A stretch of 64,000 nucleotides of DNA from Ignavibacteria bacterium (GTDB lineage Bacteria; Bacteroidota; Ignavibacteria; Kapaibacteriales; UBA961), in NCBI GenBank assembly GCA_016873735.1, contig VGWD01000008.1, positions 1 through 64,000 of the forward strand, read 5' to 3'. Shown piece by piece: positions 1 through 64,000 of the stretch. Position numbers and translations under genes: made by a program. Positions within the stretch are counted from its first letter, which is position 1. The number at the start of each line of letters is the position of its first letter. The notes below the pieces were generated by a model. It did no database searches. It worked only from the letters and a program-made list of their open reading frames with translations, and had not been told where the DNA came from.

Positions 1-85
1 GCCACTCCCTTTTATGTCAGGTTATTTGCTAAGAAGAGGGGATGCTCAGAATATCTATAAGGCAATCAGAAAATCAGCGCGGTGA
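1..85 (+). CDS. Possible C-terminal end of an unidentified gene entering from the left
   Basis: Frame 2 is open from base 2 to a TGA at 83-85 and encodes about 27 residues ending in a basic tail (RKSAR). Frame 1 is also open to a TAA at 58-60, so the choice of frame is uncertain. If frame 2 is used, the gene would overlap the stop of the convergent esterase gene by 12 bases. The piece is too short to recognise, and it may not be coding at all. Confidence 0.2.
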   Translation, partial: PLPFMSGYLLRRGDAQNIYKAIRKSAR

Positions 86-862
86 TTGAATTGTCGTTGA
101 ATCTTTTTTCTTCTTTGCCGGACGATATTGCAATATTGGTATTCGTGGATTCGGCATGCGCAGAGGTGATGCTCCATTTTCCCTTTCATGCGCAAGCAGC
201 CACTCATAGAGTTCATCCTTTTCAAACACTTGGGTAAACTCTGAATGACCCATTTTTGGATATGGTGTGAAGATACATTTCGTGCTATCACATTTTGCTA
301 TTGCAGCAACCATTTTTGAAGATTGTACAAAAGGCACATCCACATCTTTTTTTCCATGCAAAACCCATAAAGGCACGGTGCTAAGATTTTTCGCGCCATG
401 CAAATCTCCTCCACCCGCCATTGGAGATGCTGCAGCAACGATATGGGGATAGGCAGCAACAAATCTGAATGTACCATAGCCACCCATACTCATGCCTGTC
501 ACATAAATTCTATTTGTATCGATTGCAACCATTCTTTTAACAGCATTGATGACACGCATGATTTTAGCAGGAACCCAACCTTCTCCCTCCGGAGTTTGAG
601 GCGCTACCACTATTGCAGGAATATGCTTTCCTTTGTTGATTGCTGAAATTGTTCCATAAGACTTCAGTTTTTCAAGCGAATCCCCGCTCAAACTTTTTCC
701 ATGAAGAAATACAATCAGAGGCATTGGCGTCCCTTTCACATATCCTTTTGGTTTACTCAGGATGAATGGATACCCATTTGCTTTTCGATGATAAGATAAT
801 CCTGCATTTGCGTTTTGACCAAATATGCAGAGGGTCGTGATGATGAACAGTAACTGTTTCAT
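74..862 (-). CDS. Secreted alpha/beta hydrolase, PHB-depolymerase / prolyl-oligopeptidase-like esterase
   Basis: The product is a 262-residue exported serine hydrolase. Residues 1-20 form a Sec signal peptide ending NANA. The fold is shown by FLHG near residue 52 (oxyanion region), the nucleophile elbow GMSMGG with Ser125, an acid loop KKDVDVPF, and a C-terminal GHSEF that supplies the catalytic His. This pattern matches the PhaZ/LpqC-type esterases, but the substrate cannot be told from sequence. The start at 862 is preferred over 922 because it begins the signal peptide and forms an ATGA overlap with the stop of the upstream beta-propeller gene, which suggests translational coupling. The C-terminus is a short Lys/Ser/Thr-rich tail. 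Confidence 0.85.
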   Translation of the reverse strand: MKQLLFIITTLCIFGQNANAGLSYHRKANGYPFILSKPKGYVKGTPMPLIVFLHGKSLSGDSLEKLKSYGTISAINKGKHIPAIVVAPQTPEGEGWVPAKIMRVINAVKRMVAIDTNRIYVTGMSMGGYGTFRFVAAYPHIVAAASPMAGGGDLHGAKNLSTVPLWVLHGKKDVDVPFVQSSKMVAAIAKCDSTKCIFTPYPKMGHSEFTQVFEKDELYEWLLAHERENGASPLRMPNPRIPILQYRPAKKKKDSTTIQSPR

Positions 863-2382
863 TGTATGGAAATCCGATAAATATTCGTGCCTCTTGATGC
901 AATGATTGCAGTATTTCTCCAAGGCACGGGTGATGCTTCAAAATTGCTACCGATTTTTTCTTTGTATATGATTGCTCCATTGGAACCATTGATCAGATAG
1001 ACATTTCCTACTACATCTCCCATGAGGATGACGAAAGCACCACCTTTGACTACATATCCGATGGGTGATGACCAAGAGTATGCTGATAATTCAGTACTCC
1101 ACATCACTCTTCCCGATGCTCTGTCAAATGCTGTAAGCACTCCCGTATTTCCAGGTTTATGTTGCACGAAAGAAGTGAACACCATTGTTGAACATATGCC
1201 ACTACCAAGTAATGGTGTGCCCAGCATTCCTCCATTCAAAATATGCTTGTCAATGCTGAAGGAATGACATGCTATGGAATATTTCCAAAGTTCTGTTCCG
1301 TCAAGTACCGATAACTTGCGGAAATGTGAAAGACCTTGCCTTCCCTGCTTATCAACTTCGCAGCCGGTGTACAAATATGGTTTACCTTGTTCAATGGCCA
1401 GAACTGGAGTGGCATCTGTATCATCACCATTGGCTGAATACCATAATGGTGTGAGTGTATGTAAATCCAAACAAATAATACTTCCGCCATTATCAGCGAT
1501 GATTCCATATCTGCCATAAATAACCATGCTGGCTTCTAGGCCAAGATTAGAATTCCCTTTCACTGAATAAACAAATTTGGAGTGTGGCTGAAAACCATTA
1601 GGTGTTCTCAAGAATTTATAGAGAATGCCATTTTCAGCAGGCCATAGCAAATATTTTCCCCAAGCAATGGGAGAGCTATCAAAAAAACCCCAACGTCTTT
1701 TGGCATACTTGTCATAAGCTGTTTGAAATGAAATGATCTTACCTGAGCGCAGATCAAAAGCACGTGCTCCGGACTCAGCTTGATATCTAATTCCCTGCCC
1801 GACATAGAGAATATGATTGAATTCAGGATCAAGTGCAACGGATCCCTTTATCGGATTATGAATATCCAGTGCGCTATCAGTTTCTTTACCATCTGCATAA
1901 TTCAAACGATATACTTTTCCGGTTAGCGAGCCCTGATAAATGGTGACATCATTTGTAAGAGTATCCATTCTTAGACAAGGTTGACCCGTCCAACCGGCTC
2001 CGCCACCCCATCCTCTGCCTTTCCCATTTGCATCACTTGCCAACTTTCCCCAGTCAGTTTTAAATGTCCAATCAATCGTAAAATGAGTAGGCATTGATTC
2101 CAAAATACCCGTCAATGGCATATCTCGATAATGTCCTCCACGAAATGTGGCAATTCCCGGAAATGTATTATAAGGATTGGGGCTATGCTGATAGGATGCA
2201 TTGTCAATTGAATCAATGTAGTACACGGCATATTCAATATTCAAAGCAGATTCTTGGGGAGCAATCTCAATGAATGCAGGTGTTGGGGATGCCTTTTTCT
2301 TCTTGATTATACGTTTCCCTGATTGCTTATTGTCTTCCTGGCAGGAAATGAGAAGAAGTAGCAATAAACTTAATAGTTTCAT
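859..2382 (-). CDS. PQQ-like beta-propeller repeat lipoprotein
   Basis: The product is a 507-residue lipoprotein. It opens with MKLLSLLLLLLISCQED, a lipoprotein signal with its lipobox Cys at residue 14. The rest has repeated short blade motifs such as LYVGQGI, GSIICLDL, LTAFDRASGRVMW and VYLINGSNGAIIY, typical of PQQ-like or quinoprotein-alcohol-dehydrogenase-like WD propellers. No PQQ-binding disulfide or catalytic dehydrogenase motif is evident, so it is more likely a binding or scaffold protein than an enzyme. The start at 2382 is chosen over 2421 because it overlaps the permease stop as ATGA and begins the lipoprotein signal. A GGGGG run sits just upstream of the start. Its stop overlaps the start of the downstream esterase gene in the same way. 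Confidence 0.8.
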   Translation of the reverse strand: MKLLSLLLLLLISCQEDNKQSGKRIIKKKKASPTPAFIEIAPQESALNIEYAVYYIDSIDNASYQHSPNPYNTFPGIATFRGGHYRDMPLTGILESMPTHFTIDWTFKTDWGKLASDANGKGRGWGGGAGWTGQPCLRMDTLTNDVTIYQGSLTGKVYRLNYADGKETDSALDIHNPIKGSVALDPEFNHILYVGQGIRYQAESGARAFDLRSGKIISFQTAYDKYAKRRWGFFDSSPIAWGKYLLWPAENGILYKFLRTPNGFQPHSKFVYSVKGNSNLGLEASMVIYGRYGIIADNGGSIICLDLHTLTPLWYSANGDDTDATPVLAIEQGKPYLYTGCEVDKQGRQGLSHFRKLSVLDGTELWKYSIACHSFSIDKHILNGGMLGTPLLGSGICSTMVFTSFVQHKPGNTGVLTAFDRASGRVMWSTELSAYSWSSPIGYVVKGGAFVILMGDVVGNVYLINGSNGAIIYKEKIGSNFEASPVPWRNTAIIASRGTNIYRISIQ

Positions 2383-3695
2383 GCCCCCACCTTTTTTTTG
2401 CGAATATGCAATATCAACCAAGCAAGCATTCCGGTTATCAATATCGCAGATACATAATACATATCATGTGGTTTATCCTGCATGATATAGTACAGTATCC
2501 ACACATTGATGAGAAGGAATAAGACAGGCGTTGCAGGAAATGCAAACATTCTATAGGGTCTATGAACTTTTCGCATGCTGAATCGAGCATAAATCGCAGC
2601 CATGGCTGTAAGGCTGGAAAACAATGTCATAAGAAATGTGGTGAATGTAATCAATGTGTCATATGTACTCGTGAGTATCATCAAAACTGCAATACCCGTT
2701 TGCAACCAGATACTCTTTACAGGTATGGATGCTATATCAGATCTTTTCTCACTTGGCAGATATTCATGGACCATTGATCTCAAAACGCGTGGCCCGGCCA
2801 CAACCATGGCACTCATGGATGAAATCAACATAAAGGCGATGATAAGCCCTGAGATGGTAGTGAAAATTGGAGGCAGAAAATGAGATCCCGCGATGACCAC
2901 CAATTCTTTTGGCATCATTGTCTCCGGATTGACCGTTAACTCATGAATTGGGGCAACCAAGAGATACATCATATTAAGAAGAACATAGACTATCGTTACA
3001 AATACAGTTCCAACAATGATAGAAAGTGGCACATCCCTTTCCGGATTTTTTAATTCCGAAGCGATATATGCAGAAGCATTCCAACCTGAATAGGCAAAAA
3101 TCACATAAATCAATGAAATAGCAAATGATGGAGATGTCATTTGTGCGGCAGTGCTGATACTCGGAGTAAAATAACTGAAATTCCAATCAGCATGTGAACA
3201 ACCCAATACAATCAGGATTGTCACGAACAATACTTTTGCTCCCGTTGAAAATGACTGAAAAGCACCGCTTGCTTTATGGCTCAAAGAATGTATGGCGGTC
3301 AATCCTAACAAAGAAATCAATCCAATGATGATTGGATTACCATACCCTAATGAAGCCACCACATAATTTCCAACCGCGATGGAACTAAGAGCCAGTGGTG
3401 CTGTAAATGCTATGGTTGAACTAACCCAACCTGAAAGAAAACCCAATGAAGGATGAAAGACATCTGATAAGTAACGATATTCTCCACCTGAATGTGGGAA
3501 CATAGATCCGAGTTCGGCATAGACAAAAGCACCGCAAAGAGAAAGCAAACCCCCAATCACCCATAATGCGATGATAGCCGCAAAATCCTGAATCGTGAGC
3601 AATTGATATCCGAGCCCAGTGAACACTCCCGTGCCAATCATATTAGCGATGACTATGGATATGGCAGCGATTGGCCCAAAGTGGCTTTGTTTCAT
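2379..3695 (-). CDS. APC-family amino-acid permease
   Basis: The product is a polytopic inner-membrane transporter of about 438 residues with roughly 12 hydrophobic segments. The N-terminal signature IANMIGTGVFTGLG is the conserved TM1 substrate-binding motif of the APC superfamily (LAT/YfnA-like branch). YAELGSMFPHSGGEYRYL matches conserved TM2-TM3. The substrate is presumably an amino acid or polyamine. An alternative in-frame ATG lies at 3722; 3695 (MKQSHFG) is preferred because family members start close to TM1. The gene is first in a three-gene operon whose next two products act outside the inner membrane, so uptake of something released by the esterase is possible but only inferred. Confidence 0.88.
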   Translation of the reverse strand: MKQSHFGPIAAISIVIANMIGTGVFTGLGYQLLTIQDFAAIIALWVIGGLLSLCGAFVYAELGSMFPHSGGEYRYLSDVFHPSLGFLSGWVSSTIAFTAPLALSSIAVGNYVVASLGYGNPIIIGLISLLGLTAIHSLSHKASGAFQSFSTGAKVLFVTILIVLGCSHADWNFSYFTPSISTAAQMTSPSFAISLIYVIFAYSGWNASAYIASELKNPERDVPLSIIVGTVFVTIVYVLLNMMYLLVAPIHELTVNPETMMPKELVVIAGSHFLPPIFTTISGLIIAFMLISSMSAMVVAGPRVLRSMVHEYLPSEKRSDIASIPVKSIWLQTGIAVLMILTSTYDTLITFTTFLMTLFSSLTAMAAIYARFSMRKVHRPYRMFAFPATPVLFLLINVWILYYIMQDKPHDMYYVSAILITGMLAWLILHIRKKKVGA

Positions 3696-3785
3696 GCAGT
3701 AAAACTCTTGATTGATAAACATCTACCCGAAAAATATCACAAATCCAATAATCATCCCATGATTCCGGATTCGCCCTAATACATG

Positions 3786-3793
3786 CAAATATA
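3786..3793 (-). promoter_or_regulatory. Candidate -7 box (TATATTTG) for the permease operon
   Basis: Read on the minus strand the bases are TATATTTG, an exact match to the Bacteroidota -7 consensus TAnnTTTG. It lies about 90 bases upstream of the chosen permease start. No TTTG is seen at the usual distance for a -33 element, so support comes from the -7 box and location only. Confidence 0.35.
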
Positions 3794-3871
3794 GGCATTT
3801 GGGATAATGGCTAGCTTATTTTGTAGTGGAACAAACACCTGATGTACGCCAATTAGTATGTAAGTTCGAAG

Positions 3872-5105
3872 ATGGATTTCAAAAAATATTTCGGACCAGG
3901 GATCATTACCGGTGCCAGCGATGATGATCCTTCAGGGATTGCCACATATTCACAAGCAGGTGCGATGTTTGGATTGTCTACATTGTGGACTGCATTCATT
4001 GCATTCCCTCTTATGACCGTCATTCAAACAATGTGCGCTCGCATTGGCATGGTTACCGGGCGCGGATTGGCCGGAACACTCAAAGAATATTATCCCAAAT
4101 GGGTTTTATATGGAACAGTTGGATTTGGAGCACCGGCCATTATTTTGAATATTGGAGCAAATATTGCAGGCATGGGAGCCGTTGGACATATGATGTTCCC
4201 AAACATCGACTAACTGTATTTCAGTGTATTGTTTACCATGTTGCTAATGGTATTCATGATTTATCTTCCCTATCAAAAAATAACCAGTATCCTTAAATAT
4301 GCTTGTCTGAGCTTATTGGTCTACTGCATTGTTCCTCTTTACCATGATGAAATTGCAATCGTGGATATCATCAAAGCATCATGTATTCCGACTATTCAAT
4401 TATTCAAAAGATTATTTGATGATTATAGTTGGTATTCTCGGAACCACCATATCACCCTATCTCTTTTCTTGGCAAGCATCCGTTGAAGTAGAAGAAAAAG
4501 AACATTAGCATATCATCATAGTTGATAAATCACATATTAAATCAATGGAATCCGATGTCAATAGTGGAATGTTATTCTCCGGAATCATTATGTATTGCAT
4601 CATTTTGACTACAGGCATGGTATTATTCCCCAATGGCATAACAAAAATCAATACCGTGGAAGATGCTGCCATGGCGCTTCAACCTTTATTTGGAAATTCT
4701 GCTACTTTATTATTTAGCATGGGCGTGATTGGCACCGGATTGATAGCCATCCCCGTTTTGAGTGGTTGCCTTAGCTATATGTTCTCAGAAATAGTAAATA
4801 TTCCTCGTGGATTGGATCGTACATTTCAACAAGCCCGCGGATTCTATGCAATCATGGCAGTGACGCTCATCTTAGGGCTGTCTTTAAGTATGTTTGGTAT
4901 CAGTCCGGTTGATGCATTGATTGCAACTGCCATTTTATATGGCTTGACAGCCCCAATTCTTATTGCTGTGATTTTACACATTGCAAACAATAAAGAAATC
5001 ATGGGAGAATTTACAAATTCAATAATGATGAATATCGGTGGGTATGCCACTCTTGCCATTATGACAATGGCTGCCATGGCATTGATATGGCAGTTTTTTT
5101 CTTGA
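3872..5105 (+). pseudogene. Nramp-family divalent metal ion transporter, degraded
   Basis: Three open segments together spell one Nramp protein. Segment one (3872-4210) carries the TM1 metal-binding motif in GASDDDPSGIATYS. Segment two (from 4214) is in the same frame after a TAA at 4211-4213. Somewhere between about 4395 and 4422 the frame shifts by one. The third segment then reads GTTISPYLFSWQASVEVEE, the family's TM6 signature, and meets an in-frame TAG at 4506-4508. It continues to 5105 with IMYCII and later transmembrane segments. Two stops and one frameshift in one gene argue for real decay rather than a single sequencing error. An intact protein would have been about 410 residues. Nothing else in the window replaces it as a metal importer. 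Confidence 0.85.
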
Positions 5106-5124
5106 GACATTCGCTAAGTAATTC

Positions 5125-6024
5125 TTAAAACTTCACCACAAAATCAATATAGGGGATGCCGATTGGGAAGGCCGTTGCTATGTCTGAATTATTGATTAGT
5201 GCCAAATCAACCGACATTGATTCTCCAAAGAACCTGATACCATATGTTAATATTCCTCGATAGACATCTGCAGGGAAAAACCAGTTCTCGGTCACAAGCG
5301 ATATTCTTCGTGAAATTCGCGTCATACCACTGATCGTAATCACAGGATCTGTACTAAAATCTCCATCAAAAAAACCGAAGCCCAATCCAAGTGTTGCATT
5401 ATGTTCCGGATTTCCATAGGTAGCCAAGCCATATCCTACTCCAAAACCACCTACTAAGTTTGATACATTTCCAAATAATACACCTATTCCAACTCGGAAA
5501 TTTTCAGACACCTGCATACTATATTTTGGCGTTAGAAAAAAAATCGGATTAAAGTCTCCACCAAAAGATCCAAAAGTCGAGAGAAATTCAAATCCAACAC
5601 CAAATGAAAAATTGTCCGTAAATCCATAATTGAATGAATTGATGAAGAGATAGGTATTTTGATAATAACCTTCCCCTTTTTTCAAGTTAAATGCAGAAGG
5701 TGCATAGAGATATCGAGTTTCATTCGGATTTGGAAACCAATATTCACCATCATGAAAATGCGATGAAGGTATGGACCTTATGTCCTGTATGGTCTCAATA
5801 GGAATATGAACTTTAGTCTTACCCTCGGTGAGAAGAATAATTTCTTTGTCATTCCCTTCAATGATTGTTCCAACATATGTCAAGCCGGGATCACCTTTGA
5901 TTTTTATGAGGGATATTTTGTCGGGTGCAGCAATGCCTTGTTGTAATGATTCCGCTTGCCCCAAAAGCTCTGGACTCATCACTAAAGTTATCATGGCGAA
6001 TATGACAGGAATGAACATATACAT
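5125..6024 (-). CDS. Putative outer-membrane beta-barrel protein of unknown function
   Basis: The product has 299 residues. An N-terminal hydrophobic stretch works as a signal peptide. Next comes a small domain at about residues 35-85 (ISLIKIKGDPGLTYVGTI, then LTEGKTKVHIPIETI) that resembles an SH3-like or LSm-like periplasmic module. The rest is glycine- and aromatic-rich alternating strands such as FSFGVGFEF and LGLGFGFFDGD, ending in a terminal Phe (DFVVKF), as in barrels inserted by BamA. Similar uncharacterised proteins are common in the FCB group. The gene converges on the broken Nramp gene with a 19-base gap and diverges from the LCP pair. No function can be assigned. Confidence 0.65.
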   Translation of the reverse strand: MYMFIPVIFAMITLVMSPELLGQAESLQQGIAAPDKISLIKIKGDPGLTYVGTIIEGNDKEIILLTEGKTKVHIPIETIQDIRSIPSSHFHDGEYWFPNPNETRYLYAPSAFNLKKGEGYYQNTYLFINSFNYGFTDNFSFGVGFEFLSTFGSFGGDFNPIFFLTPKYSMQVSENFRVGIGVLFGNVSNLVGGFGVGYGLATYGNPEHNATLGLGFGFFDGDFSTDPVITISGMTRISRRISLVTENWFFPADVYRGILTYGIRFFGESMSVDLALINNSDIATAFPIGIPYIDFVVKF

Positions 6025-6089
6025 AACTTACATCCAAAAACAATGATTTCCATAGTTAATTTGGCACAATTTCGACAAATTCAGGCACT

Positions 6090-6125
6090 TTTGGTTAAAG
6101 AATAATCAATTTGGCAGTATATTTG
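6090..6125 (+). promoter_or_regulatory. Candidate FCB-type promoter for the LCP lipoprotein pair
   Basis: TATATTTG at 6118-6125 matches the -7 consensus TAnnTTTG. A TTTG lies 24 bases upstream at 6090-6093, slightly wider than the usual spacing. The first LCP gene starts about 40 bases downstream. Confidence 0.4.
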
Positions 6126-6166
6126 CAGTCGAAAGGATATCATGAATTATTTGCACCAGGGTTATC

Positions 6167-7417
6167 ATGGGTGTTTATGTAAGGGTACTTGTCTCTGTTC
6201 TGTTTCTTTTGATATTCGTTGGATGTTCTGACGAGAACTCAAAGAAGGGTCCTGAACAGGTTCAAGTGCAGGATCCAACATCACAGGGTATGGTTCAAGA
6301 CACATTGTCAAAAACCGGGAAAGACACAATACAAGCAAAAGCAGTGGATACAGCAAAAAAAGATTCATCTGCTTCTGTTTTAACCGATTCTACCATACTT
6401 GGAATACGTAAAGACTTCCCGATGCCTTCAGGTAGAGTGATCAATATTCTCATTACCGGTATTGATTCCAGACTTGGCCAGAAGTCTGCCAGAGCAGATG
6501 CAAATCATGTGGTAAGATTCTTCTTGGATTCAGGTTGTATTGAAATCATCTCCATACCACGGGGCACATTTTCTTTGATTCGCAAAGGAGATACTGCAGG
6601 TGGTAATATTATCGCAAATGTCCGCTCCATCTTTGGCCAACAGCGCTATATCAAGGAAATCACAAAAATTGCAAAAATCAAATCAGTTGACTATTTCATT
6701 GAGTTTGGATTTTCTCAAGCAATGGGTATCATTGAACTCTTGGGATATTCAGACAATGCCGCCTCCACATTGCGTGTTCTTCGTTCAAGAAAAGCATTCA
6801 CTACCGGTGATCATCAGCGATCTTTCAATCAAGGTCAATTCATCAGGCAGGCTATACTCAAAGTATTCGATCGAACAGATGATATGATGGGCAAAGTGGG
6901 TATTAGGGCTGCTCTCGCTCTCGCAAATACGAATCTTTCCTATGATGCCACAAGTTATCTGCTTGGTGAATTGCGCAAGCATGGTTTTAGCTCACCAACT
7001 CATGATCGCATTTGGGTTCGAATGAAACCAAATTATTTATCGCAAATGAAGCATTTCAATTTTGATTCATCAAATGTGCAAACACTTGAAGCAGGAATTG
7101 AAAAGAAAGTGAAAGGTATGTTGGAAGGGGACAGAAAAACTCCCGAAGGATATGCCAAGAAATTGCAAGCTCTCGTCAGAAAAACTGCTGCTGATTCAGC
7201 CAAGAATCCTGCAAAAGTAATCAATGCCTTGGCTTTCCCCTATCAACAAAAAGCATGGATGCAAGTAAAAGACAAACAAGAAAGAGCACAAGTACGGGAT
7301 CGCATATGCACTTTGCTCATCAATGCATTTTACAAAACAAATAAACCTGTCGATGCCAAAACAGTGCAAGATTATTTAAATCTTGAACATGAAGCATATG
7401 GAACATCATCAAAATAA
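6167..7417 (+). CDS. LytR-CpsA-Psr (LCP)-like lipoprotein, first of a tandem pair
   Basis: The product is a 416-residue lipoprotein. Its signal peptide ends in the lipobox IFVGC at about residue 20, followed by a Ser/Thr/Lys-rich linker to residue 85. The LCP-type core follows: NILITGIDSRLGQ, then SARADANHVVRFF (cf. the RSD motif), IISIPRGTF (cf. SIPRDT), a segment ending IELLGY, and LRSRKAFTTGDHQRSFNQ leading into GQFIRQAI. The last matches the conserved Arg-rich GD..R..RQQ.FI region. LCP enzymes move polyprenyl-phosphate-linked glycopolymers onto peptidoglycan; that role here is inferred. The C-terminal 130 residues are helical and not part of the known fold. Lipid anchoring instead of a transmembrane helix is unusual for the family. 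Confidence 0.72.
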   Translation: MGVYVRVLVSVLFLLIFVGCSDENSKKGPEQVQVQDPTSQGMVQDTLSKTGKDTIQAKAVDTAKKDSSASVLTDSTILGIRKDFPMPSGRVINILITGIDSRLGQKSARADANHVVRFFLDSGCIEIISIPRGTFSLIRKGDTAGGNIIANVRSIFGQQRYIKEITKIAKIKSVDYFIEFGFSQAMGIIELLGYSDNAASTLRVLRSRKAFTTGDHQRSFNQGQFIRQAILKVFDRTDDMMGKVGIRAALALANTNLSYDATSYLLGELRKHGFSSPTHDRIWVRMKPNYLSQMKHFNFDSSNVQTLEAGIEKKVKGMLEGDRKTPEGYAKKLQALVRKTAADSAKNPAKVINALAFPYQQKAWMQVKDKQERAQVRDRICTLLINAFYKTNKPVDAKTVQDYLNLEHEAYGTSSK

Positions 7418-7520
7418 CGTTATCGGATATTCACTTATTTCTTGGATTATGCTCACAATCATATCGTCTGTTCAGACATGCTATTCTTATGTTTCGGTCA
7501 AATTCGGAACTGCCCTCCGG

Positions 7521-8720
7521 ATGATGATATTATGCATATTCTTGATATCTTGTGGATCAAATGAAGGGACACCTGAAAATCCTCCCACCGTCAAAAACGA
7601 TCCACAGCAAGAGATTCAACAACCGGCAGAAACCCAGAATATTCAACCAAATGATAATGCTGCGCAAGTATATGAACCCATAATCGGCGATACTTCAGTG
7701 GACATCGAAAACATGGATTATCCAATGCCATCTGGCAGAGTGATCAGTGTTTTGATTACCGGCATTGATTCTCGTTTGGGTGAAAAGACTGCAAGAGCTG
7801 ATGCCAATCATCTCGTCCGCTTTTTCCTTGATTCAGGTCAAGTGGAAGTGATCTCCGTTCCACGAAGCACTTATGCAGATGCTAAATTCACAGATCCACG
7901 AGGACAATTGATTGGAAATGTGCGATTAACGTTGGGTCGAAATCGCTATATGAAGGAAATCAGACGAGTGACCGAAGTGAATAAGATTGATTTCTTTGTT
8001 GAATTCGGTTTCTCGCAAGCCATGGGTATCATTGAAATCATGGGCTATAAAGACAATGCCTCCAATGCACTTCGAGTTATCCGTTCCAGAAAAATCTATG
8101 CGGCAGGAGATAAGCAACGCTCATATAATCAAGGTCAATTCATTCGACAGGCCATACTTCGGACTTTCGACTATACCGATGATTTAATGGGCCAGCTTGG
8201 CATTAGGGCTGCTTTGGCTTTGTCCACCACAAATCTATCATATGATGCAGCAAGTTATATCCTTGATGAAATGCGCGCTCATGGATTCAGCTCGAATACT
8301 ACTGAGAGAATTTGGGTTCGCATGATGCCTAAATCCGGATATAATCTGAAAGTGTTCGACTATGATTCTTCGAATATTTCAAATATTGAAGCCGCGATTG
8401 AATCGAAAGTGCAACATATTGTCGGGAAAAATGATCGCAAACAACCTGAATATTATGCAAATATCTTGCGCGGTCTCTTAGCCAAAGTAGAGAAAGACAC
8501 AAATAAGCCGGAACGCGTCATTGATTCTCTTGCACATCCATTCAAACAAAAATCATGGATACAGATTCAGAATGTGAATGAACGCATCATACTACGTGAT
8601 AAACTCTGCTATATGCTTGTGAATGCCTACAATAAAAAAGGTAAAACCGCGGAAGCATTCGAAATCGTCAAATACATAGAGCAAGAAGATGAATTCAGAA
8701 AAAGTGGGACGATGAAGTAA
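7521..8720 (+). CDS. LytR-CpsA-Psr (LCP)-like lipoprotein, second of a tandem pair
   Basis: The product is a 399-residue paralogue of the preceding gene, 103 bases downstream. The start at 7521 (MMILCIFLISCG) is chosen because it begins a short lipoprotein signal with lipobox Cys near residue 11; the frame is open further upstream to 7383. The core repeats the same landmarks: VLITGIDSRLGE, ARADANHLVRFF, ISVPRSTY, MGIIEIMGY, a GDKQRSYNQGQFIRQAIL block and GIRAALAL. The N-terminal linker is acidic, Gln/Pro/Asn-rich and unlike the first copy. The pair probably arose by tandem duplication and now differs in the linker and C-terminus. A strong terminator follows. Confidence 0.72.
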   Translation: MMILCIFLISCGSNEGTPENPPTVKNDPQQEIQQPAETQNIQPNDNAAQVYEPIIGDTSVDIENMDYPMPSGRVISVLITGIDSRLGEKTARADANHLVRFFLDSGQVEVISVPRSTYADAKFTDPRGQLIGNVRLTLGRNRYMKEIRRVTEVNKIDFFVEFGFSQAMGIIEIMGYKDNASNALRVIRSRKIYAAGDKQRSYNQGQFIRQAILRTFDYTDDLMGQLGIRAALALSTTNLSYDAASYILDEMRAHGFSSNTTERIWVRMMPKSGYNLKVFDYDSSNISNIEAAIESKVQHIVGKNDRKQPEYYANILRGLLAKVEKDTNKPERVIDSLAHPFKQKSWIQIQNVNERIILRDKLCYMLVNAYNKKGKTAEAFEIVKYIEQEDEFRKSGTMK

Positions 8721-8791
8721 GTGTTGGATAAGTAAGCAAATACTTATGTGAGAAAGGAACATCTCTTCGTTTGCTCACAACGTTTCCGGAC

Positions 8792-8835
8792 AAAAAAAAA
8801 CTATTCTAAGCAAAAGCTTGGAATAGTTTTTTTTT
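8792..8835. terminator. Bidirectional intrinsic terminator between LCP pair and tRNA-Ser
   Basis: The hairpin stem runs from AACTATTCTAAGC (8799-8811) through an AAAA loop to GCTTGGAATAGTT (8816-8828), 13 pairs with one G-U. It is flanked by an A-run on the left and a T-run to 8835, so it can stop transcripts from both the LCP genes (plus) and the tRNA (minus). Confidence 0.85.
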
Positions 8836-8837
8836 AG

Positions 8838-8928
8838 CGGAGGGAGAGGGATTCGAACCCTCGGTAGCGTCCTAAAACACTACAACGGTTTAGCAAACCG
8901 GCGCCTTCAGCCACTCGGCCATCCCTCC
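8838..8928 (-). tRNA. tRNA-Ser (anticodon GCT)
   Basis: The 91-nt gene on the minus strand has acceptor stem GGAGGGA/TCCCTCC, a D-loop with GGCTGAAGG, and anticodon arm CCGGTTTGCTAAACCG (anticodon GCT). It also has the long variable arm of class II tRNAs and a T-arm with GGTTCGAATCC. The 3' CCA is not encoded. It lies 64 bases downstream of gyrA on the same strand, so it may be processed from a gyrA read-through transcript. Confidence 0.95.
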
Positions 8929-8992
8929 GTCTTTTAGGGAAGCGAAGATACAGACTTGCTCTAAACCTCCCAAACAGTTTTTGCCTGATTCT

Positions 8993-11482
8993 TTATAACA
9001 AATCGAGTTGTTGCGTGGAATCAGGAGCTCCTCCCTCTTCAGCGGAATAATCGTCTTCTTCGTGAGGAACAGTGGTTATATCAGCAATTTGATCGCCTTC
9101 TTCAAGCCTTATCAAACGCACACCTTGAGTATTTCTACCAATGATTCGTACATCCTTGACCGGTTGCCTTATAAGAATACCACCGGTAGTCATTACAACA
9201 AGATCATCGCTGTCTTGAACTTCCATGATGCTGACAACTTCACCTGTTTTGTCAGTGATATTCATCGAGATAACACCTTTTGCTCCGCGTTTTGTCAAGC
9301 GGAATTCTTCATAATTGGTACGTTTCCCATATCCATTCTCACCAACAACGATCACCTGTGAGTCGGGTCTCTTGATTGCAACCATTGAAATGATTTTATC
9401 AGTATCACCCAATTGCATGCCAATCACTCCTGCTGCTGTTCTACCCATTGCGCGTACATCACTTTCACGGAATCGACAAGCAAGGCCGGCATTGGATCCG
9501 ATGATGATATCATTTGATCCATCCGTAACTCTTGCTGCAATCAATCGGTCGCTATCATTCAATGTGATTGCAATTTTTCCATTAGAGCGAACACTTTCGA
9601 ATTCGGATAGCAATGTCTTTTTCACGGTGCCATTTTCGGTTGCCATGAAGATGAACATATTATCCGGAAATTCTTTGACTGTCAGAGTGGCTGTCACATG
9701 CTCATCACTTGCCTTCTCTATTACATTTGCTAGTGACCTACCTTTGGCATTTCTGCTGGCTTCGGGAAGATCATATACCTTCACTCTGAAAACTCGGCCT
9801 CTATCGGTAAAGAACAAGAGATAATGATGCGTTGCGGCTCTGAAAACCTGTTCTACATAATCATCCTCATATGTTCCCGCACCACTGGCTCCGCGACCAC
9901 CTTTATGTTGTCTGCGATAATTGCTAACTGCGGTTCTCTTGATGAATCCTTTATGCGAAATCGTTACGATCATTTCTTCATTTGCAATCATGTCCTCCAA
10001 TGTGAAATCACGAGCATCATGAACAATTTCAGTTCTTCTTTCATCACCATATTTTGCTCTTAACCCTGCCAATTCATCGCTGATGATTTGCATCTGAAGC
10101 TCTTTGCTTGCCAAGATTGCACGAAGTTTTTCGATTAATTGAATGATCTCACGATACTCTTGCTGAATCTTTTCACGCTCCAAACCGGTCAATCGTTGGA
10201 GTCGCATTTCCAATATGGCTTTGGCTTGAATTTCTGACAAACCAAAACGTTGTTGGAGATTTGCATTTGCAGTCGGAGTGTCTTTTGATTCTTTGATGGT
10301 TTTAATCACTGCATCAATATTATCCAATGCAATGATGAACCCTTCCAAAATGTGAGCACGTTTTTCCGCAGCATCCAATTCGAATTTTGTTCTACGAACA
10401 ATCACTTCATTACGATGTTTGATGAATTCTTCCATCATCTGCTTGAGATTCAAAACGCGAGGCCTACCCTCTACAAGCGCAAGCATGATCACACCGAATG
10501 TGGTTTGAAGCTGAGTGTGTTTATACAAATTGTTGAGTACAACCATTGGGGTGGCATCACGCTTGAGCTCAATCACGACTCTTAAACCATCACGGTCCGA
10601 TTCATCACGAACGTCTGAGATGTCTTCAAGAACTTTTGCGCGAACCAAATCTGCAATTTTCTCGATGAGAGATGCTTTGCTGACTTGATATGGAAGCTCG
10701 GTGATCACAATTGTCTCTTTGGTCTTTGTGGCTTCGACACTTGCCTTGGCTCGAACCACAACGCGACCTCTGCCGGTCAGAAAGGCATCCTTGACGCCTT
10801 CATAACCATAGATGATGCCTCCGGTAGGAAAATCGGGAGCTTTAACATGTTCCATCAATTCCGGTATCGTGATATCCGAATTCTTGATGAGTGCCTGTAA
10901 GCCATCAACTATTTCTTTAAGGTTATGCGGAGGAATATTTGTGGCCATACCAACTGCAATACCACCGGCTCCATTGACAAGAAGTGTTGGGAGCGATGTT
11001 GGCAAAACACTCGGCTCCTCCAAGGAGTCATCAAAATTCGGTTTGAAATCAACGGTGTCCTTATCGATGTCACGTAACGTTTCCATCGCAAGCGAAGCGA
11101 GCTTAGTTTCAGTATAACGCATCGCAGCAGGAGGATCACCGTCTATCGAACCAAAATTTCCCTGTCCATCAACGAGAGGATAGCGCATTGACCATTCTTG
11201 AGCCAAACGAACCATCGCATCATAAACCGAGGAGTCGCCATGGGGGTGGAATTTTCCCAATACTTCCCCTACAAGTCGCGCGGATTTTTTGTATGGTCTG
11301 TTTGGTACCAGGCCTAACTCATACATTGCATAAAGAATTCTGCGATGTACCGGTTTGAGTCCATCACGCACATCCGGAAGTGCGCGAGATACGATGACGG
11401 ACATTGAATAATCGAGATATGAGTCGCGCATTTCATCTTCCAGTGTAACTGGAAGTATGCGCTCGCTGAGAAGCGATGACAT
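8993..11482 (-). CDS. gyrA: DNA gyrase subunit A
   Basis: The product is an 829-residue type IIA topoisomerase A subunit, which breaks and rejoins DNA during negative supercoiling. The winged-helix region holds the catalytic Tyr123 in [10 protein letters not shown]. The quinolone-determining region [13 protein letters not shown] keeps Ser84 and Asp88, the wild-type drug-sensitive residues (E. coli S83/D87). The GyrA box QHKGGRG lies at residues 525-531 and identifies GyrA rather than ParC. A six-bladed C-terminal DNA-wrapping domain and an acidic tail follow. The gene stands alone between two tRNA-Ser genes on the same strand; gyrB is not in the window. Confidence 0.97.
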
Positions 11483-11522
11483 AGGTATGTTTCAGAAACT
11501 GAATGAAGACTATTTTATGGTG

Positions 11523-11530
11523 CAAAAATA
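11523..11530 (-). promoter_or_regulatory. Candidate -7 box (TATTTTTG) for gyrA
   Basis: On the minus strand this reads TATTTTTG, matching TAnnTTTG, about 40 bases upstream of the gyrA start. No clear -33 TTTG is seen. It lies downstream of the tRNA-Ser(GGA) terminator, so gyrA would need its own promoter here. Confidence 0.4.
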
Positions 11531-11599
11531 CACAATTCAGGCATGTTTTGGGACTTAAAAATCATCATAAAGAATCGGTATTTATCCACAAATGACCAT

Positions 11600-11629
11600 A
11601 AAAAAAGCCGTCCTCAATGAGGACGGCTT
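11600..11629 (-). terminator. Intrinsic terminator of tRNA-Ser(GGA)
   Basis: On the minus strand AAGCCGTCCTC pairs with GAGGACGGCTT around a 5-base loop and is followed by a T-run. It starts two bases beyond the tRNA 3' end and separates the tRNA from gyrA. Confidence 0.88.
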
Positions 11630-11630
11630 G

Positions 11631-11717
11631 CGGAAAGGGCGGGATTCGAACCCGCGGTACCGTTGCCGGTACACACGCTTTCCAGGCGTGCCAATTAAAC
11701 CACTCTTGCACCTTTCC
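11631..11717 (-). tRNA. tRNA-Ser (anticodon GGA)
   Basis: The 87-nt gene on the minus strand has acceptor stem GGAAAGG/CCTTTCC, anticodon arm CACGCCTGGAAAGCGTG (anticodon GGA), and a long variable arm formed by GTACCGG-CAACGGTAC. The T-arm contains GGTTCGAATCC. The CCA end is not encoded. A strong terminator follows directly. Confidence 0.95.
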
Positions 11718-11743
11718 AATGCATCGAGTAATAAATCGAATGT

Positions 11744-11751
11744 CAAAGGTA
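11744..11751 (-). promoter_or_regulatory. Candidate -7 box (TACCTTTG) for tRNA-Ser(GGA)
   Basis: TACCTTTG on the minus strand matches TAnnTTTG and ends 27 bases upstream of the mature tRNA 5' end. No matching -33 element was seen. Confidence 0.3.
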
Positions 11752-11843
11752 AGGAATTCCCCTCATATTTCGATGTGGGTTCCCGTCACTTATGCGATTG
11801 CTTGTGAACAACTTCTCAATGGCCAAGCCAATTCATTGCTTGC

Positions 11844-11866
11844 AATTCACTATTTTGTAGTGAATT
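11844..11866. repeat. Perfect 9-bp inverted repeat upstream of fbaB
   Basis: AATTCACTA and TAGTGAATT are exact complements around a TTTTG loop, about 37 bases upstream of the fbaB start. It lacks a T-run, so it is not a terminator. It may be an operator or a 5' leader hairpin. Confidence 0.5.
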
Positions 11867-11902
11867 ACAACTTCATCTGTATCACTCAATTGGATAATCA
11901 GC

Positions 11903-12970
11903 ATGATCGATTCCATTGTCTCTCACCTGGGCGACAGAGCCTCGTTTTTACTCGATCATACATCAACAACAATCCCAAAGAGCCAATTACATCTTCCCTC
12001 TCCAATGAGTGTCGATGATGTCTTCGGTATTTCGGATAGAAATAATCGAGTACTGGGAAATTTACAAAGGATGACTGATGCAGGACGTTTGAGTGGAACG
12101 GGGTATACATCGATTCTTCCTGTCGATCAAGGGATAGAGCATTCCGCGGGTGCAAGTTTTGCAAAGAATCCTGCATATTTCGATCCTGAGAATATTATCA
12201 GGCTAGCTATTGAGGGTGGATGCAATGCGGTTGCATCAACATTCGGTGTATTGTCGATGACAAGCAGAAAATATGCTCATAAAATCCCTTATGTAGTAAA
12301 AATCAATCACAATGAACTCCTGACATATCCGAACAAAGCCGATCAAATCATGTATGGCACGATCCAACAAGCGGCAGACATGGGTGCAGCAGCGATTGGA
12401 GCAACCATATATTTTGGTTCGCAAGAAAGTTCACGTCAAATCATTGAAGTTTCGGAAGCATTCGCGATGGCACATGAACTTGGCATGGCCACTATTCTAT
12501 GGTGCTATATTCGTAATTCAGCGTTCAAAACAAGTGAAAAGGATTATCATGTTGCAGCTGATTTAACCGGTCAGGCAAATCATTTGGGCGTAACCATCAA
12601 TGCAGATATCATCAAACAGAAATTGCCGGAAAATAATGGTGGGTATTCGGCATTAAACATGGGCGGATCATCGTATGGAAAGCTCGACAATCGTATGTAC
12701 ACCGAATTATCCAGCGATCATCCTATCGATCTCTGCCGTTATCAAGTAGCAAATTGCTATATGGGTAGAATTGGACTAATTAATTCCGGTGGTGTATCCG
12801 GTGACAATGATATGGCCGAGGCAATCACAACGGCAGTCATCAATAAACGTGCTGGCGGCATGGGATTGATTTCCGGAAGAAAAGCTTTTCAAAGACCCAT
12901 GAAAGAAGGAATTGCTTTACTGAATGCAATACAAGATGTTTATCTCTGCAAAGAGATAACAGTGGCTTGA
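11903..12970 (+). CDS. fbaB: Class I fructose-bisphosphate aldolase, DhnA type
   Basis: The product is a 355-residue cytosolic aldolase that interconverts fructose-1,6-bisphosphate with glyceraldehyde-3-phosphate and dihydroxyacetone phosphate. It resembles E. coli FbaB along its whole length: [61 protein letters not shown]-like [10 protein letters not shown], and [11 protein letters not shown], whose Lys is the likely Schiff-base residue. The C-terminus keeps NSGG and [15 protein letters not shown] for phosphate binding. It needs no metal, unlike the class II enzyme. It begins a four-gene plus-strand cluster with only 4 bases to the ABC exporter gene, although no metabolic link between them is obvious. 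Confidence 0.95.
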
Positions 12971-12974
12971 TCCA

Positions 12975-14747
12975 ATGAAGGAACTCTCACGATTATTTCC
13001 CTATTTGAAAAAGCATAGGCTCCGCTTATTGCTTGGCTTCGCATTTGTGACCATTTCGAATATCTGCTCTACTTCCGTTCCAAAATTTGTTGGGTCCATA
13101 GTAGATGGAATGCAAGAAGCGAATATTGATCAATCTGCAGTCAATACTTCAATTTTCATCATCCTGCTTTTGACAGTTGGTTCTGGGTTTTTCATGTTTT
13201 TGACAAGAAAAACAATCATAGTTGCTTCCCGACTCATTGAATATGAACTCAGAAATGATTTATTGTCAGCTCTGGAACGCCAGTCTTTATCATTCTACCA
13301 TAACCATTCCACCGGATCACTAATGGCATTGACAACCAATGACATTGCGGCGATGCGGGAGTTTTTGGGTCCGGCCTTGATGTATTCAGCAAATACGCTC
13401 ACTACGTTTTCCTTTGCACTTGCATTTATGGGCGCTTTAAATCCATCAATAACTATGATGGCTCTCCTGCCTCTTCCATTAATGGCCTTTCTTACTTATT
13501 TCATTGGGAAAAAAGTTCATATTGGATTCAGAGATGTTCAGGAGCAATTCTCAACATTGACTGCACAAGCTCAAGAAACATTCAGCGGCGTTCGTGTTAT
13601 CAGAGCATATCGTCGAGAAGCACATGAAACAAAGGAATTCGAAGCACAAAGTTCCTTATATCAACAAAGAAATATCCGGCTTGCCTTTTTACAATCACTC
13701 ACCATGCCTTCGATGATGGCTCTTGTGGGATTTTCCAATTTATTGGTATTGGGTTATGGCGGAATGCTTGTCATTCAGAATAAAGCTAGCATTGGTGATT
13801 TATCTCAATTTTTCATTTATCTGAATCAATTGATTTGGCCGGTTGCAGCGATTGGTTGGGTAACTAATCTCATTCAGCGAGCAGCTGCATCAGCAAAAAG
13901 AGTGGGTGATATCATGGATCTGGCTTCTGACATCATGGATTCAGCCGAAGTCCAAACGCAATCATCAAATGATTCAGGAATTGTATATGCACATGTTGGC
14001 ATGATATATCCGGGAAGAACCAACCCAGCTCTGGAGGACATCAACTTCAGCATACCCAAAGGTTCATCCTTAGGCATTGTCGGCGCTACCGGTAGCGGTA
14101 AGTCCACTATTGCAGCATTATTACCCAGATTATTCGATCCAACAGAAGGCGAGATACTATTCGACGGAGTATCAATACAACATATTCCCATTTCACAATT
14201 GCGCTCAGCCATCGGATTGGTTCAACAAGAAGCATTTTTGTTTTCAATGTCACTTGCCGATAACATCAGATTTGGCAAACCAGATGCCACGATCGAAGAA
14301 GTGATCAAAGCAGCTGAATTGGCCGGGCTTGCTGATGATATCGCATCTTTTCCGAAGGGGTATGACACAATCGTTGGTGAACGAGGCATTACTTTGTCGG
14401 GCGGTCAAAAACAGAGAACTGCAATTGCAAGAGCAATCATCAGAAATCCAAACATGTTGATTTTTGATGATGCATTTTCAGCTGTTGATACAGCCACGGA
14501 AGAACATATATTACGTGGTCTGAAACTCATCATGGAAGATCGCACCACAATGATCATTGCTCATAGAGTTTCAACGGTGGCATTATGCGATGCAATCATT
14601 GTATTGGATCATGGAAGAATCATTGAGCAAGGTACCCATGAAGTATTGCTTTCTGAAAAGGGCATGTATTTCACGATGTATCAAAGACAGCAATTGGAAG
14701 AAGAATTCAAACATTATTCGACAGAGATTTCGGAGATTGAACAATGA
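12975..14747 (+). CDS. ABC exporter with fused membrane and ATPase domains (MsbA/LmrA-like)
   Basis: The product is a 590-residue half-transporter. Residues 1-310 carry six hydrophobic helices (type 1 ABC exporter fold) and the coupling segment SGVRVIRAYRRE. The nucleotide-binding domain has Walker A GATGSGKST at about residue 367, signature LSGGQKQR at about 475, Walker B MLIFDDAF and an H-loop in IAHRVST. Walker B has Asp-Asp where Asp-Glu is usual: the catalytic Glu is replaced by Asp, as in some heterodimeric exporters. No partner half-transporter is next to it. The neighbouring glycosyltransferase (ATGA overlap) suggests a lipid-linked sugar or lipid cargo, but that is inference. Confidence 0.9.
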   Translation: MKELSRLFPYLKKHRLRLLLGFAFVTISNICSTSVPKFVGSIVDGMQEANIDQSAVNTSIFIILLLTVGSGFFMFLTRKTIIVASRLIEYELRNDLLSALERQSLSFYHNHSTGSLMALTTNDIAAMREFLGPALMYSANTLTTFSFALAFMGALNPSITMMALLPLPLMAFLTYFIGKKVHIGFRDVQEQFSTLTAQAQETFSGVRVIRAYRREAHETKEFEAQSSLYQQRNIRLAFLQSLTMPSMMALVGFSNLLVLGYGGMLVIQNKASIGDLSQFFIYLNQLIWPVAAIGWVTNLIQRAAASAKRVGDIMDLASDIMDSAEVQTQSSNDSGIVYAHVGMIYPGRTNPALEDINFSIPKGSSLGIVGATGSGKSTIAALLPRLFDPTEGEILFDGVSIQHIPISQLRSAIGLVQQEAFLFSMSLADNIRFGKPDATIEEVIKAAELAGLADDIASFPKGYDTIVGERGITLSGGQKQRTAIARAIIRNPNMLIFDDAFSAVDTATEEHILRGLKLIMEDRTTMIIAHRVSTVALCDAIIVLDHGRIIEQGTHEVLLSEKGMYFTMYQRQQLEEEFKHYSTEISEIEQ

Positions 14748-15700
14748 AACTCTCGATCGTCATCCCAATGTATAATGAAGAAGGCATAGTTCATGCCCTA
14801 TTTCAACGCCTGGAACATACAAAAGCATTATTCAATAGAAAATTTGGCATGATGCCAACTGATATTGAAATCATTTTCGTGAATGATGGTTCTTCTGATG
14901 GAACATTCGAAGTTTTGAAAAAATTATGCATCGAAGAAGCCAATTATCAATTACTGAATCTCTCGCGTAATCATGGACATCAAATCGCAATAACAGCAGG
15001 CATAGACCTTGCAAAAGGCGATGCGGTGGCAGTCATAGATGGCGATTTGCAGGATCCACCGGAAACAATCGTTGATTTGTACGGCAAAATGCAAGAAGGA
15101 TTCGATGTGGTATATGCAGTGCGAAAAAAACGTGAAGGCGAAACGCCTTTCAAGTTATTTACTGCAAAATTATTTTATCGTTTGCTGAAAAAATTGACAA
15201 ATGTTGAAATACCCGTTGATACGGGAGATTTTCGCATAATGAGCAGAAGGGTGGTTGCTGTATTGACAGCCATGAATGAAAGGCATCGTTTCATTCGAGG
15301 GATGATAAGCTGGATTGGATTCAATCAAACCGGACTTGAATATGAAAGGCATGAAAGACATTCGGGTGAAACAAAATATACATTGTCCAAAATGATCAAA
15401 TTTGCATTTGATGGCATTACATCATTTTCGTCAATTCCTTTGAAAATGGCTTCCTATCTTGGTATTATCACAGCACTATTTGGGTTTATATATAGCTTAT
15501 ATGTGATCATCCTGAAATTATTCATACCCAAATCTCATATAGAACTTGGCTGGGCATCAATCATAATCTTCATTTTGTTACTTGGTGGAATACAACTTCT
15601 AGCACTTGGAATGATTGGTGAATATCTTGGCCGGATACATGATGAAACCAAATTCAGACCACTCTATATTGTTGAACAGATTTATAAGAAAGATGAGTGA
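14744..15700 (+). CDS. GT2 glycosyltransferase, DPM1/GtrB/ArnC-like
   Basis: The product is a 318-residue membrane glycosyltransferase. The N-terminal GT-A domain opens LSIVIPMYNEEG and has VNDGSSDGT and the DXD-type VIDGDLQDPPE. TGDFRIMSRR and RHSGETKYTLSKM follow, typical of polyprenyl-phosphate glycosyltransferases. Two C-terminal transmembrane helices lie at about residues 230-300. Such enzymes load a sugar onto undecaprenyl phosphate at the inner membrane. The gene starts inside the ABC exporter stop codon (ATGA), and the methyltransferase gene starts 8 bases before its end, so the three are likely translated together. Confidence 0.9.
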   Translation: MKLSIVIPMYNEEGIVHALFQRLEHTKALFNRKFGMMPTDIEIIFVNDGSSDGTFEVLKKLCIEEANYQLLNLSRNHGHQIAITAGIDLAKGDAVAVIDGDLQDPPETIVDLYGKMQEGFDVVYAVRKKREGETPFKLFTAKLFYRLLKKLTNVEIPVDTGDFRIMSRRVVAVLTAMNERHRFIRGMISWIGFNQTGLEYERHERHSGETKYTLSKMIKFAFDGITSFSSIPLKMASYLGIITALFGFIYSLYVIILKLFIPKSHIELGWASIIIFILLLGGIQLLALGMIGEYLGRIHDETKFRPLYIVEQIYKKDE

Positions 15701-16391
15701 ATTTGATAAATATGCCAAGGATTATGCGGACATGCATGCAACAAATGTTCGCGCATCCGGCTATACTCCCGCCTTTTTCGATGAATACAAGGTTAAAGAA
15801 ATTGCTCGGTTGCTTTCTTCAAGAGGTAAGCAAAACAAAGCTCTGCATATTTTGAATTTTGGATGCGGCATTGGGAAAAGCGAACAATATCTTCATACTT
15901 ATTTTCCTTATTCGACAATAGTTGGCGCAGATGTTTCGGCTGATTCGCTGAATATGGCGCGGGAACACAATAAAGGCATCGACTGCATTCGTTGGGAACT
16001 CCTTTCCGAAACCGAGCCAATCGGATTTGGAGATACATTTGATGTGGTTTTCATTGCGAATGTGTTTCATCATATTCTTCATTCCGAACATGAGCGCATT
16101 CTCAAAGATTTGCGAGCTCATCTTCGTCCCGGTGGAAGTCTATTCATGTTTGAACATAATCCGTGGAATCCATTGACAGTGAAAACCATAAAAGACTGTC
16201 CTTTTGATGTGGATGCCGTGCTTTTATCGCCCTCATATTCAACATCCATCTACAAAAAGGCAGGATTTTCAGGAACACGATTGCGTTTTACATTGTTCTT
16301 TCCATCATTCGCACGTTTTCTTAGACCTCTCGAGCCGCTTCTTTCTTGGCTGCCTTTGGGAGCTCAATATTATTGCGAAGCAAAATCCTAA
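15693..16391 (+). CDS. Class I SAM-dependent methyltransferase
   Basis: The product has 232 residues. The SAM-binding motif I is LNFGCGIGKSEQYL near residue 52, with an acidic motif II in VVGADVSADSL, and motif IV is FDVVFIANVFHHILH. PGGSLFMFEHNPWNP is the post-motif region common to methyltransferases of sugars, lipids and quinones. The start at 15693 is preferred to upstream in-frame ATGs because it overlaps the glycosyltransferase stop by only 8 bases. The acceptor is unknown; a lipid-linked sugar made by the neighbouring enzyme would fit the context. Confidence 0.85.
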   Translation: MSEFDKYAKDYADMHATNVRASGYTPAFFDEYKVKEIARLLSSRGKQNKALHILNFGCGIGKSEQYLHTYFPYSTIVGADVSADSLNMAREHNKGIDCIRWELLSETEPIGFGDTFDVVFIANVFHHILHSEHERILKDLRAHLRPGGSLFMFEHNPWNPLTVKTIKDCPFDVDAVLLSPSYSTSIYKKAGFSGTRLRFTLFFPSFARFLRPLEPLLSWLPLGAQYYCEAKS

Positions 16392-16404
16392 GACTATGGC
16401 GATT

Positions 16405-16436
16405 TTTGATAAACTGCCTTAAAATCTCTACTTTTG
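16405..16436 (+). promoter_or_regulatory. FCB-type promoter of sdhCAB
   Basis: TTTG at 16405-16408 and TACTTTTG at 16429-16436, spaced by 20 bases, match the Bacteroidota -33/-7 consensus TTTG-N(18-21)-TAnnTTTG. The sdhC start is 45 bases downstream. Confidence 0.65.
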
Positions 16437-16481
16437 AACAATATTATCACAACAATAACAGCATTGTAAGGATATTCATCC

Positions 16482-17207
16482 ATGTCATCTTTGCTTCACT
16501 TTCTTCGTTCAACCGTCTTCACAAAAATCGTGATGGCCACTTCCGGCCTTCTTATCATAGGCTTCCTTGTCGGACATCTTCTTGGCAATCTGCTGATGTT
16601 TGCAGGCCCGGAGAAAATCAATGGATATGCTCTCGGTCTGAAAAATTTGGGTCCGCTCCTTTGGGTGGTGAGGATTGCAATGATCACGGCATTTGGATTG
16701 CATGTTTGGTCTTCGATAGAATTGGCCTTGAGAAATAGAGCTGCCAGACCAATTGCATATGATACCAAAAAGTCATTGAAGTCAACATTGGCATCAAGAA
16801 CAATGCTTGTTTCTGGTATGGCAATTCTCTTCTTTGTGATCTATCACCTGCTTCATTATACATTTGGCATCATACAACCCAACACTTATTATGCCGGCGG
16901 CTATAGAATGGAGTCAACCGGGGAGATTGTCCATCATGTATACAATATGGTAGTGGCAGGATTTCAGAATCCTTTCATTGCACTCTCCTATATGATAGCG
17001 TTGGCTTTCATGTCATCACATGTCAGCCATGCAATGTCCAGTGCTTTTCAAACATTGGGTATTACAAATCCTAATATCAGCAAGTTCACATCGAAATTAG
17101 GCCCAGCACTTGCAGCAATTTTTCTCATAGGTTATTTATCGATTCCCATCGGCGTCATGATTGGCGTCATTAAAAAAGCGCCACCGCAAGAGCATGTGCT
17201 GGAATGA
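16482..17207 (+). CDS. sdhC: Succinate dehydrogenase cytochrome b subunit
   Basis: The product is a 241-residue integral-membrane subunit with five hydrophobic helices that anchors SdhA/SdhB. It passes electrons from succinate to quinone through heme b. Likely heme-ligand histidines are seen in GHLLGN, GLHVWSS, YHLLHYTFG and SSHVSHAM, spaced across the helices as in the diheme single-subunit SdhC of Bacteroidota and Campylobacterota (B-type). No separate sdhD is present, which fits that class. It is the first gene of sdhCAB. Confidence 0.92.
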   Translation: MSSLLHFLRSTVFTKIVMATSGLLIIGFLVGHLLGNLLMFAGPEKINGYALGLKNLGPLLWVVRIAMITAFGLHVWSSIELALRNRAARPIAYDTKKSLKSTLASRTMLVSGMAILFFVIYHLLHYTFGIIQPNTYYAGGYRMESTGEIVHHVYNMVVAGFQNPFIALSYMIALAFMSSHVSHAMSSAFQTLGITNPNISKFTSKLGPALAAIFLIGYLSIPIGVMIGVIKKAPPQEHVLE

Positions 17208-17294
17208 TGCATCAATGCCCTGAAGGACAAAACTGTACTTGCGATTGATTTTGAACTGCATTCAACTAGACATATACTACAACTGTGATATACC

Positions 17295-19208
17295 ATGAAA
17301 CTTGAATCAAATATTCCTTCTGGACCCATTGAACAGAAGTGGGACAAACATCGCGCCGAAGTGAAATTGGTCAATCCGGCTAATAAGAGAAAATATCGCA
17401 TCCTTGTCGTGGGATCCGGTCTTGCAGGTGCCTCTGCTGCCGCAACTTTGGCAGAACTCGGCTATAATGTGGACTGTTTCACATTCCATGATTCACCCCG
17501 TCGCGCACACTCGATTGCCGCTCAAGGCGGAATAAATGCAGCAAAAAATTATCAGAATGACGGAGACAGCATCTTCCGTCTTTTTTATGACACCGTCAAG
17601 GGTGGTGATTTTCGCGCTCGTGAAGCAAATGTATATCGTTTGGCACAAGTCAGCGTGAATATCATTGATCAATGTGTTGCTCAAGGAGTTCCTTTCGCTC
17701 GCGAATATGGCGGAAATCTTACCAATAGGTCTTTTGGCGGGGCCCAGGTATCAAGAACATTTTATGCAAAAGGCCAAACAGGTCAACAATTATTGCTTGG
17801 TGCATATTCAGCTTTGTCTCGCCAAATTAGTGCAGGCACAGTAATCATGCATACAAGAAAAGAAATGATGGAACTTGTCTTGGTTGATGGTCATGCAAGA
17901 GGAATCGTCACGAGAGATTTGGTATCAGGCAACGTTGAATCATGGGCAGGAGATGCCGTGATTTTGGCAACTGGTGGATATTCCAATGTGTTCTATCTCT
18001 CAACAAATGCGATGGCATGTAATGTGACATCAATTTGGAGAGCCCATAAGAAAGGTGCGGGGCTTGCAAATCCTTGTTTTACCCAAATTCATCCCACATC
18101 AATTCCACAGCATGGTGAATATCAATCCAAACTTACATTGATGAGCGAATCACTCAGGAATGATGGACGTGTGTGGGTGCCAATGAAAGCAAATGAAAAT
18201 CGTGCTCCACATGATATTCCTGAATCGGAACGCGATTATTATCTTGAGAGAAAGTATCCTTCATTCGGAAATCTTTCTCCACGCGATATTGCCTCCAGAG
18301 CCGCAAAAGAAGTATGTGATGAAGGTCGAGGCGTAGGACCAGGTGGACGTGGAGTCTATCTTGATTTTTCCGCTGCCATCAATAGGCTTGGAGAAAAAAC
18401 AATAGCAGAGCGTTATGGCAATCTATTTGAAATGTATGAAAGAATAACCGGCGAGAATCCTTATAAAATACCAATGAGAATTTATCCTGCACCACATTAT
18501 ACCATGGGCGGACTATGGGTGGATTATAATCTCATGAGCACAATTCCGGGGCTACATGTTCTTGGAGAAGCAAATTTTTCCGATCATGGTGCAAATCGCT
18601 TGGGAGCCAGTGCATTGATGCAAGGTCTGGCCGATGGTTACTTTGTGATTCCTTATACTATCGGACATTATCTCGCTGGAGTGAAACCAGGTAGCATCAC
18701 CAATGATCATCCTGAATTTAAACAAGCTGTAGAGGATGTTAAAGGAAGAATCTCCACATTTTTGTCCATCAATGGAAAAAGAACCACTTCATCATTTCAT
18801 AGAGAACTTGGAATGCTTATGTGGAACAATTGCGGAATGGCCAGAAGCGAAAGCAGTTTAAAGGAAGCACTTCAGCGTATTCCTGAAATTCGCGAGGAAT
18901 TCTGGAATAATGTCAATGTGGTTGGATCCGCAACAGAATTGAACACTGCACTCGAACATGCAGGACGCGTTGCCGATTTCCTTGAATTTGCAGAACTCAT
19001 GTGCATTGATGCTCTGCAAAGAGATGAATCATGCGGTGGACATTTCAGAACAGAGCATCAAACTGAAGATGGAGAAGCAAAAAGAAATGATGAAGATTTC
19101 TGTCATTCTTCAGTATGGGAATATTCCGGCTACACTTCAAAACCAACATTGCATAAAGAACAACTTACTTTCGAAAATGTCAAGCTTGCGACAAGGAGCT
19201 ATAAATAA
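17295..19208 (+). CDS. sdhA: Succinate dehydrogenase / fumarate reductase flavoprotein subunit
   Basis: The product is a 637-residue catalytic subunit. The FAD dinucleotide motif is [12 protein letters not shown] near residue 38, and His72 in [13 protein letters not shown] is the site of covalent flavin attachment. The substrate region includes [29 protein letters not shown] and [14 protein letters not shown] are conserved in the capping domain. [18 protein letters not shown] is the C-terminal FAD contact. Length and motifs fit the Bacteroidota-type enzyme. The stop overlaps the sdhB start by one base (TAATG). Confidence 0.96.
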
Positions 19209-19951
19209 TGAAACTATCACTCAAAGTTTGGCGACAAAAAAATAAAGAAGCAGAAGGCCAATTCAAAGACTATGCTTTATCAGATATCAGCCCTGATATG
19301 TCATTTTTGGAAATGCTGGATGTTCTCAATGAGCAATTGCTGGCAAAGGGCGAAGATCCTGTGGCATTCGATCATGACTGTCGTGAAGGGATATGTGGCT
19401 CTTGTTCAATGATGATCAATGGCAAGCCTCATGGACCAGAAAGCATGACAACCACTTGTCAGTTGCACATGAGGAAATTCAAGGATGGAGATAATGTCGT
19501 TATCGAGCCTTGGAGAGCAAGTCCATTCCCCGTCATTCGCGATCTTGTTGTTGACCGTAGTGCATTTGATCGTATTATTCAGGCGGGTGGATTTATATCC
19601 GTGAATACGGGCAATGCGCAAGACGGCAATACCTTACCCATTCCCAAACCGGATGCTGATTCGGCTATGGATGCAGCGGCATGTATTGGATGTGGTGCAT
19701 GCGTTGCAGCATGTAAAAATGCATCTGCCATGCTCTTTACCGCGGCAAAGGTTTCTCACCTTGGATATTTACCGCAAGGTCAACCCGAAAGACAAAGAAG
19801 GGTCTTGAAGATGGTTGAGCAAATGGATGGCGAAGGCTTCGGCAATTGCACAAATACAAATGATTGCGAAGCAGCTTGCCCTAAAGGAATCAGTGTGAAG
19901 AATATCACAAGACTCAATAAAGACTTTTTGAAAGCAACGATATTCGGGTGA
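19208..19951 (+). CDS. sdhB: Succinate dehydrogenase / fumarate reductase iron-sulfur subunit
   Basis: The product is a 247-residue electron-transfer subunit. The [2Fe-2S] cluster ligands lie in [11 protein letters not shown] plus the later TTTCQLH. The C-terminal ferredoxin domain has [13 protein letters not shown] and [16 protein letters not shown] for the [4Fe-4S] and [3Fe-4S] clusters. It closes the sdhCAB operon and is followed by a terminator shared with the convergent gene. Confidence 0.96.
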
Positions 19952-19968
19952 TTCAATATCAAAAGAAT

Positions 19969-20000
19969 AAGGGAGATGTTTACTCCATCTCCCTTCTTTT
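19969..20000. terminator. Intrinsic terminator after sdhB
   Basis: AAGGGAGATG pairs perfectly with CATCTCCCTT around a 7-base loop, followed by TTCTTTT. It sits between convergent sdhB and the chalcone-isomerase-like gene and overlaps the latter's stop by one base. Confidence 0.75.
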
Positions 20001-20556
20001 ATGGGCCTAATAATCCTTTCTTTAAATCTTTATCCGCCGGTTCATCTCCCAGCCAGATTCCAAATAGTCCTTTTTTGAAATCCAAACCCGATATCGTACC
20101 CGCTTTCGTACCATTACGAAGTACAGTCACACCTTTACCCGGTTCATAAATCATCGAAAAGACATCGCCTTTTTTGATTTTCTCTTTGAAAAAACCTTTG
20201 AATTGATCTATTCTTGAACGAAGCGATGCGATATTACCCTTGGCCGACTTTTCAAAACCTTCTTCCACGGCATCAGACATTTTATCACTCGTGATAAGAG
20301 AGCTGACTATCGTCAATTCCATGGCAATGGATTCATCAGCATTGATCAGTGTATTGGCATCACGAGTCTTCCTTGTTACAAACAAAGCACCCAAATACAT
20401 ATCCATCCAAAATTTTTCACGTATTCCCACTCCATTCAAGGTTAGGGATTTTCCTGAAAATGTTTTGGTTGATGGTATTGCTATACCACTAACAGTTATG
20501 TCTGCATAAGCAGACATTGCAAATACTACCGAAAACACAAATAATATAAATCGCAT
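19999..20556 (-). CDS. Exported chalcone-isomerase-like protein
   Basis: The product has 185 residues. A signal peptide ends at SAYA (about residue 18). The rest matches the chalcone isomerase-like family: the N-terminal motif GIAIPSTKTFSGKSLTLNG, the helix GVGIREKFWMDMYLGALF, and the C-terminal segment FKKGLFGIWLGDEPADKDLKKGLLG. Bacterial members lack flavonoid substrates and probably bind fatty acids or other small lipids; their role is unproven. A strong Shine-Dalgarno GGAGG lies 5 bases upstream of the ATG, which fixes the start. It is the last gene of a five-gene minus-strand cluster, 22 bases after ccmF. Confidence 0.85.
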   Translation of the reverse strand: MRFILFVFSVVFAMSAYADITVSGIAIPSTKTFSGKSLTLNGVGIREKFWMDMYLGALFVTRKTRDANTLINADESIAMELTIVSSLITSDKMSDAVEEGFEKSAKGNIASLRSRIDQFKGFFKEKIKKGDVFSMIYEPGKGVTVLRNGTKAGTISGLDFKKGLFGIWLGDEPADKDLKKGLLGP

Positions 20557-20578
20557 ATCAACCTCCGGTATGAATGTA

Positions 20579-22858
20579 TTAAAGCAAATCTTTTTTATGT
20601 CTTGCTATTGAAACGAAGAAACCAGTCACCATCAATATAACACCAAGCCAAACAAGATTGATAAGTGGTTTGATTGACACTTCGACGGTGAATACTTCTT
20701 TTTTGGGAGGGGCTGGTTTTGATATGTCTTCAAATGCAATTTCGATTTGAGAATTGGCAAGATCCCCTTTCTTTGCAAGTAGCTTTGCAAAAGACAAACG
20801 CTGCGTTGAACCCGGTAGAGTAACCGGTTCAGGAGTAATCTCGGTTGTTTGCATATTCATGCCTGCTCGCAGTGAAATTTCAATCGAATCATTATTCCTG
20901 TATAAACGGACGATGGCCGATGGATAAATCTTACCGGAACTATCAGGTCCGCTACGCATACCTGACATATCAAATGCCAAAAAGCGAATGGCTCGTGATG
21001 AATCTGTTGGAAATACCTCTTTTTGATCTTTGCTCAATGTTAAACTTGCTATGCCACCGGTCTCTCCGGTAGCTTTTGGCGAGACATACACATCTCTGCT
21101 CCATGACCAATCAATGCCCGGCTCCAAAAACGCTGATTGTCTTTTATTGAAATCACTCCAAAATAACATGGGAGCTACTGTTGAGACATTGCCGTCTTTC
21201 TCAACATCAATGTGAAAACGATATTTTTCCCTGTCAGTTAATTCTTTTTCAATTCGTTCTTTGCCTTTGTATGTCAAGGTATAACCAAGGACTTTAGTTG
21301 GTACTCCTTGAATGAGTTGAGCATGTTGCATGACAGAATATTTGGAAGTCCATACAACACCAATCATCAACAATGCAATACCAGCATGGGAGAAGTATGC
21401 TCCCGCAGAACTAAAACGAGCTCTAAACACTTTGAAAGCAAGTTCCAGATTGATTATTAGAGCAAACCAAGCTGCAAATGTGAGCAAAATATAGAGAGGA
21501 TCTGTCACGCCCATGAAGAATGAGGTAATTGTCCCTGCAAGAGTTAATGCAATTGGCAGAAGCAATGAAGAATAATTCGTAAATATCTTTTTACCATTCC
21601 ATCTGGCAATGAGTGAAATGGCATTGAAACCCATGATGGCAATAACCAATGGTACATGTGTGGAATTGTAAAATGCAGGATCAATTGCAACTTTAGGTTG
21701 TTTTATCAATTCAGCGAATAATGGCCAACTTGTGCCAATGAATACAATGATTGCCGAGCCGAGGAGTAATGCAGATCCCATGGAAAGCAAAAACTCTCTG
21801 CTTTGCATTGAGAAATTCGCTGAAGAAAAGAGCAGATCATCCTTTCTCTTATACATAATAAAGAGGGCCAACAGCAAAAATGTGGACATGAATGCAATTA
21901 GCATGATATAGGCAAACATCCCGGGGTCAACAAAAGAGTGCACGGAAGTGTCACCCAATACTCCGCTTCTTGTGAGAAATGTGGAATACAATACAAGTAT
22001 GAATGCTAGTGATGACAATACAATATTTGTCTTGACTAAACCGCCCGTTTTCTTCTGTATCAGCATTGTATGCACCAATGCGGCTGAAACAAGCCAAGGA
22101 ATCAATGATGAATTTTCAACAGGATCCCATGCCCAGAATCCACCCCATCCCAATGTTTCATAAGCCCAGAAGCCACCAAGCATAATCCCAAAACCAAGAA
22201 TTGCTGTTGCATATAAAGTCCAAGGCAAAGCATGCTTCACCCATGCTTGATAATCCCTCTTCAAGAGGCCTGCCATAGCCAAAGCAAATGGAGCACTCAT
22301 GGCTGCAAATCCGGTAAATAATATTGGAGGATGAATGGTGATCCATACATTATGAAGCAAAGGATTGAGTCCTTTGCCATTTTGAGGGGTAAATCCATCA
22401 GCAACACCTTCTTTAGCAAATGTTTCCCATACAAATGCAAATGGGTTTTTGATGACGAGCAGCAATAACAAAAATGACATGATCAATGAATAAAAGACCA
22501 TGATCTCCGGTTCATTTCCCTTACGCTTTCCAAATGCAGACAATGCTACACCCAATAAAGCAACCCACATTGTCCATAACATGAAGCTCCCCTCTTGGCC
22601 TGCATAACCAGCAGCAAAAAGAAACCATGCCTGCAATTCTTTTGAAGAATAATTCCAGATATAGTGATATTCGAAACGATGATTGAATACCAGCCAAAGT
22701 ATTCCAAGAAAGGCAATGATGATTCCGATTGCGGTAAAGCGAAAGAGTAATCTTCCAAATTGTACTGCCTGTGCATTCCCTCGCAACCCAAAGGCATAGA
22801 AACCGGTGGCAGTGAGAGCGCTTGCAAACAATATATGTATCAATATTTGGCCGAGCAT
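20579..22858 (-). CDS. ccmF: Cytochrome c biogenesis heme lyase, CcmF/CcsA family
   Basis: The product is a 759-residue polytopic inner-membrane protein. The heme-handling WWD motif GWGGFWAWDPVENSSLIPWL lies at about residues 233-252, and conserved flanking histidines are seen in HPPILFTGF and VHTMLIQKK. About 14 hydrophobic segments are followed by a periplasmic region at residues 510-720 and a last helix. It would attach heme to apocytochrome c at CxxCH sites. The protein is longer than many CcmF proteins because of the C-terminal periplasmic part. The other Ccm genes are not in the window. The gene lies 5 bases downstream of the TldD-like protease gene. Confidence 0.92.
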   Translation of the reverse strand: MLGQILIHILFASALTATGFYAFGLRGNAQAVQFGRLLFRFTAIGIIIAFLGILWLVFNHRFEYHYIWNYSSKELQAWFLFAAGYAGQEGSFMLWTMWVALLGVALSAFGKRKGNEPEIMVFYSLIMSFLLLLLVIKNPFAFVWETFAKEGVADGFTPQNGKGLNPLLHNVWITIHPPILFTGFAAMSAPFALAMAGLLKRDYQAWVKHALPWTLYATAILGFGIMLGGFWAYETLGWGGFWAWDPVENSSLIPWLVSAALVHTMLIQKKTGGLVKTNIVLSSLAFILVLYSTFLTRSGVLGDTSVHSFVDPGMFAYIMLIAFMSTFLLLALFIMYKRKDDLLFSSANFSMQSREFLLSMGSALLLGSAIIVFIGTSWPLFAELIKQPKVAIDPAFYNSTHVPLVIAIMGFNAISLIARWNGKKIFTNYSSLLLPIALTLAGTITSFFMGVTDPLYILLTFAAWFALIINLELAFKVFRARFSSAGAYFSHAGIALLMIGVVWTSKYSVMQHAQLIQGVPTKVLGYTLTYKGKERIEKELTDREKYRFHIDVEKDGNVSTVAPMLFWSDFNKRQSAFLEPGIDWSWSRDVYVSPKATGETGGIASLTLSKDQKEVFPTDSSRAIRFLAFDMSGMRSGPDSSGKIYPSAIVRLYRNNDSIEISLRAGMNMQTTEITPEPVTLPGSTQRLSFAKLLAKKGDLANSQIEIAFEDISKPAPPKKEVFTVEVSIKPLINLVWLGVILMVTGFFVSIARHKKDLL

Positions 22859-22863
22859 ATATC

Positions 22864-24546
22864 TTAAGGTTTTGGTTTTGACAAGGGTGACTCAAGCAAT
22901 GGTGGTTTCGCTTGGGACTTTTGTTTCTTTTGAACTTCAATAGTTTTCACATATAATGAAGGTGAGCTTGCCGAAACGGGAACACCACCTGATTCAGCAC
23001 CACATACTCCATTGAAAATCCCGATATCATGTGAGGCAGCAACAATATTATTGAATGTTGTCAGAGGAGTTCCTATCAAATCAACCCCTCTAACCAACTC
23101 ATCGGGTCTGCCATCGGTATATATCTTGTACACCACCAACGGCTGCACATTAAATGCATTTGGTATCGTACGTGCTGTGAATGTAAAACCACCTGATATC
23201 TCAACAAAGTAGAGACCATATTCTTTATTCTGAGCTTTACATTCATTTCTAAGCAATGTTCGCAAAGAATCAAATGCAACTGACTGCGATGCCAAAACAA
23301 GGAGATTGGATTGTCTGGCTACAGGCCTAAGACCTGCTTGCCTTCGCCCATGCCCATTAGATACAGGAAATGATTCAATCGGAGAGCGGCTCATAAGAAA
23401 ATTCTTGAATATTCCTTTTTCAACGGCAATAACTTTTTCAGCTTTTACGCCTTCATCATCATATGCATAGTAACCGACGATATCCTGACCATTCAAGGTC
23501 TTCAAACCGGGATCAAAGACCACATCGATAAAATCGGGTAGAATTTTTTTATTCAAGAATGATTTGAAAGTCTGGGAAGAATTGGGGTCTTTTTGTCGAT
23601 GCCCTTCTACTCTGTGACCGAATATCTCATGAAAAAAGACACCTGATGCAGCGCCTGAAAGGATTGCCGGCCCTGAATAGGTTTCAGCCAGCGGTGCAAC
23701 ACGTAATTGCCCCAATGTTTGAATCATGCGCCGAATATCCTGCGCGATGATTTCTTCAGAAGGAAGATTCTCTGGTTGAAATGCAAAATAACTTGAAAAC
23801 AAAGGAAGGGTCATCCCATCATCTGCTTTTGTTGAAGCCGATGCAAACATTCTTACATTGGGCTCACTTTGTAGAATCACAGTTCCTTCAGAACTTACGA
23901 AGTACTTTGTGATGATATCAGCTTGAAAATACACTTCACCGGTATAAATCTCTGGATCCACTGCAAACAATGCAGACAATTGCTTTATTTTTTTCAGCCA
24001 TTGCAAAGAGTCTATAATAAATGACTGATCAGGAGCGATGGATTCAATTGGTTGTTGCCTGGAAAAGTCAGCCGAACTATCTTCTTCTTTAACCTTGACT
24101 GCGCGATTGGTCAATACTTTCCCATATCGTTCAACTGCTTTCTTATAAAGTTTATCCGTCGCATTCCACATTACAGAACGCAATGCCTTTTCATCATTGG
24201 TCATAGGTAGCTCAATTCCTCGACCTCCCCCTCCAAATTCAAAGCGACTTCCTCTAATCGTGTGCGTATTATCCAATTCGTGATTGCCAACTCGAATGTC
24301 TATATCCAAAATTCGAGACAACGTTTGTTCACTACTCTTTACATTACCAAAAGCTGCATTCATGCGAATGGTTTTTGTTTCAGTAACGGCATAAGACAAA
24401 AAGTAAGGAGGTGTTGATTGATTTGCAAGACCATCCATAGTCCTTTTCATTTCATTCTTCATCGCATTGAGCAATGGATATTCAAGGGCATCGATTGAAA
24501 CCGATGTGAACATCAGCATGATTAGAATTGCAAATACTTTGATCAT
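22864..24546 (-). CDS. Exported TldD/PmbA-family metalloprotease
   Basis: The product has 560 residues. The first 20 residues form a clear signal peptide (hydrophobic core followed by SIDA). The TldD metal site is seen as FFHEIFGHRVEGH near residue 310, and FLMSRSP and NGHGRRQ, typical of TldD, follow. The C-terminus carries GAESGGVPVSASSPSLYVK and a Lys/Gln/Pro-rich tail. Classical TldD is cytosolic and works with TldE on peptides such as microcin B17; here the signal peptide points to the periplasm and no TldE partner is adjacent. The gene is between ccmF and the regulatory-domain protein gene, with gaps of 5 and 12 bases. Confidence 0.85.
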   Translation of the reverse strand: MIKVFAILIMLMFTSVSIDALEYPLLNAMKNEMKRTMDGLANQSTPPYFLSYAVTETKTIRMNAAFGNVKSSEQTLSRILDIDIRVGNHELDNTHTIRGSRFEFGGGGRGIELPMTNDEKALRSVMWNATDKLYKKAVERYGKVLTNRAVKVKEEDSSADFSRQQPIESIAPDQSFIIDSLQWLKKIKQLSALFAVDPEIYTGEVYFQADIITKYFVSSEGTVILQSEPNVRMFASASTKADDGMTLPLFSSYFAFQPENLPSEEIIAQDIRRMIQTLGQLRVAPLAETYSGPAILSGAASGVFFHEIFGHRVEGHRQKDPNSSQTFKSFLNKKILPDFIDVVFDPGLKTLNGQDIVGYYAYDDEGVKAEKVIAVEKGIFKNFLMSRSPIESFPVSNGHGRRQAGLRPVARQSNLLVLASQSVAFDSLRTLLRNECKAQNKEYGLYFVEISGGFTFTARTIPNAFNVQPLVVYKIYTDGRPDELVRGVDLIGTPLTTFNNIVAASHDIGIFNGVCGAESGGVPVSASSPSLYVKTIEVQKKQKSQAKPPLLESPLSKPKP

Positions 24547-24558
24547 GAAATTTCCTTA

Positions 24559-25284
24559 TTAAAAATCATTTGCGATAGAAGAAACTATCAATGCAACATC
24601 GATAGGAATTTTCAACTTCCCTTCTTCAAATGTCAATCGCGATTCCGGAGCACCGGCTGCCAGAAGTCTCGAACGAATTTCTTGAATTCTTTTTTCTATC
24701 AATGATAAAGGTGCCAAAGTTTCTGCTTGAGCAGATCCTTTTTTACCTTTTGTTTTCTTTGGTGTTTTTTCTTTTTTGCCTTTTGATGACTCCTTGGTGG
24801 CAATACCGGCAGAGACTACTATCTTCACTTTAAGATGAAGCAATTTTCTCATCATTTCAGGTAGCATTGTGAACAATACGGTTTGACTTGCATTTGATTG
24901 ACCAGCCTGAAATACAGGGAATTGTTTGATGGTATCACCCTTTGCCAACACTTTCACCTGAAAGTCTTGATTGATCTCTTGATATGTTTTTCCATCCGGT
25001 ACTCGAAAATCCTGTTGCGACATAAATATGTCATTTCGTTCAAATGACATAAAATATGTTTTGCCGGGTTTTAATGTCATTGTAAACTCACCCGCTGCCG
25101 TAGTCTTGGATTTCCCTACAATTTCATCTCCGTCTTTGGCATATACTTGTACACCTTGAAGCACATTTCTCTTTGAGTCAACTACTTTACCCTTGATCAG
25201 AAATGTTACGCCTTGTGCAAGAACAGTACTTTGAACTGCAAACAATGCACATATCACACCCATTATTGAATATCTTCCCAACAT
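24559..25284 (-). CDS. Secreted protein with carboxypeptidase-regulatory-like domain
   Basis: The product has 241 residues. The signal peptide ends at TVLAQ. Residues 28-100 match the CarboxypepD-regulatory-like (transthyretin-type) domain: IKGKVVDSKRNVLQGVQVYAKD, TAAGEFTMTLKPGKTY. A very basic low-complexity stretch (KGKKEKTPKKTKGKKG) follows at about residues 165-185. The last 45 residues (IRSRLLAAGAPESRLTFEEG) resemble an OmpA-like peptidoglycan-binding fragment but are too short to call. Function unknown; it is probably periplasmic or envelope-attached. It is 24 bases after the thioredoxin-like gene. Confidence 0.65.
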   Translation of the reverse strand: MLGRYSIMGVICALFAVQSTVLAQGVTFLIKGKVVDSKRNVLQGVQVYAKDGDEIVGKSKTTAAGEFTMTLKPGKTYFMSFERNDIFMSQQDFRVPDGKTYQEINQDFQVKVLAKGDTIKQFPVFQAGQSNASQTVLFTMLPEMMRKLLHLKVKIVVSAGIATKESSKGKKEKTPKKTKGKKGSAQAETLAPLSLIEKRIQEIRSRLLAAGAPESRLTFEEGKLKIPIDVALIVSSIANDF

Positions 25285-25308
25285 AAATCAAACTCCAAAA
25301 AAATAATG

Positions 25309-25899
25309 TTAACGAATACATTCCATTAATTCTGATTCTACAGCTTTTCCCTTGTCTTTTGCATACCATGCATGCAATTCTTTGTATATATCTTCCTTTG
25401 CCATATTTTTACTTTTCAAATTTTGAAAAAGATCATTAGCTGGTTTTGGTCTTGGACCCCATACCCATGATTCTTCTCCTTGATAGGTGGTTCCAATAAG
25501 TTTTGGTATACTCATTGAACCATTGGTCTGATACTTTTCCAGAAGTTCAGGATATACATCTCTAGAGATGATACGCAAAATGATTTTTCCTTGCGATTGG
25601 CGAGCAATTTCGGTAATGACAGGGAGAGATTGCGAAGAATCACCGCACCATCCATCAGTGATGACAATCCAAACTTGAGGATTTATGATGCAATAGATAA
25701 TATCTAAAGCATCTTCTGAGATGGTATAAGTCTTTTCTACTCTTTTGCTTCTTGCCCAATTCAAAGTATAATACCCAAGCATCTCTTTTTGTTGCTCATT
25801 GAGAGTTTCCGGATCCGCATGGACAGCATCATAAAATCGTTGAATATACACTTCAATGGACTCGGATCTGTCCAAATATTCAAATGCTAAACTTTTCAT
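25309..25899 (-). CDS. Thioredoxin-fold protein (Thioredoxin_9-like)
   Basis: The product is a 196-residue protein without a signal peptide, so it is likely cytosolic. The thioredoxin fold is recognised from VWIVITDGWCGDSSQSLPVI near residue 85 and the cis-Pro segment MSIPKLIGT. The active site keeps only the first Cys (CGDS instead of CxxC), a feature of this subfamily rather than damage. Role unknown; it may be a thiol-dependent reductase or a bacilliredoxin-like protein. It is the first gene of the cluster leading to tldD and ccmF. Confidence 0.75.
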   Translation of the reverse strand: MKSLAFEYLDRSESIEVYIQRFYDAVHADPETLNEQQKEMLGYYTLNWARSKRVEKTYTISEDALDIIYCIINPQVWIVITDGWCGDSSQSLPVITEIARQSQGKIILRIISRDVYPELLEKYQTNGSMSIPKLIGTTYQGEESWVWGPRPKPANDLFQNLKSKNMAKEDIYKELHAWYAKDKGKAVESELMECIR

Positions 25900-25988
25900 G
25901 AAATATCATCTCGAACAATTACATCTCTAACATCCACACAAAGAACATAGTTCTAGGAGCATGAAAATCATTTGTCATTCACTATGGT

Positions 25989-26924
25989 TCAAACTGGGGA
26001 TTCAGAATTGCTTTTTTTGGGGAAGAGCAATGAAATAACTACAGAGGCAAGCAAGATCACCAAGACAAAAAATAGGGCTAATTCAATTGGGATTTTGTAA
26101 ATACCACTGATGATCATTTTTACACCGATAAAGCTCAAGATAACCGCAAGACCATAATTGAGATAATGGAATAACCCTACAACTCCCGCCAAGGCAAAGT
26201 ATAATGAACGTAATCCCAGAATTGCAAAAATGTTGGATGTGTAGACAATAAAGGGATCCGGAGAGACTGCCAAAACCGCTGGAATGGAATCAAGTGCAAA
26301 AACCAAGTCGGTTGTTTCAACCAAGGCAAGAACCATAAACAAAGGTGTAACAAATGTATACCCCATTTTGCGTACAATGAATTTGTCTTCGTGATAGTTT
26401 TTTGAAACACCAAAAAAACGACGCACCAATTTCAATGTCCAACTTGATTCAGGATTGAACTCAACATCATCTTTTGAGAAAATCAGTTTGAATCCCGTGA
26501 AAACAAGAAATGCTCCCAGGATATAAATGATGGAATGAAACTCCGCAAGAATGGCAACACCGCCAATGATGAATAATGCCCGCATAATCAATGCACCCAA
26601 TACACCCCAAAACAACACCTTGTGTTGATATTTTTCAGGTACTTTGAAATAACTGAATATCGCAAGGAAAACAAAGAGATTGTCTACGCTGAGTGACTTT
26701 TCTATGACATAAGCAGTCACAAACTCAGTGGCTTGTACATTGGATTTGTAAAACCAGATACCCACACCAAACAAACAGGCAAGCCCTATCCAAAATGCAC
26801 TCCACCACAAAGCTTCCTTCACCGAAATAACATGTGCTTTTTTGTGAAAAACACCTATGTCAAGCGCAAGCATGATGAGTATGAAAGTGTGGAAGCTAAT
26901 CCACAAGAGGAGTTCATTAGACAT
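25989..26924 (-). CDS. TerC/Alx-family integral membrane protein
   Basis: The product is a 311-residue protein with about nine hydrophobic helices. Family landmarks are VIEKSLSVDNLFVFLAIF, KVLFWGVLGALIMRA, ETTDLVFALDSIPAVLA and FAILGLRSLYFAL, whose Asp/Glu/Asn residues are thought to handle metal ions. Known members export manganese or metallate exported proteins, and the old name comes from tellurite resistance. The gene is 89 bases upstream of the thioredoxin-like gene on the same strand, and 58 bases after the exported PLP enzyme. Confidence 0.92.
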   Translation of the reverse strand: MSNELLLWISFHTFILIMLALDIGVFHKKAHVISVKEALWWSAFWIGLACLFGVGIWFYKSNVQATEFVTAYVIEKSLSVDNLFVFLAIFSYFKVPEKYQHKVLFWGVLGALIMRALFIIGGVAILAEFHSIIYILGAFLVFTGFKLIFSKDDVEFNPESSWTLKLVRRFFGVSKNYHEDKFIVRKMGYTFVTPLFMVLALVETTDLVFALDSIPAVLAVSPDPFIVYTSNIFAILGLRSLYFALAGVVGLFHYLNYGLAVILSFIGVKMIISGIYKIPIELALFFVLVILLASVVISLLFPKKSNSESPV

Positions 26925-26982
26925 AGAGAAAACGATTATTGATGACGGGTGGAAATATATGGTGAAGCAAAGTTTGAAGGTA

Positions 26983-28260
26983 TCATCCCTTCAATCCTTT
27001 CACCCGTCCTTTCAAAATAGAAAGCAAGACATCTGCAAAATAATCAATTTCGCCTTCTGAAATGTAAATGTTTGGCGTAATTCTTATTCCATCAACATTT
27101 GCATATTTGATGGGTGTTGTTATGATACGATGTGTGGAAAACAGGTACTCGCCTATTTTACCGTGATCAAATCCCTCGAAACAAAATACCATGAGCCCAC
27201 ACCATTGTTGTGGATCTTCAATGTTAGTCATGAAACTCACACCGGGCTCATTTTTGACTTTGGTAATCCAGCGCATATGCAATGAACGCAATCGTTCTGC
27301 CTTATTTGCTAAGCCGACACGGTCATTGAATGCCAAGGCCTCTGATATGGCATTATGTAATGCGGCGGGATGTGTTCCTATCTCTTCGAATTTTTTTATG
27401 GAAGCATCTTGATCAGGATTAGCTGCCATGAGTGGCCAAATTGCGGGGATTTTATCCTTGGCCACATAGAGCATTCCATTGCCAACCGGTGCATAAAGCC
27501 ACTTATGGAGCGAAGTACCGAAATAATCACATTGCAAATCACTCTGTGTAAATGGAAAATGTGCAAATGAATGCGCACCATCAACAATGCATTCTATACC
27601 CATTTCTTTGGCCATGAGGCAAATCTCTCTCACAGGAAAAATTTGTCCGGTGCAAAATGACACATGAGAAACATGAATGATCTTTGTGTTCTTAGTGATT
27701 GCTTTTTTGAAGGAGTTCACAATATCAGATGGATCCAAAACAGGCACTTTTATGGGTATTTTCTTTAAGATTATGCTATCGCGTCGTACTCTTTGCTCCC
27801 ATGCGGTAATCATTCTTGGATAATCCAACTCTGTTGTAAGAACTTCATCCCCTTTCTTTAGAGAGATACCCATTTGCAGGTGCTGCAAGCTCTCACTAGC
27901 ATTGCGAGTTATGGCTATTTCTTCATCACTTACGCCAAACAAGGAGGCAATACCTTGCCTTACACGCTCCAATCCAGGTTCTTGCTGTTGCCAAATATTC
28001 CTTGCCGGTGCTTGATTTGCATAATCCAATCCGGTATGCAATGCCTGCATAACCGATCTTGGGCTTGGGCTTACACCCCCATTATTCAGATTAATCATGG
28101 TTCTGTCCATAGGAAACTCCGTTCTGATGGATTGCCAGAAGTCATTATTAGACTTGGACTTAGACTCTTCAATCATTGGCACTTCGATAGAGGTAAGTGC
28201 TTGAAGTGGAGATGCAAGTAGAATGCTGCTTTTCAGCATCGTTCTTCGATTTATGCTCAT
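26983..28260 (-). CDS. Exported class V aminotransferase-fold PLP enzyme (isopenicillin-N-epimerase-like)
   Basis: The product has 425 residues. The start at 28260 is chosen because it begins a Tat-like signal (NRRTMLKSSILLASP); the open frame extends to 28467 but the extra part is not protein-like. The fold type I PLP core has TRNASESLQ, IVDGAHSFAHFPF and the Schiff-base Lys in FGTSLHKWLYAPVGNGML. The C-terminal domain includes GIRITPNIYISEGEID. Relatives include isopenicillin-N epimerase and cysteine desulfurase-like enzymes; the real substrate is unknown. It is divergent from a second enzyme with a Tat-like signal, an LD-carboxypeptidase. Export of a folded cofactor enzyme by Tat is plausible. 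Confidence 0.82.
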   Translation of the reverse strand: MSINRRTMLKSSILLASPLQALTSIEVPMIEESKSKSNNDFWQSIRTEFPMDRTMINLNNGGVSPSPRSVMQALHTGLDYANQAPARNIWQQQEPGLERVRQGIASLFGVSDEEIAITRNASESLQHLQMGISLKKGDEVLTTELDYPRMITAWEQRVRRDSIILKKIPIKVPVLDPSDIVNSFKKAITKNTKIIHVSHVSFCTGQIFPVREICLMAKEMGIECIVDGAHSFAHFPFTQSDLQCDYFGTSLHKWLYAPVGNGMLYVAKDKIPAIWPLMAANPDQDASIKKFEEIGTHPAALHNAISEALAFNDRVGLANKAERLRSLHMRWITKVKNEPGVSFMTNIEDPQQWCGLMVFCFEGFDHGKIGEYLFSTHRIITTPIKYANVDGIRITPNIYISEGEIDYFADVLLSILKGRVKGLKG

Positions 28261-28550
28261 AGAACCATCCAAATAGATCTGATTAACATTATGGCTGAAA
28301 TTATGAATAATTACTGTTTTGAACGCATTGAATTTCACATAGTCAGGGTTTTGTGGTAACACACGAATGATGATTTCGATAATCGGAGAAATCTCTCGTT
28401 CATAATTCACGGACAATAAAGGAATAATGCTGTGGATAACCTTGAATTTTCGTAATTTACAGACCATGGAAAGGTCTCTTTCAGGCCCTTATCCATTGGA
28501 TAGTGATCATGATTGTCATGAACTACCATTCATTGTCGGATGAGAGAAAA

Positions 28551-29666
28551 ATGAAAAGAAGAATATTTCTGCATAGCATAGGAGCTGGGCTTTCCGCTTT
28601 GGGATTTTCCAGCCTGGAGACTCGTGCCGGAAATGGCAGTAATGAATTTGTGAACACAACAGAATCAATCCTTGCGAATCCCGCTAAGAATGGAAGTGAT
28701 TTTATTTCCCTTTTGCCGCCCGCACTCAAGAAAGGTTCAACTATTGGAATAACTGCACCTGCAAGTGGAGTGGACAATGGAGAGATTCAAGAAGGCATTG
28801 CATTATTGAAAGCAATTGGATATTCGATTGTTTTGGGTAATACACTTACAAGAAAATACGGATATCTATCTGCTCCAGACACAGAAAGAGCTGCTGAATT
28901 CATGGAATTCGTCGAAAGACCCGACATAGACTGCATTCTATGTGCAAGGGGTGGTTATGGCGTAATGAGAATATTACCCATGCTCGATTTTGGCGTCATT
29001 CGATCAAATCCTAAAATTATCATTGGATATAGTGACATTACAGCATTATTGGTGGCAATCACCAAGCTAAGCAATGTGATCACATATCATGGTCCGGTTG
29101 CTTCATCCACATTCGACTCTTTCACTGTGGATTATTTCAAGAGGGCTTTATGCAAACCGGTATCTCTCGATACTATCCAATCAGGTACAGAAGAATTCAA
29201 ACCGATCACATTCAGTGATCCAAGGATGATCACATTGACTGATGGCGTTGCAAAAGGGCGTTTGACAGGTGGTAATTTGTCAATGATTGTTGCAACGCTC
29301 GGCACACCATATGAAATTGATACCAAGGATTCTTTATTGTTTTTGGAAGATATTGCCGAAGAGCCATATCGCATTGACAGAATGCTCACGCAATTATGGC
29401 TTGCAGGAAAATTACAGCAATGTTCTGGGATTATTCTTGGTCAATTCAAGAATTGCGAGGCGAAAAGAATCCCCGGATTCGAGGTTTCATTCTCTCTGCA
29501 GGAAGTATTGGAGTCGAGAATCACCTCACTCGGGATACCGGCTGTACATGGGCTTCCCATAGGACATGTAAAAAGCAAAATGACTATTCCATTAGGAGTC
29601 ATGGCTGAACTAAATGCCGCCGGCAAATCATTTACCATTTTGGAAAGTCCGGTTGCATTTTCATAA
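28551..29666 (+). CDS. LD-carboxypeptidase, peptidase family S66, with Tat-like signal
   Basis: The product has 371 residues. The start at 28551 gives MKRRIFLHSIGAGLSALGF, a twin-arginine-like signal. The LdcA core follows: IGITAPASG, ILCARGGYGVMRILP, the Ser nucleophile in IIGYSDITALL, TGGNLSMIVATLGTPYE, the Glu in LEDIAEEPYRIDRML and the His in GLPIGHVKSKMTIPLG. These form the Ser-Glu-His triad that removes the terminal D-Ala from tetrapeptide stems of peptidoglycan. E. coli LdcA is cytosolic and acts in recycling; this one appears exported, so it would act on wall or shed fragments in the periplasm. Confidence 0.88.
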   Translation: MKRRIFLHSIGAGLSALGFSSLETRAGNGSNEFVNTTESILANPAKNGSDFISLLPPALKKGSTIGITAPASGVDNGEIQEGIALLKAIGYSIVLGNTLTRKYGYLSAPDTERAAEFMEFVERPDIDCILCARGGYGVMRILPMLDFGVIRSNPKIIIGYSDITALLVAITKLSNVITYHGPVASSTFDSFTVDYFKRALCKPVSLDTIQSGTEEFKPITFSDPRMITLTDGVAKGRLTGGNLSMIVATLGTPYEIDTKDSLLFLEDIAEEPYRIDRMLTQLWLAGKLQQCSGIILGQFKNCEAKRIPGFEVSFSLQEVLESRITSLGIPAVHGLPIGHVKSKMTIPLGVMAELNAAGKSFTILESPVAFS

Positions 29667-29788
29667 TCATGTAAGTCCGTTACTTTTTCGGTATTGATTT
29701 GTCTTTTTTGATATTCTATCCATGTCTGCAGCATGGCATGGACCTAACATCGTTCATAACATTATTTCATAAGAATGGAGAATCTTTT

Positions 29789-32700
29789 ATGATTCTGTTT
29801 TTCCGCTCAATCATGATTTGCGCTCTTATCTGTTCCGGCATGGGCTCTACTTTTGCCCAGAATAGGTTTAATGTGTATACACCGGATGCTGATAAGTTTC
29901 CAAAAGTGCGTGCCTTTTATGAGGCGGCTGATCTCAACAATGTTCCGATTCCTGGGCTTTCTTCTACCGATTTTCGCATTGTTGAAAACGGTATTACAAT
30001 CCCACCAGCGGACATCACTCAAAAATGTTCCACAATCATTGATGGACCGGAGCTTAGCGTAGTTCTTGTTATCGACAAGAGCGCCTCGATGTCTGAACAA
30101 GTTGGATCAAGACCGGAAGAGACTCGATTCCGTTTCGTAAAACAAGCATCTAAACTCTTTGTTAGTTTGCTAAATTTTATTGGTAGAACAAAAGTTGCTG
30201 TCGTGTCATTTGATGGCCAGGCATATTTGGAGCATGATTGGTCTAATAATAGAAATTCTATCATCAAAGCTATAGATTCAATGATTATTGGATCGGCAAC
30301 ATACTATGATCCTCCGCTACTTCACAAACAATGGGGAGCCATAACTCTCATCAAAGACAGATATGTCAAAGAAAATCTTCCAGCAACAGTTAAGAAGGTC
30401 ATAATTTTCTTGACAGATGGTGAACCGAACAAACCACCTACCCGCGACACTATAAGGAAGGAACTCCTCGATAATGGCATTGCATTTTATGCAATCACAG
30501 CTTTCACCGGTATGAATAAAGATTTGGCTACATGGGCAGACATCACCGGCGGTGATCATTACGAAGCAAATTCAAAAGATGCCTATTCCAAGCTTCAAGA
30601 AATCTATTCAGAGATTGCAAAGAAGCTACAAGCAAAAGAGGTGTGTTATGTAGAATGGAACACACAAATGGGTTGCAATGAGGAAAGCAGAACAAGAACT
30701 GTTTATATAACACTTCAAAAGAATATCAATATCACCGATACATCAACGTATCAAGCACCGGCTTCCAGTGTATTGGAATTGGCTGTTAATCCTCCAATTG
30801 TTTCATTTGGAAATCCGGCGGTCAATAGTTCTATTGACAAAACGGTAAATGTATCAGCAAAAAATGGAAAGCTGGTTTTGACAGCCGATCCACCGGCCCC
30901 TGCAGGAACAGCATCTTTCACTGTTACAAGTTTCAATGGAATTGCATGGAATGGCACAACTCCTCAAACAATCGATTCCGGTAAAACCGCAATAGTTGGA
31001 GTACGTTTCACACAAGGTTCAACATTGGACTTCAGACAAAGCGGCTTGCGAATCCAAGGTACACCATGCGATCCCCCACTGATTCCACTTGTAGGTGGAG
31101 CTGCAGATATCGTATTGCTTGATCCAATTAATTCAGAAATTCGTTCGACCTGTAATGACCTCACAATTTTGTGGGGCGGAGTTGATTCTACTGAGCAAGT
31201 TATTATTCAATACAGCTCTGATAATGGGGCGAATTGGAATCTTCTCACAGATAAAGGAACCGGTTTAAAATACATTTGGTCTTCCGATGAGTTGAAAAAA
31301 CTCAACACAAAAGGTCAATACAAGATTCGCGTCGGTTTACCACCATCCAAAACATTTGTATGGGCAAAAAGTATCGGTGGTACTTTGTCTGATTCAAGTG
31401 TAAGTATTGCACTCTCACCAGATGGACAGAATTCATATATAGCAGGTACATTTGAAGGTGTTGCTTCATTCGATGGCAAACCAATGAATAGTGCTTCCGG
31501 AAGCAAAGATGGTTTCTTTGCCAGACTGGACATAGGTGGTAATGTTGATTTTGTCAATAGCGTCGGTGGCCCCGGGGTGGATGCAATCACAGGCATTGCA
31601 GCAGGTGACAATCAAATTGCATATGCAACCGGACATTTCATTGGTGATGCAACATTCGGATTCGTAAACAAGCGATCAACAAGTTTGACGGCAAGAAACT
31701 TTTTCATGACGCGTATCGAGCCAAATGGTGGAACAGTGATTGTCAATGTTCTTGGTGCTACACCAGCAAATCCAACAGCAGATGCATATGGCGAACGCAT
31801 TGCTTGGGATCCTTTCGAAAAACGCGTATATGTCGAGGGTCAATTCAAAGGTGTATTGACTGCAACAATGCGTGATGGTACAAAAGCAACCATTACGAAT
31901 AGATCACAACCTTTGGTTTGGAAACCATTTACCGCAGTGTTTGATCCTTCAGGAAATTGGCTGGATATTCAACCTTCTAGAACTCAAGGTAAACCATATA
32001 CAACTTTGACTGCAACAGATAAAGATGGCTGTATCTATGAAACAGGATCTTTTACCGGTTCGGTTACAAAGAATCCAGGCAATAAAACAATTACATCAGC
32101 CGGTCAATCGGATGGGTTCATCACAAAATTCTGCGGAACACCATCAAGTCAATCTTCAAGCTTAGTCCCCTTCCCACTTGCCAAGGCACGTTTGTACAGC
32201 ATCGACTCCAATATTCGATTCAATGTTGGTGTTACAGCGGTTGGAACTCCAAAGGATAAAGTACTCAGCGCAGGTATATGTAATGATGGGAACTTGGATA
32301 CATTCATTGACAGCGTCAGCGTTTCTGATCCCCAATTCAGTTTGAAATCAGTATTGAATGGTCGCTTATTCCCTTCAGTAAACTGTGATACCGTTCCAAT
32401 TGAAGTATTGTTTACTCCAACTGCTCCCGGCGATCATTGTGCGACAGTTACATTTTATGCAACATGTTCTCCAGTAGTAAAAATGACCATTTGCGGAACT
32501 GCAGTAGAGCCTTGCGATTATGTACATGTGACAGATACTACATTCAACAATACATTGGTTGGTAGCAAAAAATCCATGCTCATTAGTAAAGCAATTGAGA
32601 ACAAAAGTAATATCCTTATCAATGGTCAATTATCTTTGGGTGGAGCAAACCCGGGTGATTATGCAATCACTGCATTCCGCATGATAGATCGCAATGGCAA

Positions 32701-34507
32701 TCCTGCTCAAGGTGATGTAAATTCCAAATTGTTTACAATCAAACCGGGCGGACATTTGGAGGTAACAGCTGAATTCTCTCCAACTGCTGTTGGAAAGAGA
32801 CTTGCTTTCATTGATTTAAATCTTGATACAGTTTGCGTAGAAGCAAAAGTTCAACTTTCAGGTGACGGGGAAGCCCAGCTCACAGCATCGGCGACAGATG
32901 CCATTTGGAATTGTGTTCCCGTAGGCGGAAAAGATCGCAAAAATGTTATTATCACCAATGATGGAAATTCCGAACTAACAATAACAGGAATTTCATTATT
33001 GAAGAATAATGGCACATTTACGCTTATCAATCCTCCCGCTCCAGGATTTAATCTTACAAAAGGTCAAACAGCAAATGTCACTGTTGAATTTTCTCCAACA
33101 ACAAATGCCAATGGTTTGTGGGACTCTGTTTTGGTGACAGCTGCTTCGAAAATTGATCCTAATATAAAAGCACCAACCTTTGGTGCAAGGGTTCAAGGCG
33201 ATGGTTGTATCGGAGAACCTTCATATGCAAAGAACTGCTTCGATGATACACGCATAGGCAATGTATCGGCTGTGAAGTCCAATGCACTTGTCATAAGCAA
33301 TATAGGACAAGGTCCTCTAAAAGTTCTTTCGATTAAACCTATTGCGCCACTGGAGTTCGAATCAATAACCCCTAGCGGTCCTTTCGACATTCCATTGCAG
33401 GGATCACGTGATATTTCTGCTGTATTCATACCTCAGAAAAAAGGAAATCGCTCCGGATTTCTTGAAATCACAACCGATGCTAGCACAAAACCGGATACTG
33501 TAGAAATATGCGGCATTGGTTCATTACCTGATACTGTCATCACCTTTGCAACAACCAATGCTTGCGAAACACCGGTAGTATTATTACCATATCCAAATCT
33601 GAGCGGCTATCCCGTTCAGACAACAAATTCTGTGGCAGGTGATATTGCTTCATTCAGCATCAGTCCTATCGGTAATTTCACCATACCTGCAAAGACCAAT
33701 CACAATTATCTTATTGCTTATACACCTTCCGTTCCTGGCGAAGATACAATAACGGCTACATTAGGTGAGCGCAATGTGACTGTCATTGCAAAATCTGTTT
33801 CATTGCCAATGACAATCACCTCTTCAATCAATCCCGGACTTGTGACACCAGGTCAGAAAGTGGTCTTCAAAGTGAATGCAGATATCAAAGGAAATGTTGG
33901 TACGGCAAATATCAATTCAATGGAAATCAAACTTAATTATGATCCCACTGATTTGCGTTATTCAGGTACCATTCGTTCTTTGAATGGTTGGACCTGGACA
34001 GCAAGTCAATCCGTTAATATATTGACCGTTTCCGGAACCGGATCTCCTGGACTAAATGGAAACAAAGATTTGTTTGAAATCGATTATGATGCATTTCTTG
34101 GAGATTCATTGGCTTTCTTGGTGGATGTCGAAGCTGTAACAACTCCTGCTCTTGCAAAATGCTTGGAGATCAAATCAACTGATGCATCATTAAAGCTTGC
34201 CCCAATTTGTTTTGCAAATGGAAGATTCATTCGTGGATCTGGGCTTGCATACTCATTCGGTATTTCAGGAAAACATCCCACATCAGATATTGCTCAATTG
34301 GATTATTCGATTGGTATTTCCGGAAAGACAACCATCGAACTTTACAATTCAATGGGTCAGAAAATATATACCCTATTGGAAGGAATTATTCGCGAAGGAG
34401 AATATCAGTTAAGCATTGATGTTCAAACTTTACCGGCCGGTATGTATATGTGTTTGATGAAGTCAGGTCCATATTCAAATCAAGTCCCGCTCATCATTTC
34501 AAAATGA
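29789..34507 (+). CDS. Giant T9SS cargo: VWA + SBBP-like propeller + ASPM/choice-of-anchor repeats + cohesin-like + sorting domain
   Basis: The product has 1,572 residues from the start at 29789, which begins a signal peptide ending TFAQ. A von Willebrand A domain starts near residue 88, with MIDAS motif DKSAS at 96-100. Residues about 520-790 hold SBBP-type repeats (WAKSIGGT, YIAGTFEGVASFDG, YETGSFTG). Residues about 800-1330 hold at least five Ig-like ASPM-SPD2-Hydin / choice-of-anchor-D repeats (VEFSPT, CGTA, ISNIGQGPLKVL). A cohesin-like domain (INSMEIKLNYDPTDLRYSG) follows at about 1340-1470. The last 80 residues match T9SS type A sorting: TTIELYNSMGQKIYTL, then LPAGMYMCLM. It is likely surface-anchored or secreted. 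Its cargo role is inferred. Confidence 0.88.
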   Translation: MILFFRSIMICALICSGMGSTFAQNRFNVYTPDADKFPKVRAFYEAADLNNVPIPGLSSTDFRIVENGITIPPADITQKCSTIIDGPELSVVLVIDKSASMSEQVGSRPEETRFRFVKQASKLFVSLLNFIGRTKVAVVSFDGQAYLEHDWSNNRNSIIKAIDSMIIGSATYYDPPLLHKQWGAITLIKDRYVKENLPATVKKVIIFLTDGEPNKPPTRDTIRKELLDNGIAFYAITAFTGMNKDLATWADITGGDHYEANSKDAYSKLQEIYSEIAKKLQAKEVCYVEWNTQMGCNEESRTRTVYITLQKNINITDTSTYQAPASSVLELAVNPPIVSFGNPAVNSSIDKTVNVSAKNGKLVLTADPPAPAGTASFTVTSFNGIAWNGTTPQTIDSGKTAIVGVRFTQGSTLDFRQSGLRIQGTPCDPPLIPLVGGAADIVLLDPINSEIRSTCNDLTILWGGVDSTEQVIIQYSSDNGANWNLLTDKGTGLKYIWSSDELKKLNTKGQYKIRVGLPPSKTFVWAKSIGGTLSDSSVSIALSPDGQNSYIAGTFEGVASFDGKPMNSASGSKDGFFARLDIGGNVDFVNSVGGPGVDAITGIAAGDNQIAYATGHFIGDATFGFVNKRSTSLTARNFFMTRIEPNGGTVIVNVLGATPANPTADAYGERIAWDPFEKRVYVEGQFKGVLTATMRDGTKATITNRSQPLVWKPFTAVFDPSGNWLDIQPSRTQGKPYTTLTATDKDGCIYETGSFTGSVTKNPGNKTITSAGQSDGFITKFCGTPSSQSSSLVPFPLAKARLYSIDSNIRFNVGVTAVGTPKDKVLSAGICNDGNLDTFIDSVSVSDPQFSLKSVLNGRLFPSVNCDTVPIEVLFTPTAPGDHCATVTFYATCSPVVKMTICGTAVEPCDYVHVTDTTFNNTLVGSKKSMLISKAIENKSNILINGQLSLGGANPGDYAITAFRMIDRNGNPAQGDVNSKLFTIKPGGHLEVTAEFSPTAVGKRLAFIDLNLDTVCVEAKVQLSGDGEAQLTASATDAIWNCVPVGGKDRKNVIITNDGNSELTITGISLLKNNGTFTLINPPAPGFNLTKGQTANVTVEFSPTTNANGLWDSVLVTAASKIDPNIKAPTFGARVQGDGCIGEPSYAKNCFDDTRIGNVSAVKSNALVISNIGQGPLKVLSIKPIAPLEFESITPSGPFDIPLQGSRDISAVFIPQKKGNRSGFLEITTDASTKPDTVEICGIGSLPDTVITFATTNACETPVVLLPYPNLSGYPVQTTNSVAGDIASFSISPIGNFTIPAKTNHNYLIAYTPSVPGEDTITATLGERNVTVIAKSVSLPMTITSSINPGLVTPGQKVVFKVNADIKGNVGTANINSMEIKLNYDPTDLRYSGTIRSLNGWTWTASQSVNILTVSGTGSPGLNGNKDLFEIDYDAFLGDSLAFLVDVEAVTTPALAKCLEIKSTDASLKLAPICFANGRFIRGSGLAYSFGISGKHPTSDIAQLDYSIGISGKTTIELYNSMGQKIYTLLEGIIREGEYQLSIDVQTLPAGMYMCLMKSGPYSNQVPLIISK

Positions 34508-34515
34508 TGATTCAT

Positions 34516-34552
34516 AAAAAAAGCCCGTCACTTAGTTGACGGGCTTTTTTTT
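34516..34552. terminator. Bidirectional terminator between the T9SS cargo and pgpH-like gene
   Basis: A-run plus GCCCGTCA, a 6-base loop, then TGACGGGC and an 8-base T-run. The symmetrical A/T flanks serve both convergent genes. Its right edge touches the stop of the HD-domain gene. Confidence 0.9.
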
Positions 34553-36761
34553 ATTTCTGTTCGGGGATTTCTTTATACGACACTCGATGATGCCGCATAC
34601 CTAAAAGATTCTTCACGAAGGATTCTTTGATTTCATTGATTTCAGCCATAGTAAGCGGACACTCATCAAACTGTCCGTCAAGCATGCGTTCATTAACCAA
34701 ACCATCCAAAATTGCCTCTATATCTTCTTTACTTTCAGCTTGTTGCAATCGAACAATTGCTTCAGCTGCATCAGCCAACATCAATATTCCTGTTTCTTTC
34801 GTATTGGGCTTTGGCCCTATATATCGATAATCTTCTTCATTGACAATAGTTGGACCTTCACCGGATTGAGATCTCTCCAATGCTTTTGCATAAAAATGTT
34901 TAACAAGCATCGTACCATGATGCATAGGTATAAAATTAATGATTCGTTGAGGAAGATTGTATTCATTTGCCAATTCTATTCCATCAATCACATGTTCCTT
35001 TATGATTGAAGCACTTTTCTTAGGTGATAAATGATCATGTTTATTGTCGAGATTGATTTGATTTTCAACAAAATATTCAGACTTTGGAATCTTGCCTATA
35101 TCATGATACAAAGCACCTACTTTTGCTAACAATGCATTTGCATGTATGGAGAGAGCAGCACTCTCTGCCAAGCGTGCTATTGTCATAGTATGCTGAAATG
35201 TCCCCGGTGCTTTTTCATTCATTTCAATCAATAAAGGATGTTCGAGTGAATCATATTCATCGAGTTTTAAGTCCGTAGTAACCGGAAATACACGTTCTAG
35301 AACATATAAAACAGCAAATGTGAAGATTGGTGAGAATATGGCATTGATTCCTGCAACAATCAACTGAGGTAACATTTCATTCCAGCCAAGAGAGCGTTCG
35401 GCTCCGATAGAAAGTATACTTAGTGAAATCCCTAAAAACACATAAGTGATGGAAGCAAATATTTGCGTTCTGGATTGGATGTCACGAACACTATATGCCG
35501 CCACCATTCCACCAATCATTATGGCCAAGCCAACAGAATAATCACTGCCACGGACTCCTGCAATGAGCAATGCCATGACAACAGTGCTATAGAAAGCAGT
35601 TCTTGAGTCGTAGAGAATCGCAATCAACATAGACAATGCCGGAACAATGACACCATATTCCATTGGATATATGCTATTGACATATACAGTCAACCAAGCC
35701 AAGACCGGGGCAACCAAGATGATTCCAAATAAGCCAAACAATTGCTGTTGATTTGCATATATGGCCGGTCTGATGAAATATACATATAAGACCATCATGG
35801 ACAGTATCAAAAAGGCATGACCAATACTTCCAATGAGTATGAGCCATGAATAGGAATAGGTATCGGTATTCGCTCTATTATTGACATATGACTGAACCTT
35901 CAAAGCAGAAAGTCTGTCGAATCTCTCTCCCTTACGAATAAGTATTTCCCCAGCCCTTACAATGCCTAATGTTGTTGGAATTGAAGAAAGTCTTCCCTGC
36001 TTCAGTTCTTGAGTCAATTCCTTGGAAACAACATAGCGCGGTATCAATAACTCATATAACATTGCTTCCACTTTTTCCATCAATTGCATTTGCAGACGAT
36101 CACCGAAAAGATTGCCGATATACTTATCCAATTGAACGGAATCGGAGAAATATGATTTGGACATCGGAATATCAACTCTTGTTCCGGTTCTAAAATAAAC
36201 GGTGTCTGTCAAAGAAGAACCATTCATGGAAATCAGGGGCTTATTATCATAAAATGCAGTCAATATCTCATTCTTGTTTTTACTTAGCAGTTGAGAAATC
36301 ACACTTTTGGCCTGCAACGGCATTACTTCCAAAACAGTTTTGATCTTCTCTGACAGTTCAGATTGAGTATTGATGGCATTGTCATCGCATGCATCAATGA
36401 GCGCCGTCAACTTTTCATCGGCTTTAGCTCTTGCCATTGCATATTCTGTGCATACATAAGGCGTTGAGGAAAGAATGACTTTTTTATCTGCTTCAATTTC
36501 AGATTCAGGACGAAGAATTGCGAATGGAAATTCCGCTTTGATTGATTCATTCATCCACAGAACACCTGTATTAACTTGCCGAACATCTTCCCCATTTTCA
36601 TTGATTGCTCGCTGATTGGGAAACATGAAACCAATCAAAATGACGATCGAGATTACACCGAATATTCGCAGAGATTTTGAAGAAAGTCTAGATATCTCAG
36701 AGTCTGTATCTTGATGTTCTGAACTTTTCAGCTGTTCAAATAGTGTCTTTTGTTTTGCCAT
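34551..36761 (-). CDS. 7TM-HD cyclic-di-AMP phosphodiesterase (PgpH-like)
   Basis: The product has about 736 residues. One N-terminal transmembrane helix (about residue 35) and an extracytoplasmic 7TMR-HDED domain (to about 290) are followed by seven transmembrane helices (about 300-470). The cytosolic HD domain holds HTMTIARLAESAALSIH, GALYHDIGKIPKSEYF and IINFIPMHHGTMLVKHF, with all metal-binding His/Asp residues present. PgpH-type enzymes break c-di-AMP to pApA, adjusting osmotic and wall homeostasis. A start at 36782 directly after the upstream stop is possible; 36761 (MAKQKTLF) is preferred because GAGAG lies just upstream. It is cotranscribed with the barrel gene upstream. Confidence 0.9.
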   Translation of the reverse strand: MAKQKTLFEQLKSSEHQDTDSEISRLSSKSLRIFGVISIVILIGFMFPNQRAINENGEDVRQVNTGVLWMNESIKAEFPFAILRPESEIEADKKVILSSTPYVCTEYAMARAKADEKLTALIDACDDNAINTQSELSEKIKTVLEVMPLQAKSVISQLLSKNKNEILTAFYDNKPLISMNGSSLTDTVYFRTGTRVDIPMSKSYFSDSVQLDKYIGNLFGDRLQMQLMEKVEAMLYELLIPRYVVSKELTQELKQGRLSSIPTTLGIVRAGEILIRKGERFDRLSALKVQSYVNNRANTDTYSYSWLILIGSIGHAFLILSMMVLYVYFIRPAIYANQQQLFGLFGIILVAPVLAWLTVYVNSIYPMEYGVIVPALSMLIAILYDSRTAFYSTVVMALLIAGVRGSDYSVGLAIMIGGMVAAYSVRDIQSRTQIFASITYVFLGISLSILSIGAERSLGWNEMLPQLIVAGINAIFSPIFTFAVLYVLERVFPVTTDLKLDEYDSLEHPLLIEMNEKAPGTFQHTMTIARLAESAALSIHANALLAKVGALYHDIGKIPKSEYFVENQINLDNKHDHLSPKKSASIIKEHVIDGIELANEYNLPQRIINFIPMHHGTMLVKHFYAKALERSQSGEGPTIVNEEDYRYIGPKPNTKETGILMLADAAEAIVRLQQAESKEDIEAILDGLVNERMLDGQFDECPLTMAEINEIKESFVKNLLGMRHHRVSYKEIPEQK

Positions 36762-36782
36762 GATTACTCTCAATAGGTTCAT

Positions 36783-37622
36783 TCATATCATATACTGCAA
36801 TTCAAATTGCCATGAAAAACCCAAATTCAAATGATAAAATATGTCGACTTTCAGAGATATAGATTCCTGCAGCGTTGAAATACCGAGCATTGCTGATCGA
36901 TGTACATTCGAGAAACCGGCTTGGATTTCTGTTTGATTTGGTAAAACAAATTTCAATTTAGGCCTTAAACCTGACCCAAAAGCTGGAGAAACCAGATCCA
37001 CATCAAAAGCAACATCGTCAATTGGAAGTACTCCAACTCCAATGATTAGCATTGGACTATTCACATCGTATATTCGTTGCGAGCTTGGAAATGCCAAAGG
37101 CATACGAAGAACGCTCGATATTCTCGAATGTTCATCAATGATCAACACCCCTCCCAAACCAATGTCAACTTGCATACAATGCAATATACCGTCTCCGAAT
37201 GATGCAAATTCGGATTTCATGGTCACACCTGCAAGAAATGGCAAATCATGTCCTTTCCATGCACTTGCAAAGTTGATAGTAAGTATTGATAAATCCTGAA
37301 TGCTCATATATTCGGTACTTCCATGTGCATTTACCAAAGAAGTATCGATAGGAATTTCTCCACATATCCCATAATGAGTGAATTCCGGTATTCCATATGG
37401 AGAAGGGACAATTGAACATCCATAATGAGGATGCTCCATGCATCCCAAGAGTGCCGGATTGACAAAACCGCAATTCCATGATTGAGTCATACCCGTAGAA
37501 TTGTCATGGATATCGGCATATACTCCCTGGGCTAATGCATAGGTCATCATAAAAAAGTTGCCGATGCACCATAGGCATAGTATTTTCGCATATAATATCT
37601 GTTTGTTTTTTAGCGTTTTCAT
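36783..37622 (-). CDS. Putative outer-membrane protein with signal peptide (PorV/PorQ-like features)
   Basis: The product has 279 residues. The first 32 residues form a signal peptide ending YALAQ. The mature N-terminus contains CGFVNPALLGCMEHP, resembling the NPA motif near the start of PorV/PorQ/FadL-type barrels, and the rest has alternating beta strands. No known domain is clear. Its start codon is only 3 bases from the divergent porD start, and both start at good signal peptides. A T9SS link is suggested by that neighbour and by the NPA motif, but is not proven. The pgpH-like gene follows immediately. Confidence 0.6.
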   Translation of the reverse strand: MKTLKNKQILYAKILCLWCIGNFFMMTYALAQGVYADIHDNSTGMTQSWNCGFVNPALLGCMEHPHYGCSIVPSPYGIPEFTHYGICGEIPIDTSLVNAHGSTEYMSIQDLSILTINFASAWKGHDLPFLAGVTMKSEFASFGDGILHCMQVDIGLGGVLIIDEHSRISSVLRMPLAFPSSQRIYDVNSPMLIIGVGVLPIDDVAFDVDLVSPAFGSGLRPKLKFVLPNQTEIQAGFSNVHRSAMLGISTLQESISLKVDIFYHLNLGFSWQFELQYMI

Positions 37623-37625
37623 TCA

Positions 37626-38525
37626 ATGCGAACATTCATCTTTTCCCTGATATTCTTCTCACTTCAATTTCTCCCCATTCTTCATGCTCAAGAAATTGAA
37701 TTGCAAGTCAATGTAGATTTGCAGAACATTTCATTCGACAATCGTATCGACATACAGAATCTGAAACAAGACATCGTGAATTATATCAATAATCAACGGT
37801 ATTCTGAACAGGAATGGGATAAACCGAAAGTGCCTGTTGATATTGGCATCACGATTACCTCCAGAGGAGGAAACAATACTTATTCCGGCATTTTAACGGT
37901 AATGGCTTATACCGTTCTTGAAAACGGCTCTCGCTCAATTTTGATGAGAGCAATGGACAAACAATGGACATTCGAATATGCTCCGGGAAATATGATGACT
38001 TTTCAGACGAATAGATTCAATGCATTGTCTTCTCCAATAGACTTCTACATGCTCATGGCAATTGGAATGTTTCTTGATACCTTCGGCGAATTGGATGGCA
38101 CACCCTATTATGAAAGAGCAAAGGTGATTTGCCGTGCAGGTGCAGGCGCCAATGCATCAGGATATCCAGTCACACCGGACCCATCTGTTCCTTCAAAATT
38201 AGGTTTATCGACCGAGGCCTCTGATCTATTATATGAAGAATTCAGGAAATTGATTTTTTCTTATCATTTTGATGGATTGGAAACAATAAACACAGACAAA
38301 TCTCAGGGTCTTCAATTACTTGCGACTATCATTGAACAAATGTCTCAATTCAAGAAATCCAAAGTGACCATGAGAAGCCAATTCATGGAATCTTTTTTTA
38401 ATTCAAAGTTTCAAGAATTGGCAGACATATTCAAAGGATATCAAGATCCTGAATTATTCACCAATCTTTCCCAATTAGATCCTGCAAATTCTTCCGTATA
38501 TCAGGCAGCAAAAGAAAATAGATGA
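37626..38525 (+). CDS. porD: Type IX secretion protein PorD (DUF4835)
   Basis: The product has 299 residues. The signal peptide ends at LHAQ. The mature start EIELQVNVDLQNI followed by LKQDIVNYINNQRYSEQEW matches the DUF4835/PorD family. The conserved middle has PIDFYMLMAIGMFLDTFGELDGTPYYERA and the C-terminal third is helical. PorD was linked to T9SS function in Porphyromonas; its exact biochemical role is not settled. It heads a four-gene operon whose other members (threonine aldolase, thioesterase, OmpA protein) have no known T9SS role. The stop overlaps the aldolase start as ATGA. Confidence 0.85.
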   Translation: MRTFIFSLIFFSLQFLPILHAQEIELQVNVDLQNISFDNRIDIQNLKQDIVNYINNQRYSEQEWDKPKVPVDIGITITSRGGNNTYSGILTVMAYTVLENGSRSILMRAMDKQWTFEYAPGNMMTFQTNRFNALSSPIDFYMLMAIGMFLDTFGELDGTPYYERAKVICRAGAGANASGYPVTPDPSVPSKLGLSTEASDLLYEEFRKLIFSYHFDGLETINTDKSQGLQLLATIIEQMSQFKKSKVTMRSQFMESFFNSKFQELADIFKGYQDPELFTNLSQLDPANSSVYQAAKENR

Positions 38526-39583
38526 CAACTACGATTATAGATGTTCGAAGCGATACATTGACAAAACCAACACAATCAATGCGATTGGCAATGTCCGAGG
38601 CACTTGTTGGAGATGATGTGTACGGAGAAGACCCAACAGTCAATCGCCTGCAAGATAGCATAGCAGAATTGTTTGGAAAAGAGTCTGCTCTCTTTGTTCC
38701 GACAGGAGTGATGGGCAATCAACTTGCCATTGCCGTCCATACGCAAAGGGGTGATGAAATCATAGTTGAATCTGAATCTCATATTTTTCATTATGAGACT
38801 GCAGCACCTGCAATAATTGCAGGAGTTCAGATGTACTGCATACCTTCCTGGAAAGGAGAAATGCCATTGGACAGCATAAAAGAAGCAATTCGACCACCGG
38901 TATATTATTTTCCAAAAACATCCTTGATTTGCATCGAACAAACTCATAATCGGCATGGTGGCACAATTGTGTCATTAGATTATATGCAATCACTCCATGC
39001 TCTTGGTCAAGAGTTTAATCTTCCCATTCATTGTGATGGAGCAAGAATATGGAATGCATGCGCAGCGGCCAATGTGGAACCCCATGTATTCGCCCAATAT
39101 GCCGATACGCTGTCTGTCTGTTTATCGAAAGGTCTAGGTGCTCCGATAGGTTCGGTATTAATAGGTTCAAAAGAACATATCGAGCAAGCAAGACATTGGC
39201 GGAAAGTACTGGGTGGAGGAATGAGACAAGCCGGTATTCTTGCTGCTGCTGGTTTGCATGCAATCGAGCATCATCGATCCATGCTACAAGAAGATCATGA
39301 GAAAGCTGCTTTGTTTGCATCGCTGATAACTCAAGACTCTCAATGCATAATTGCAAATTCTTCAGGAAATGTAGAAAGCAATATAGTGATCATTGATTGT
39401 GGCGAGAATGTGAATCCTTCTGATGTGCAGGCAATGTGCGAAAAAAAATCATTGTTTCTTTCCATGGGAAGAGGCAGATGTCTTCGAACTGTATTTCATA
39501 GGGATATTTCCATGGATATGATCCAAACTGCTGCAGATATTTTTTGTTCTTCTTATCGAATATTGGAGAATGCTCGCACATGA
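38522..39583 (+). CDS. ltaE: Low-specificity L-threonine aldolase
   Basis: The product is a 353-residue PLP enzyme that cleaves threonine or allo-threonine to glycine and acetaldehyde. Landmarks are DVRSDTLTKPTQSMR at the N-terminus, VGDDVYGEDPTVNRLQ, FVPTGVMGNQLAI, HCDGARIWNA for cofactor binding, and the Schiff-base Lys in SVCLSKGLGAPIGSVL. GGGMRQAGILAAAGLHAI is also family-typical. It is translationally coupled at both ends through ATGA overlaps (porD upstream, thioesterase downstream). Confidence 0.94.
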   Translation: MTTTIIDVRSDTLTKPTQSMRLAMSEALVGDDVYGEDPTVNRLQDSIAELFGKESALFVPTGVMGNQLAIAVHTQRGDEIIVESESHIFHYETAAPAIIAGVQMYCIPSWKGEMPLDSIKEAIRPPVYYFPKTSLICIEQTHNRHGGTIVSLDYMQSLHALGQEFNLPIHCDGARIWNACAAANVEPHVFAQYADTLSVCLSKGLGAPIGSVLIGSKEHIEQARHWRKVLGGGMRQAGILAAAGLHAIEHHRSMLQEDHEKAALFASLITQDSQCIIANSSGNVESNIVIIDCGENVNPSDVQAMCEKKSLFLSMGRGRCLRTVFHRDISMDMIQTAADIFCSSYRILENART

Positions 39584-40053
39584 AATCTGATGCATTAACC
39601 TCGTCCATAGTCATTGACCATTTTCGCCATGCCATAAAAGGGAGAGTGAAAACATTCGAGGTTGATAGGCAGAATATCGTTCACAATGTAATCTATATGT
39701 ATTGGCTTGAACATGCCAGAGTAGAATATGTTCGTTCTTTAGGGATTGAAATCAAACCGAGCACATTCATAGATAGTTATACATTTGTTGTTGCAAAGAC
39801 CGAAGTGAATTATCTGGCACCTGCATTGTTTGATCAGGCATATACCGTATTTACGAGAATTCCATCCATTGGCATAACATCATTCATTTTCGAACAGGTC
39901 ATTCAGTCGGAAAATGATGCAACAACATTACTCTTTGCTTCATCGGTATTGGTACAATTGGAGCCAAAATCAAAGGAGCCGACTCCTATTTCAAAACAGT
40001 TCAGAGACATGGTGGCATCTTATGAAACACAGTCTACTGTAAAAGGGGTATAA
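39580..40053 (+). CDS. Hotdog-fold acyl-CoA thioesterase (4HBT/YbgC-like)
   Basis: The product has 157 residues from the ATGA-coupled start at 39580; an upstream in-frame ATG at 39544 lies deep inside ltaE. The hotdog signature aligns as FEVDRQNIVHNVIYMYWLEHARVEYVR: the catalytic Asp is kept, while the following Gly of the usual DxQG motif is Asn. FVVAKTEVNYLAPALFDQ is the second conserved block. It probably hydrolyses an acyl-CoA or acyl-ACP. The next gene starts at the base after its stop codon. Confidence 0.82.
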   Translation: MKSDALTSSIVIDHFRHAIKGRVKTFEVDRQNIVHNVIYMYWLEHARVEYVRSLGIEIKPSTFIDSYTFVVAKTEVNYLAPALFDQAYTVFTRIPSIGITSFIFEQVIQSENDATTLLFASSVLVQLEPKSKEPTPISKQFRDMVASYETQSTVKGV

Positions 40054-42195
40054 GTGAAAGTACATTTCATATTTGCTTTATGTTTTGTGTTGGTAAGCAC
40101 AACTTCAATCAGGGCGCAAGAACAAATTCCCTCTTGGTATATCGGTCCTTATGGATCATTGATGCAATCATTTCATCATTCGGATTTTACATACTTACCG
40201 GGATACCCATCATGTTGCGCAGATAGCAGGTCGGGTACCGGATTAGGTTATGATATTGGTTTGCTATTTCATGTACCATTGAATCAATACGGATTCAGAA
40301 TATTTGCAGGATTGAATAATCCATCTGCAACAATTTATAGTGATGAGAAGATTGGAAATCAATTCATTCGTAATGTTCAGCCACCATTTGATACTCTAGC
40401 TCGAGACATCATTGTTCGGCATGAAATAGATGCTCAGCTTATGGCTTTCTCACTGCGACCCATGGCCACTTTTTCTCTTCCATTCGGCGGAGATCTGATG
40501 GCAGGTCTTGGATTGTCATATTTTCTCACACATACATTTTCACAAAGTGAAAAACTCATAGCACCCGATAATGCAGCATTTATTGACGGAAGAGGAGTAC
40601 GGAATGAATCATCAGGTACTATACCGAATACTTTACTTTTTCAGTCTTCTTTCATCATAGGATTTTCACATAATCTGCCAATATCCAATACTTCTGCATT
40701 GATGCCTTTTATTGAATATCACTATCCATTGCAATCTCTCACATCATATTCTTGGAATATTCAAAAAGTACAAATAGGTCTGTCAATCAATTTTGGCATC
40801 ATACCTTCAAAAGAAACGGTCATAAGAGTTGATACTGTTTACCGAAGAGATACAGTGACTTCAATGACACCAATTGCAAGACTTGATACGATCCGTCTTC
40901 TGTTTGTACAAACACGCCTCTCCAAAGGAATTGAACTAGAAAACCTGCGCGTAGATACACTTATCATCAATGAGTCTTTCGAATTCTTGAAATCCATTTC
41001 TTCCACTTTGCATGGTGATATCGTGGCAAAGGGAATGGACAATAATGGGAATATCATTCCAAAACCAATCATAACAATTGAAGAGTGGGAACAAATCGAA
41101 ACTTTCCCCTTACTTCCCTATGTGTATTTTGATGAAGCATCCTCTGATCTGGGAGGCACAGATCAACATCTTATACTGACTGCTGAAACAGGTAGATTTC
41201 ACGAAGACTCACTACCATCAGCAACACTGGACATATATCGGGATATGATGAATATTGTTGGAAAAAGGGCGAAGGAGAGCAATCAGAATATTCTTGTGTC
41301 AGGTTATATCAATGAAAGTGCACAAGAATCATCAAAAGATCTGGCTAAATCCCGAGCAGAAATTGTAAAAGAGTATTTTGTTAATACATGGGGCATCAAT
41401 CCAAATCGATTGAAAACACAGTTTGGAGGTTTACCTCCATTTCCATCAAATGTCAATTCAATGGAAGGGCAATCTGAAAACTCTCGTGCTGAAATTTTCT
41501 CGAAAGATTTTTCCATCATGGCTCCATTGAAAAAGAGAACATATATCAAGACAATGAATCCTCCTTATGTTCTTTTAAAACCAACAATCGAAGATGCCAA
41601 ACCCATTCGTGATTGGTCTATTGAAGTCGATGATGATAATAAAATCATTTATAGCATATCCGGCAAAGGAGATCTACCCGATTCTTCACTTACATGGCAA
41701 ATCACGCCTACCCAAAGCATGAACGACAAACCGTTCAATGTCAAGTTCACTGCTGTAGACACGCTTGGAAAAACGTATCAATGGACAACCTCTATTGCAA
41801 CCGAACGCATCACAATGAAGAAAAAGCAAGAATTACGAGTTAATGATACACTGATTGAACGTTTCGCACTGATCTTATTTGAATTCAATAAGTCAACGCT
41901 CAGCCCGGCAAATCAACAAATTGCCAATACAATACGTGAGTCCATTAAGGACAATTCCTTAGTCACCATCACCGGCCATACAGATCAAAGAGGAAACATC
42001 GATTATAACTCTGCTTTGTCACAATCTAGATGCAAGGAGGTTCAACGATTTCTTCAACTTCCGGATGATAAAGTGACAATTTTCCCATTGGGAGGGAAAA
42101 CCTATCCTTTTACGAATGAATCACCGCAAGGAAGGGCTTATTGTCGTACTGTCTTCGTGGAAATCCGAACTCCTGTATCTTCGGCCAAGAAATAA
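40054..42195 (+). CDS. OmpA-family protein with N-terminal barrel and two OmpA-like modules
   Basis: The product has 713 residues and a GTG start at the first base after the thioesterase stop; the signal peptide ends SIRAQ. Residues 20-260 look like a beta-barrel (GLGYDIGLLFHVPL, FGGDLMAGLGLSYF). A middle region at about 345-490 has OmpA-like features (YVYFDEASSDLG, ILVSGYIN, AKSRAEIVKEYFV), and the C-terminal 110 residues are a standard OmpA domain (FEFNKSTLSPANQQI, VTITGHTDQRGN, LSQSRCKEVQRFL). It would anchor the outer membrane to peptidoglycan, possibly at two points. It closes the porD operon. Confidence 0.85.
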   Translation: MKVHFIFALCFVLVSTTSIRAQEQIPSWYIGPYGSLMQSFHHSDFTYLPGYPSCCADSRSGTGLGYDIGLLFHVPLNQYGFRIFAGLNNPSATIYSDEKIGNQFIRNVQPPFDTLARDIIVRHEIDAQLMAFSLRPMATFSLPFGGDLMAGLGLSYFLTHTFSQSEKLIAPDNAAFIDGRGVRNESSGTIPNTLLFQSSFIIGFSHNLPISNTSALMPFIEYHYPLQSLTSYSWNIQKVQIGLSINFGIIPSKETVIRVDTVYRRDTVTSMTPIARLDTIRLLFVQTRLSKGIELENLRVDTLIINESFEFLKSISSTLHGDIVAKGMDNNGNIIPKPIITIEEWEQIETFPLLPYVYFDEASSDLGGTDQHLILTAETGRFHEDSLPSATLDIYRDMMNIVGKRAKESNQNILVSGYINESAQESSKDLAKSRAEIVKEYFVNTWGINPNRLKTQFGGLPPFPSNVNSMEGQSENSRAEIFSKDFSIMAPLKKRTYIKTMNPPYVLLKPTIEDAKPIRDWSIEVDDDNKIIYSISGKGDLPDSSLTWQITPTQSMNDKPFNVKFTAVDTLGKTYQWTTSIATERITMKKKQELRVNDTLIERFALILFEFNKSTLSPANQQIANTIRESIKDNSLVTITGHTDQRGNIDYNSALSQSRCKEVQRFLQLPDDKVTIFPLGGKTYPFTNESPQGRAYCRTVFVEIRTPVSSAKK

Positions 42196-42229
42196 GCATA
42201 TTTCCTTACGCGTATTCACTCCAATTCTC

Positions 42230-42237
42230 TAAATTTG
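42230..42237 (+). promoter_or_regulatory. Candidate -7 box (TAAATTTG) for icd
   Basis: TAAATTTG matches TAnnTTTG exactly and lies 41 bases upstream of the icd start. No TTTG is found at the usual -33 spacing. Confidence 0.4.
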
Positions 42238-42278
42238 TCATGTATTATTGATTCTATTTCTGCCTCGGAACACCCTGC

Positions 42279-43547
42279 ATGCCCTATACCAAGTTAACTA
42301 CCCCTGAAAAAGGTCAGAAAATCACCGTCAACTCAGACGGTACTTTACATGTTCCTGATAACCCGATTATACCCTTTATCGAGGGCGACGGAACCGGTCC
42401 AGATATTTGGGCATCTTCAGTGCGCGTTTTGAATGCGGCCGTTGAAAAAGCATATGGCGGAGCAAAAAAAATTGAATGGTTTGAGATTTTTGCCGGTGAA
42501 AAATCAAATGAAGTGTATGGGCCCAATACTTGGCTTCCGGAAGACACTTTAACTGCACTTCGTGAATATGTTGTCGGGATCAAAGGGCCTCTCACAACGC
42601 CGGTAGGTGGAGGCATTCGATCTATAAATGTTGCTTTGCGGCAAATGATGGATTTATTTGTTTGTCTTCGCCCGGTTAGATATTTCCAAGGCGTTCCCTC
42701 TCCTGTGAAGCATCCTGAACTTGTGGACATGATCATATTCCGTGAAAATACGGAAGATATTTATGCCGGGATTGAATTCAAAGCGGGTGAGCAAGACACT
42801 TCCACTCTATTGTCATTCCTTGAGTCGAATTTTCCGGCATTTCACAAGAAAATTCGTTATGGCACAGAATCACCTGAACTTGTGGGACTTGGCATCAAGC
42901 CGGTTTCCGCTCCGGGTTCAAAAAGACTCATTCGAGCAGCAATTAAATATGCCATTTCTCAAAAAAGAAAAAGTCTCACTTTGGTGCACAAAGGCAATAT
43001 CATGAAATTCACTGAAGGCGCCTTCAGAGATTGGGGATATGAGCTAGTGCGCGAGGAATTTGCAGATCACGCAATTGGCTGGGATGATTGCGGTGGAAAT
43101 CCCGGAGACAAGCTTCTTGTCAAGGACTCCATTGCAGATGCATTTCTTCAACAAATTCTCACAAGACCCGCTGAATATGATGTCATTGCAACATTGAATC
43201 TCAATGGCGATTATATCAGCGATGCTTTGGCTGCCCAAGTTGGTGGGATTGGTATAGCTCCCGGAGCCAATATCAATTATGACAATGGCTATGCAATTTT
43301 TGAAGCCACACATGGAACGGCCCCAAAATATGCAGGACTCGACAAAGTAAATCCTGGATCCGTCATTCTTTCCGGTGAAATGATGTTCCGGTACATGGGA
43401 TGGAATGAAGCGGCTGACTTAATTATCAAAGGTATGGACGGTGCCATTTCTGCAAAAACAGTCACTTATGATTTTGCCCGGTTGATGGATGGAGCAAAAG
43501 AAGTAAGCTGCTCCGGTTTTGGTGATGCAGTCATCAAGCACATGTAA
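42279..43547 (+). CDS. icd: NADP-dependent isocitrate dehydrogenase
   Basis: The product is a 422-residue TCA-cycle enzyme converting isocitrate to 2-oxoglutarate. It follows the homodimeric E. coli-type layout: [12 protein letters not shown] near the N-terminus, the substrate loop [13 protein letters not shown] with the Ser that E. coli AceK phosphorylates, [48 protein letters not shown] and [13 protein letters not shown]. The NADP-type adenine site residues cannot be judged fully by eye, so cofactor choice is based on family. It has its own promoter candidate and is followed by a terminator. Confidence 0.94.
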
Positions 43548-43572
43548 TTACATTTTGCGATGAAACTGAGGG

Positions 43573-43614
43573 GAGACGCGGTTTAGCAATGTATACGCGT
43601 CTCTTTTTTTTTTT
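43573..43614 (+). terminator. Intrinsic terminator after icd, in the pyrG leader
   Basis: GAGACGCG (43573-43580) pairs perfectly with CGCGTCTC (43596-43603) across a 15-base loop, followed by about 11 T residues. It lies 26 bases after icd and only 22 bases before the pyrG ATG, so it either ends icd transcripts or works as an attenuator for pyrG. Confidence 0.8.
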
Positions 43615-43636
43615 CACTTACACTTTCTCATTGATC

Positions 43637-45238
43637 ATGGCAGCTAAGAAAACCAAATATATCTTTATATCCGGAGGAGTACTTTCCTCTCTTGGTAAAG
43701 GGATTGCATCTGCATCTTTAGGGCTATTGCTGAAACAACGCGGTCTTTCTGTCACGATCATGAAATTCGATCCCTATATCAATGTTGATCCGGGAACAAT
43801 GAATCCACAACAACATGGCGAAGTGTATGTCACTGATGATGGAGCCGAATGCGATCTTGACTTAGGTCATTATGAACGATTCCTTGATGTTGATGGAACC
43901 AGAGCCAATTCGGTTTCTACAGGACAGGTTTACTTTGAAGTTATTCAACGTGAAAGACAGGGTCAATATCTTGGGAAAACCGTACAAGTCATTCCCCATA
44001 TCACAGATGAAATCAAAAGAAGAATGACTATTTACGATAAAATGTTTGATATCGTGATCATTGAAATTGGTGGTACTGTTGGTGATATTGAATCTCTTCC
44101 ATTCATGGAATCAGTGCGCCAATTATGTATGGAAAAAGGGCCAAAAAGTACATTGAATATTCATTTGACATATGTGCCATATATTAAGTCAGCAGGCGAA
44201 CTCAAAACCAAACCAACACAACATTCCGTTAAAATGTTGATGGAAATGGGTATCAGGCCTGATATTCTCCTCTGCAGAACCGAGCAGGCCATCAATAAAG
44301 AGTCAAAAAGCAAGATTGCATTATTCTGCAATGTTGAAGAAGACTCCGTAATCGAAGTTTTGGATGCCGATACCATTTATGAAGTACCCATGAGTTTGGC
44401 CAAACGGAATTTGGACCAAATCGTATTGCGGAAATTCTCAGTCTCTACGGGGAAAATTGATCTTGATACCTGGACTAAATTTGTCAATCGTATCAAGCAG
44501 CCAAAATATACTGTCAATATTGCCCTTGTAGGCAAATACAATCAGGTCAAAGATTCATATAAAAGTATTTTAGAAGCCTTCGTTCATGCCGGAGCGATCA
44601 ACAATGCAAAGGTTGATATCACATGGATTGATTCTGAATCAATTACAAGAACCAATGTTGCATCAGTCTTGAAAGGTATGCAAGGCATTCTTGTTGCCCC
44701 TGGTTTTGGCTCAAGAGGAATTGAAGGAAAAATCGAAGTCATCAAACATGCACGAGAACAGAAAATTCCGTTTTTCGGAATATGTCTCGGCATGCAATGT
44801 GCTGTGATTGAATTTGCTCGAAATGTGGCCGGATTAAAAGATGCCCATTCTGCGGAATTCAAAAAAGGCAAAGATTTGGTGATTCATTTAATGTCAGCCC
44901 AGAAACAAGTAACTGACAAAGGCGGCACAATGAGATTGGGCTCTTATCCCTGCACAATACGCAAGGGAACGATTGCTCATGCTGCTTATGGGGCAGATAC
45001 AATCAGTGAGCGTCACAGGCATCGTTATGAATTCAATAATGCTTACAGAAAATCACTCGAGGATCATGGCATGAAACTTAGCGGCGTTTCACCTGACACT
45101 ACATTGGTAGAGATCATCGAGTTGAAAAATCATCCTTGGTTCGTTGGGGTGCAGTTCCATCCGGAATACAAATCCAGAGCCGTCAAGGGACACCCTCTCT
45201 TCATAAGTTTCGTGAAAGCAGCATTACTCAAGAAGTAA
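43637..45238 (+). CDS. pyrG: CTP synthase
   Basis: The product is a 533-residue enzyme that aminates UTP to CTP using glutamine and ATP. The start at 43637 ([10 protein letters not shown]) is chosen; the open frame to 43589 would run through the terminator T-run. The synthetase domain has [18 protein letters not shown] and [14 protein letters not shown]. The glutaminase domain has the catalytic Cys in [22 protein letters not shown], and the His/Glu pair in VQFHPEYKS. It ends 3 bases from the convergent glycosyltransferase gene. Confidence 0.96.
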
Positions 45239-45241
45239 TTA

Positions 45242-46348
45242 TTACCGAAATGTTTGCCCTTTCCAATGCACATCTCTTTTTAACAAGAGCATTGCCACTA
45301 ATATCTCTATGAACATCATAAAGATCATGCCCGGAATAACCCAAGGTAATTGTTTCACGCGTCTAATGGCCGTGAGAGCAGGCAAAATCAAAAAACAGTC
45401 ACCTAGTATCCTCATCCCAACAATGGATACAGCCCCAATGTAGTCACCTTGAATCATTGTAAATAAAAGACTACCCCAAAATATAATTGCAAAAAACACG
45501 AAGAGATGTTTTTTCCAACCCAAAGCATCTGAACCTCGTACCCAGCGATGTTGCTGACTGACAAAACATTTCCAGTCTTTACAGGGCAAAGTACTCACCG
45601 CATTTTCACCATTGATTGGATACAGAATCGTATATCCACCATGTGCAACTCTTTGTAATAAGAGTAAATCTTCTGTAACCGAAAAGGGTATTTCCGGATA
45701 ACCTCCGACTTCCCTATAAACCGATGCTCTGATTGAGAGATTATTTCCAAAACACCCCAAAGGCATACCCAAAGCAACCCCCGCCGAAGCAAGTGTGTGA
45801 TTCATCAGCCATTCCATGTCTTGCATGTGGTGAAACAATGATTCAGCACGAATGGTTGTAAAACCTGCAATCATTGCAACTGCTTCATTACCAAAGTAGC
45901 ATGTAACTTTTTGTATCAATCCATCTGGGAACGTACAGTCGGCATCTGACATCATGATGATATCTCCTGAAGATGCCATGATTCCTGCATGAATTGCCCC
46001 GGGCTTACCACGAAGATTACCACTTCGCTCTTCAGTCAATTGTATGCTTTTGATGCGATTATCCCTCATAGCAAATGTATCTATGACTGCTTGCGTTTCA
46101 TCAGAGGAGCGATCATTTACAATGATAAATTCACAAAATTCAGCTTTCTGCTTCATCATTGATTCAAGGCAGGCAGGAAGATTCTCCGCTTCATCTCTTG
46201 CGGGTATAATAACCGATACCGTGAGCGAGTTATCTGGAAAAGATAATGAGCCAATTCTACGAGATCGAAATACTCCGAATGCAAAAAAAAGTGTTTTTGC
46301 AATGAAGACTGTGAGCACGAGATCGATCAATACCATAAGATCGCTCAA
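45242..46348 (-). CDS. Processive GT2 glycosyltransferase (cellulose/hyaluronan synthase-like)
   Basis: The product has 368 residues. One N-terminal helix precedes the GT-A domain: SVIIPARDEAENL, VNDRSSDET, the DXD as MSDADCTFP, the acceptor motif VTEDLLLL and QQHRWVRG (QxxRW), the hallmark of processive beta-glycosyltransferases. Two to three C-terminal helices could form a short channel. With UDP-glucose dehydrogenase directly upstream (32 bases), a UDP-glucuronate-derived donor is a reasonable guess. The motifs are also shared with non-processive lipid glycosyltransferases, so polymer synthesis is not proven. It is the last gene of the seven-gene envelope operon. Confidence 0.85.
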   Translation of the reverse strand: MSDLMVLIDLVLTVFIAKTLFFAFGVFRSRRIGSLSFPDNSLTVSVIIPARDEAENLPACLESMMKQKAEFCEFIIVNDRSSDETQAVIDTFAMRDNRIKSIQLTEERSGNLRGKPGAIHAGIMASSGDIIMMSDADCTFPDGLIQKVTCYFGNEAVAMIAGFTTIRAESLFHHMQDMEWLMNHTLASAGVALGMPLGCFGNNLSIRASVYREVGGYPEIPFSVTEDLLLLQRVAHGGYTILYPINGENAVSTLPCKDWKCFVSQQHRWVRGSDALGWKKHLFVFFAIIFWGSLLFTMIQGDYIGAVSIVGMRILGDCFLILPALTAIRRVKQLPWVIPGMIFMMFIEILVAMLLLKRDVHWKGQTFR

Positions 46349-46380
46349 GAATTAGAAAGGCCGTTAGTGTGAATGAGGCA

Positions 46381-47721
46381 TTATGATTGCAAGCCGGAGG
46401 CGAGCCTGCCAATGCTATGATATTCGAAGCCTTCGGAAGCTATGATTTCAGGATCAAATAAATTACGACCATCAAAAATCAAATGATATTTCATGGTTTT
46501 GCGCAATACTGCAAAATCCGGTTTTCTGAATTCATTCCATTCTGTGGCTATAATCAGTGCATCTGCATCTTGCAATGTGTCATAAGCAGAAGATGCAAAA
46601 TGAATTGAATCACCATAGATGGATTTTGTATTTGGCATTGCTTCAGGATCATATGCTGATATGTGAGCACCTTTTTCGAGTAAACGATCAATAATTGTAT
46701 ATGCAGGCGCCTCCCTTACATCATCTGTATTTGGCTTGAATGATAACCCCCACAAGGCAATCTTTACACCTTTGATATTCGATACCCTATGTATAACTTT
46801 CTCCACGAATCGTTGTATCTGGCGTGCATTCGCCTCTTCTACCGCATGTATGATACCAAGCGATGTTCCAACCGCATCGGTTGAATGCAAAAGAGCTTTA
46901 ACGTCTTTTGGAAAACAGCTTCCACCATATCCAATGCCCGCAAAGAGGAATCTTTTCCCGATTCTTGAATCGGATCCTATCCCAATTCGGACATTTTCTA
47001 TGTCTGCACCAATTGTTTCACAATAGGCCGAAAGTTCATTCATGAATGATATTCTCATCGCCAAAAAACAATTCGCTGCATATTTTGTGATTTCAGCACT
47101 TTTTTCGTCCATCACATAAATTGGATTGCCGCTTCGAAGAAATGGCTCATAAATGTCTCTCATCACATGCTCTGCTTTTGGATTGGAAGTACCCACAACA
47201 ACACGATCCGGTTTCATAAAATCTTCGACAGCAAATCCTTCTCGTAAAAACTCAGGATTGCTCACGACTTCAATATCAAAACCAGGGGCGGCATTTCTAC
47301 AGATGGAGCGAACTTTATCAGCCGTTCCTACCGGAACGGTACTTTTATTGACGAGAATTCGAAGCTCTGTTATATGCTCTTTCTTGATGATTACGGCAAT
47401 ATGCTTTGCTGCATCCATCACATAATTCAAATCAGCAGAACCATCTTCACCAGGAGGTGTGGGTAAACATAAAAACAGAATGGTGCATTGTTTGACGGCA
47501 AGCTCTAGATCGGTTGAAAATTTTAAACGACCATTGCTGATATTACGTTCAAGCAAATGTTCGAGTCCTGGTTCATAAATGGGCATTTTACCTTGAAGCA
47601 AGGTTTCAACCTTATGTTGATCTACATCAATACAAAGAACATTATTACCACTTTCAGCGAAACATGTGCCGGTTACAAGTCCGACATATCCTGTTCCGAT
47701 GATTCCAATCGTTTGTGACAT
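46381..47721 (-). CDS. ugd: UDP-glucose 6-dehydrogenase
   Basis: The product is a 446-residue enzyme oxidising UDP-glucose to UDP-glucuronate with two NAD. The Rossmann start is IGIIGTGYVGLVTGTCFAE, followed by FLCLPTPPGEDGSADL, SNPEFLREG and the catalytic Cys in GYGGSCFPKDVKAL. KIALWGLSFKPNTDDVREAP marks the UDP-binding C-terminal domain. It starts 1 base after the stop of the small membrane protein. Its product feeds capsule or exopolysaccharide synthesis and likely the neighbouring glycosyltransferase. Confidence 0.95.
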   Translation of the reverse strand: MSQTIGIIGTGYVGLVTGTCFAESGNNVLCIDVDQHKVETLLQGKMPIYEPGLEHLLERNISNGRLKFSTDLELAVKQCTILFLCLPTPPGEDGSADLNYVMDAAKHIAVIIKKEHITELRILVNKSTVPVGTADKVRSICRNAAPGFDIEVVSNPEFLREGFAVEDFMKPDRVVVGTSNPKAEHVMRDIYEPFLRSGNPIYVMDEKSAEITKYAANCFLAMRISFMNELSAYCETIGADIENVRIGIGSDSRIGKRFLFAGIGYGGSCFPKDVKALLHSTDAVGTSLGIIHAVEEANARQIQRFVEKVIHRVSNIKGVKIALWGLSFKPNTDDVREAPAYTIIDRLLEKGAHISAYDPEAMPNTKSIYGDSIHFASSAYDTLQDADALIIATEWNEFRKPDFAVLRKTMKYHLIFDGRNLFDPEIIASEGFEYHSIGRLASGLQS

Positions 47722-47722
47722 A

Positions 47723-47899
47723 TTAGGGCTGATTCAGAAGTTTCAAAATAACGAGCGCCAAAACGACCAAGGCGCAAACAGATAGTGCAAATTTAATGAA
47801 ACTACGTGCTACTTTCAGCACAATTAACAGGACAATTATCCCAATCAATACAAGAATGATTATGGGGAATTGCTCAAATATTAGGGTAAAATCAGGCAT
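47723..47899 (-). CDS. Small membrane protein, 58 residues
   Basis: An ATG at 47899 opens 58 codons ending TAA at 47725-47723. The product begins MPDFTLIFEQFP and has two hydrophobic segments, IIILVLIGIIVLLIVLKV and FALSVCALVVLALVILKL, with a short basic link (ARSFIK) between them. It fits exactly between tonB (10 bases) and ugd (1 base) on the operon strand, which supports its being real. No known family is recognised. It could be a small subunit or regulator of the TonB or glycosyltransferase parts of the operon. Confidence 0.65.
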   Translation of the reverse strand: MPDFTLIFEQFPIIILVLIGIIVLLIVLKVARSFIKFALSVCALVVLALVILKLLNQP

Positions 47900-47909
47900 T
47901 ATGATGAGG

Positions 47910-48668
47910 TTAATTCGGCTTGAATGTGAAGGTTATCGTACCCGTCATCTGAACATCTGCCTCCAAACGATTAAACTTCCATTTTTTAAGCGTTTTCATG
48001 GAAACTCCCTCCAGATTAGGATCTCCCTTGGTCATTGGCTTCATTTCACCAACAGTACCATCAGGAAGAACTACGAATCGTATCTTGATTGAAACCAATT
48101 TTGTAAGTGTTTCAGGACTAGGAGGCATCACCTTATTCAATACAGTTCGATTTCCACCACCACCCCATTCAATATCACCAAGACCCATTCCCTTTCCTGG
48201 ACCGGTTCCTTTATTCCCCAATCCTGTACCTGTGCCTGCACCCGAACCAATCGAAGTGCCTTTTCCGGTCAAAGAATCTTTGTCTGTTTTATTGATTGAA
48301 GACATATCTTCTTTTGCTGTAAGATTCGATGTGGACAAAGGATCAATTGCCGAAGATGTGGATGTTGTTTTACCAGCATCCTGTAATGGATTTTCTGGTT
48401 TGGCACCGGATGAAGCATCACCTTCTTTTGCCAGATTTCCTTTGCTCTTTCCAGTTCCATCCCCTTCACCAAAATTCAATAAAATAATTGGTTGACTATT
48501 GTATTCTTGATGTAGTGGTTCAATGTTGATTGATGTATACGAGAACCAAATCAGCAAAAGCAACATGAATATCAAAGCTATGCCAAATCCGCGAGCGGCA
48601 TAACGATCCCACAACACCTGAATATTATAGGTGAATTGCGTTTCATTATATCTTTCTCTCAAATGCAT
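47910..48668 (-). CDS. TonB-type energy transducer
   Basis: The product has 252 residues. A single transmembrane helix at about residues 27-46 follows a basic cytosolic tail. The periplasmic linker is Ser/Thr/Gly-rich (GSGAGTGTGLGNKG) rather than Pro-rich. The C-terminal domain has ETLTKLVSIKIRFVVLPDGTVGEM and MKTLKKWKFNRL, the typical TonB C-terminal sheet. TonB normally transmits proton-motive energy from ExbB/ExbD to outer-membrane receptors; exbB/exbD are not in this window. It lies 7 bases after the SPOR gene and two genes from a receptor-like barrel. Confidence 0.82.
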   Translation of the reverse strand: MHLRERYNETQFTYNIQVLWDRYAARGFGIALIFMLLLLIWFSYTSINIEPLHQEYNSQPIILLNFGEGDGTGKSKGNLAKEGDASSGAKPENPLQDAGKTTSTSSAIDPLSTSNLTAKEDMSSINKTDKDSLTGKGTSIGSGAGTGTGLGNKGTGPGKGMGLGDIEWGGGGNRTVLNKVMPPSPETLTKLVSIKIRFVVLPDGTVGEMKPMTKGDPNLEGVSMKTLKKWKFNRLEADVQMTGTITFTFKPN

Positions 48669-48675
48669 GATGTTC

Positions 48676-49809
48676 TCACTTTACTCTTTCAACCCAAGCA
48701 TTGGTATATCCTGCTTTTCTTGCTGCATTTTCTGCTTGATCTCTTTCAGAGTATCCTCCAAAACGGACACGATACCATGTCTTACCTTTAAGGGATCTTT
48801 TACTCATAAATGCTGAAGAAACGCCTTTTGATTTCAGTTTTCGCAGTGCTACATCAGCTTCATCTTTGGAAATACTTGCCATGACTTGCACGGAATATTC
48901 TGCACCTGTAGTCTTGATCTTTTGTTTGATTATCGGATCTTTCTTTTCAATCTTCTTTGGATCGTCAAATGTTTCGTTTAATACTTGTTGTTGAGCAGTA
49001 CTTTTTGAGACCGCCGGATTTTTCTCAGACTTTTGTCGTATTTGATCTTTCTTTGCGATAACCACTTGTTCTTTTCTCTTTACTTCAACTTTCGGCATAG
49101 GTTGTTGCTTCGGTTGTTTTTCAACTTTGGCTAAAGGTGCAGGCTGTCTGTCTTTTTGAATGGAAGGAGACTGATTTCCTTGCCCCTTCTCATTGTATTC
49201 AGGATATGACTTTGCAGGAACAGGATCCGGTGGAGCAACTTTTTTGGCTGGAGCTTTTTGCTCAATCGGAACTTGCTCAGCTATCGGTTCTTGTTTCTGA
49301 GTTGGTTTCTCAGCCGGCTTCTTAACTTCGCTCTGTTCTTGTATTTGATCCTCATTTCTTTCATTATTTCCAATGCTCTTACCTTGTGCAAGCTGCATTC
49401 TTGCCAAATAATCCTGTACACGTGCCAATGAATCTTGTTCACGTGTTTCATCAAGAATTTGCTTGTCACGTTCAATTGCTTTTTCAATCTCCGAAATTGT
49501 GTCGGCAGACTGAGCAATTTGTTCATTTGGTTGCTTGTCAGATGTATTTGGTAACACAAACCACAATAAAGCCAATACAGACAATGTTAAAACTGCTATG
49601 AGTCCTATTTTTTTCGTCGATGTTTTTTCTTCTTCCGGAAGAGCATCCGGTTGAACATAGGAAATAAATCCTGATGAAGAATCAGATGTTGATCTTTCTC
49701 CTTGTGGATCTGATGGAGCTGATTGCTGAGACTTCCCATGCATGAATGTCTGATTATCGGATTCGCCAAATCCACCAAATTCATCTTGTGGTTGTTGTTG
49801 ATTGCTCAT
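48676..49809 (-). CDS. SPOR-domain protein with single transmembrane helix
   Basis: The product has 377 residues. A cytosolic acidic/Gln-rich tail (residues 1-65) is followed by a transmembrane helix (IGLIAVLTLSVLALLWFVL) and a long Lys/Gln/Pro/Glu-rich periplasmic linker of about 200 residues. The C-terminal SPOR domain (last 70 residues: YSVQVMASISKDEADVALRK, WYRVRFGGYSERDQAENAAR) binds denuded glycan strands at sites of septal peptidoglycan. The layout matches FtsN/DedD-like proteins, though FtsN identity cannot be claimed. It lies between the barrel (15 bases) and tonB (7 bases). Confidence 0.85.
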   Translation of the reverse strand: MSNQQQPQDEFGGFGESDNQTFMHGKSQQSAPSDPQGERSTSDSSSGFISYVQPDALPEEEKTSTKKIGLIAVLTLSVLALLWFVLPNTSDKQPNEQIAQSADTISEIEKAIERDKQILDETREQDSLARVQDYLARMQLAQGKSIGNNERNEDQIQEQSEVKKPAEKPTQKQEPIAEQVPIEQKAPAKKVAPPDPVPAKSYPEYNEKGQGNQSPSIQKDRQPAPLAKVEKQPKQQPMPKVEVKRKEQVVIAKKDQIRQKSEKNPAVSKSTAQQQVLNETFDDPKKIEKKDPIIKQKIKTTGAEYSVQVMASISKDEADVALRKLKSKGVSSAFMSKRSLKGKTWYRVRFGGYSERDQAENAARKAGYTNAWVERVK

Positions 49810-49824
49810 ATGGCAATGTCCTCA

Positions 49825-51432
49825 TTAGAAAAGATATCTTGCACCTAGTGCCACAAATGTTCCCCGCTCACGGAATCTGTTCCAAAGATACACAGAAGCA
49901 TTGAGGATATTATCTATTCGAAGATATGCTTCGAAGTCTTTTTGAATGGTATAATTTAATCGAGCATTCGCCATGATATAAGAAGGTATCTCATTCTGAC
50001 CCTTTATATCTATTGTTCTAGACCCTATATGCTCGATGGAAAAGACAGATTGCAATGAACTTGTCCACATACGCTCATAGCGCAATCCTATTGTAAGTGG
50101 AGCAATCATGGGAATGGCAATATCTTGATCAGCTTGCGAACTGTAGGTATATGATGCAAATCCACCGATCGTTGAATGCACCCAAGCTTTCCACTGGGTT
50201 TCAAATCGCATGTCTAACAATGTTCCTGAAATATAATCAATGTCAAATCCTGCAAACTTTCCCACTTCCAAAGAATTGGGAACTATTACCGGAATATTCG
50301 ATGATGAACGATATGATATCTTTATCGAAGATGACAAATCGATTGATGGGTGCCATTGCAACATGGGTGCTATATCGATATCATCTCTTCTGAAAGAAAT
50401 CACAGGATTATTCATTAAATAAGGATTAATCGCAAGCATTTGTGCAAGCGATGTATTATTCAAACCAGACCTAATTTGCATATAGGCAGTAAATTCCGAA
50501 GATAATCGATAATCAATATCACCCAACAATGAAACTGCTCCAAATTGAATACCTTGAGAATTCATTGCTGATTGCAAACCTGCGCCACCTCGAATTGTGA
50601 TATCACCACTTGTCCAGATGGTAGAAGCACCTGCTTGCAAAAGATTATAGTCGGAATCTTCACCATAAGAGTGCAGATCAACCAATAATGAGGTTGTGAT
50701 CGGCATCCCAATCAATGGCATCGTGATATCGGCAAATCCTTTGATCCGTGCATCTGAAAATGTACTTACATCAGTTTCTATCGAAAGCGATTGCCATTCA
50801 GCACCCATTGCATAGGAATAATCACCTATTATACCCTTGACATCTACATGCGCACCCACATCGTTCATTGTTCGCTTCAAGACAAATTGCTTGTCAGCAC
50901 CGAATAGCTGAAATGACTTATTGGAGTAAGAGAATCCGGATTCCGTACGACTCCCCCCGAAAAACACGAATTTCTTTGGGGCATCATAACTTGCACGCAA
51001 GGATATGCCGGTTTTTGTAAAATCGGCATTATCAATATGCCCTGAACTTCGTTCAACATTTCCAAATATATCAACTGCATAACCACCGGTTGAGAATGAG
51101 TATCCGGCATTGATATTTGGAGTGACAAATATGCCAAATTCACCCTTTACATAGCCTTGTACCGAATAGGGCTTCAATGCACTGGAAGGTAAGGGTACAG
51201 CGGGTAATAATGGCACAGGTATCTTAACATCCGTATTTATTGAATCCAATTCAGCTTTGGAGAGTGTTCCCGGTTTCGATGGCTTCATCTTCAAACCGCC
51301 TTTGATCTCGGCATTGGTCTTTCCGGTAATGACAAACTCCTGCAAATCCAATTGTTGATCAGCTGTGTTTTTATTGTCTTGCGCCACTATTGGACCAGAC
51401 ATCAACAACAATACTATAAGGTTCAACATCAT
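49825..51432 (-). CDS. TonB-receptor-like outer-membrane barrel without a plug domain
   Basis: The product has 535 residues. The signal peptide ends IVAQ. The N-terminal mature part has LDLQEFVITGKTNAEIKGG, which looks like a TonB-box/extension region, then about 70 residues of Pro/Lys/Ser-rich linker. The rest is a beta-barrel of alternating strands (LLQAGASTIWTSGDITIRGG, LTIGLRYERMWTS) ending in GARYLF with the terminal Phe of outer-membrane proteins. No globular plug of the usual 130-residue type is seen, so it may be a receptor-like pore or an assembly partner of the TPR protein with which it is ATGA-coupled. Confidence 0.75.
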   Translation of the reverse strand: MMLNLIVLLLMSGPIVAQDNKNTADQQLDLQEFVITGKTNAEIKGGLKMKPSKPGTLSKAELDSINTDVKIPVPLLPAVPLPSSALKPYSVQGYVKGEFGIFVTPNINAGYSFSTGGYAVDIFGNVERSSGHIDNADFTKTGISLRASYDAPKKFVFFGGSRTESGFSYSNKSFQLFGADKQFVLKRTMNDVGAHVDVKGIIGDYSYAMGAEWQSLSIETDVSTFSDARIKGFADITMPLIGMPITTSLLVDLHSYGEDSDYNLLQAGASTIWTSGDITIRGGAGLQSAMNSQGIQFGAVSLLGDIDYRLSSEFTAYMQIRSGLNNTSLAQMLAINPYLMNNPVISFRRDDIDIAPMLQWHPSIDLSSSIKISYRSSSNIPVIVPNSLEVGKFAGFDIDYISGTLLDMRFETQWKAWVHSTIGGFASYTYSSQADQDIAIPMIAPLTIGLRYERMWTSSLQSVFSIEHIGSRTIDIKGQNEIPSYIMANARLNYTIQKDFEAYLRIDNILNASVYLWNRFRERGTFVALGARYLF

Positions 51433-54400
51433 GGCTTTACCTTTTGGATTCTTTTCAATCGAGCAGCAGCTGATTTACCATAATCATCATCGGGACGAAG
51501 TGTGGTCAATGTTTGAAACACTTCTTTTGCGGCATCATAATTCTTGATTGTTTCATAACAATCACCAAGTCCAAGCAGCGATAATGAGAACCAATCTTCT
51601 ATTGAACTAAATTGTTCTCTTACACCCAAAAATGCGGTGATGGCATTTTCATATTCTTTTTGATTCATCCAAAGTTCACCAATGCGATATTGCGCTTCAG
51701 CTGCAATATTTGGATTATCAATCCGCTTCGCCAATGGTTTGAAATGAACCAAAGCACTGTCATACATCAAGCGAGAACGGAAATACATGGCTATTCTATA
51801 ACGGGACTGATCTCCGTATTCTGTGCTGGAATATGTATCCGCAATGAGTGTATAAAATCGCAATGCCTGTAATGAATCCCCCAAGGAGCTTGCTATTTGA
51901 GCTCTTTCGAAACCGGCTTGGGCCGAAGAAGATTGTTCAGGGAATTCTGTCATGACCAGGGCAAATGCAGTATCAGCTTCACGAAGGCGTTGATCATTCG
52001 TTTTCATGAGTCCAATTTCCAACAGAGCCAATGGAGCATATTCACTTTTTGCATATCGTTTGAACACATCACGCCATGATTGCTCTGCTTTTGCTGGCTC
52101 ACCAAGACTTGCAAAACTTTTCCCTAAATAGAACAATGCCTCTGCATTACGCTCCATGTCGGAATTACTCTTGAGAAATGCTTCATATTCAGCAATGGCA
52201 CCGGAATAGTTCTTTCCATTGTATAAACTTAATCCACGATTCATCAATAAGTCTTTTGCCATATCAGATTCAGGATTCTTCATGATGAAATCATCAACAA
52301 CCACTTTTGCTTCATCAATCCTTCCCAAGAATTCAAGGCAATATTGAATGCTCTTTACTGCTTCACCTGCCAATGGCGAAGATGAGTATTGATTCTTGAC
52401 AATTGTATAGGATGAAATTGCTTCATCATATCGCTCCATATTATACAATGCATCGGCAATTGTATAATGAGTTCTTGCGGCAAGTTGTGTGGATGGATAG
52501 TCGACCAACAATGCTCGTAATTCGGAGATGGCTTCATCATAACGTCGCTGCTGAAAAAGAGTCCACCCTACAGAATACAAAGCAGATGCTGAAAGTGGTG
52601 ATTGTGGATATGACCTGGCAAATGTGCGAAATGCCTTTATGGCTCCATCAAAATCATCTGTTCTGTATAAAGCTTGTCCATACTGATATGCGGAATATTG
52701 ACCCTCCTCAGTACGTGGCCCTTCATTCATTGCCGCCTTATAAGCTTGAGCAGCTTCTCTATATTGCTTCAATACATAGTGACCATCGGCCTTTCTTGCC
52801 AATGCATCAGTGGCAAAACGGGTCTTGGGAAATTCTTTAATGAGCTTTGAGAATGACTGTGAACTTTGAGAAAATTCTCGCCTTCTAAATTGCGACCAAG
52901 CTATTCCGTAAAAACTTTCTTCTCTTCGATTGCTAATGGGAAAATCACTGATGAGTTGTTTGTAAAACTCTTCTGCATTCTTTAAGAGATCTGTTCTATA
53001 ATATGATTCAGCAAGCCAAAACAATGCTTGATCTTTTCTGGAATCTTTGGGATGCTCTCCAAGAAATGTAGACAATTCGATGATTGCATCTCTGTATTGG
53101 TCATTTTGATGAAATGATATCCCTTGTTTTAAGCGTGCTTCAGCTAAAATATTGTCCTTATTCTCCAATTCCCTATTAGACATGGAAATTGCAATTCTCT
53201 CGGCAGATGCATATTCTCTCGCAGATTTCCCGAATTGCTCTTGATCATGATAAACACTCCCCAACAGCAAATGGAACTTTACAAGCAAGGATTTTTCCTG
53301 CGTTTCGCGAATACCTCGTTCAAATGTTTTGCGTGCTGTTTCAAGCTCATTATCCTCATAGGCCAATTGACCATATTCCAATAATGCCTGCGCCAAAAAA
53401 GGATAGCCAGTTTGCATGGACAAAGTGGAGAATTCTTTTTTTGCAAAGCTTCGATCTCCGATTGCTTTGTTTATCAATGCATGATAAAGCTGAGCCCCGG
53501 AACGTAGTAGGGCTTGTTCATCTTGAGCGGAATCAATAATATATTGATAATACGTTTTGGATATTGCATAATCCTGCAAATGAAATGCTGCATATCCTGC
53601 AGACATTTTTGCATGCATGAATAATGGGGACCCGGGAAATGCGGACATAAATGCCTCAAATGCCTGCAAACCAGATTTGCTCTGCCCGGCCAAAACCAAT
53701 GCTTGCGCTCTGATGAAGGCGATGTCTTGCTTGGCTCTATCTGAAAAGGATTGTTCCTCTGGTTTTATTATTGATGAGTCACTTGTTTGCAATTTGTCAA
53801 TGACTGCTTGGGCCTGATCAATATATGCTATCGATGCATTCGGTTCACGCATTCCAAGTTTGATATTGGAGGCTCGGATCGCAGAACTCAAAACAGTATT
53901 TCGCATGGAATATATACGCAATAATTCCCCATACAATACAACGGCTTCCTGTTCCGAACCGGATCGCTCTTTCAACTGAGCTCTCATGTATAATGCATCA
54001 TCGGAAAGGTGATGCAGTGGATAAGCACCCTGCATCTCTTTCAAAGTTGACAAAGCATTATCAGGATTTCCTAGTCGAGCCTCAGATGCTCCCTTCCAAT
54101 ACAAAGCCATGGCTCGATAATCTGCAAAAACTGAATCATTCTTTGCTTTTTCTTTCGTTACATTTGCAATGACGGTAAAATAGTACACAGCTTTGGAAAG
54201 CTCGGTAATGTGATATGCTATGAATCCACGTTCCAACCAAGCGATGGGTATGAAGGGAGAATTGGGGCGCTGCTGAATGAAATCCCCGAGAAGTTTGTCT
54301 GCATAACGATAATCCTGAGATTGCCTCAAAATCAGTGATTGCAACATAAGCGCCTCATCTTTGGGGGCACTTGTTTGGGCAATGCTCAATGAACGTTGTA

Positions 54401-54554
54401 ATTGCAGTCTGCCCTCTGCCAATAAACCGTCATCGACGAGTTTGGCAATCTCACGGAGGTCCTTTGTCCCATAAAGGATACCGGGATTCATCAATTGACC
54501 CTGCATCATTGTTGTACACAATATGCAAATGGCCACGAAAAACCAGTGCTTCAT
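51429..54554 (-). CDS. Large exported TPR-repeat protein
   Basis: The product has 1,041 residues from the start at 54554 (MKHWFFVAICILC, signal peptide ending MMQGQ). It is almost entirely tetratricopeptide repeats of the BamD/YbgF (TolA-binding) type, for example ALFWLAESYYRTDLLKNAEEFYKQLI, YSVGWTLFQQRRYDEAISEL and AEALFYLGKSFASLGEPAKAEQSW. I can distinguish well over a dozen repeats between residues 100 and 1030. It should form a long periplasmic solenoid for protein contacts. It is the first gene of the envelope operon and its stop overlaps the barrel start. Confidence 0.88.
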   Translation of the reverse strand: MKHWFFVAICILCTTMMQGQLMNPGILYGTKDLREIAKLVDDGLLAEGRLQLQRSLSIAQTSAPKDEALMLQSLILRQSQDYRYADKLLGDFIQQRPNSPFIPIAWLERGFIAYHITELSKAVYYFTVIANVTKEKAKNDSVFADYRAMALYWKGASEARLGNPDNALSTLKEMQGAYPLHHLSDDALYMRAQLKERSGSEQEAVVLYGELLRIYSMRNTVLSSAIRASNIKLGMREPNASIAYIDQAQAVIDKLQTSDSSIIKPEEQSFSDRAKQDIAFIRAQALVLAGQSKSGLQAFEAFMSAFPGSPLFMHAKMSAGYAAFHLQDYAISKTYYQYIIDSAQDEQALLRSGAQLYHALINKAIGDRSFAKKEFSTLSMQTGYPFLAQALLEYGQLAYEDNELETARKTFERGIRETQEKSLLVKFHLLLGSVYHDQEQFGKSAREYASAERIAISMSNRELENKDNILAEARLKQGISFHQNDQYRDAIIELSTFLGEHPKDSRKDQALFWLAESYYRTDLLKNAEEFYKQLISDFPISNRREESFYGIAWSQFRRREFSQSSQSFSKLIKEFPKTRFATDALARKADGHYVLKQYREAAQAYKAAMNEGPRTEEGQYSAYQYGQALYRTDDFDGAIKAFRTFARSYPQSPLSASALYSVGWTLFQQRRYDEAISELRALLVDYPSTQLAARTHYTIADALYNMERYDEAISSYTIVKNQYSSSPLAGEAVKSIQYCLEFLGRIDEAKVVVDDFIMKNPESDMAKDLLMNRGLSLYNGKNYSGAIAEYEAFLKSNSDMERNAEALFYLGKSFASLGEPAKAEQSWRDVFKRYAKSEYAPLALLEIGLMKTNDQRLREADTAFALVMTEFPEQSSSAQAGFERAQIASSLGDSLQALRFYTLIADTYSSTEYGDQSRYRIAMYFRSRLMYDSALVHFKPLAKRIDNPNIAAEAQYRIGELWMNQKEYENAITAFLGVREQFSSIEDWFSLSLLGLGDCYETIKNYDAAKEVFQTLTTLRPDDDYGKSAAARLKRIQKVKP

Positions 54555-54587
54555 AATACTTTGATAGGATGGAAAGATGCTGCACTT

Positions 54588-54617
54588 CAAAAATAAGAAT
54601 ATCTCTGCTATATCAAA
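54588..54617 (-). promoter_or_regulatory. FCB-type promoter of the TPR-barrel-SPOR-TonB-ugd operon
   Basis: On the minus strand TTTG (54617-54614), an 18-base spacer and TATTTTTG (54595-54588) match the -33/-7 consensus closely. Transcription would start near 54581, about 27 bases before the TPR gene start. Confidence 0.65.
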
Positions 54618-54670
54618 GTGTATTTTACGATTTTTGAGGCAAATGATGACTAGGTCTCAGGAAACTTGAA

Positions 54671-55396
54671 TCAATCTAAAAAGGTCATGAAAGCCACATT
54701 TCTTCCTTGATCCCCATCCCTTCTATATGAATGAAATCGCTCATCATTGATGGTGCAGACATCGCTTATCTCCAAATGTTCCTTTTTTATGCCCCGATTA
54801 AGCAAACCTTCCATGATTGCTGCCTGCAAATCCAATGTGAGACACCCATTTTTTGAAGTATATACATGACCCGGAAAATAGTCATTGAATTCCTCACCAA
54901 CTTCATAAGCACTTTTACCGGCACAAGGAGTGAGCCAAATCAGAAGGTCTTCGGGTTTACTATTATAGGTTTGCTTCAGCAAATCCACTCCTTTTGTACC
55001 AATCTCTGCTTTCGTACCCCTCCAACCGGAATGTAGAGCCATCAAAACTTTTTGCTTAGGATCAACAATCAGAATACCACAACAGTCTGCTAGGGAGACG
55101 GTAATAGTCACTTGATGGCTCATTGTATACAGTCCATCACCCCGATCAGAATTCATGTCATCGGCAGAAATAATCTGCGAACTATGTTCCTGATGTAATG
55201 CAATGATGCGCTTTCCAATACCTTGACCAATTGTTTTGTTCAAACTTGCTTCATGTACTGTAAACTGTTCATCAGATATGAGTGGCAATTTCCTGAATGA
55301 AAATCCAAAAGGTGGAAATTCCGATGATTGTCCCCGCATCGACATGCCTGCGCTGATTGGATATCCATCAAAAATCGAAGGTCTATAAATGTTCAT
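54671..55396 (-). CDS. pgeF: Peptidoglycan editing factor PgeF (YfiH/polyphenol oxidase family)
   Basis: The product has 241 residues. The Cu/Zn-type site residues are in LHQEHSS, LADCCGILIVD and ALHSGWRGT, the His-Cys-His set of the family. LTPCAGKSAYEVGEEF and the C-terminal FHSYRRDGDQGRNVAFM are also conserved. PgeF removes amino acids wrongly added to UDP-MurNAc in place of L-Ala. The start at 55396 (MNIYRPSIF) is preferred to 55450; it overlaps queG by 14 bases. It is the last gene of the operon. Confidence 0.9.
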   Translation of the reverse strand: MNIYRPSIFDGYPISAGMSMRGQSSEFPPFGFSFRKLPLISDEQFTVHEASLNKTIGQGIGKRIIALHQEHSSQIISADDMNSDRGDGLYTMSHQVTITVSLADCCGILIVDPKQKVLMALHSGWRGTKAEIGTKGVDLLKQTYNSKPEDLLIWLTPCAGKSAYEVGEEFNDYFPGHVYTSKNGCLTLDLQAAIMEGLLNRGIKKEHLEISDVCTINDERFHSYRRDGDQGRNVAFMTFLD

Positions 55397-56369
55397 CAGA
55401 GTCCTTTTGAGCATGTAGCAATGCTTCGACATTTCTTTGCAATCCGGCAAGTTTGGTTCTTTTCAAGGGACTCTTTCTGAATCTGTCCGAGAATTCGGAT
55501 TTCTCCATGGACATTATGTCATTGAGCAAAACTGTTGTTTGTCCATGTCTGGGATAAAACTCCGCCATGGTTGTTTCCTTTGCAAATGAATTCCAAGGAC
55601 ATACATCCTGGCAAATATCGCAACCAAATATCCATTGATCCATGTTCTGAGAAATTTCGGTCGGTATTGGGATGTCTGGTTTGGCTTCAATTGTCCAGTA
55701 TGACAAGCATTTTCCTGCATCTACCGTATATGGTTCAACTATGGCAGAAGTTGGACAAGCCTCCATACATGCCGTGCAGGTTCCACAATAGTCTTGAATG
55801 GGCTGATCATGGGCAAGTTCAACGCTTGTAATGATCACGCCAATGAAAAACCATGAACCGATATCTCTTGAGATGATATTTGAATGCTTCCCTTGCCAAC
55901 CTATACCGGCTTTCCTAGCCCATTGTTTTTCTGAAACAGGACCGGTATCTACATAGTATGTTGATTTGGATCCAGGCTGAATAGTGTGTAATAACTCGAT
56001 GATATGTTGAATGTTTTTTGGCAGAAGTTCGTGATAATCAGTGCCCCAGGCATATCGTGAAATCTTACCTCTATCATCGCCCACTTCATGTTTTTGTGGT
56101 GTATAATAAGAACGTCCGACAACAATCACTGATTTGGCCTCAGGCATTATTGCGCGTATGTCTTTACGCTTTTGAAAATTTCTTTCAAGATAGGTCATGG
56201 TTGCTTGATACCCTGCTGACAACCATTCTTCGAATTTGCGATACTCTCCAGGGGTGGATTCTGCTTTTGCAATACCCACCAGTTCAAAACCGGCTTTTGT
56301 TGCAGCTTGCTTTACTCTTTGAGCATTAAGCGATAAATCAGAGTGCATTGTTAGAAGTTCCGTAGCCAT
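55383..56369 (-). CDS. queG: Epoxyqueuosine reductase
   Basis: The product is a 328-residue cobalamin-dependent Fe-S enzyme that reduces epoxyqueuosine to queuosine in tRNA. The N-terminal domain has FELVGIAKAES and the B12-binding region around GRSYYTP and RYAWGTDYHE. The ferredoxin-type clusters are CGTCTACMEACPT and GCDICQDVCPWN. An alternative start at 56348 would avoid overlapping the Rieske gene. It shares the operon with envelope genes, which appears to be chance rather than pathway. Confidence 0.92.
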   Translation of the reverse strand: MATELLTMHSDLSLNAQRVKQAATKAGFELVGIAKAESTPGEYRKFEEWLSAGYQATMTYLERNFQKRKDIRAIMPEAKSVIVVGRSYYTPQKHEVGDDRGKISRYAWGTDYHELLPKNIQHIIELLHTIQPGSKSTYYVDTGPVSEKQWARKAGIGWQGKHSNIISRDIGSWFFIGVIITSVELAHDQPIQDYCGTCTACMEACPTSAIVEPYTVDAGKCLSYWTIEAKPDIPIPTEISQNMDQWIFGCDICQDVCPWNSFAKETTMAEFYPRHGQTTVLLNDIMSMEKSEFSDRFRKSPLKRTKLAGLQRNVEALLHAQKDSDEHL

Positions 56370-56764
56370 AATGGAGTATTCTTTTCAGGTTTCTCCAGCA
56401 TTACATATCCATCCAGTTCAAGAATTGAATATGTTTTCAAACGTGCATTGCTCCCTAGTGCCTTCCCGGAGTCAAGAGAATAAATCCAACCATGGAGCGG
56501 ACAAGTGACTGTTCCTTCTTCAATCAATCCATCACAAATTACAGCTGAATATTGATGTGGACAGATATTCGAAACTGCATAGATTTTAGATCCTTCTCTG
56601 AACAAGGCCACTTGGACATCTTCATTAAAATAGATATTCTTTCCCTTCTTCTGATATATCTCATCGGATTTGCATATCCGAAGATAGGCCTTGCCTTCAA
56701 TCGTGAACTCTTCGAATGATGCAATATTATGTTCAAATGTTTCGAGTTCTCTTTCAGACATCAA
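56351..56764 (-). CDS. Rieske [2Fe-2S] protein
   Basis: The product has 137 residues. The cluster ligands are seen as NICPHQYS and, 17 residues after the His, CPLHGWIYSLDSG (CxH...CxxH), the pattern of Rieske ferredoxins and nitrite reductase small subunits. There is no signal or membrane helix, so it is likely a cytosolic electron carrier. Residues 1-45 are less conserved. The ATGA overlap with the MBL hydrolase stop suggests the two are made together, possibly as an enzyme and its electron donor, but no oxygenase is visible. Confidence 0.85.
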   Translation of the reverse strand: MMSERELETFEHNIASFEEFTIEGKAYLRICKSDEIYQKKGKNIYFNEDVQVALFREGSKIYAVSNICPHQYSAVICDGLIEEGTVTCPLHGWIYSLDSGKALGSNARLKTYSILELDGYVMLEKPEKNTPLWLRNF

Positions 56765-57609
56765 ATGCTCACGATTTGATCAAGGGAAAATCCTTTTTCT
56801 GTACGCTTTATTGTCCCCGCCTTTGTAAAGGCATCATGCTCAAAACAGATAATCCATCCTTGTTCAGATGCTTGAGTCAATAACTCAAGTTTTTCTTCCA
56901 TACTTGTCAAGGGAAAGTTATCGTAGCCCATAACATAAGGGACTGGAATATGAGCAGCAGTTGGTATGAGATCAGCCGGGAATACAATACGATGTTGATC
57001 ATCTTGCACATGAATCACTTGCAAACCACTTGTATGACCATATACTCTCTGAACATGAATTCCTGGAAAGACTTCCCCATCACCTTCCAAAACATTGAGC
57101 ATGCCATTGGCAATCAATGGATCCCAATTTTCGGGCATGAAGGAAGCTCGGTCTTTATCAGTTGGAGATTGCGCCCATTGCAATTGTTCCTTCTGAACAT
57201 GATACGTGGCATTTGGAAATGTTGGAATGATATCACCTGTGGAAACTTTTTTTGTTGCTCCTCCAACATGATCAAAATGCAAATGGGTTAGGGCTACATC
57301 GGTAATTTCCTCAGGAGCTATTCCGTGGGATTGAAGAGATTGTTCAATCGAAGCACGCGAATAATCAAGACGATAAATACTGGCTAATTTCTCAGACATT
57401 TTATGTCCACAACCTGTATCAACAAGAATAGTCTTTCCATTACCTTTAATCAAGAGGCTTCTGGCAGTCATGTCTATCCGGTTATGGTCATCACCTGTAT
57501 GATATGCTTTCATCCAGAGCGTCTTGGGAACAACCCCAAACATTGCACCTCCATCAAGCGCGAAATCGCCTGTTTCAAAGGTACTTATTGTATATGGGCC
57601 GATATTCAT
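56761..57609 (-). CDS. MBL-fold metallo-hydrolase
   Basis: The product has 282 residues without a signal peptide. The zinc site motif is ALTHLHFDHVGG (HxHxDH) near residue 105; further ligands are GHTSG, an Asp in VFPADLIPT and a C-terminal FEHDAF. Layout resembles the lactonase/AiiA-like and general MBL hydrolases. The substrate is unknown. It lies 21 bases after the exported thioredoxin-fold gene and overlaps the Rieske gene. Confidence 0.85.
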   Translation of the reverse strand: MNIGPYTISTFETGDFALDGGAMFGVVPKTLWMKAYHTGDDHNRIDMTARSLLIKGNGKTILVDTGCGHKMSEKLASIYRLDYSRASIEQSLQSHGIAPEEITDVALTHLHFDHVGGATKKVSTGDIIPTFPNATYHVQKEQLQWAQSPTDKDRASFMPENWDPLIANGMLNVLEGDGEVFPGIHVQRVYGHTSGLQVIHVQDDQHRIVFPADLIPTAAHIPVPYVMGYDNFPLTSMEEKLELLTQASEQGWIICFEHDAFTKAGTIKRTEKGFSLDQIVSI

Positions 57610-57630
57610 TGATAGAATCCGATACTTGGT

Positions 57631-58233
57631 TTATTTCTTCCACTTAATTGAGCAACCGATGGCTTTTGTACTCTCAGGTGCTGGACTTTTCTGTGCAATG
57701 AGTGCGTCTATAGCATTTGAAAGATATGTCTGCTTCACTGAAGCAACATCACTGTGATTATCATCAATTGCACCGATATAAGCCACCGTGAATGCATTAT
57801 TTGATTGCTTTTTCAAAAGGAATACATGCGGTGTTCTTGTTGCACCATATTGTTTGGCAATGGATTGAGTTTCATCAATAACGTAGTTGAAAGGGAAATT
57901 CTTTTCTTTCGAGCGCTCAATCATCTTTTCGAAAGAATCTTCAGGTACAGACACGGGATCATTTGGGTTAATTGCAAGCACAGGATAACCTTTGGATGCA
58001 AAAGCATTATGCAAATTGATGATACGATCTTCATATGCAATGGAAAATGGACAATGATTGCATGTAAAAATGACCACAACGCCATTGTCTTTTGCATAGT
58101 CGGAAAGTGATACCATTGATCCATCAATATTTTTGAGCGTAAAATCAATGGCATTGTCACCAACTTTCAATCCTTCAACTGAGTACAATGATGTAGCACA
58201 CATCATGAATAATGCCAACATAAACGTTTTCAT
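57631..58233 (-). CDS. Exported thioredoxin-fold (AhpC/TSA-like) protein
   Basis: The product has 200 residues. The start at 58233 is chosen over a GTG at 58239 because a Shine-Dalgarno GGAG lies 5 bases upstream of it. A signal peptide (MKTFMLALFMMCATSLYS) is followed by FTLKNIDGSMVSLSDY and the redox site IFTCNHCPFS (CxxC). TRTPHVFLL supplies the cis-Pro. It belongs to the redoxin/AhpC-TSA clan, likely a periplasmic thiol oxidoreductase. The preceding gene is another CxxC thioredoxin, so the pair may form one redox relay. Confidence 0.85.
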   Translation of the reverse strand: MKTFMLALFMMCATSLYSVEGLKVGDNAIDFTLKNIDGSMVSLSDYAKDNGVVVIFTCNHCPFSIAYEDRIINLHNAFASKGYPVLAINPNDPVSVPEDSFEKMIERSKEKNFPFNYVIDETQSIAKQYGATRTPHVFLLKKQSNNAFTVAYIGAIDDNHSDVASVKQTYLSNAIDALIAQKSPAPESTKAIGCSIKWKK

Positions 58234-58235
58234 AA

Positions 58236-58715
58236 TCACTCCTTCATTTGTTGTATGGTAGAAAATAATTCTTCTTTTGTTATCTGCCTCTCAAAAAACA
58301 AACGTTTTTTTGATGTACCATTGAATATTATGGTTGCGGGCAATGACCCTGTCCAAGAGGGTTCAATTTTGTCGATCCATGCATTGGGATCCGGTTCATT
58401 TAACAATACTATTTCGGATTGCAATTTCTTTTTTTTAATAAACGGAAGAAGCGTCCTTTCAAGTTCCGATGACATATCTAAACTGACGAGTAGTATGCGG
58501 ACATTCGAAGAAGCATAGAATGAATGTGCTTCTTCAAAATATGGCAATTCTTCTATGCATGGCTTGCACCATGTAGCCCAAAAATTGATAACATGAACGG
58601 TATCTGTTGAAGATGACAATACTGCTTCAAGCTTTGCCAATGAGACTACCTCAACTTGAGCATGAGCAGAGCAGTATGCGAATATTCCAAGTAACAAAGT
58701 AAATATTCGATTCAT
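58236..58715 (-). CDS. TlpA/ResA-like periplasmic thioredoxin
   Basis: The product has 159 residues. The signal peptide ends SAHAQ. The active site is NFWATWCKPCIEELP (WCxxC), typical of TlpA/ResA reductases that keep periplasmic cysteines reduced, for example during cytochrome c maturation. A Pro in GSLPATIIF corresponds to the cis-Pro. It is ATGA-coupled to the DUF4175 protein upstream and 2 bases from the next redox protein. Confidence 0.88.
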   Translation of the reverse strand: MNRIFTLLLGIFAYCSAHAQVEVVSLAKLEAVLSSSTDTVHVINFWATWCKPCIEELPYFEEAHSFYASSNVRILLVSLDMSSELERTLLPFIKKKKLQSEIVLLNEPDPNAWIDKIEPSWTGSLPATIIFNGTSKKRLFFERQITKEELFSTIQQMKE

Positions 58716-61700
58716 CGGATACCACCCTGAGTTTTTTGCAATCGCTCAAAATATTGCCTGATCATGATTTCATAATCTTTCGTATAGCCTTTACCCAAGG
58801 ACCGAAGAACATCTTGCATTGCTCTTTGGCGTCCTTCAGGTGTTGCAAGATCCAGTGGTGGAGGATTTTTACCGATGATATCAATTCCACTTCTTGATTC
58901 TCTTTTCATTTCAAAATCTCGTTCATTGATTGAAAGTGTGGCATCCAGTAATCTGGATAATATTTTTTCTTGTCTTCTGCGTGTTTCAGCTGTAATTGAA
59001 CCACTTTGCATGGCTGAAACAATTTCTTTCATTTCATCAGCTATTTGTTGAAGATCACCAAGAGCTTGTTTCTTTCCAGTTGGATCCTGCTGTTGCCTTG
59101 CTAATTCCTGCATTGCTTGCTGAGCTTTGCTTTGTTGCCCTGCGAGACGAGCCAATTGTTGTTGTTGCTGAGGAGTAAGACTACCATCGGCACCCGGTTG
59201 AGGCATACCTTGATTGATTTGCTCTTGCATACCCGCCATTTTTTGTAATTGTTGCATGAATCCACCACTGCCGGATTTTGCTTCACCTTGACCACCGGGA
59301 TTATCGCATGATCCATCCCCTTCACCTTGCAATTTGTTTAGCGCATCTTGCATTTTGATTGATGCCTTATTCAGTGCATCCATTGCTTGGCCTTGTGATT
59401 TTGCGGCCATCTGCGGATTTCTTTGTCCCAATTGCTCAGATGCTTTTTGCATGCCTTGCATTGCATTGGACATCTCTTTCACCATGTCAGGGGTTACTGC
59501 CTGGGTTTTTTGAGCCAATTGCATGAGTTCCGAAGCCATTGATGAAAGTTGTTCTTGTAATTTTGCTTGCTCTTGTGCAGACTGAGGCAATTGAGTTGAG
59601 TTAAAATCCAAAGATTGAGATTTTGACTTTTGTGCTTCCTGCTGCTTCGACATGGACAAAGATGATTGCAATGATTTTTGCATCTGCCTTATGGCTTCTT
59701 TATTCATGTTCTTTTTCATCTGTTGCTTCATTTGGCTCATTTGTTTTGCAAACTTTTTCATGGCCTGTGATGCTTTCTTTTGCTTTTGCGCGGAGGCATT
59801 CATCTGACCACTTTGCATGTCTTGCTGAGCGGCTTCCATCTGTTGATCTGTCTGTTGCTCCGAAAGTTCTTGCTTTGCCTTATCCAATTCATCCATTGGC
59901 ATCTGCTGTTTGAGCTCTTTCATCAATTCTTCAAGTTGCTTCAATTCAGAAGCAAGATCTTTCAATTCTTTCTGCAATATTTCTTGATTTTTGGATAATT
60001 GTTCTTGTTCTTTGGTATCACGGGGATTAGTGTTCTCAGTTCTTTGAGTCAATTCATCTTGTTGTCTTGCTAGCTCTTCCGCCTTGCGGATCAATGCATC
60101 TGCTTTTTGTTCAACCTGCATCCGTTTGAGCAAATTCATCGTTCGCTCAATTCCCTTTTTAAATTCCTCTTCATTGAATTTCATGTTCTTCATTGCTTGA
60201 CGCATTTGCTCCGGATCAACCTGCTGCATTGCTTTTTGCATTGCTTCCATGGCCTTTTTCAATTCAGGAGAATTAACTTCTTGCATGAGTTGTTGCAATT
60301 TCTGATATTCTTGCAATGTCTCAGGTGACATTGCATTTTTGTCTTGCAATTCATTGGTCATCTCTTGCAATTGTTTACCCACTTCTGACAATTGTTGCTG
60401 AAGATCCGATTGCTTTTTAAGTATGTTCTCAATGTTCTTTGCATCTTTCCATTGCATGGATTGATCTTGTTTCAACAACTCTCTTTGAAGTTCTTCGAGT
60501 TCTTTTCCGATCTTCTCGGCATCCTTAGCAGTTTGCTCCAATGTTTCAAGTGCTTTATTTTGAACAGAATCTGCTTGTGTCAACACTTCATCCAATGATG
60601 GAAGGCGTATTGCTATGATTCCCGTTCTGGCTCTTCCGGGTCCGGTGACAGTATTATTGTCAATGATTTCCAGATAGAATTCATACTTGTCGCTTGGAGC
60701 AATACCAATCGTGTTCAAATCCCATGTATAAGATATATCCGAACTTAAGCCAGCTGATCCGGGGATGGGAATGGAAAGCGATGCATATTGTTGCATTGCG
60801 GGAGCATAAGTGGATTCAATGAGTCTATAATGTAATCTTAAACCACCAAATCCATAATCGTCACTGATGTGAACGGTGATTGGGAGTAATGCTTGTTCGG
60901 TTAGCACACCATCACCTTGAGGCTCTATCAAGGATATGGTAGGGGGATCATCCGAAATAGCTGTGATTGAATAATGAATTGGATCTGCATTCATCCTGCC
61001 GTCTGTATCAATTATACTGATGAAATACTCTCCATCCTGACTTATGGAAAAAGATCCTTTTGCAGACATTTCCTGTACATTCATCGCCACTTTGGTGGTA
61101 TCATATTGTTTGTTCAATGCATTAAGATCACCGGCCATAGTCTTTTGTTTCAGCATGACAATAAACGCTTTGGACAATGGCTTATTAGCGGTGATTTCCA
61201 GCATTACATTCGTTCCCTTCAGACCAAGAATATCGGCAGTTTGTTCATCGAGCGATCTTCCTGATTGCTTACTATATGAAGGAGGAGACACAGTACCCGA
61301 CAATGAGCGAATTTCAGGTCTGTCAATGACTATGATATTTCCCTTTGGTGATAATACTTGCTCTGCCAACCAGTCTGCATGAGCATAAAACATCAATGAA
61401 GATTTTGCCGATGCGATTTCATATCTATATACATGCGAAGTGTCTGTAACGATGGAAACCGTATCATAAGCTTCCTGCATTTCTTCCTTGATATGCAATA
61501 CGATTCGAGGTGGAAGAGTGCCTTTCACAGTGATGAGAATTTCTTCTTTGCTTCCGCGCAATACAGTCTTATTGAGTGGCGATATCTCCAAACTATATGG
61601 CGCCGGTGGTATGAATGACACATCATACTGAATGATTCTGCTAAGAGAATCTCTGAGCGGAGTTACTCCAAGAAACAGGAGAATTGTCACTCCAAGACTA

Positions 61701-62197
61701 AATATCATAAAGAGCAGTGATTTCTTACGCTCTTGTTCATCAATGATCAAGTAAAAATCTTTTTCATGTGTTTTATGCTGTACATCCTCAAATGCAGCTT
61801 GAATAAATGGTAATGCTGAAGGGGGATATGAATCTTTTGTTTGAATCAGCTGCAAAGTATTTTGCAATGTGTCCCTAATGTCCATGAACAAAGCGCCAAC
61901 TCTCGAAGCTATGGATTCATACACATGATTGCTTGATGAAAGCAATAATTGTCGAATAGGAAAGAGTGTAAATATGAGCAATGAGATCAACGATAATATC
62001 ACCCATGAAGAAAAGAGGAATGTCCGAAAGGCGATATTTCCCTGTGCAAAAAACTCGATTATAGTCCAGACTAACAATACAATACTTGATATGGAACAAG
62101 TATTCATGAAGGCAGCATGCAATTTCATGAACTGTTCTTTGCGATGTACTGAACGTAATCGCTGTATGATATGATATATCGGATCTTCTGTTTGCAT
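58712..62197 (-). CDS. DUF4175-family membrane protein with long Gln/Met-rich coiled coil
   Basis: The product has 1,161 residues. Three hydrophobic helices lie at about residues 30-50, 60-95 and 155-180. A periplasmic region of Ig-like sheets (about 190-520) includes SLIEPQGDGVLTEQALLPI and YTWDLNTIGIAPSDKYEFYL. Then comes about 500 residues of coiled coil very rich in Gln, Lys, Met and Glu, and a conserved C-terminus ending GKGYTKDYEIMIRQYFERLQ. This layout matches the DUF4175 proteins that sit beside DUF4159 and BatA-type genes in Bacteroidota. Function is unknown; a structural or tethering role is suggested by shape only. Confidence 0.85.
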   Translation of the reverse strand: MQTEDPIYHIIQRLRSVHRKEQFMKLHAAFMNTCSISSIVLLVWTIIEFFAQGNIAFRTFLFSSWVILSLISLLIFTLFPIRQLLLSSSNHVYESIASRVGALFMDIRDTLQNTLQLIQTKDSYPPSALPFIQAAFEDVQHKTHEKDFYLIIDEQERKKSLLFMIFSLGVTILLFLGVTPLRDSLSRIIQYDVSFIPPAPYSLEISPLNKTVLRGSKEEILITVKGTLPPRIVLHIKEEMQEAYDTVSIVTDTSHVYRYEIASAKSSLMFYAHADWLAEQVLSPKGNIIVIDRPEIRSLSGTVSPPSYSKQSGRSLDEQTADILGLKGTNVMLEITANKPLSKAFIVMLKQKTMAGDLNALNKQYDTTKVAMNVQEMSAKGSFSISQDGEYFISIIDTDGRMNADPIHYSITAISDDPPTISLIEPQGDGVLTEQALLPITVHISDDYGFGGLRLHYRLIESTYAPAMQQYASLSIPIPGSAGLSSDISYTWDLNTIGIAPSDKYEFYLEIIDNNTVTGPGRARTGIIAIRLPSLDEVLTQADSVQNKALETLEQTAKDAEKIGKELEELQRELLKQDQSMQWKDAKNIENILKKQSDLQQQLSEVGKQLQEMTNELQDKNAMSPETLQEYQKLQQLMQEVNSPELKKAMEAMQKAMQQVDPEQMRQAMKNMKFNEEEFKKGIERTMNLLKRMQVEQKADALIRKAEELARQQDELTQRTENTNPRDTKEQEQLSKNQEILQKELKDLASELKQLEELMKELKQQMPMDELDKAKQELSEQQTDQQMEAAQQDMQSGQMNASAQKQKKASQAMKKFAKQMSQMKQQMKKNMNKEAIRQMQKSLQSSLSMSKQQEAQKSKSQSLDFNSTQLPQSAQEQAKLQEQLSSMASELMQLAQKTQAVTPDMVKEMSNAMQGMQKASEQLGQRNPQMAAKSQGQAMDALNKASIKMQDALNKLQGEGDGSCDNPGGQGEAKSGSGGFMQQLQKMAGMQEQINQGMPQPGADGSLTPQQQQQLARLAGQQSKAQQAMQELARQQQDPTGKKQALGDLQQIADEMKEIVSAMQSGSITAETRRRQEKILSRLLDATLSINERDFEMKRESRSGIDIIGKNPPPLDLATPEGRQRAMQDVLRSLGKGYTKDYEIMIRQYFERLQKTQGGIR

Positions 62198-62206
62198 GGG
62201 TAATTC

Positions 62207-62878
62207 TCAACGACTCAATGCATATACAATGATATTGGTTCCGATTTTCAGCGAAGCTTCTCTCTTTTCTGGCGAATCATGATGAACATCTGGATCTGCC
62301 CAACCATCACTCGGATTTGTTTCATATGTGTAAAATACACAAAGCTTCCCTTCATGAAATAGCCCCAATCCTTGAGGCGGTTTTGCATCATGTTCATGGA
62401 TTTTAGGTAGTCCATTCGGAAAAGTAAAATGGGATGAATACAATGGATGATTGAATGGCAATTCTATGAACTTTTGATTTGGAAAAACCTTGCTCATTTC
62501 CTTCCTAATAGAAGCATCCATGCCATAATCATCATCGATGTACAAAAAACCTCCATGCTCCAAATATGCTCGCAATTTATTTGCTTCGGCATCAGTTAAA
62601 TTCATCGTGCCATGACCGGTGAGAAAAAGCAAAGGGTATAAAAATATATTGTCGGTCGAAAGATCAACGAATTCATATACCGGATCAGTCTGTATTGTTG
62701 TATGTGTACTCACATACTTTAACAGATTCACCTCCGATGACTGATCATTATACCAATCACCACCACCTGAATACTTTACCCTTGCAAGTTTGATTTTGCT
62801 TCCGGATTGCACTTGCGAAAAAACCGAAAGTGTGGAAAGCATGCAAGCCAGGATCATATATGCGACATGCTTGTTCAT
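62207..62878 (-). CDS. Exported DUF4159 protein
   Basis: The product has 223 residues. The start at 62878 gives a signal peptide (MNKHVAYMILACMLSTLSVFSQ) and an ATGA overlap with the phosphohexomutase stop. The domain begins VKYSGGGDWYNDQSSEVNLL and includes LLFLTGHGTMNLTDAEANKL, GGFLYIDDDYGMD and HPLYSSHFTFPNGLP. The fold resembles a ThuA/glutamine-amidotransferase-like class but catalytic residues are not evident. It is a usual companion of DUF4175 and MoxR/BatA genes in the FCB group. Confidence 0.85.
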   Translation of the reverse strand: MNKHVAYMILACMLSTLSVFSQVQSGSKIKLARVKYSGGGDWYNDQSSEVNLLKYVSTHTTIQTDPVYEFVDLSTDNIFLYPLLFLTGHGTMNLTDAEANKLRAYLEHGGFLYIDDDYGMDASIRKEMSKVFPNQKFIELPFNHPLYSSHFTFPNGLPKIHEHDAKPPQGLGLFHEGKLCVFYTYETNPSDGWADPDVHHDSPEKREASLKIGTNIIVYALSR

Positions 62879-64000
62879 GCTTTTTGCAACTGCAATAAGT
62901 CTTGCAAAACTTGTACGTGAGCTTCGGCAACAGAGGCTTGCTCTTGCTCGACAATATACCGAAGTATTGGCTCTGTATTGGAAGTTCGAATATGCATCCA
63001 GCCATGAGTAAATCTTAACCAAACGCCATCATCATGTCGTATTTCTATACATGCATCCTGAAAATGACGTTCTATTCTTTCGAATACTTCTTTTGAAGAA
63101 CCATTCCATGCAATTTTGCCCTTGATCAGCGTGGTAGATGGCAATTCCCCTGCCAATGCACTCAAAGTTTTTCGAGTCTGCTTCATAAGTGCAATGATGA
63201 GCGCTATTCCAATCATGGAATCTCTTCCATAATGACAAGCAGGCAAGATCACTCCGCCACTCCCTTCTCCACCTATGACTGAGCCATGAATTTTCATGGC
63301 TTCAACCACATTGATTTCTCCTACAGGTGTTCTGTGAATATTCCAACCGGCTTGCTCGGCCAGCTTTTCACTCATGATGGATGTAGAAAGATTCAAAGCG
63401 ATGCTTGAATGCTGTATGGATGGTTTAGAGCATTCCAAAAGTGCCTTCACACATAATGCGATAGTTTTTTCTTCTCCGATAGGTTCACCTTGTTCATCGA
63501 TCAGCACGAGTCTATCTGCATCAGGGTCCACAGCAATGCCAAGATCGGCATGATTACTCTTTACTGCTGCCATAAGCCCACCAAGATTCTCTGCAAGCGG
63601 TTCGGGCACATGAGGAAATATCCCGGATTGATCGCAATACAATGGAATCGATGTACAATGCAATGCATCAAGCATTGCGGGGACATATCTGCTGCCGGAA
63701 GCATTGACTGCATCAACCACTGCAATTATTGAATGATCAGGAATCTCGATATTAATCGTATGCAGGGCTTTCTTTACATTTTCAACATGGTGCTGTACGG
63801 CATCATTCAACATGATTAATGAGCCATGTTTTGAGCGATTGCCGGATAGTACTTCGGTATCAAGTATGGACCAAAATTCTTGATTTTCTGAAGCATTCAG
63901 AAAGACACCATCTGCATTCAGAAACTTCATTCCATTCCATTGCGATGGATTATGCGAAGCAGTAATGGAGATACCTCCCATGGCATCAGAATGTTCAATT
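62875..64000 (-). CDS. Phosphohexomutase (phosphoglucosamine/phosphomannomutase family), N-terminus beyond the window
   Basis: At least 374 residues are visible; the reading frame stays open to the window edge with no start needed inside. The catalytic phosphoserine loop TASHNPSQWNGMK is present near the cut edge, so roughly 85-100 residues are missing. The metal loop is DPDADRLVL, the sugar loop GEGSGG, and the phosphate loop RTSNTEPILRYIVE. GlmM or ManB/Pgm activity cannot be told apart from this; in a Bacteroidota-type genome it would likely be GlmM. It would be the first visible gene of the DUF4159/DUF4175 operon. Confidence 0.88.
   Translation of the reverse strand, partial: IEHSDAMGGISITASHNPSQWNGMKFLNADGVFLNASENQEFWSILDTEVLSGNRSKHGSLIMLNDAVQHHVENVKKALHTINIEIPDHSIIAVVDAVNASGSRYVPAMLDALHCTSIPLYCDQSGIFPHVPEPLAENLGGLMAAVKSNHADLGIAVDPDADRLVLIDEQGEPIGEEKTIALCVKALLECSKPSIQHSSIALNLSTSIMSEKLAEQAGWNIHRTPVGEINVVEAMKIHGSVIGGEGSGGVILPACHYGRDSMIGIALIIALMKQTRKTLSALAGELPSTTLIKGKIAWNGSSKEVFERIERHFQDACIEIRHDDGVWLRFTHGWMHIRTSNTEPILRYIVEQEQASVAEAHVQVLQDLLQLQKA

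Follow-up and report, generated by a model that had tools for sequence, protein, structure and literature searches.

A predicted Tat-exported PLP enzyme beside an S66 carboxypeptidase in an Ignavibacteria bacterium belongs to a widespread family that recurrently adjoins exported RidA proteins

To our knowledge, PLP-dependent and enamine chemistry has been regarded as cytosolic, PvdN and PtaA being seen as oddities of pyoverdine-producing pseudomonads. PvdN and PtaA (periplasmic transaminase A) are Tat-exported periplasmic PLP enzymes whose cofactor is bound during export, and PtaA has been suggested to serve periplasmic pathways other than pyoverdine (PMC6206403). Enamine and imine products of PLP enzymes are hydrolysed by RidA (PMC4433059; PMC12172467). 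A comparative-genomics paper on the Rid proteins makes no mention of the periplasm (PMC4433059), and no description of exported Rid proteins was found in the literature that we searched. Here we examine a PLP enzyme gene and a divergent S66 LD-carboxypeptidase gene in a 64,000-nucleotide stretch of Ignavibacteria DNA (hereafter the window). A sequence-only reading of this pair had proposed an exported PLP enzyme. Such an enzyme is of a known kind, since PvdN and PtaA already cross by Tat with their cofactor (PMC6206403). The features discussed are as follows.

25989..26924, minus strand: TerC-family membrane protein gene, adjoining the PLP gene here and in the sister genus
26983..28260, minus strand: PLP gene, predicted Tat-exported fold type I PLP-dependent enzyme (Aminotran_5), 425 aa
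28261..28550, no strand: divergent intergenic region between the PLP and S66 genes, 290 bp
28551..29666, plus strand: S66 gene, predicted Tat-exported LdcA-type LD-carboxypeptidase, 371 aa
29699..34507, plus strand: large vWA-type secreted protein gene, adjoining the S66 gene here and in the sister genus

Both genes of the divergent pair are real, and their coordinates were confirmed. The PLP gene has its stop at 26983-26985 and its likeliest start at the ATG at 28258-28260 (MSINRRTMLK...), because starts in relatives lie immediately ahead of the RR motif; the mechanical ORF of 494 aa begins at 28467, and its upstream extension is absent from relatives. The S66 gene starts at the ATG at 28551, its protein beginning MKRRIFLHSIGAGLSALGFSS, and the mechanical ORF opens further upstream, at a GTG at 28503. 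Within the genus the 290-bp intergenic region shows little conservation except at the gene starts, and no convincing conserved regulatory element was found in the four genomes compared.

As a Tat signal we took a conserved N-terminal RR motif followed by a hydrophobic stretch, in a genome that encodes the Tat machinery. Both proteins show this, in agreement with the Tat-like signals that had been read from them before: the signal is MSINRRTMLKSSILLASPLQALT in the PLP protein and MKRRIFLHSIGAGLSALGFSS in the S66 protein, and the genome encodes TatC (E 4.5e-66) and two TatA/B genes. The arginine pair of the PLP protein (R5, R6) is invariant in 20 of 20 aligned orthologs of 36-94% identity while the rest of the signal is free to vary, and 77 of 80 PLP relatives from the genome collection have an RR pair close to the N-terminus. 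Among 24 aligned S66 sequences the first arginine is invariant and the second is present in at least 90%; RR was also found in 29 of the 30 S66 orthologs extracted, the exception (G019) having NRS. Because RR is invariant or nearly so across both sets of orthologs, its Tat character stands above chance. In the AlphaFold models of both proteins, confidence is high over the mature parts, and the signal regions are disordered. Predicted export via Tat is thus supported for the PLP and S66 proteins alike. Elsewhere in the window, a protein with a TldD/PmbA-family C-terminal domain (22864-24546, minus strand) has a hydrophobic N-terminal signal (MIKVFAILIMLMFTSVSIDAL) together with an HEIFGHRVEGH motif; TldD and PmbA of E. 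coli are cytosolic.

The PLP protein matches PF00266 (Aminotran_5; E 2e-37) with 129.5 bits, well over the Pfam gathering score of 21.5, and this match, together with the conserved PLP residues, bears out its earlier assignment to fold type I. Asp227 (VDGAHS), Lys253 (SLHKW) and Arg393 are invariant in the aligned orthologs; from family knowledge we take Lys253 to be the predicted PLP lysine and Arg393 to bind a carboxylate. Tyr147 stands where SufS and PvdN align a His that, from general knowledge of SufS, presumably stacks on PLP. Among solved structures, PvdN, SufS-type desulfurases, C-DES and Egt2 come closest. No curated NCBIfam family model reached its cut-off. The identities of PvdN (149 bits against an equivalog cut-off of 650) and SufS cysteine desulfurase (114.6 bits against 475, with no aligned Cys in the C-terminal loop) were rejected, and the score for EgtE C-S lyase was 51.2 bits against 400. 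Isopenicillin-N epimerase (CefD), to which the protein had earlier been related, has no entry among the NCBIfam or PDB matches listed for it. SufS and CsdA share the fold and the Aminotran_5 family with the window enzyme, which differs in its predicted export and in a C-terminal loop that lacks the catalytic Cys. The family is represented among the 80 genome-collection relatives by Acidobacteriota, Gemmatimonadota, Armatimonadota, KSB1 and Bacteroidota-type lineages, and 101 of the 395 genomes searched across the phylum carry it. By its sequence, the window protein is a member of a large, widespread and uncharacterised family of putatively Tat-exported Aminotran_5 proteins that spans several phyla.

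Among enzymes of solved structure, PvdN, which tailors pyoverdine in Pseudomonas (PDB 5i90/5hh9), offers the nearest comparison. PvdN, too, is a fold type I PLP enzyme with an HKWL lysine motif, it is fully exported to the periplasm by Tat, as is predicted for the window protein, it is the top solved relative by both sequence and profile (E 1.4e-45), and Foldseek gives a TM of 0.82 on 5i90. PtaA is similar in being a Tat-exported PLP enzyme, a likeness drawn from its description only (PMC6206403). The likeness to PvdN speaks for a PvdN- or PtaA-like enzyme that would tailor an exported peptide or siderophore-like metabolite by oxidative decarboxylation or transamination. However, identity in the structural match is 22%, the 149-bit score lies far under the PvdN cut-off, there is no pyoverdine locus and Tyr147 replaces the PvdN His. 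No biosynthetic cluster recurs among the PLP neighbours, and a family carried by 101 of the 395 phylum genomes searched is too broad for a single siderophore. We consider such tailoring unlikely.

An exported C-S lyase or cysteine-type beta-eliminase resembling C-DES or EgtE, which would release a thiol and 2-aminoacrylate, is indicated by significant profile matches to C-DES (3e-35), the Egt2 C-S lyase (2e-21) and the EgtE model, and the RidA partner found in relatives (see below) is compatible with release of 2-aminoacrylate. The scores are nevertheless well under the family cut-offs, as for EgtE (51 against 400), no sulfur-metabolism neighbour of the PLP gene was seen to recur, and this activity appears improbable.

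The S66 protein carries two S66 domains (PF02016 and PF17676, each E ~1e-38). Ser161, Glu266 and His339, which from knowledge of the S66 family we take to be the catalytic triad, are conserved across the 24 aligned sequences, and the family assignment stands. Both domains and the triad are shared with LdcA-type enzymes; unlike LdcA of the E. coli type, which is cytosolic, the window protein bears a Tat signal, and with 185 bits it falls below the E. coli-type LdcA equivalog cut-off of 378. Most likely, the exported protein would trim tetrapeptides in the periplasm. A second S66 paralog (G000:C10:12571-13494), 37% identical and with no evident signal peptide, is presumably a cytosolic recycling enzyme. 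Searching the literature for S66 enzymes that are exported yielded no useful information.

The sequence-only reading had suggested a shared pathway for D-amino acids or muropeptides, in which D-Ala freed by the exported S66 enzyme from tetrapeptides of the wall would be racemised, transaminated or degraded by the exported PLP enzyme. Both proteins are intact and bear export signals, and the divergent adjacency is retained in all four members of the genus able to show it (G000, G001, G002 and G004), down to 67-71% identity; in G005 and G006 one of the two genes lies at a contig end. However, the whole stretch from TldD to the vWA gene is syntenic across the genus (L062), and adjacency there therefore says little about selection. 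The genome-collection loci (L numbers) and the G-numbered genomes partly overlap, L062 appearing to be contig G001:C22. In the sister genus (g4) the PLP and S66 genes are on separate contigs while TerC-PLP and S66-vWA are each kept as separate blocks, and the PLP-S66 pair thus marks the seam where two older linkages meet. The sequence-only reading had itself taken missing co-occurrence among relatives as grounds to refute it, and outside the genus neither a conserved adjacency nor a co-occurrence signal was seen. The S66 gene adjoins the PLP gene in only one of the 80 genome-collection relatives, and that one is of the same genus; several family members (G007, G008, G010 and G012) carry S66 but lack a PLP ortholog; and within the order the Tat-exported S66 type occurs in 22/24 genomes with the PLP gene versus 33/37 without it (Fisher p=1). 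Because many of these relatives are metagenome-assembled, some neighbours are hidden by contig ends. Moreover, the nearest solved relatives of the PLP protein are PvdN, SufS and C-S lyases, and the hits included no D-amino-acid enzyme. Synteny and co-occurrence lead us to reject the S66 protein as a functional partner of the PLP enzyme, the shared pathway is unsupported, and the D-Ala route is highly improbable. Our best explanation, which we hold as a whole with about even confidence, takes the two as independent exported genes of a housekeeping type that meet at a block seam in one genus.

A different partner emerged from clustering the neighbours of the 80 loci, in which RidA lipoproteins adjoin the PLP gene in several phyla. 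Phylum-wide, a RidA gene is adjacent by coordinates in at least 15 of the 101 PLP-carrying genomes, as the fetched flanks confirm. Altogether RidA adjoins the PLP gene in 23 of 164 distinct relatives, the other 141 having no adjacent RidA. In the 23 loci it lies nearly always within 300 bp, upstream or downstream, and on the same strand save for one divergent case; with several kilobases searched per locus, no RidA was found more than 409 bp away in the fetched flanks. The partner proteins match PF01042, and TIGR00004 above its cut-off. Nearly all of them keep the PAR motif and, unlike RidA/Rid imine hydrolases, carry a lipobox or Sec signal. At one Terriglobia locus (L071, 5263-5978) two tandem RidA genes immediately precede the PLP gene; one has a Sec-like signal, which the other apparently lacks.

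Placing the RidA label on the PLP tree takes 14 changes, of which supported branches force at least 11, so the association arose or persisted repeatedly. Within the order, an exported RidA of the partner type is present in 11/24 genomes with the PLP gene and 0/37 without it (p=6e-6, from raw genome counts that ignore kinship); a conservative count that includes every exported or ambiguous RidA in the latter gives 11/24 versus 5/37 (p=0.008, kinship again ignored). Its presence varies inside families f2, f3 and f4. Exported RidAs were also noticed at L178 and, in a different subclass (FSNPPTMSQPTAYSH), at L226, L227 and L231, in genomes that lack the PLP ortholog. A search of the window genome found two RidAs, both without a signal, and the genus likewise has only cytosolic RidAs; the module is therefore partial in this organism. 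Other neighbours of the PLP gene recur within single lineages: an LhgO-like FAD oxidase (PF01266) directly downstream at eight loci of families f43/f46 (L313, L316, L319, L322, L327, L335, L338 and L345), TerC in f1, and M20 and M28 peptidases in f35. Being lineage-limited, the LhgO-like, TerC and M20/M28 neighbours were set aside for function.

Since RidA hydrolyses enamines and imines, release of such a product by the exported PLP enzyme is the simplest reading. From the export signals, families, conservation and linkage observed above, we infer the following chemistry and substrates. The PLP protein would fold with PLP in the cytoplasm and then cross by Tat. Once in the periplasm, it would most likely use elimination or oxidative deamination to turn an amino acid or an amino-bearing small molecule into an enamine or imine. 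An exported RidA-type hydrolase encoded by the adjacent gene would, in many relatives, turn this product into an oxo acid and ammonia; in the window organism, which has no exported RidA, the product may hydrolyse spontaneously or be handled otherwise. The S66 protein would remove the terminal D-residue of tetrapeptides in the periplasm, independently of the PLP enzyme. Release of an enamine or imine is favoured by the conserved PLP active site and by the lack of the desulfurase Cys in the SufS alignment. A RidA partner does not, however, fix the reaction type, and RidA also guards against stray 2-aminoacrylate. Independent PLP and S66 proteins, with enamine or imine release by the PLP enzyme in the periplasm and an exported RidA partner in relatives, make up the explanation to which we give even weight.

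Somewhat more tentatively, the Tat-exported PLP enzyme and the exported RidA lipoprotein may form a periplasmic enamine/imine module in several phyla, composed of a PLP deaminase or eliminase and a detoxifying hydrolase, of which the window enzyme would be a stand-alone member. The predicted Tat-exported PLP family occurs in about one quarter of the sampled genomes of the phylum, repeatedly with an exported RidA. This pairing implies that many environmental bacteria may produce reactive imines beyond their inner membrane, and the RidA partner renders the function of an uncharacterised PLP enzyme testable.
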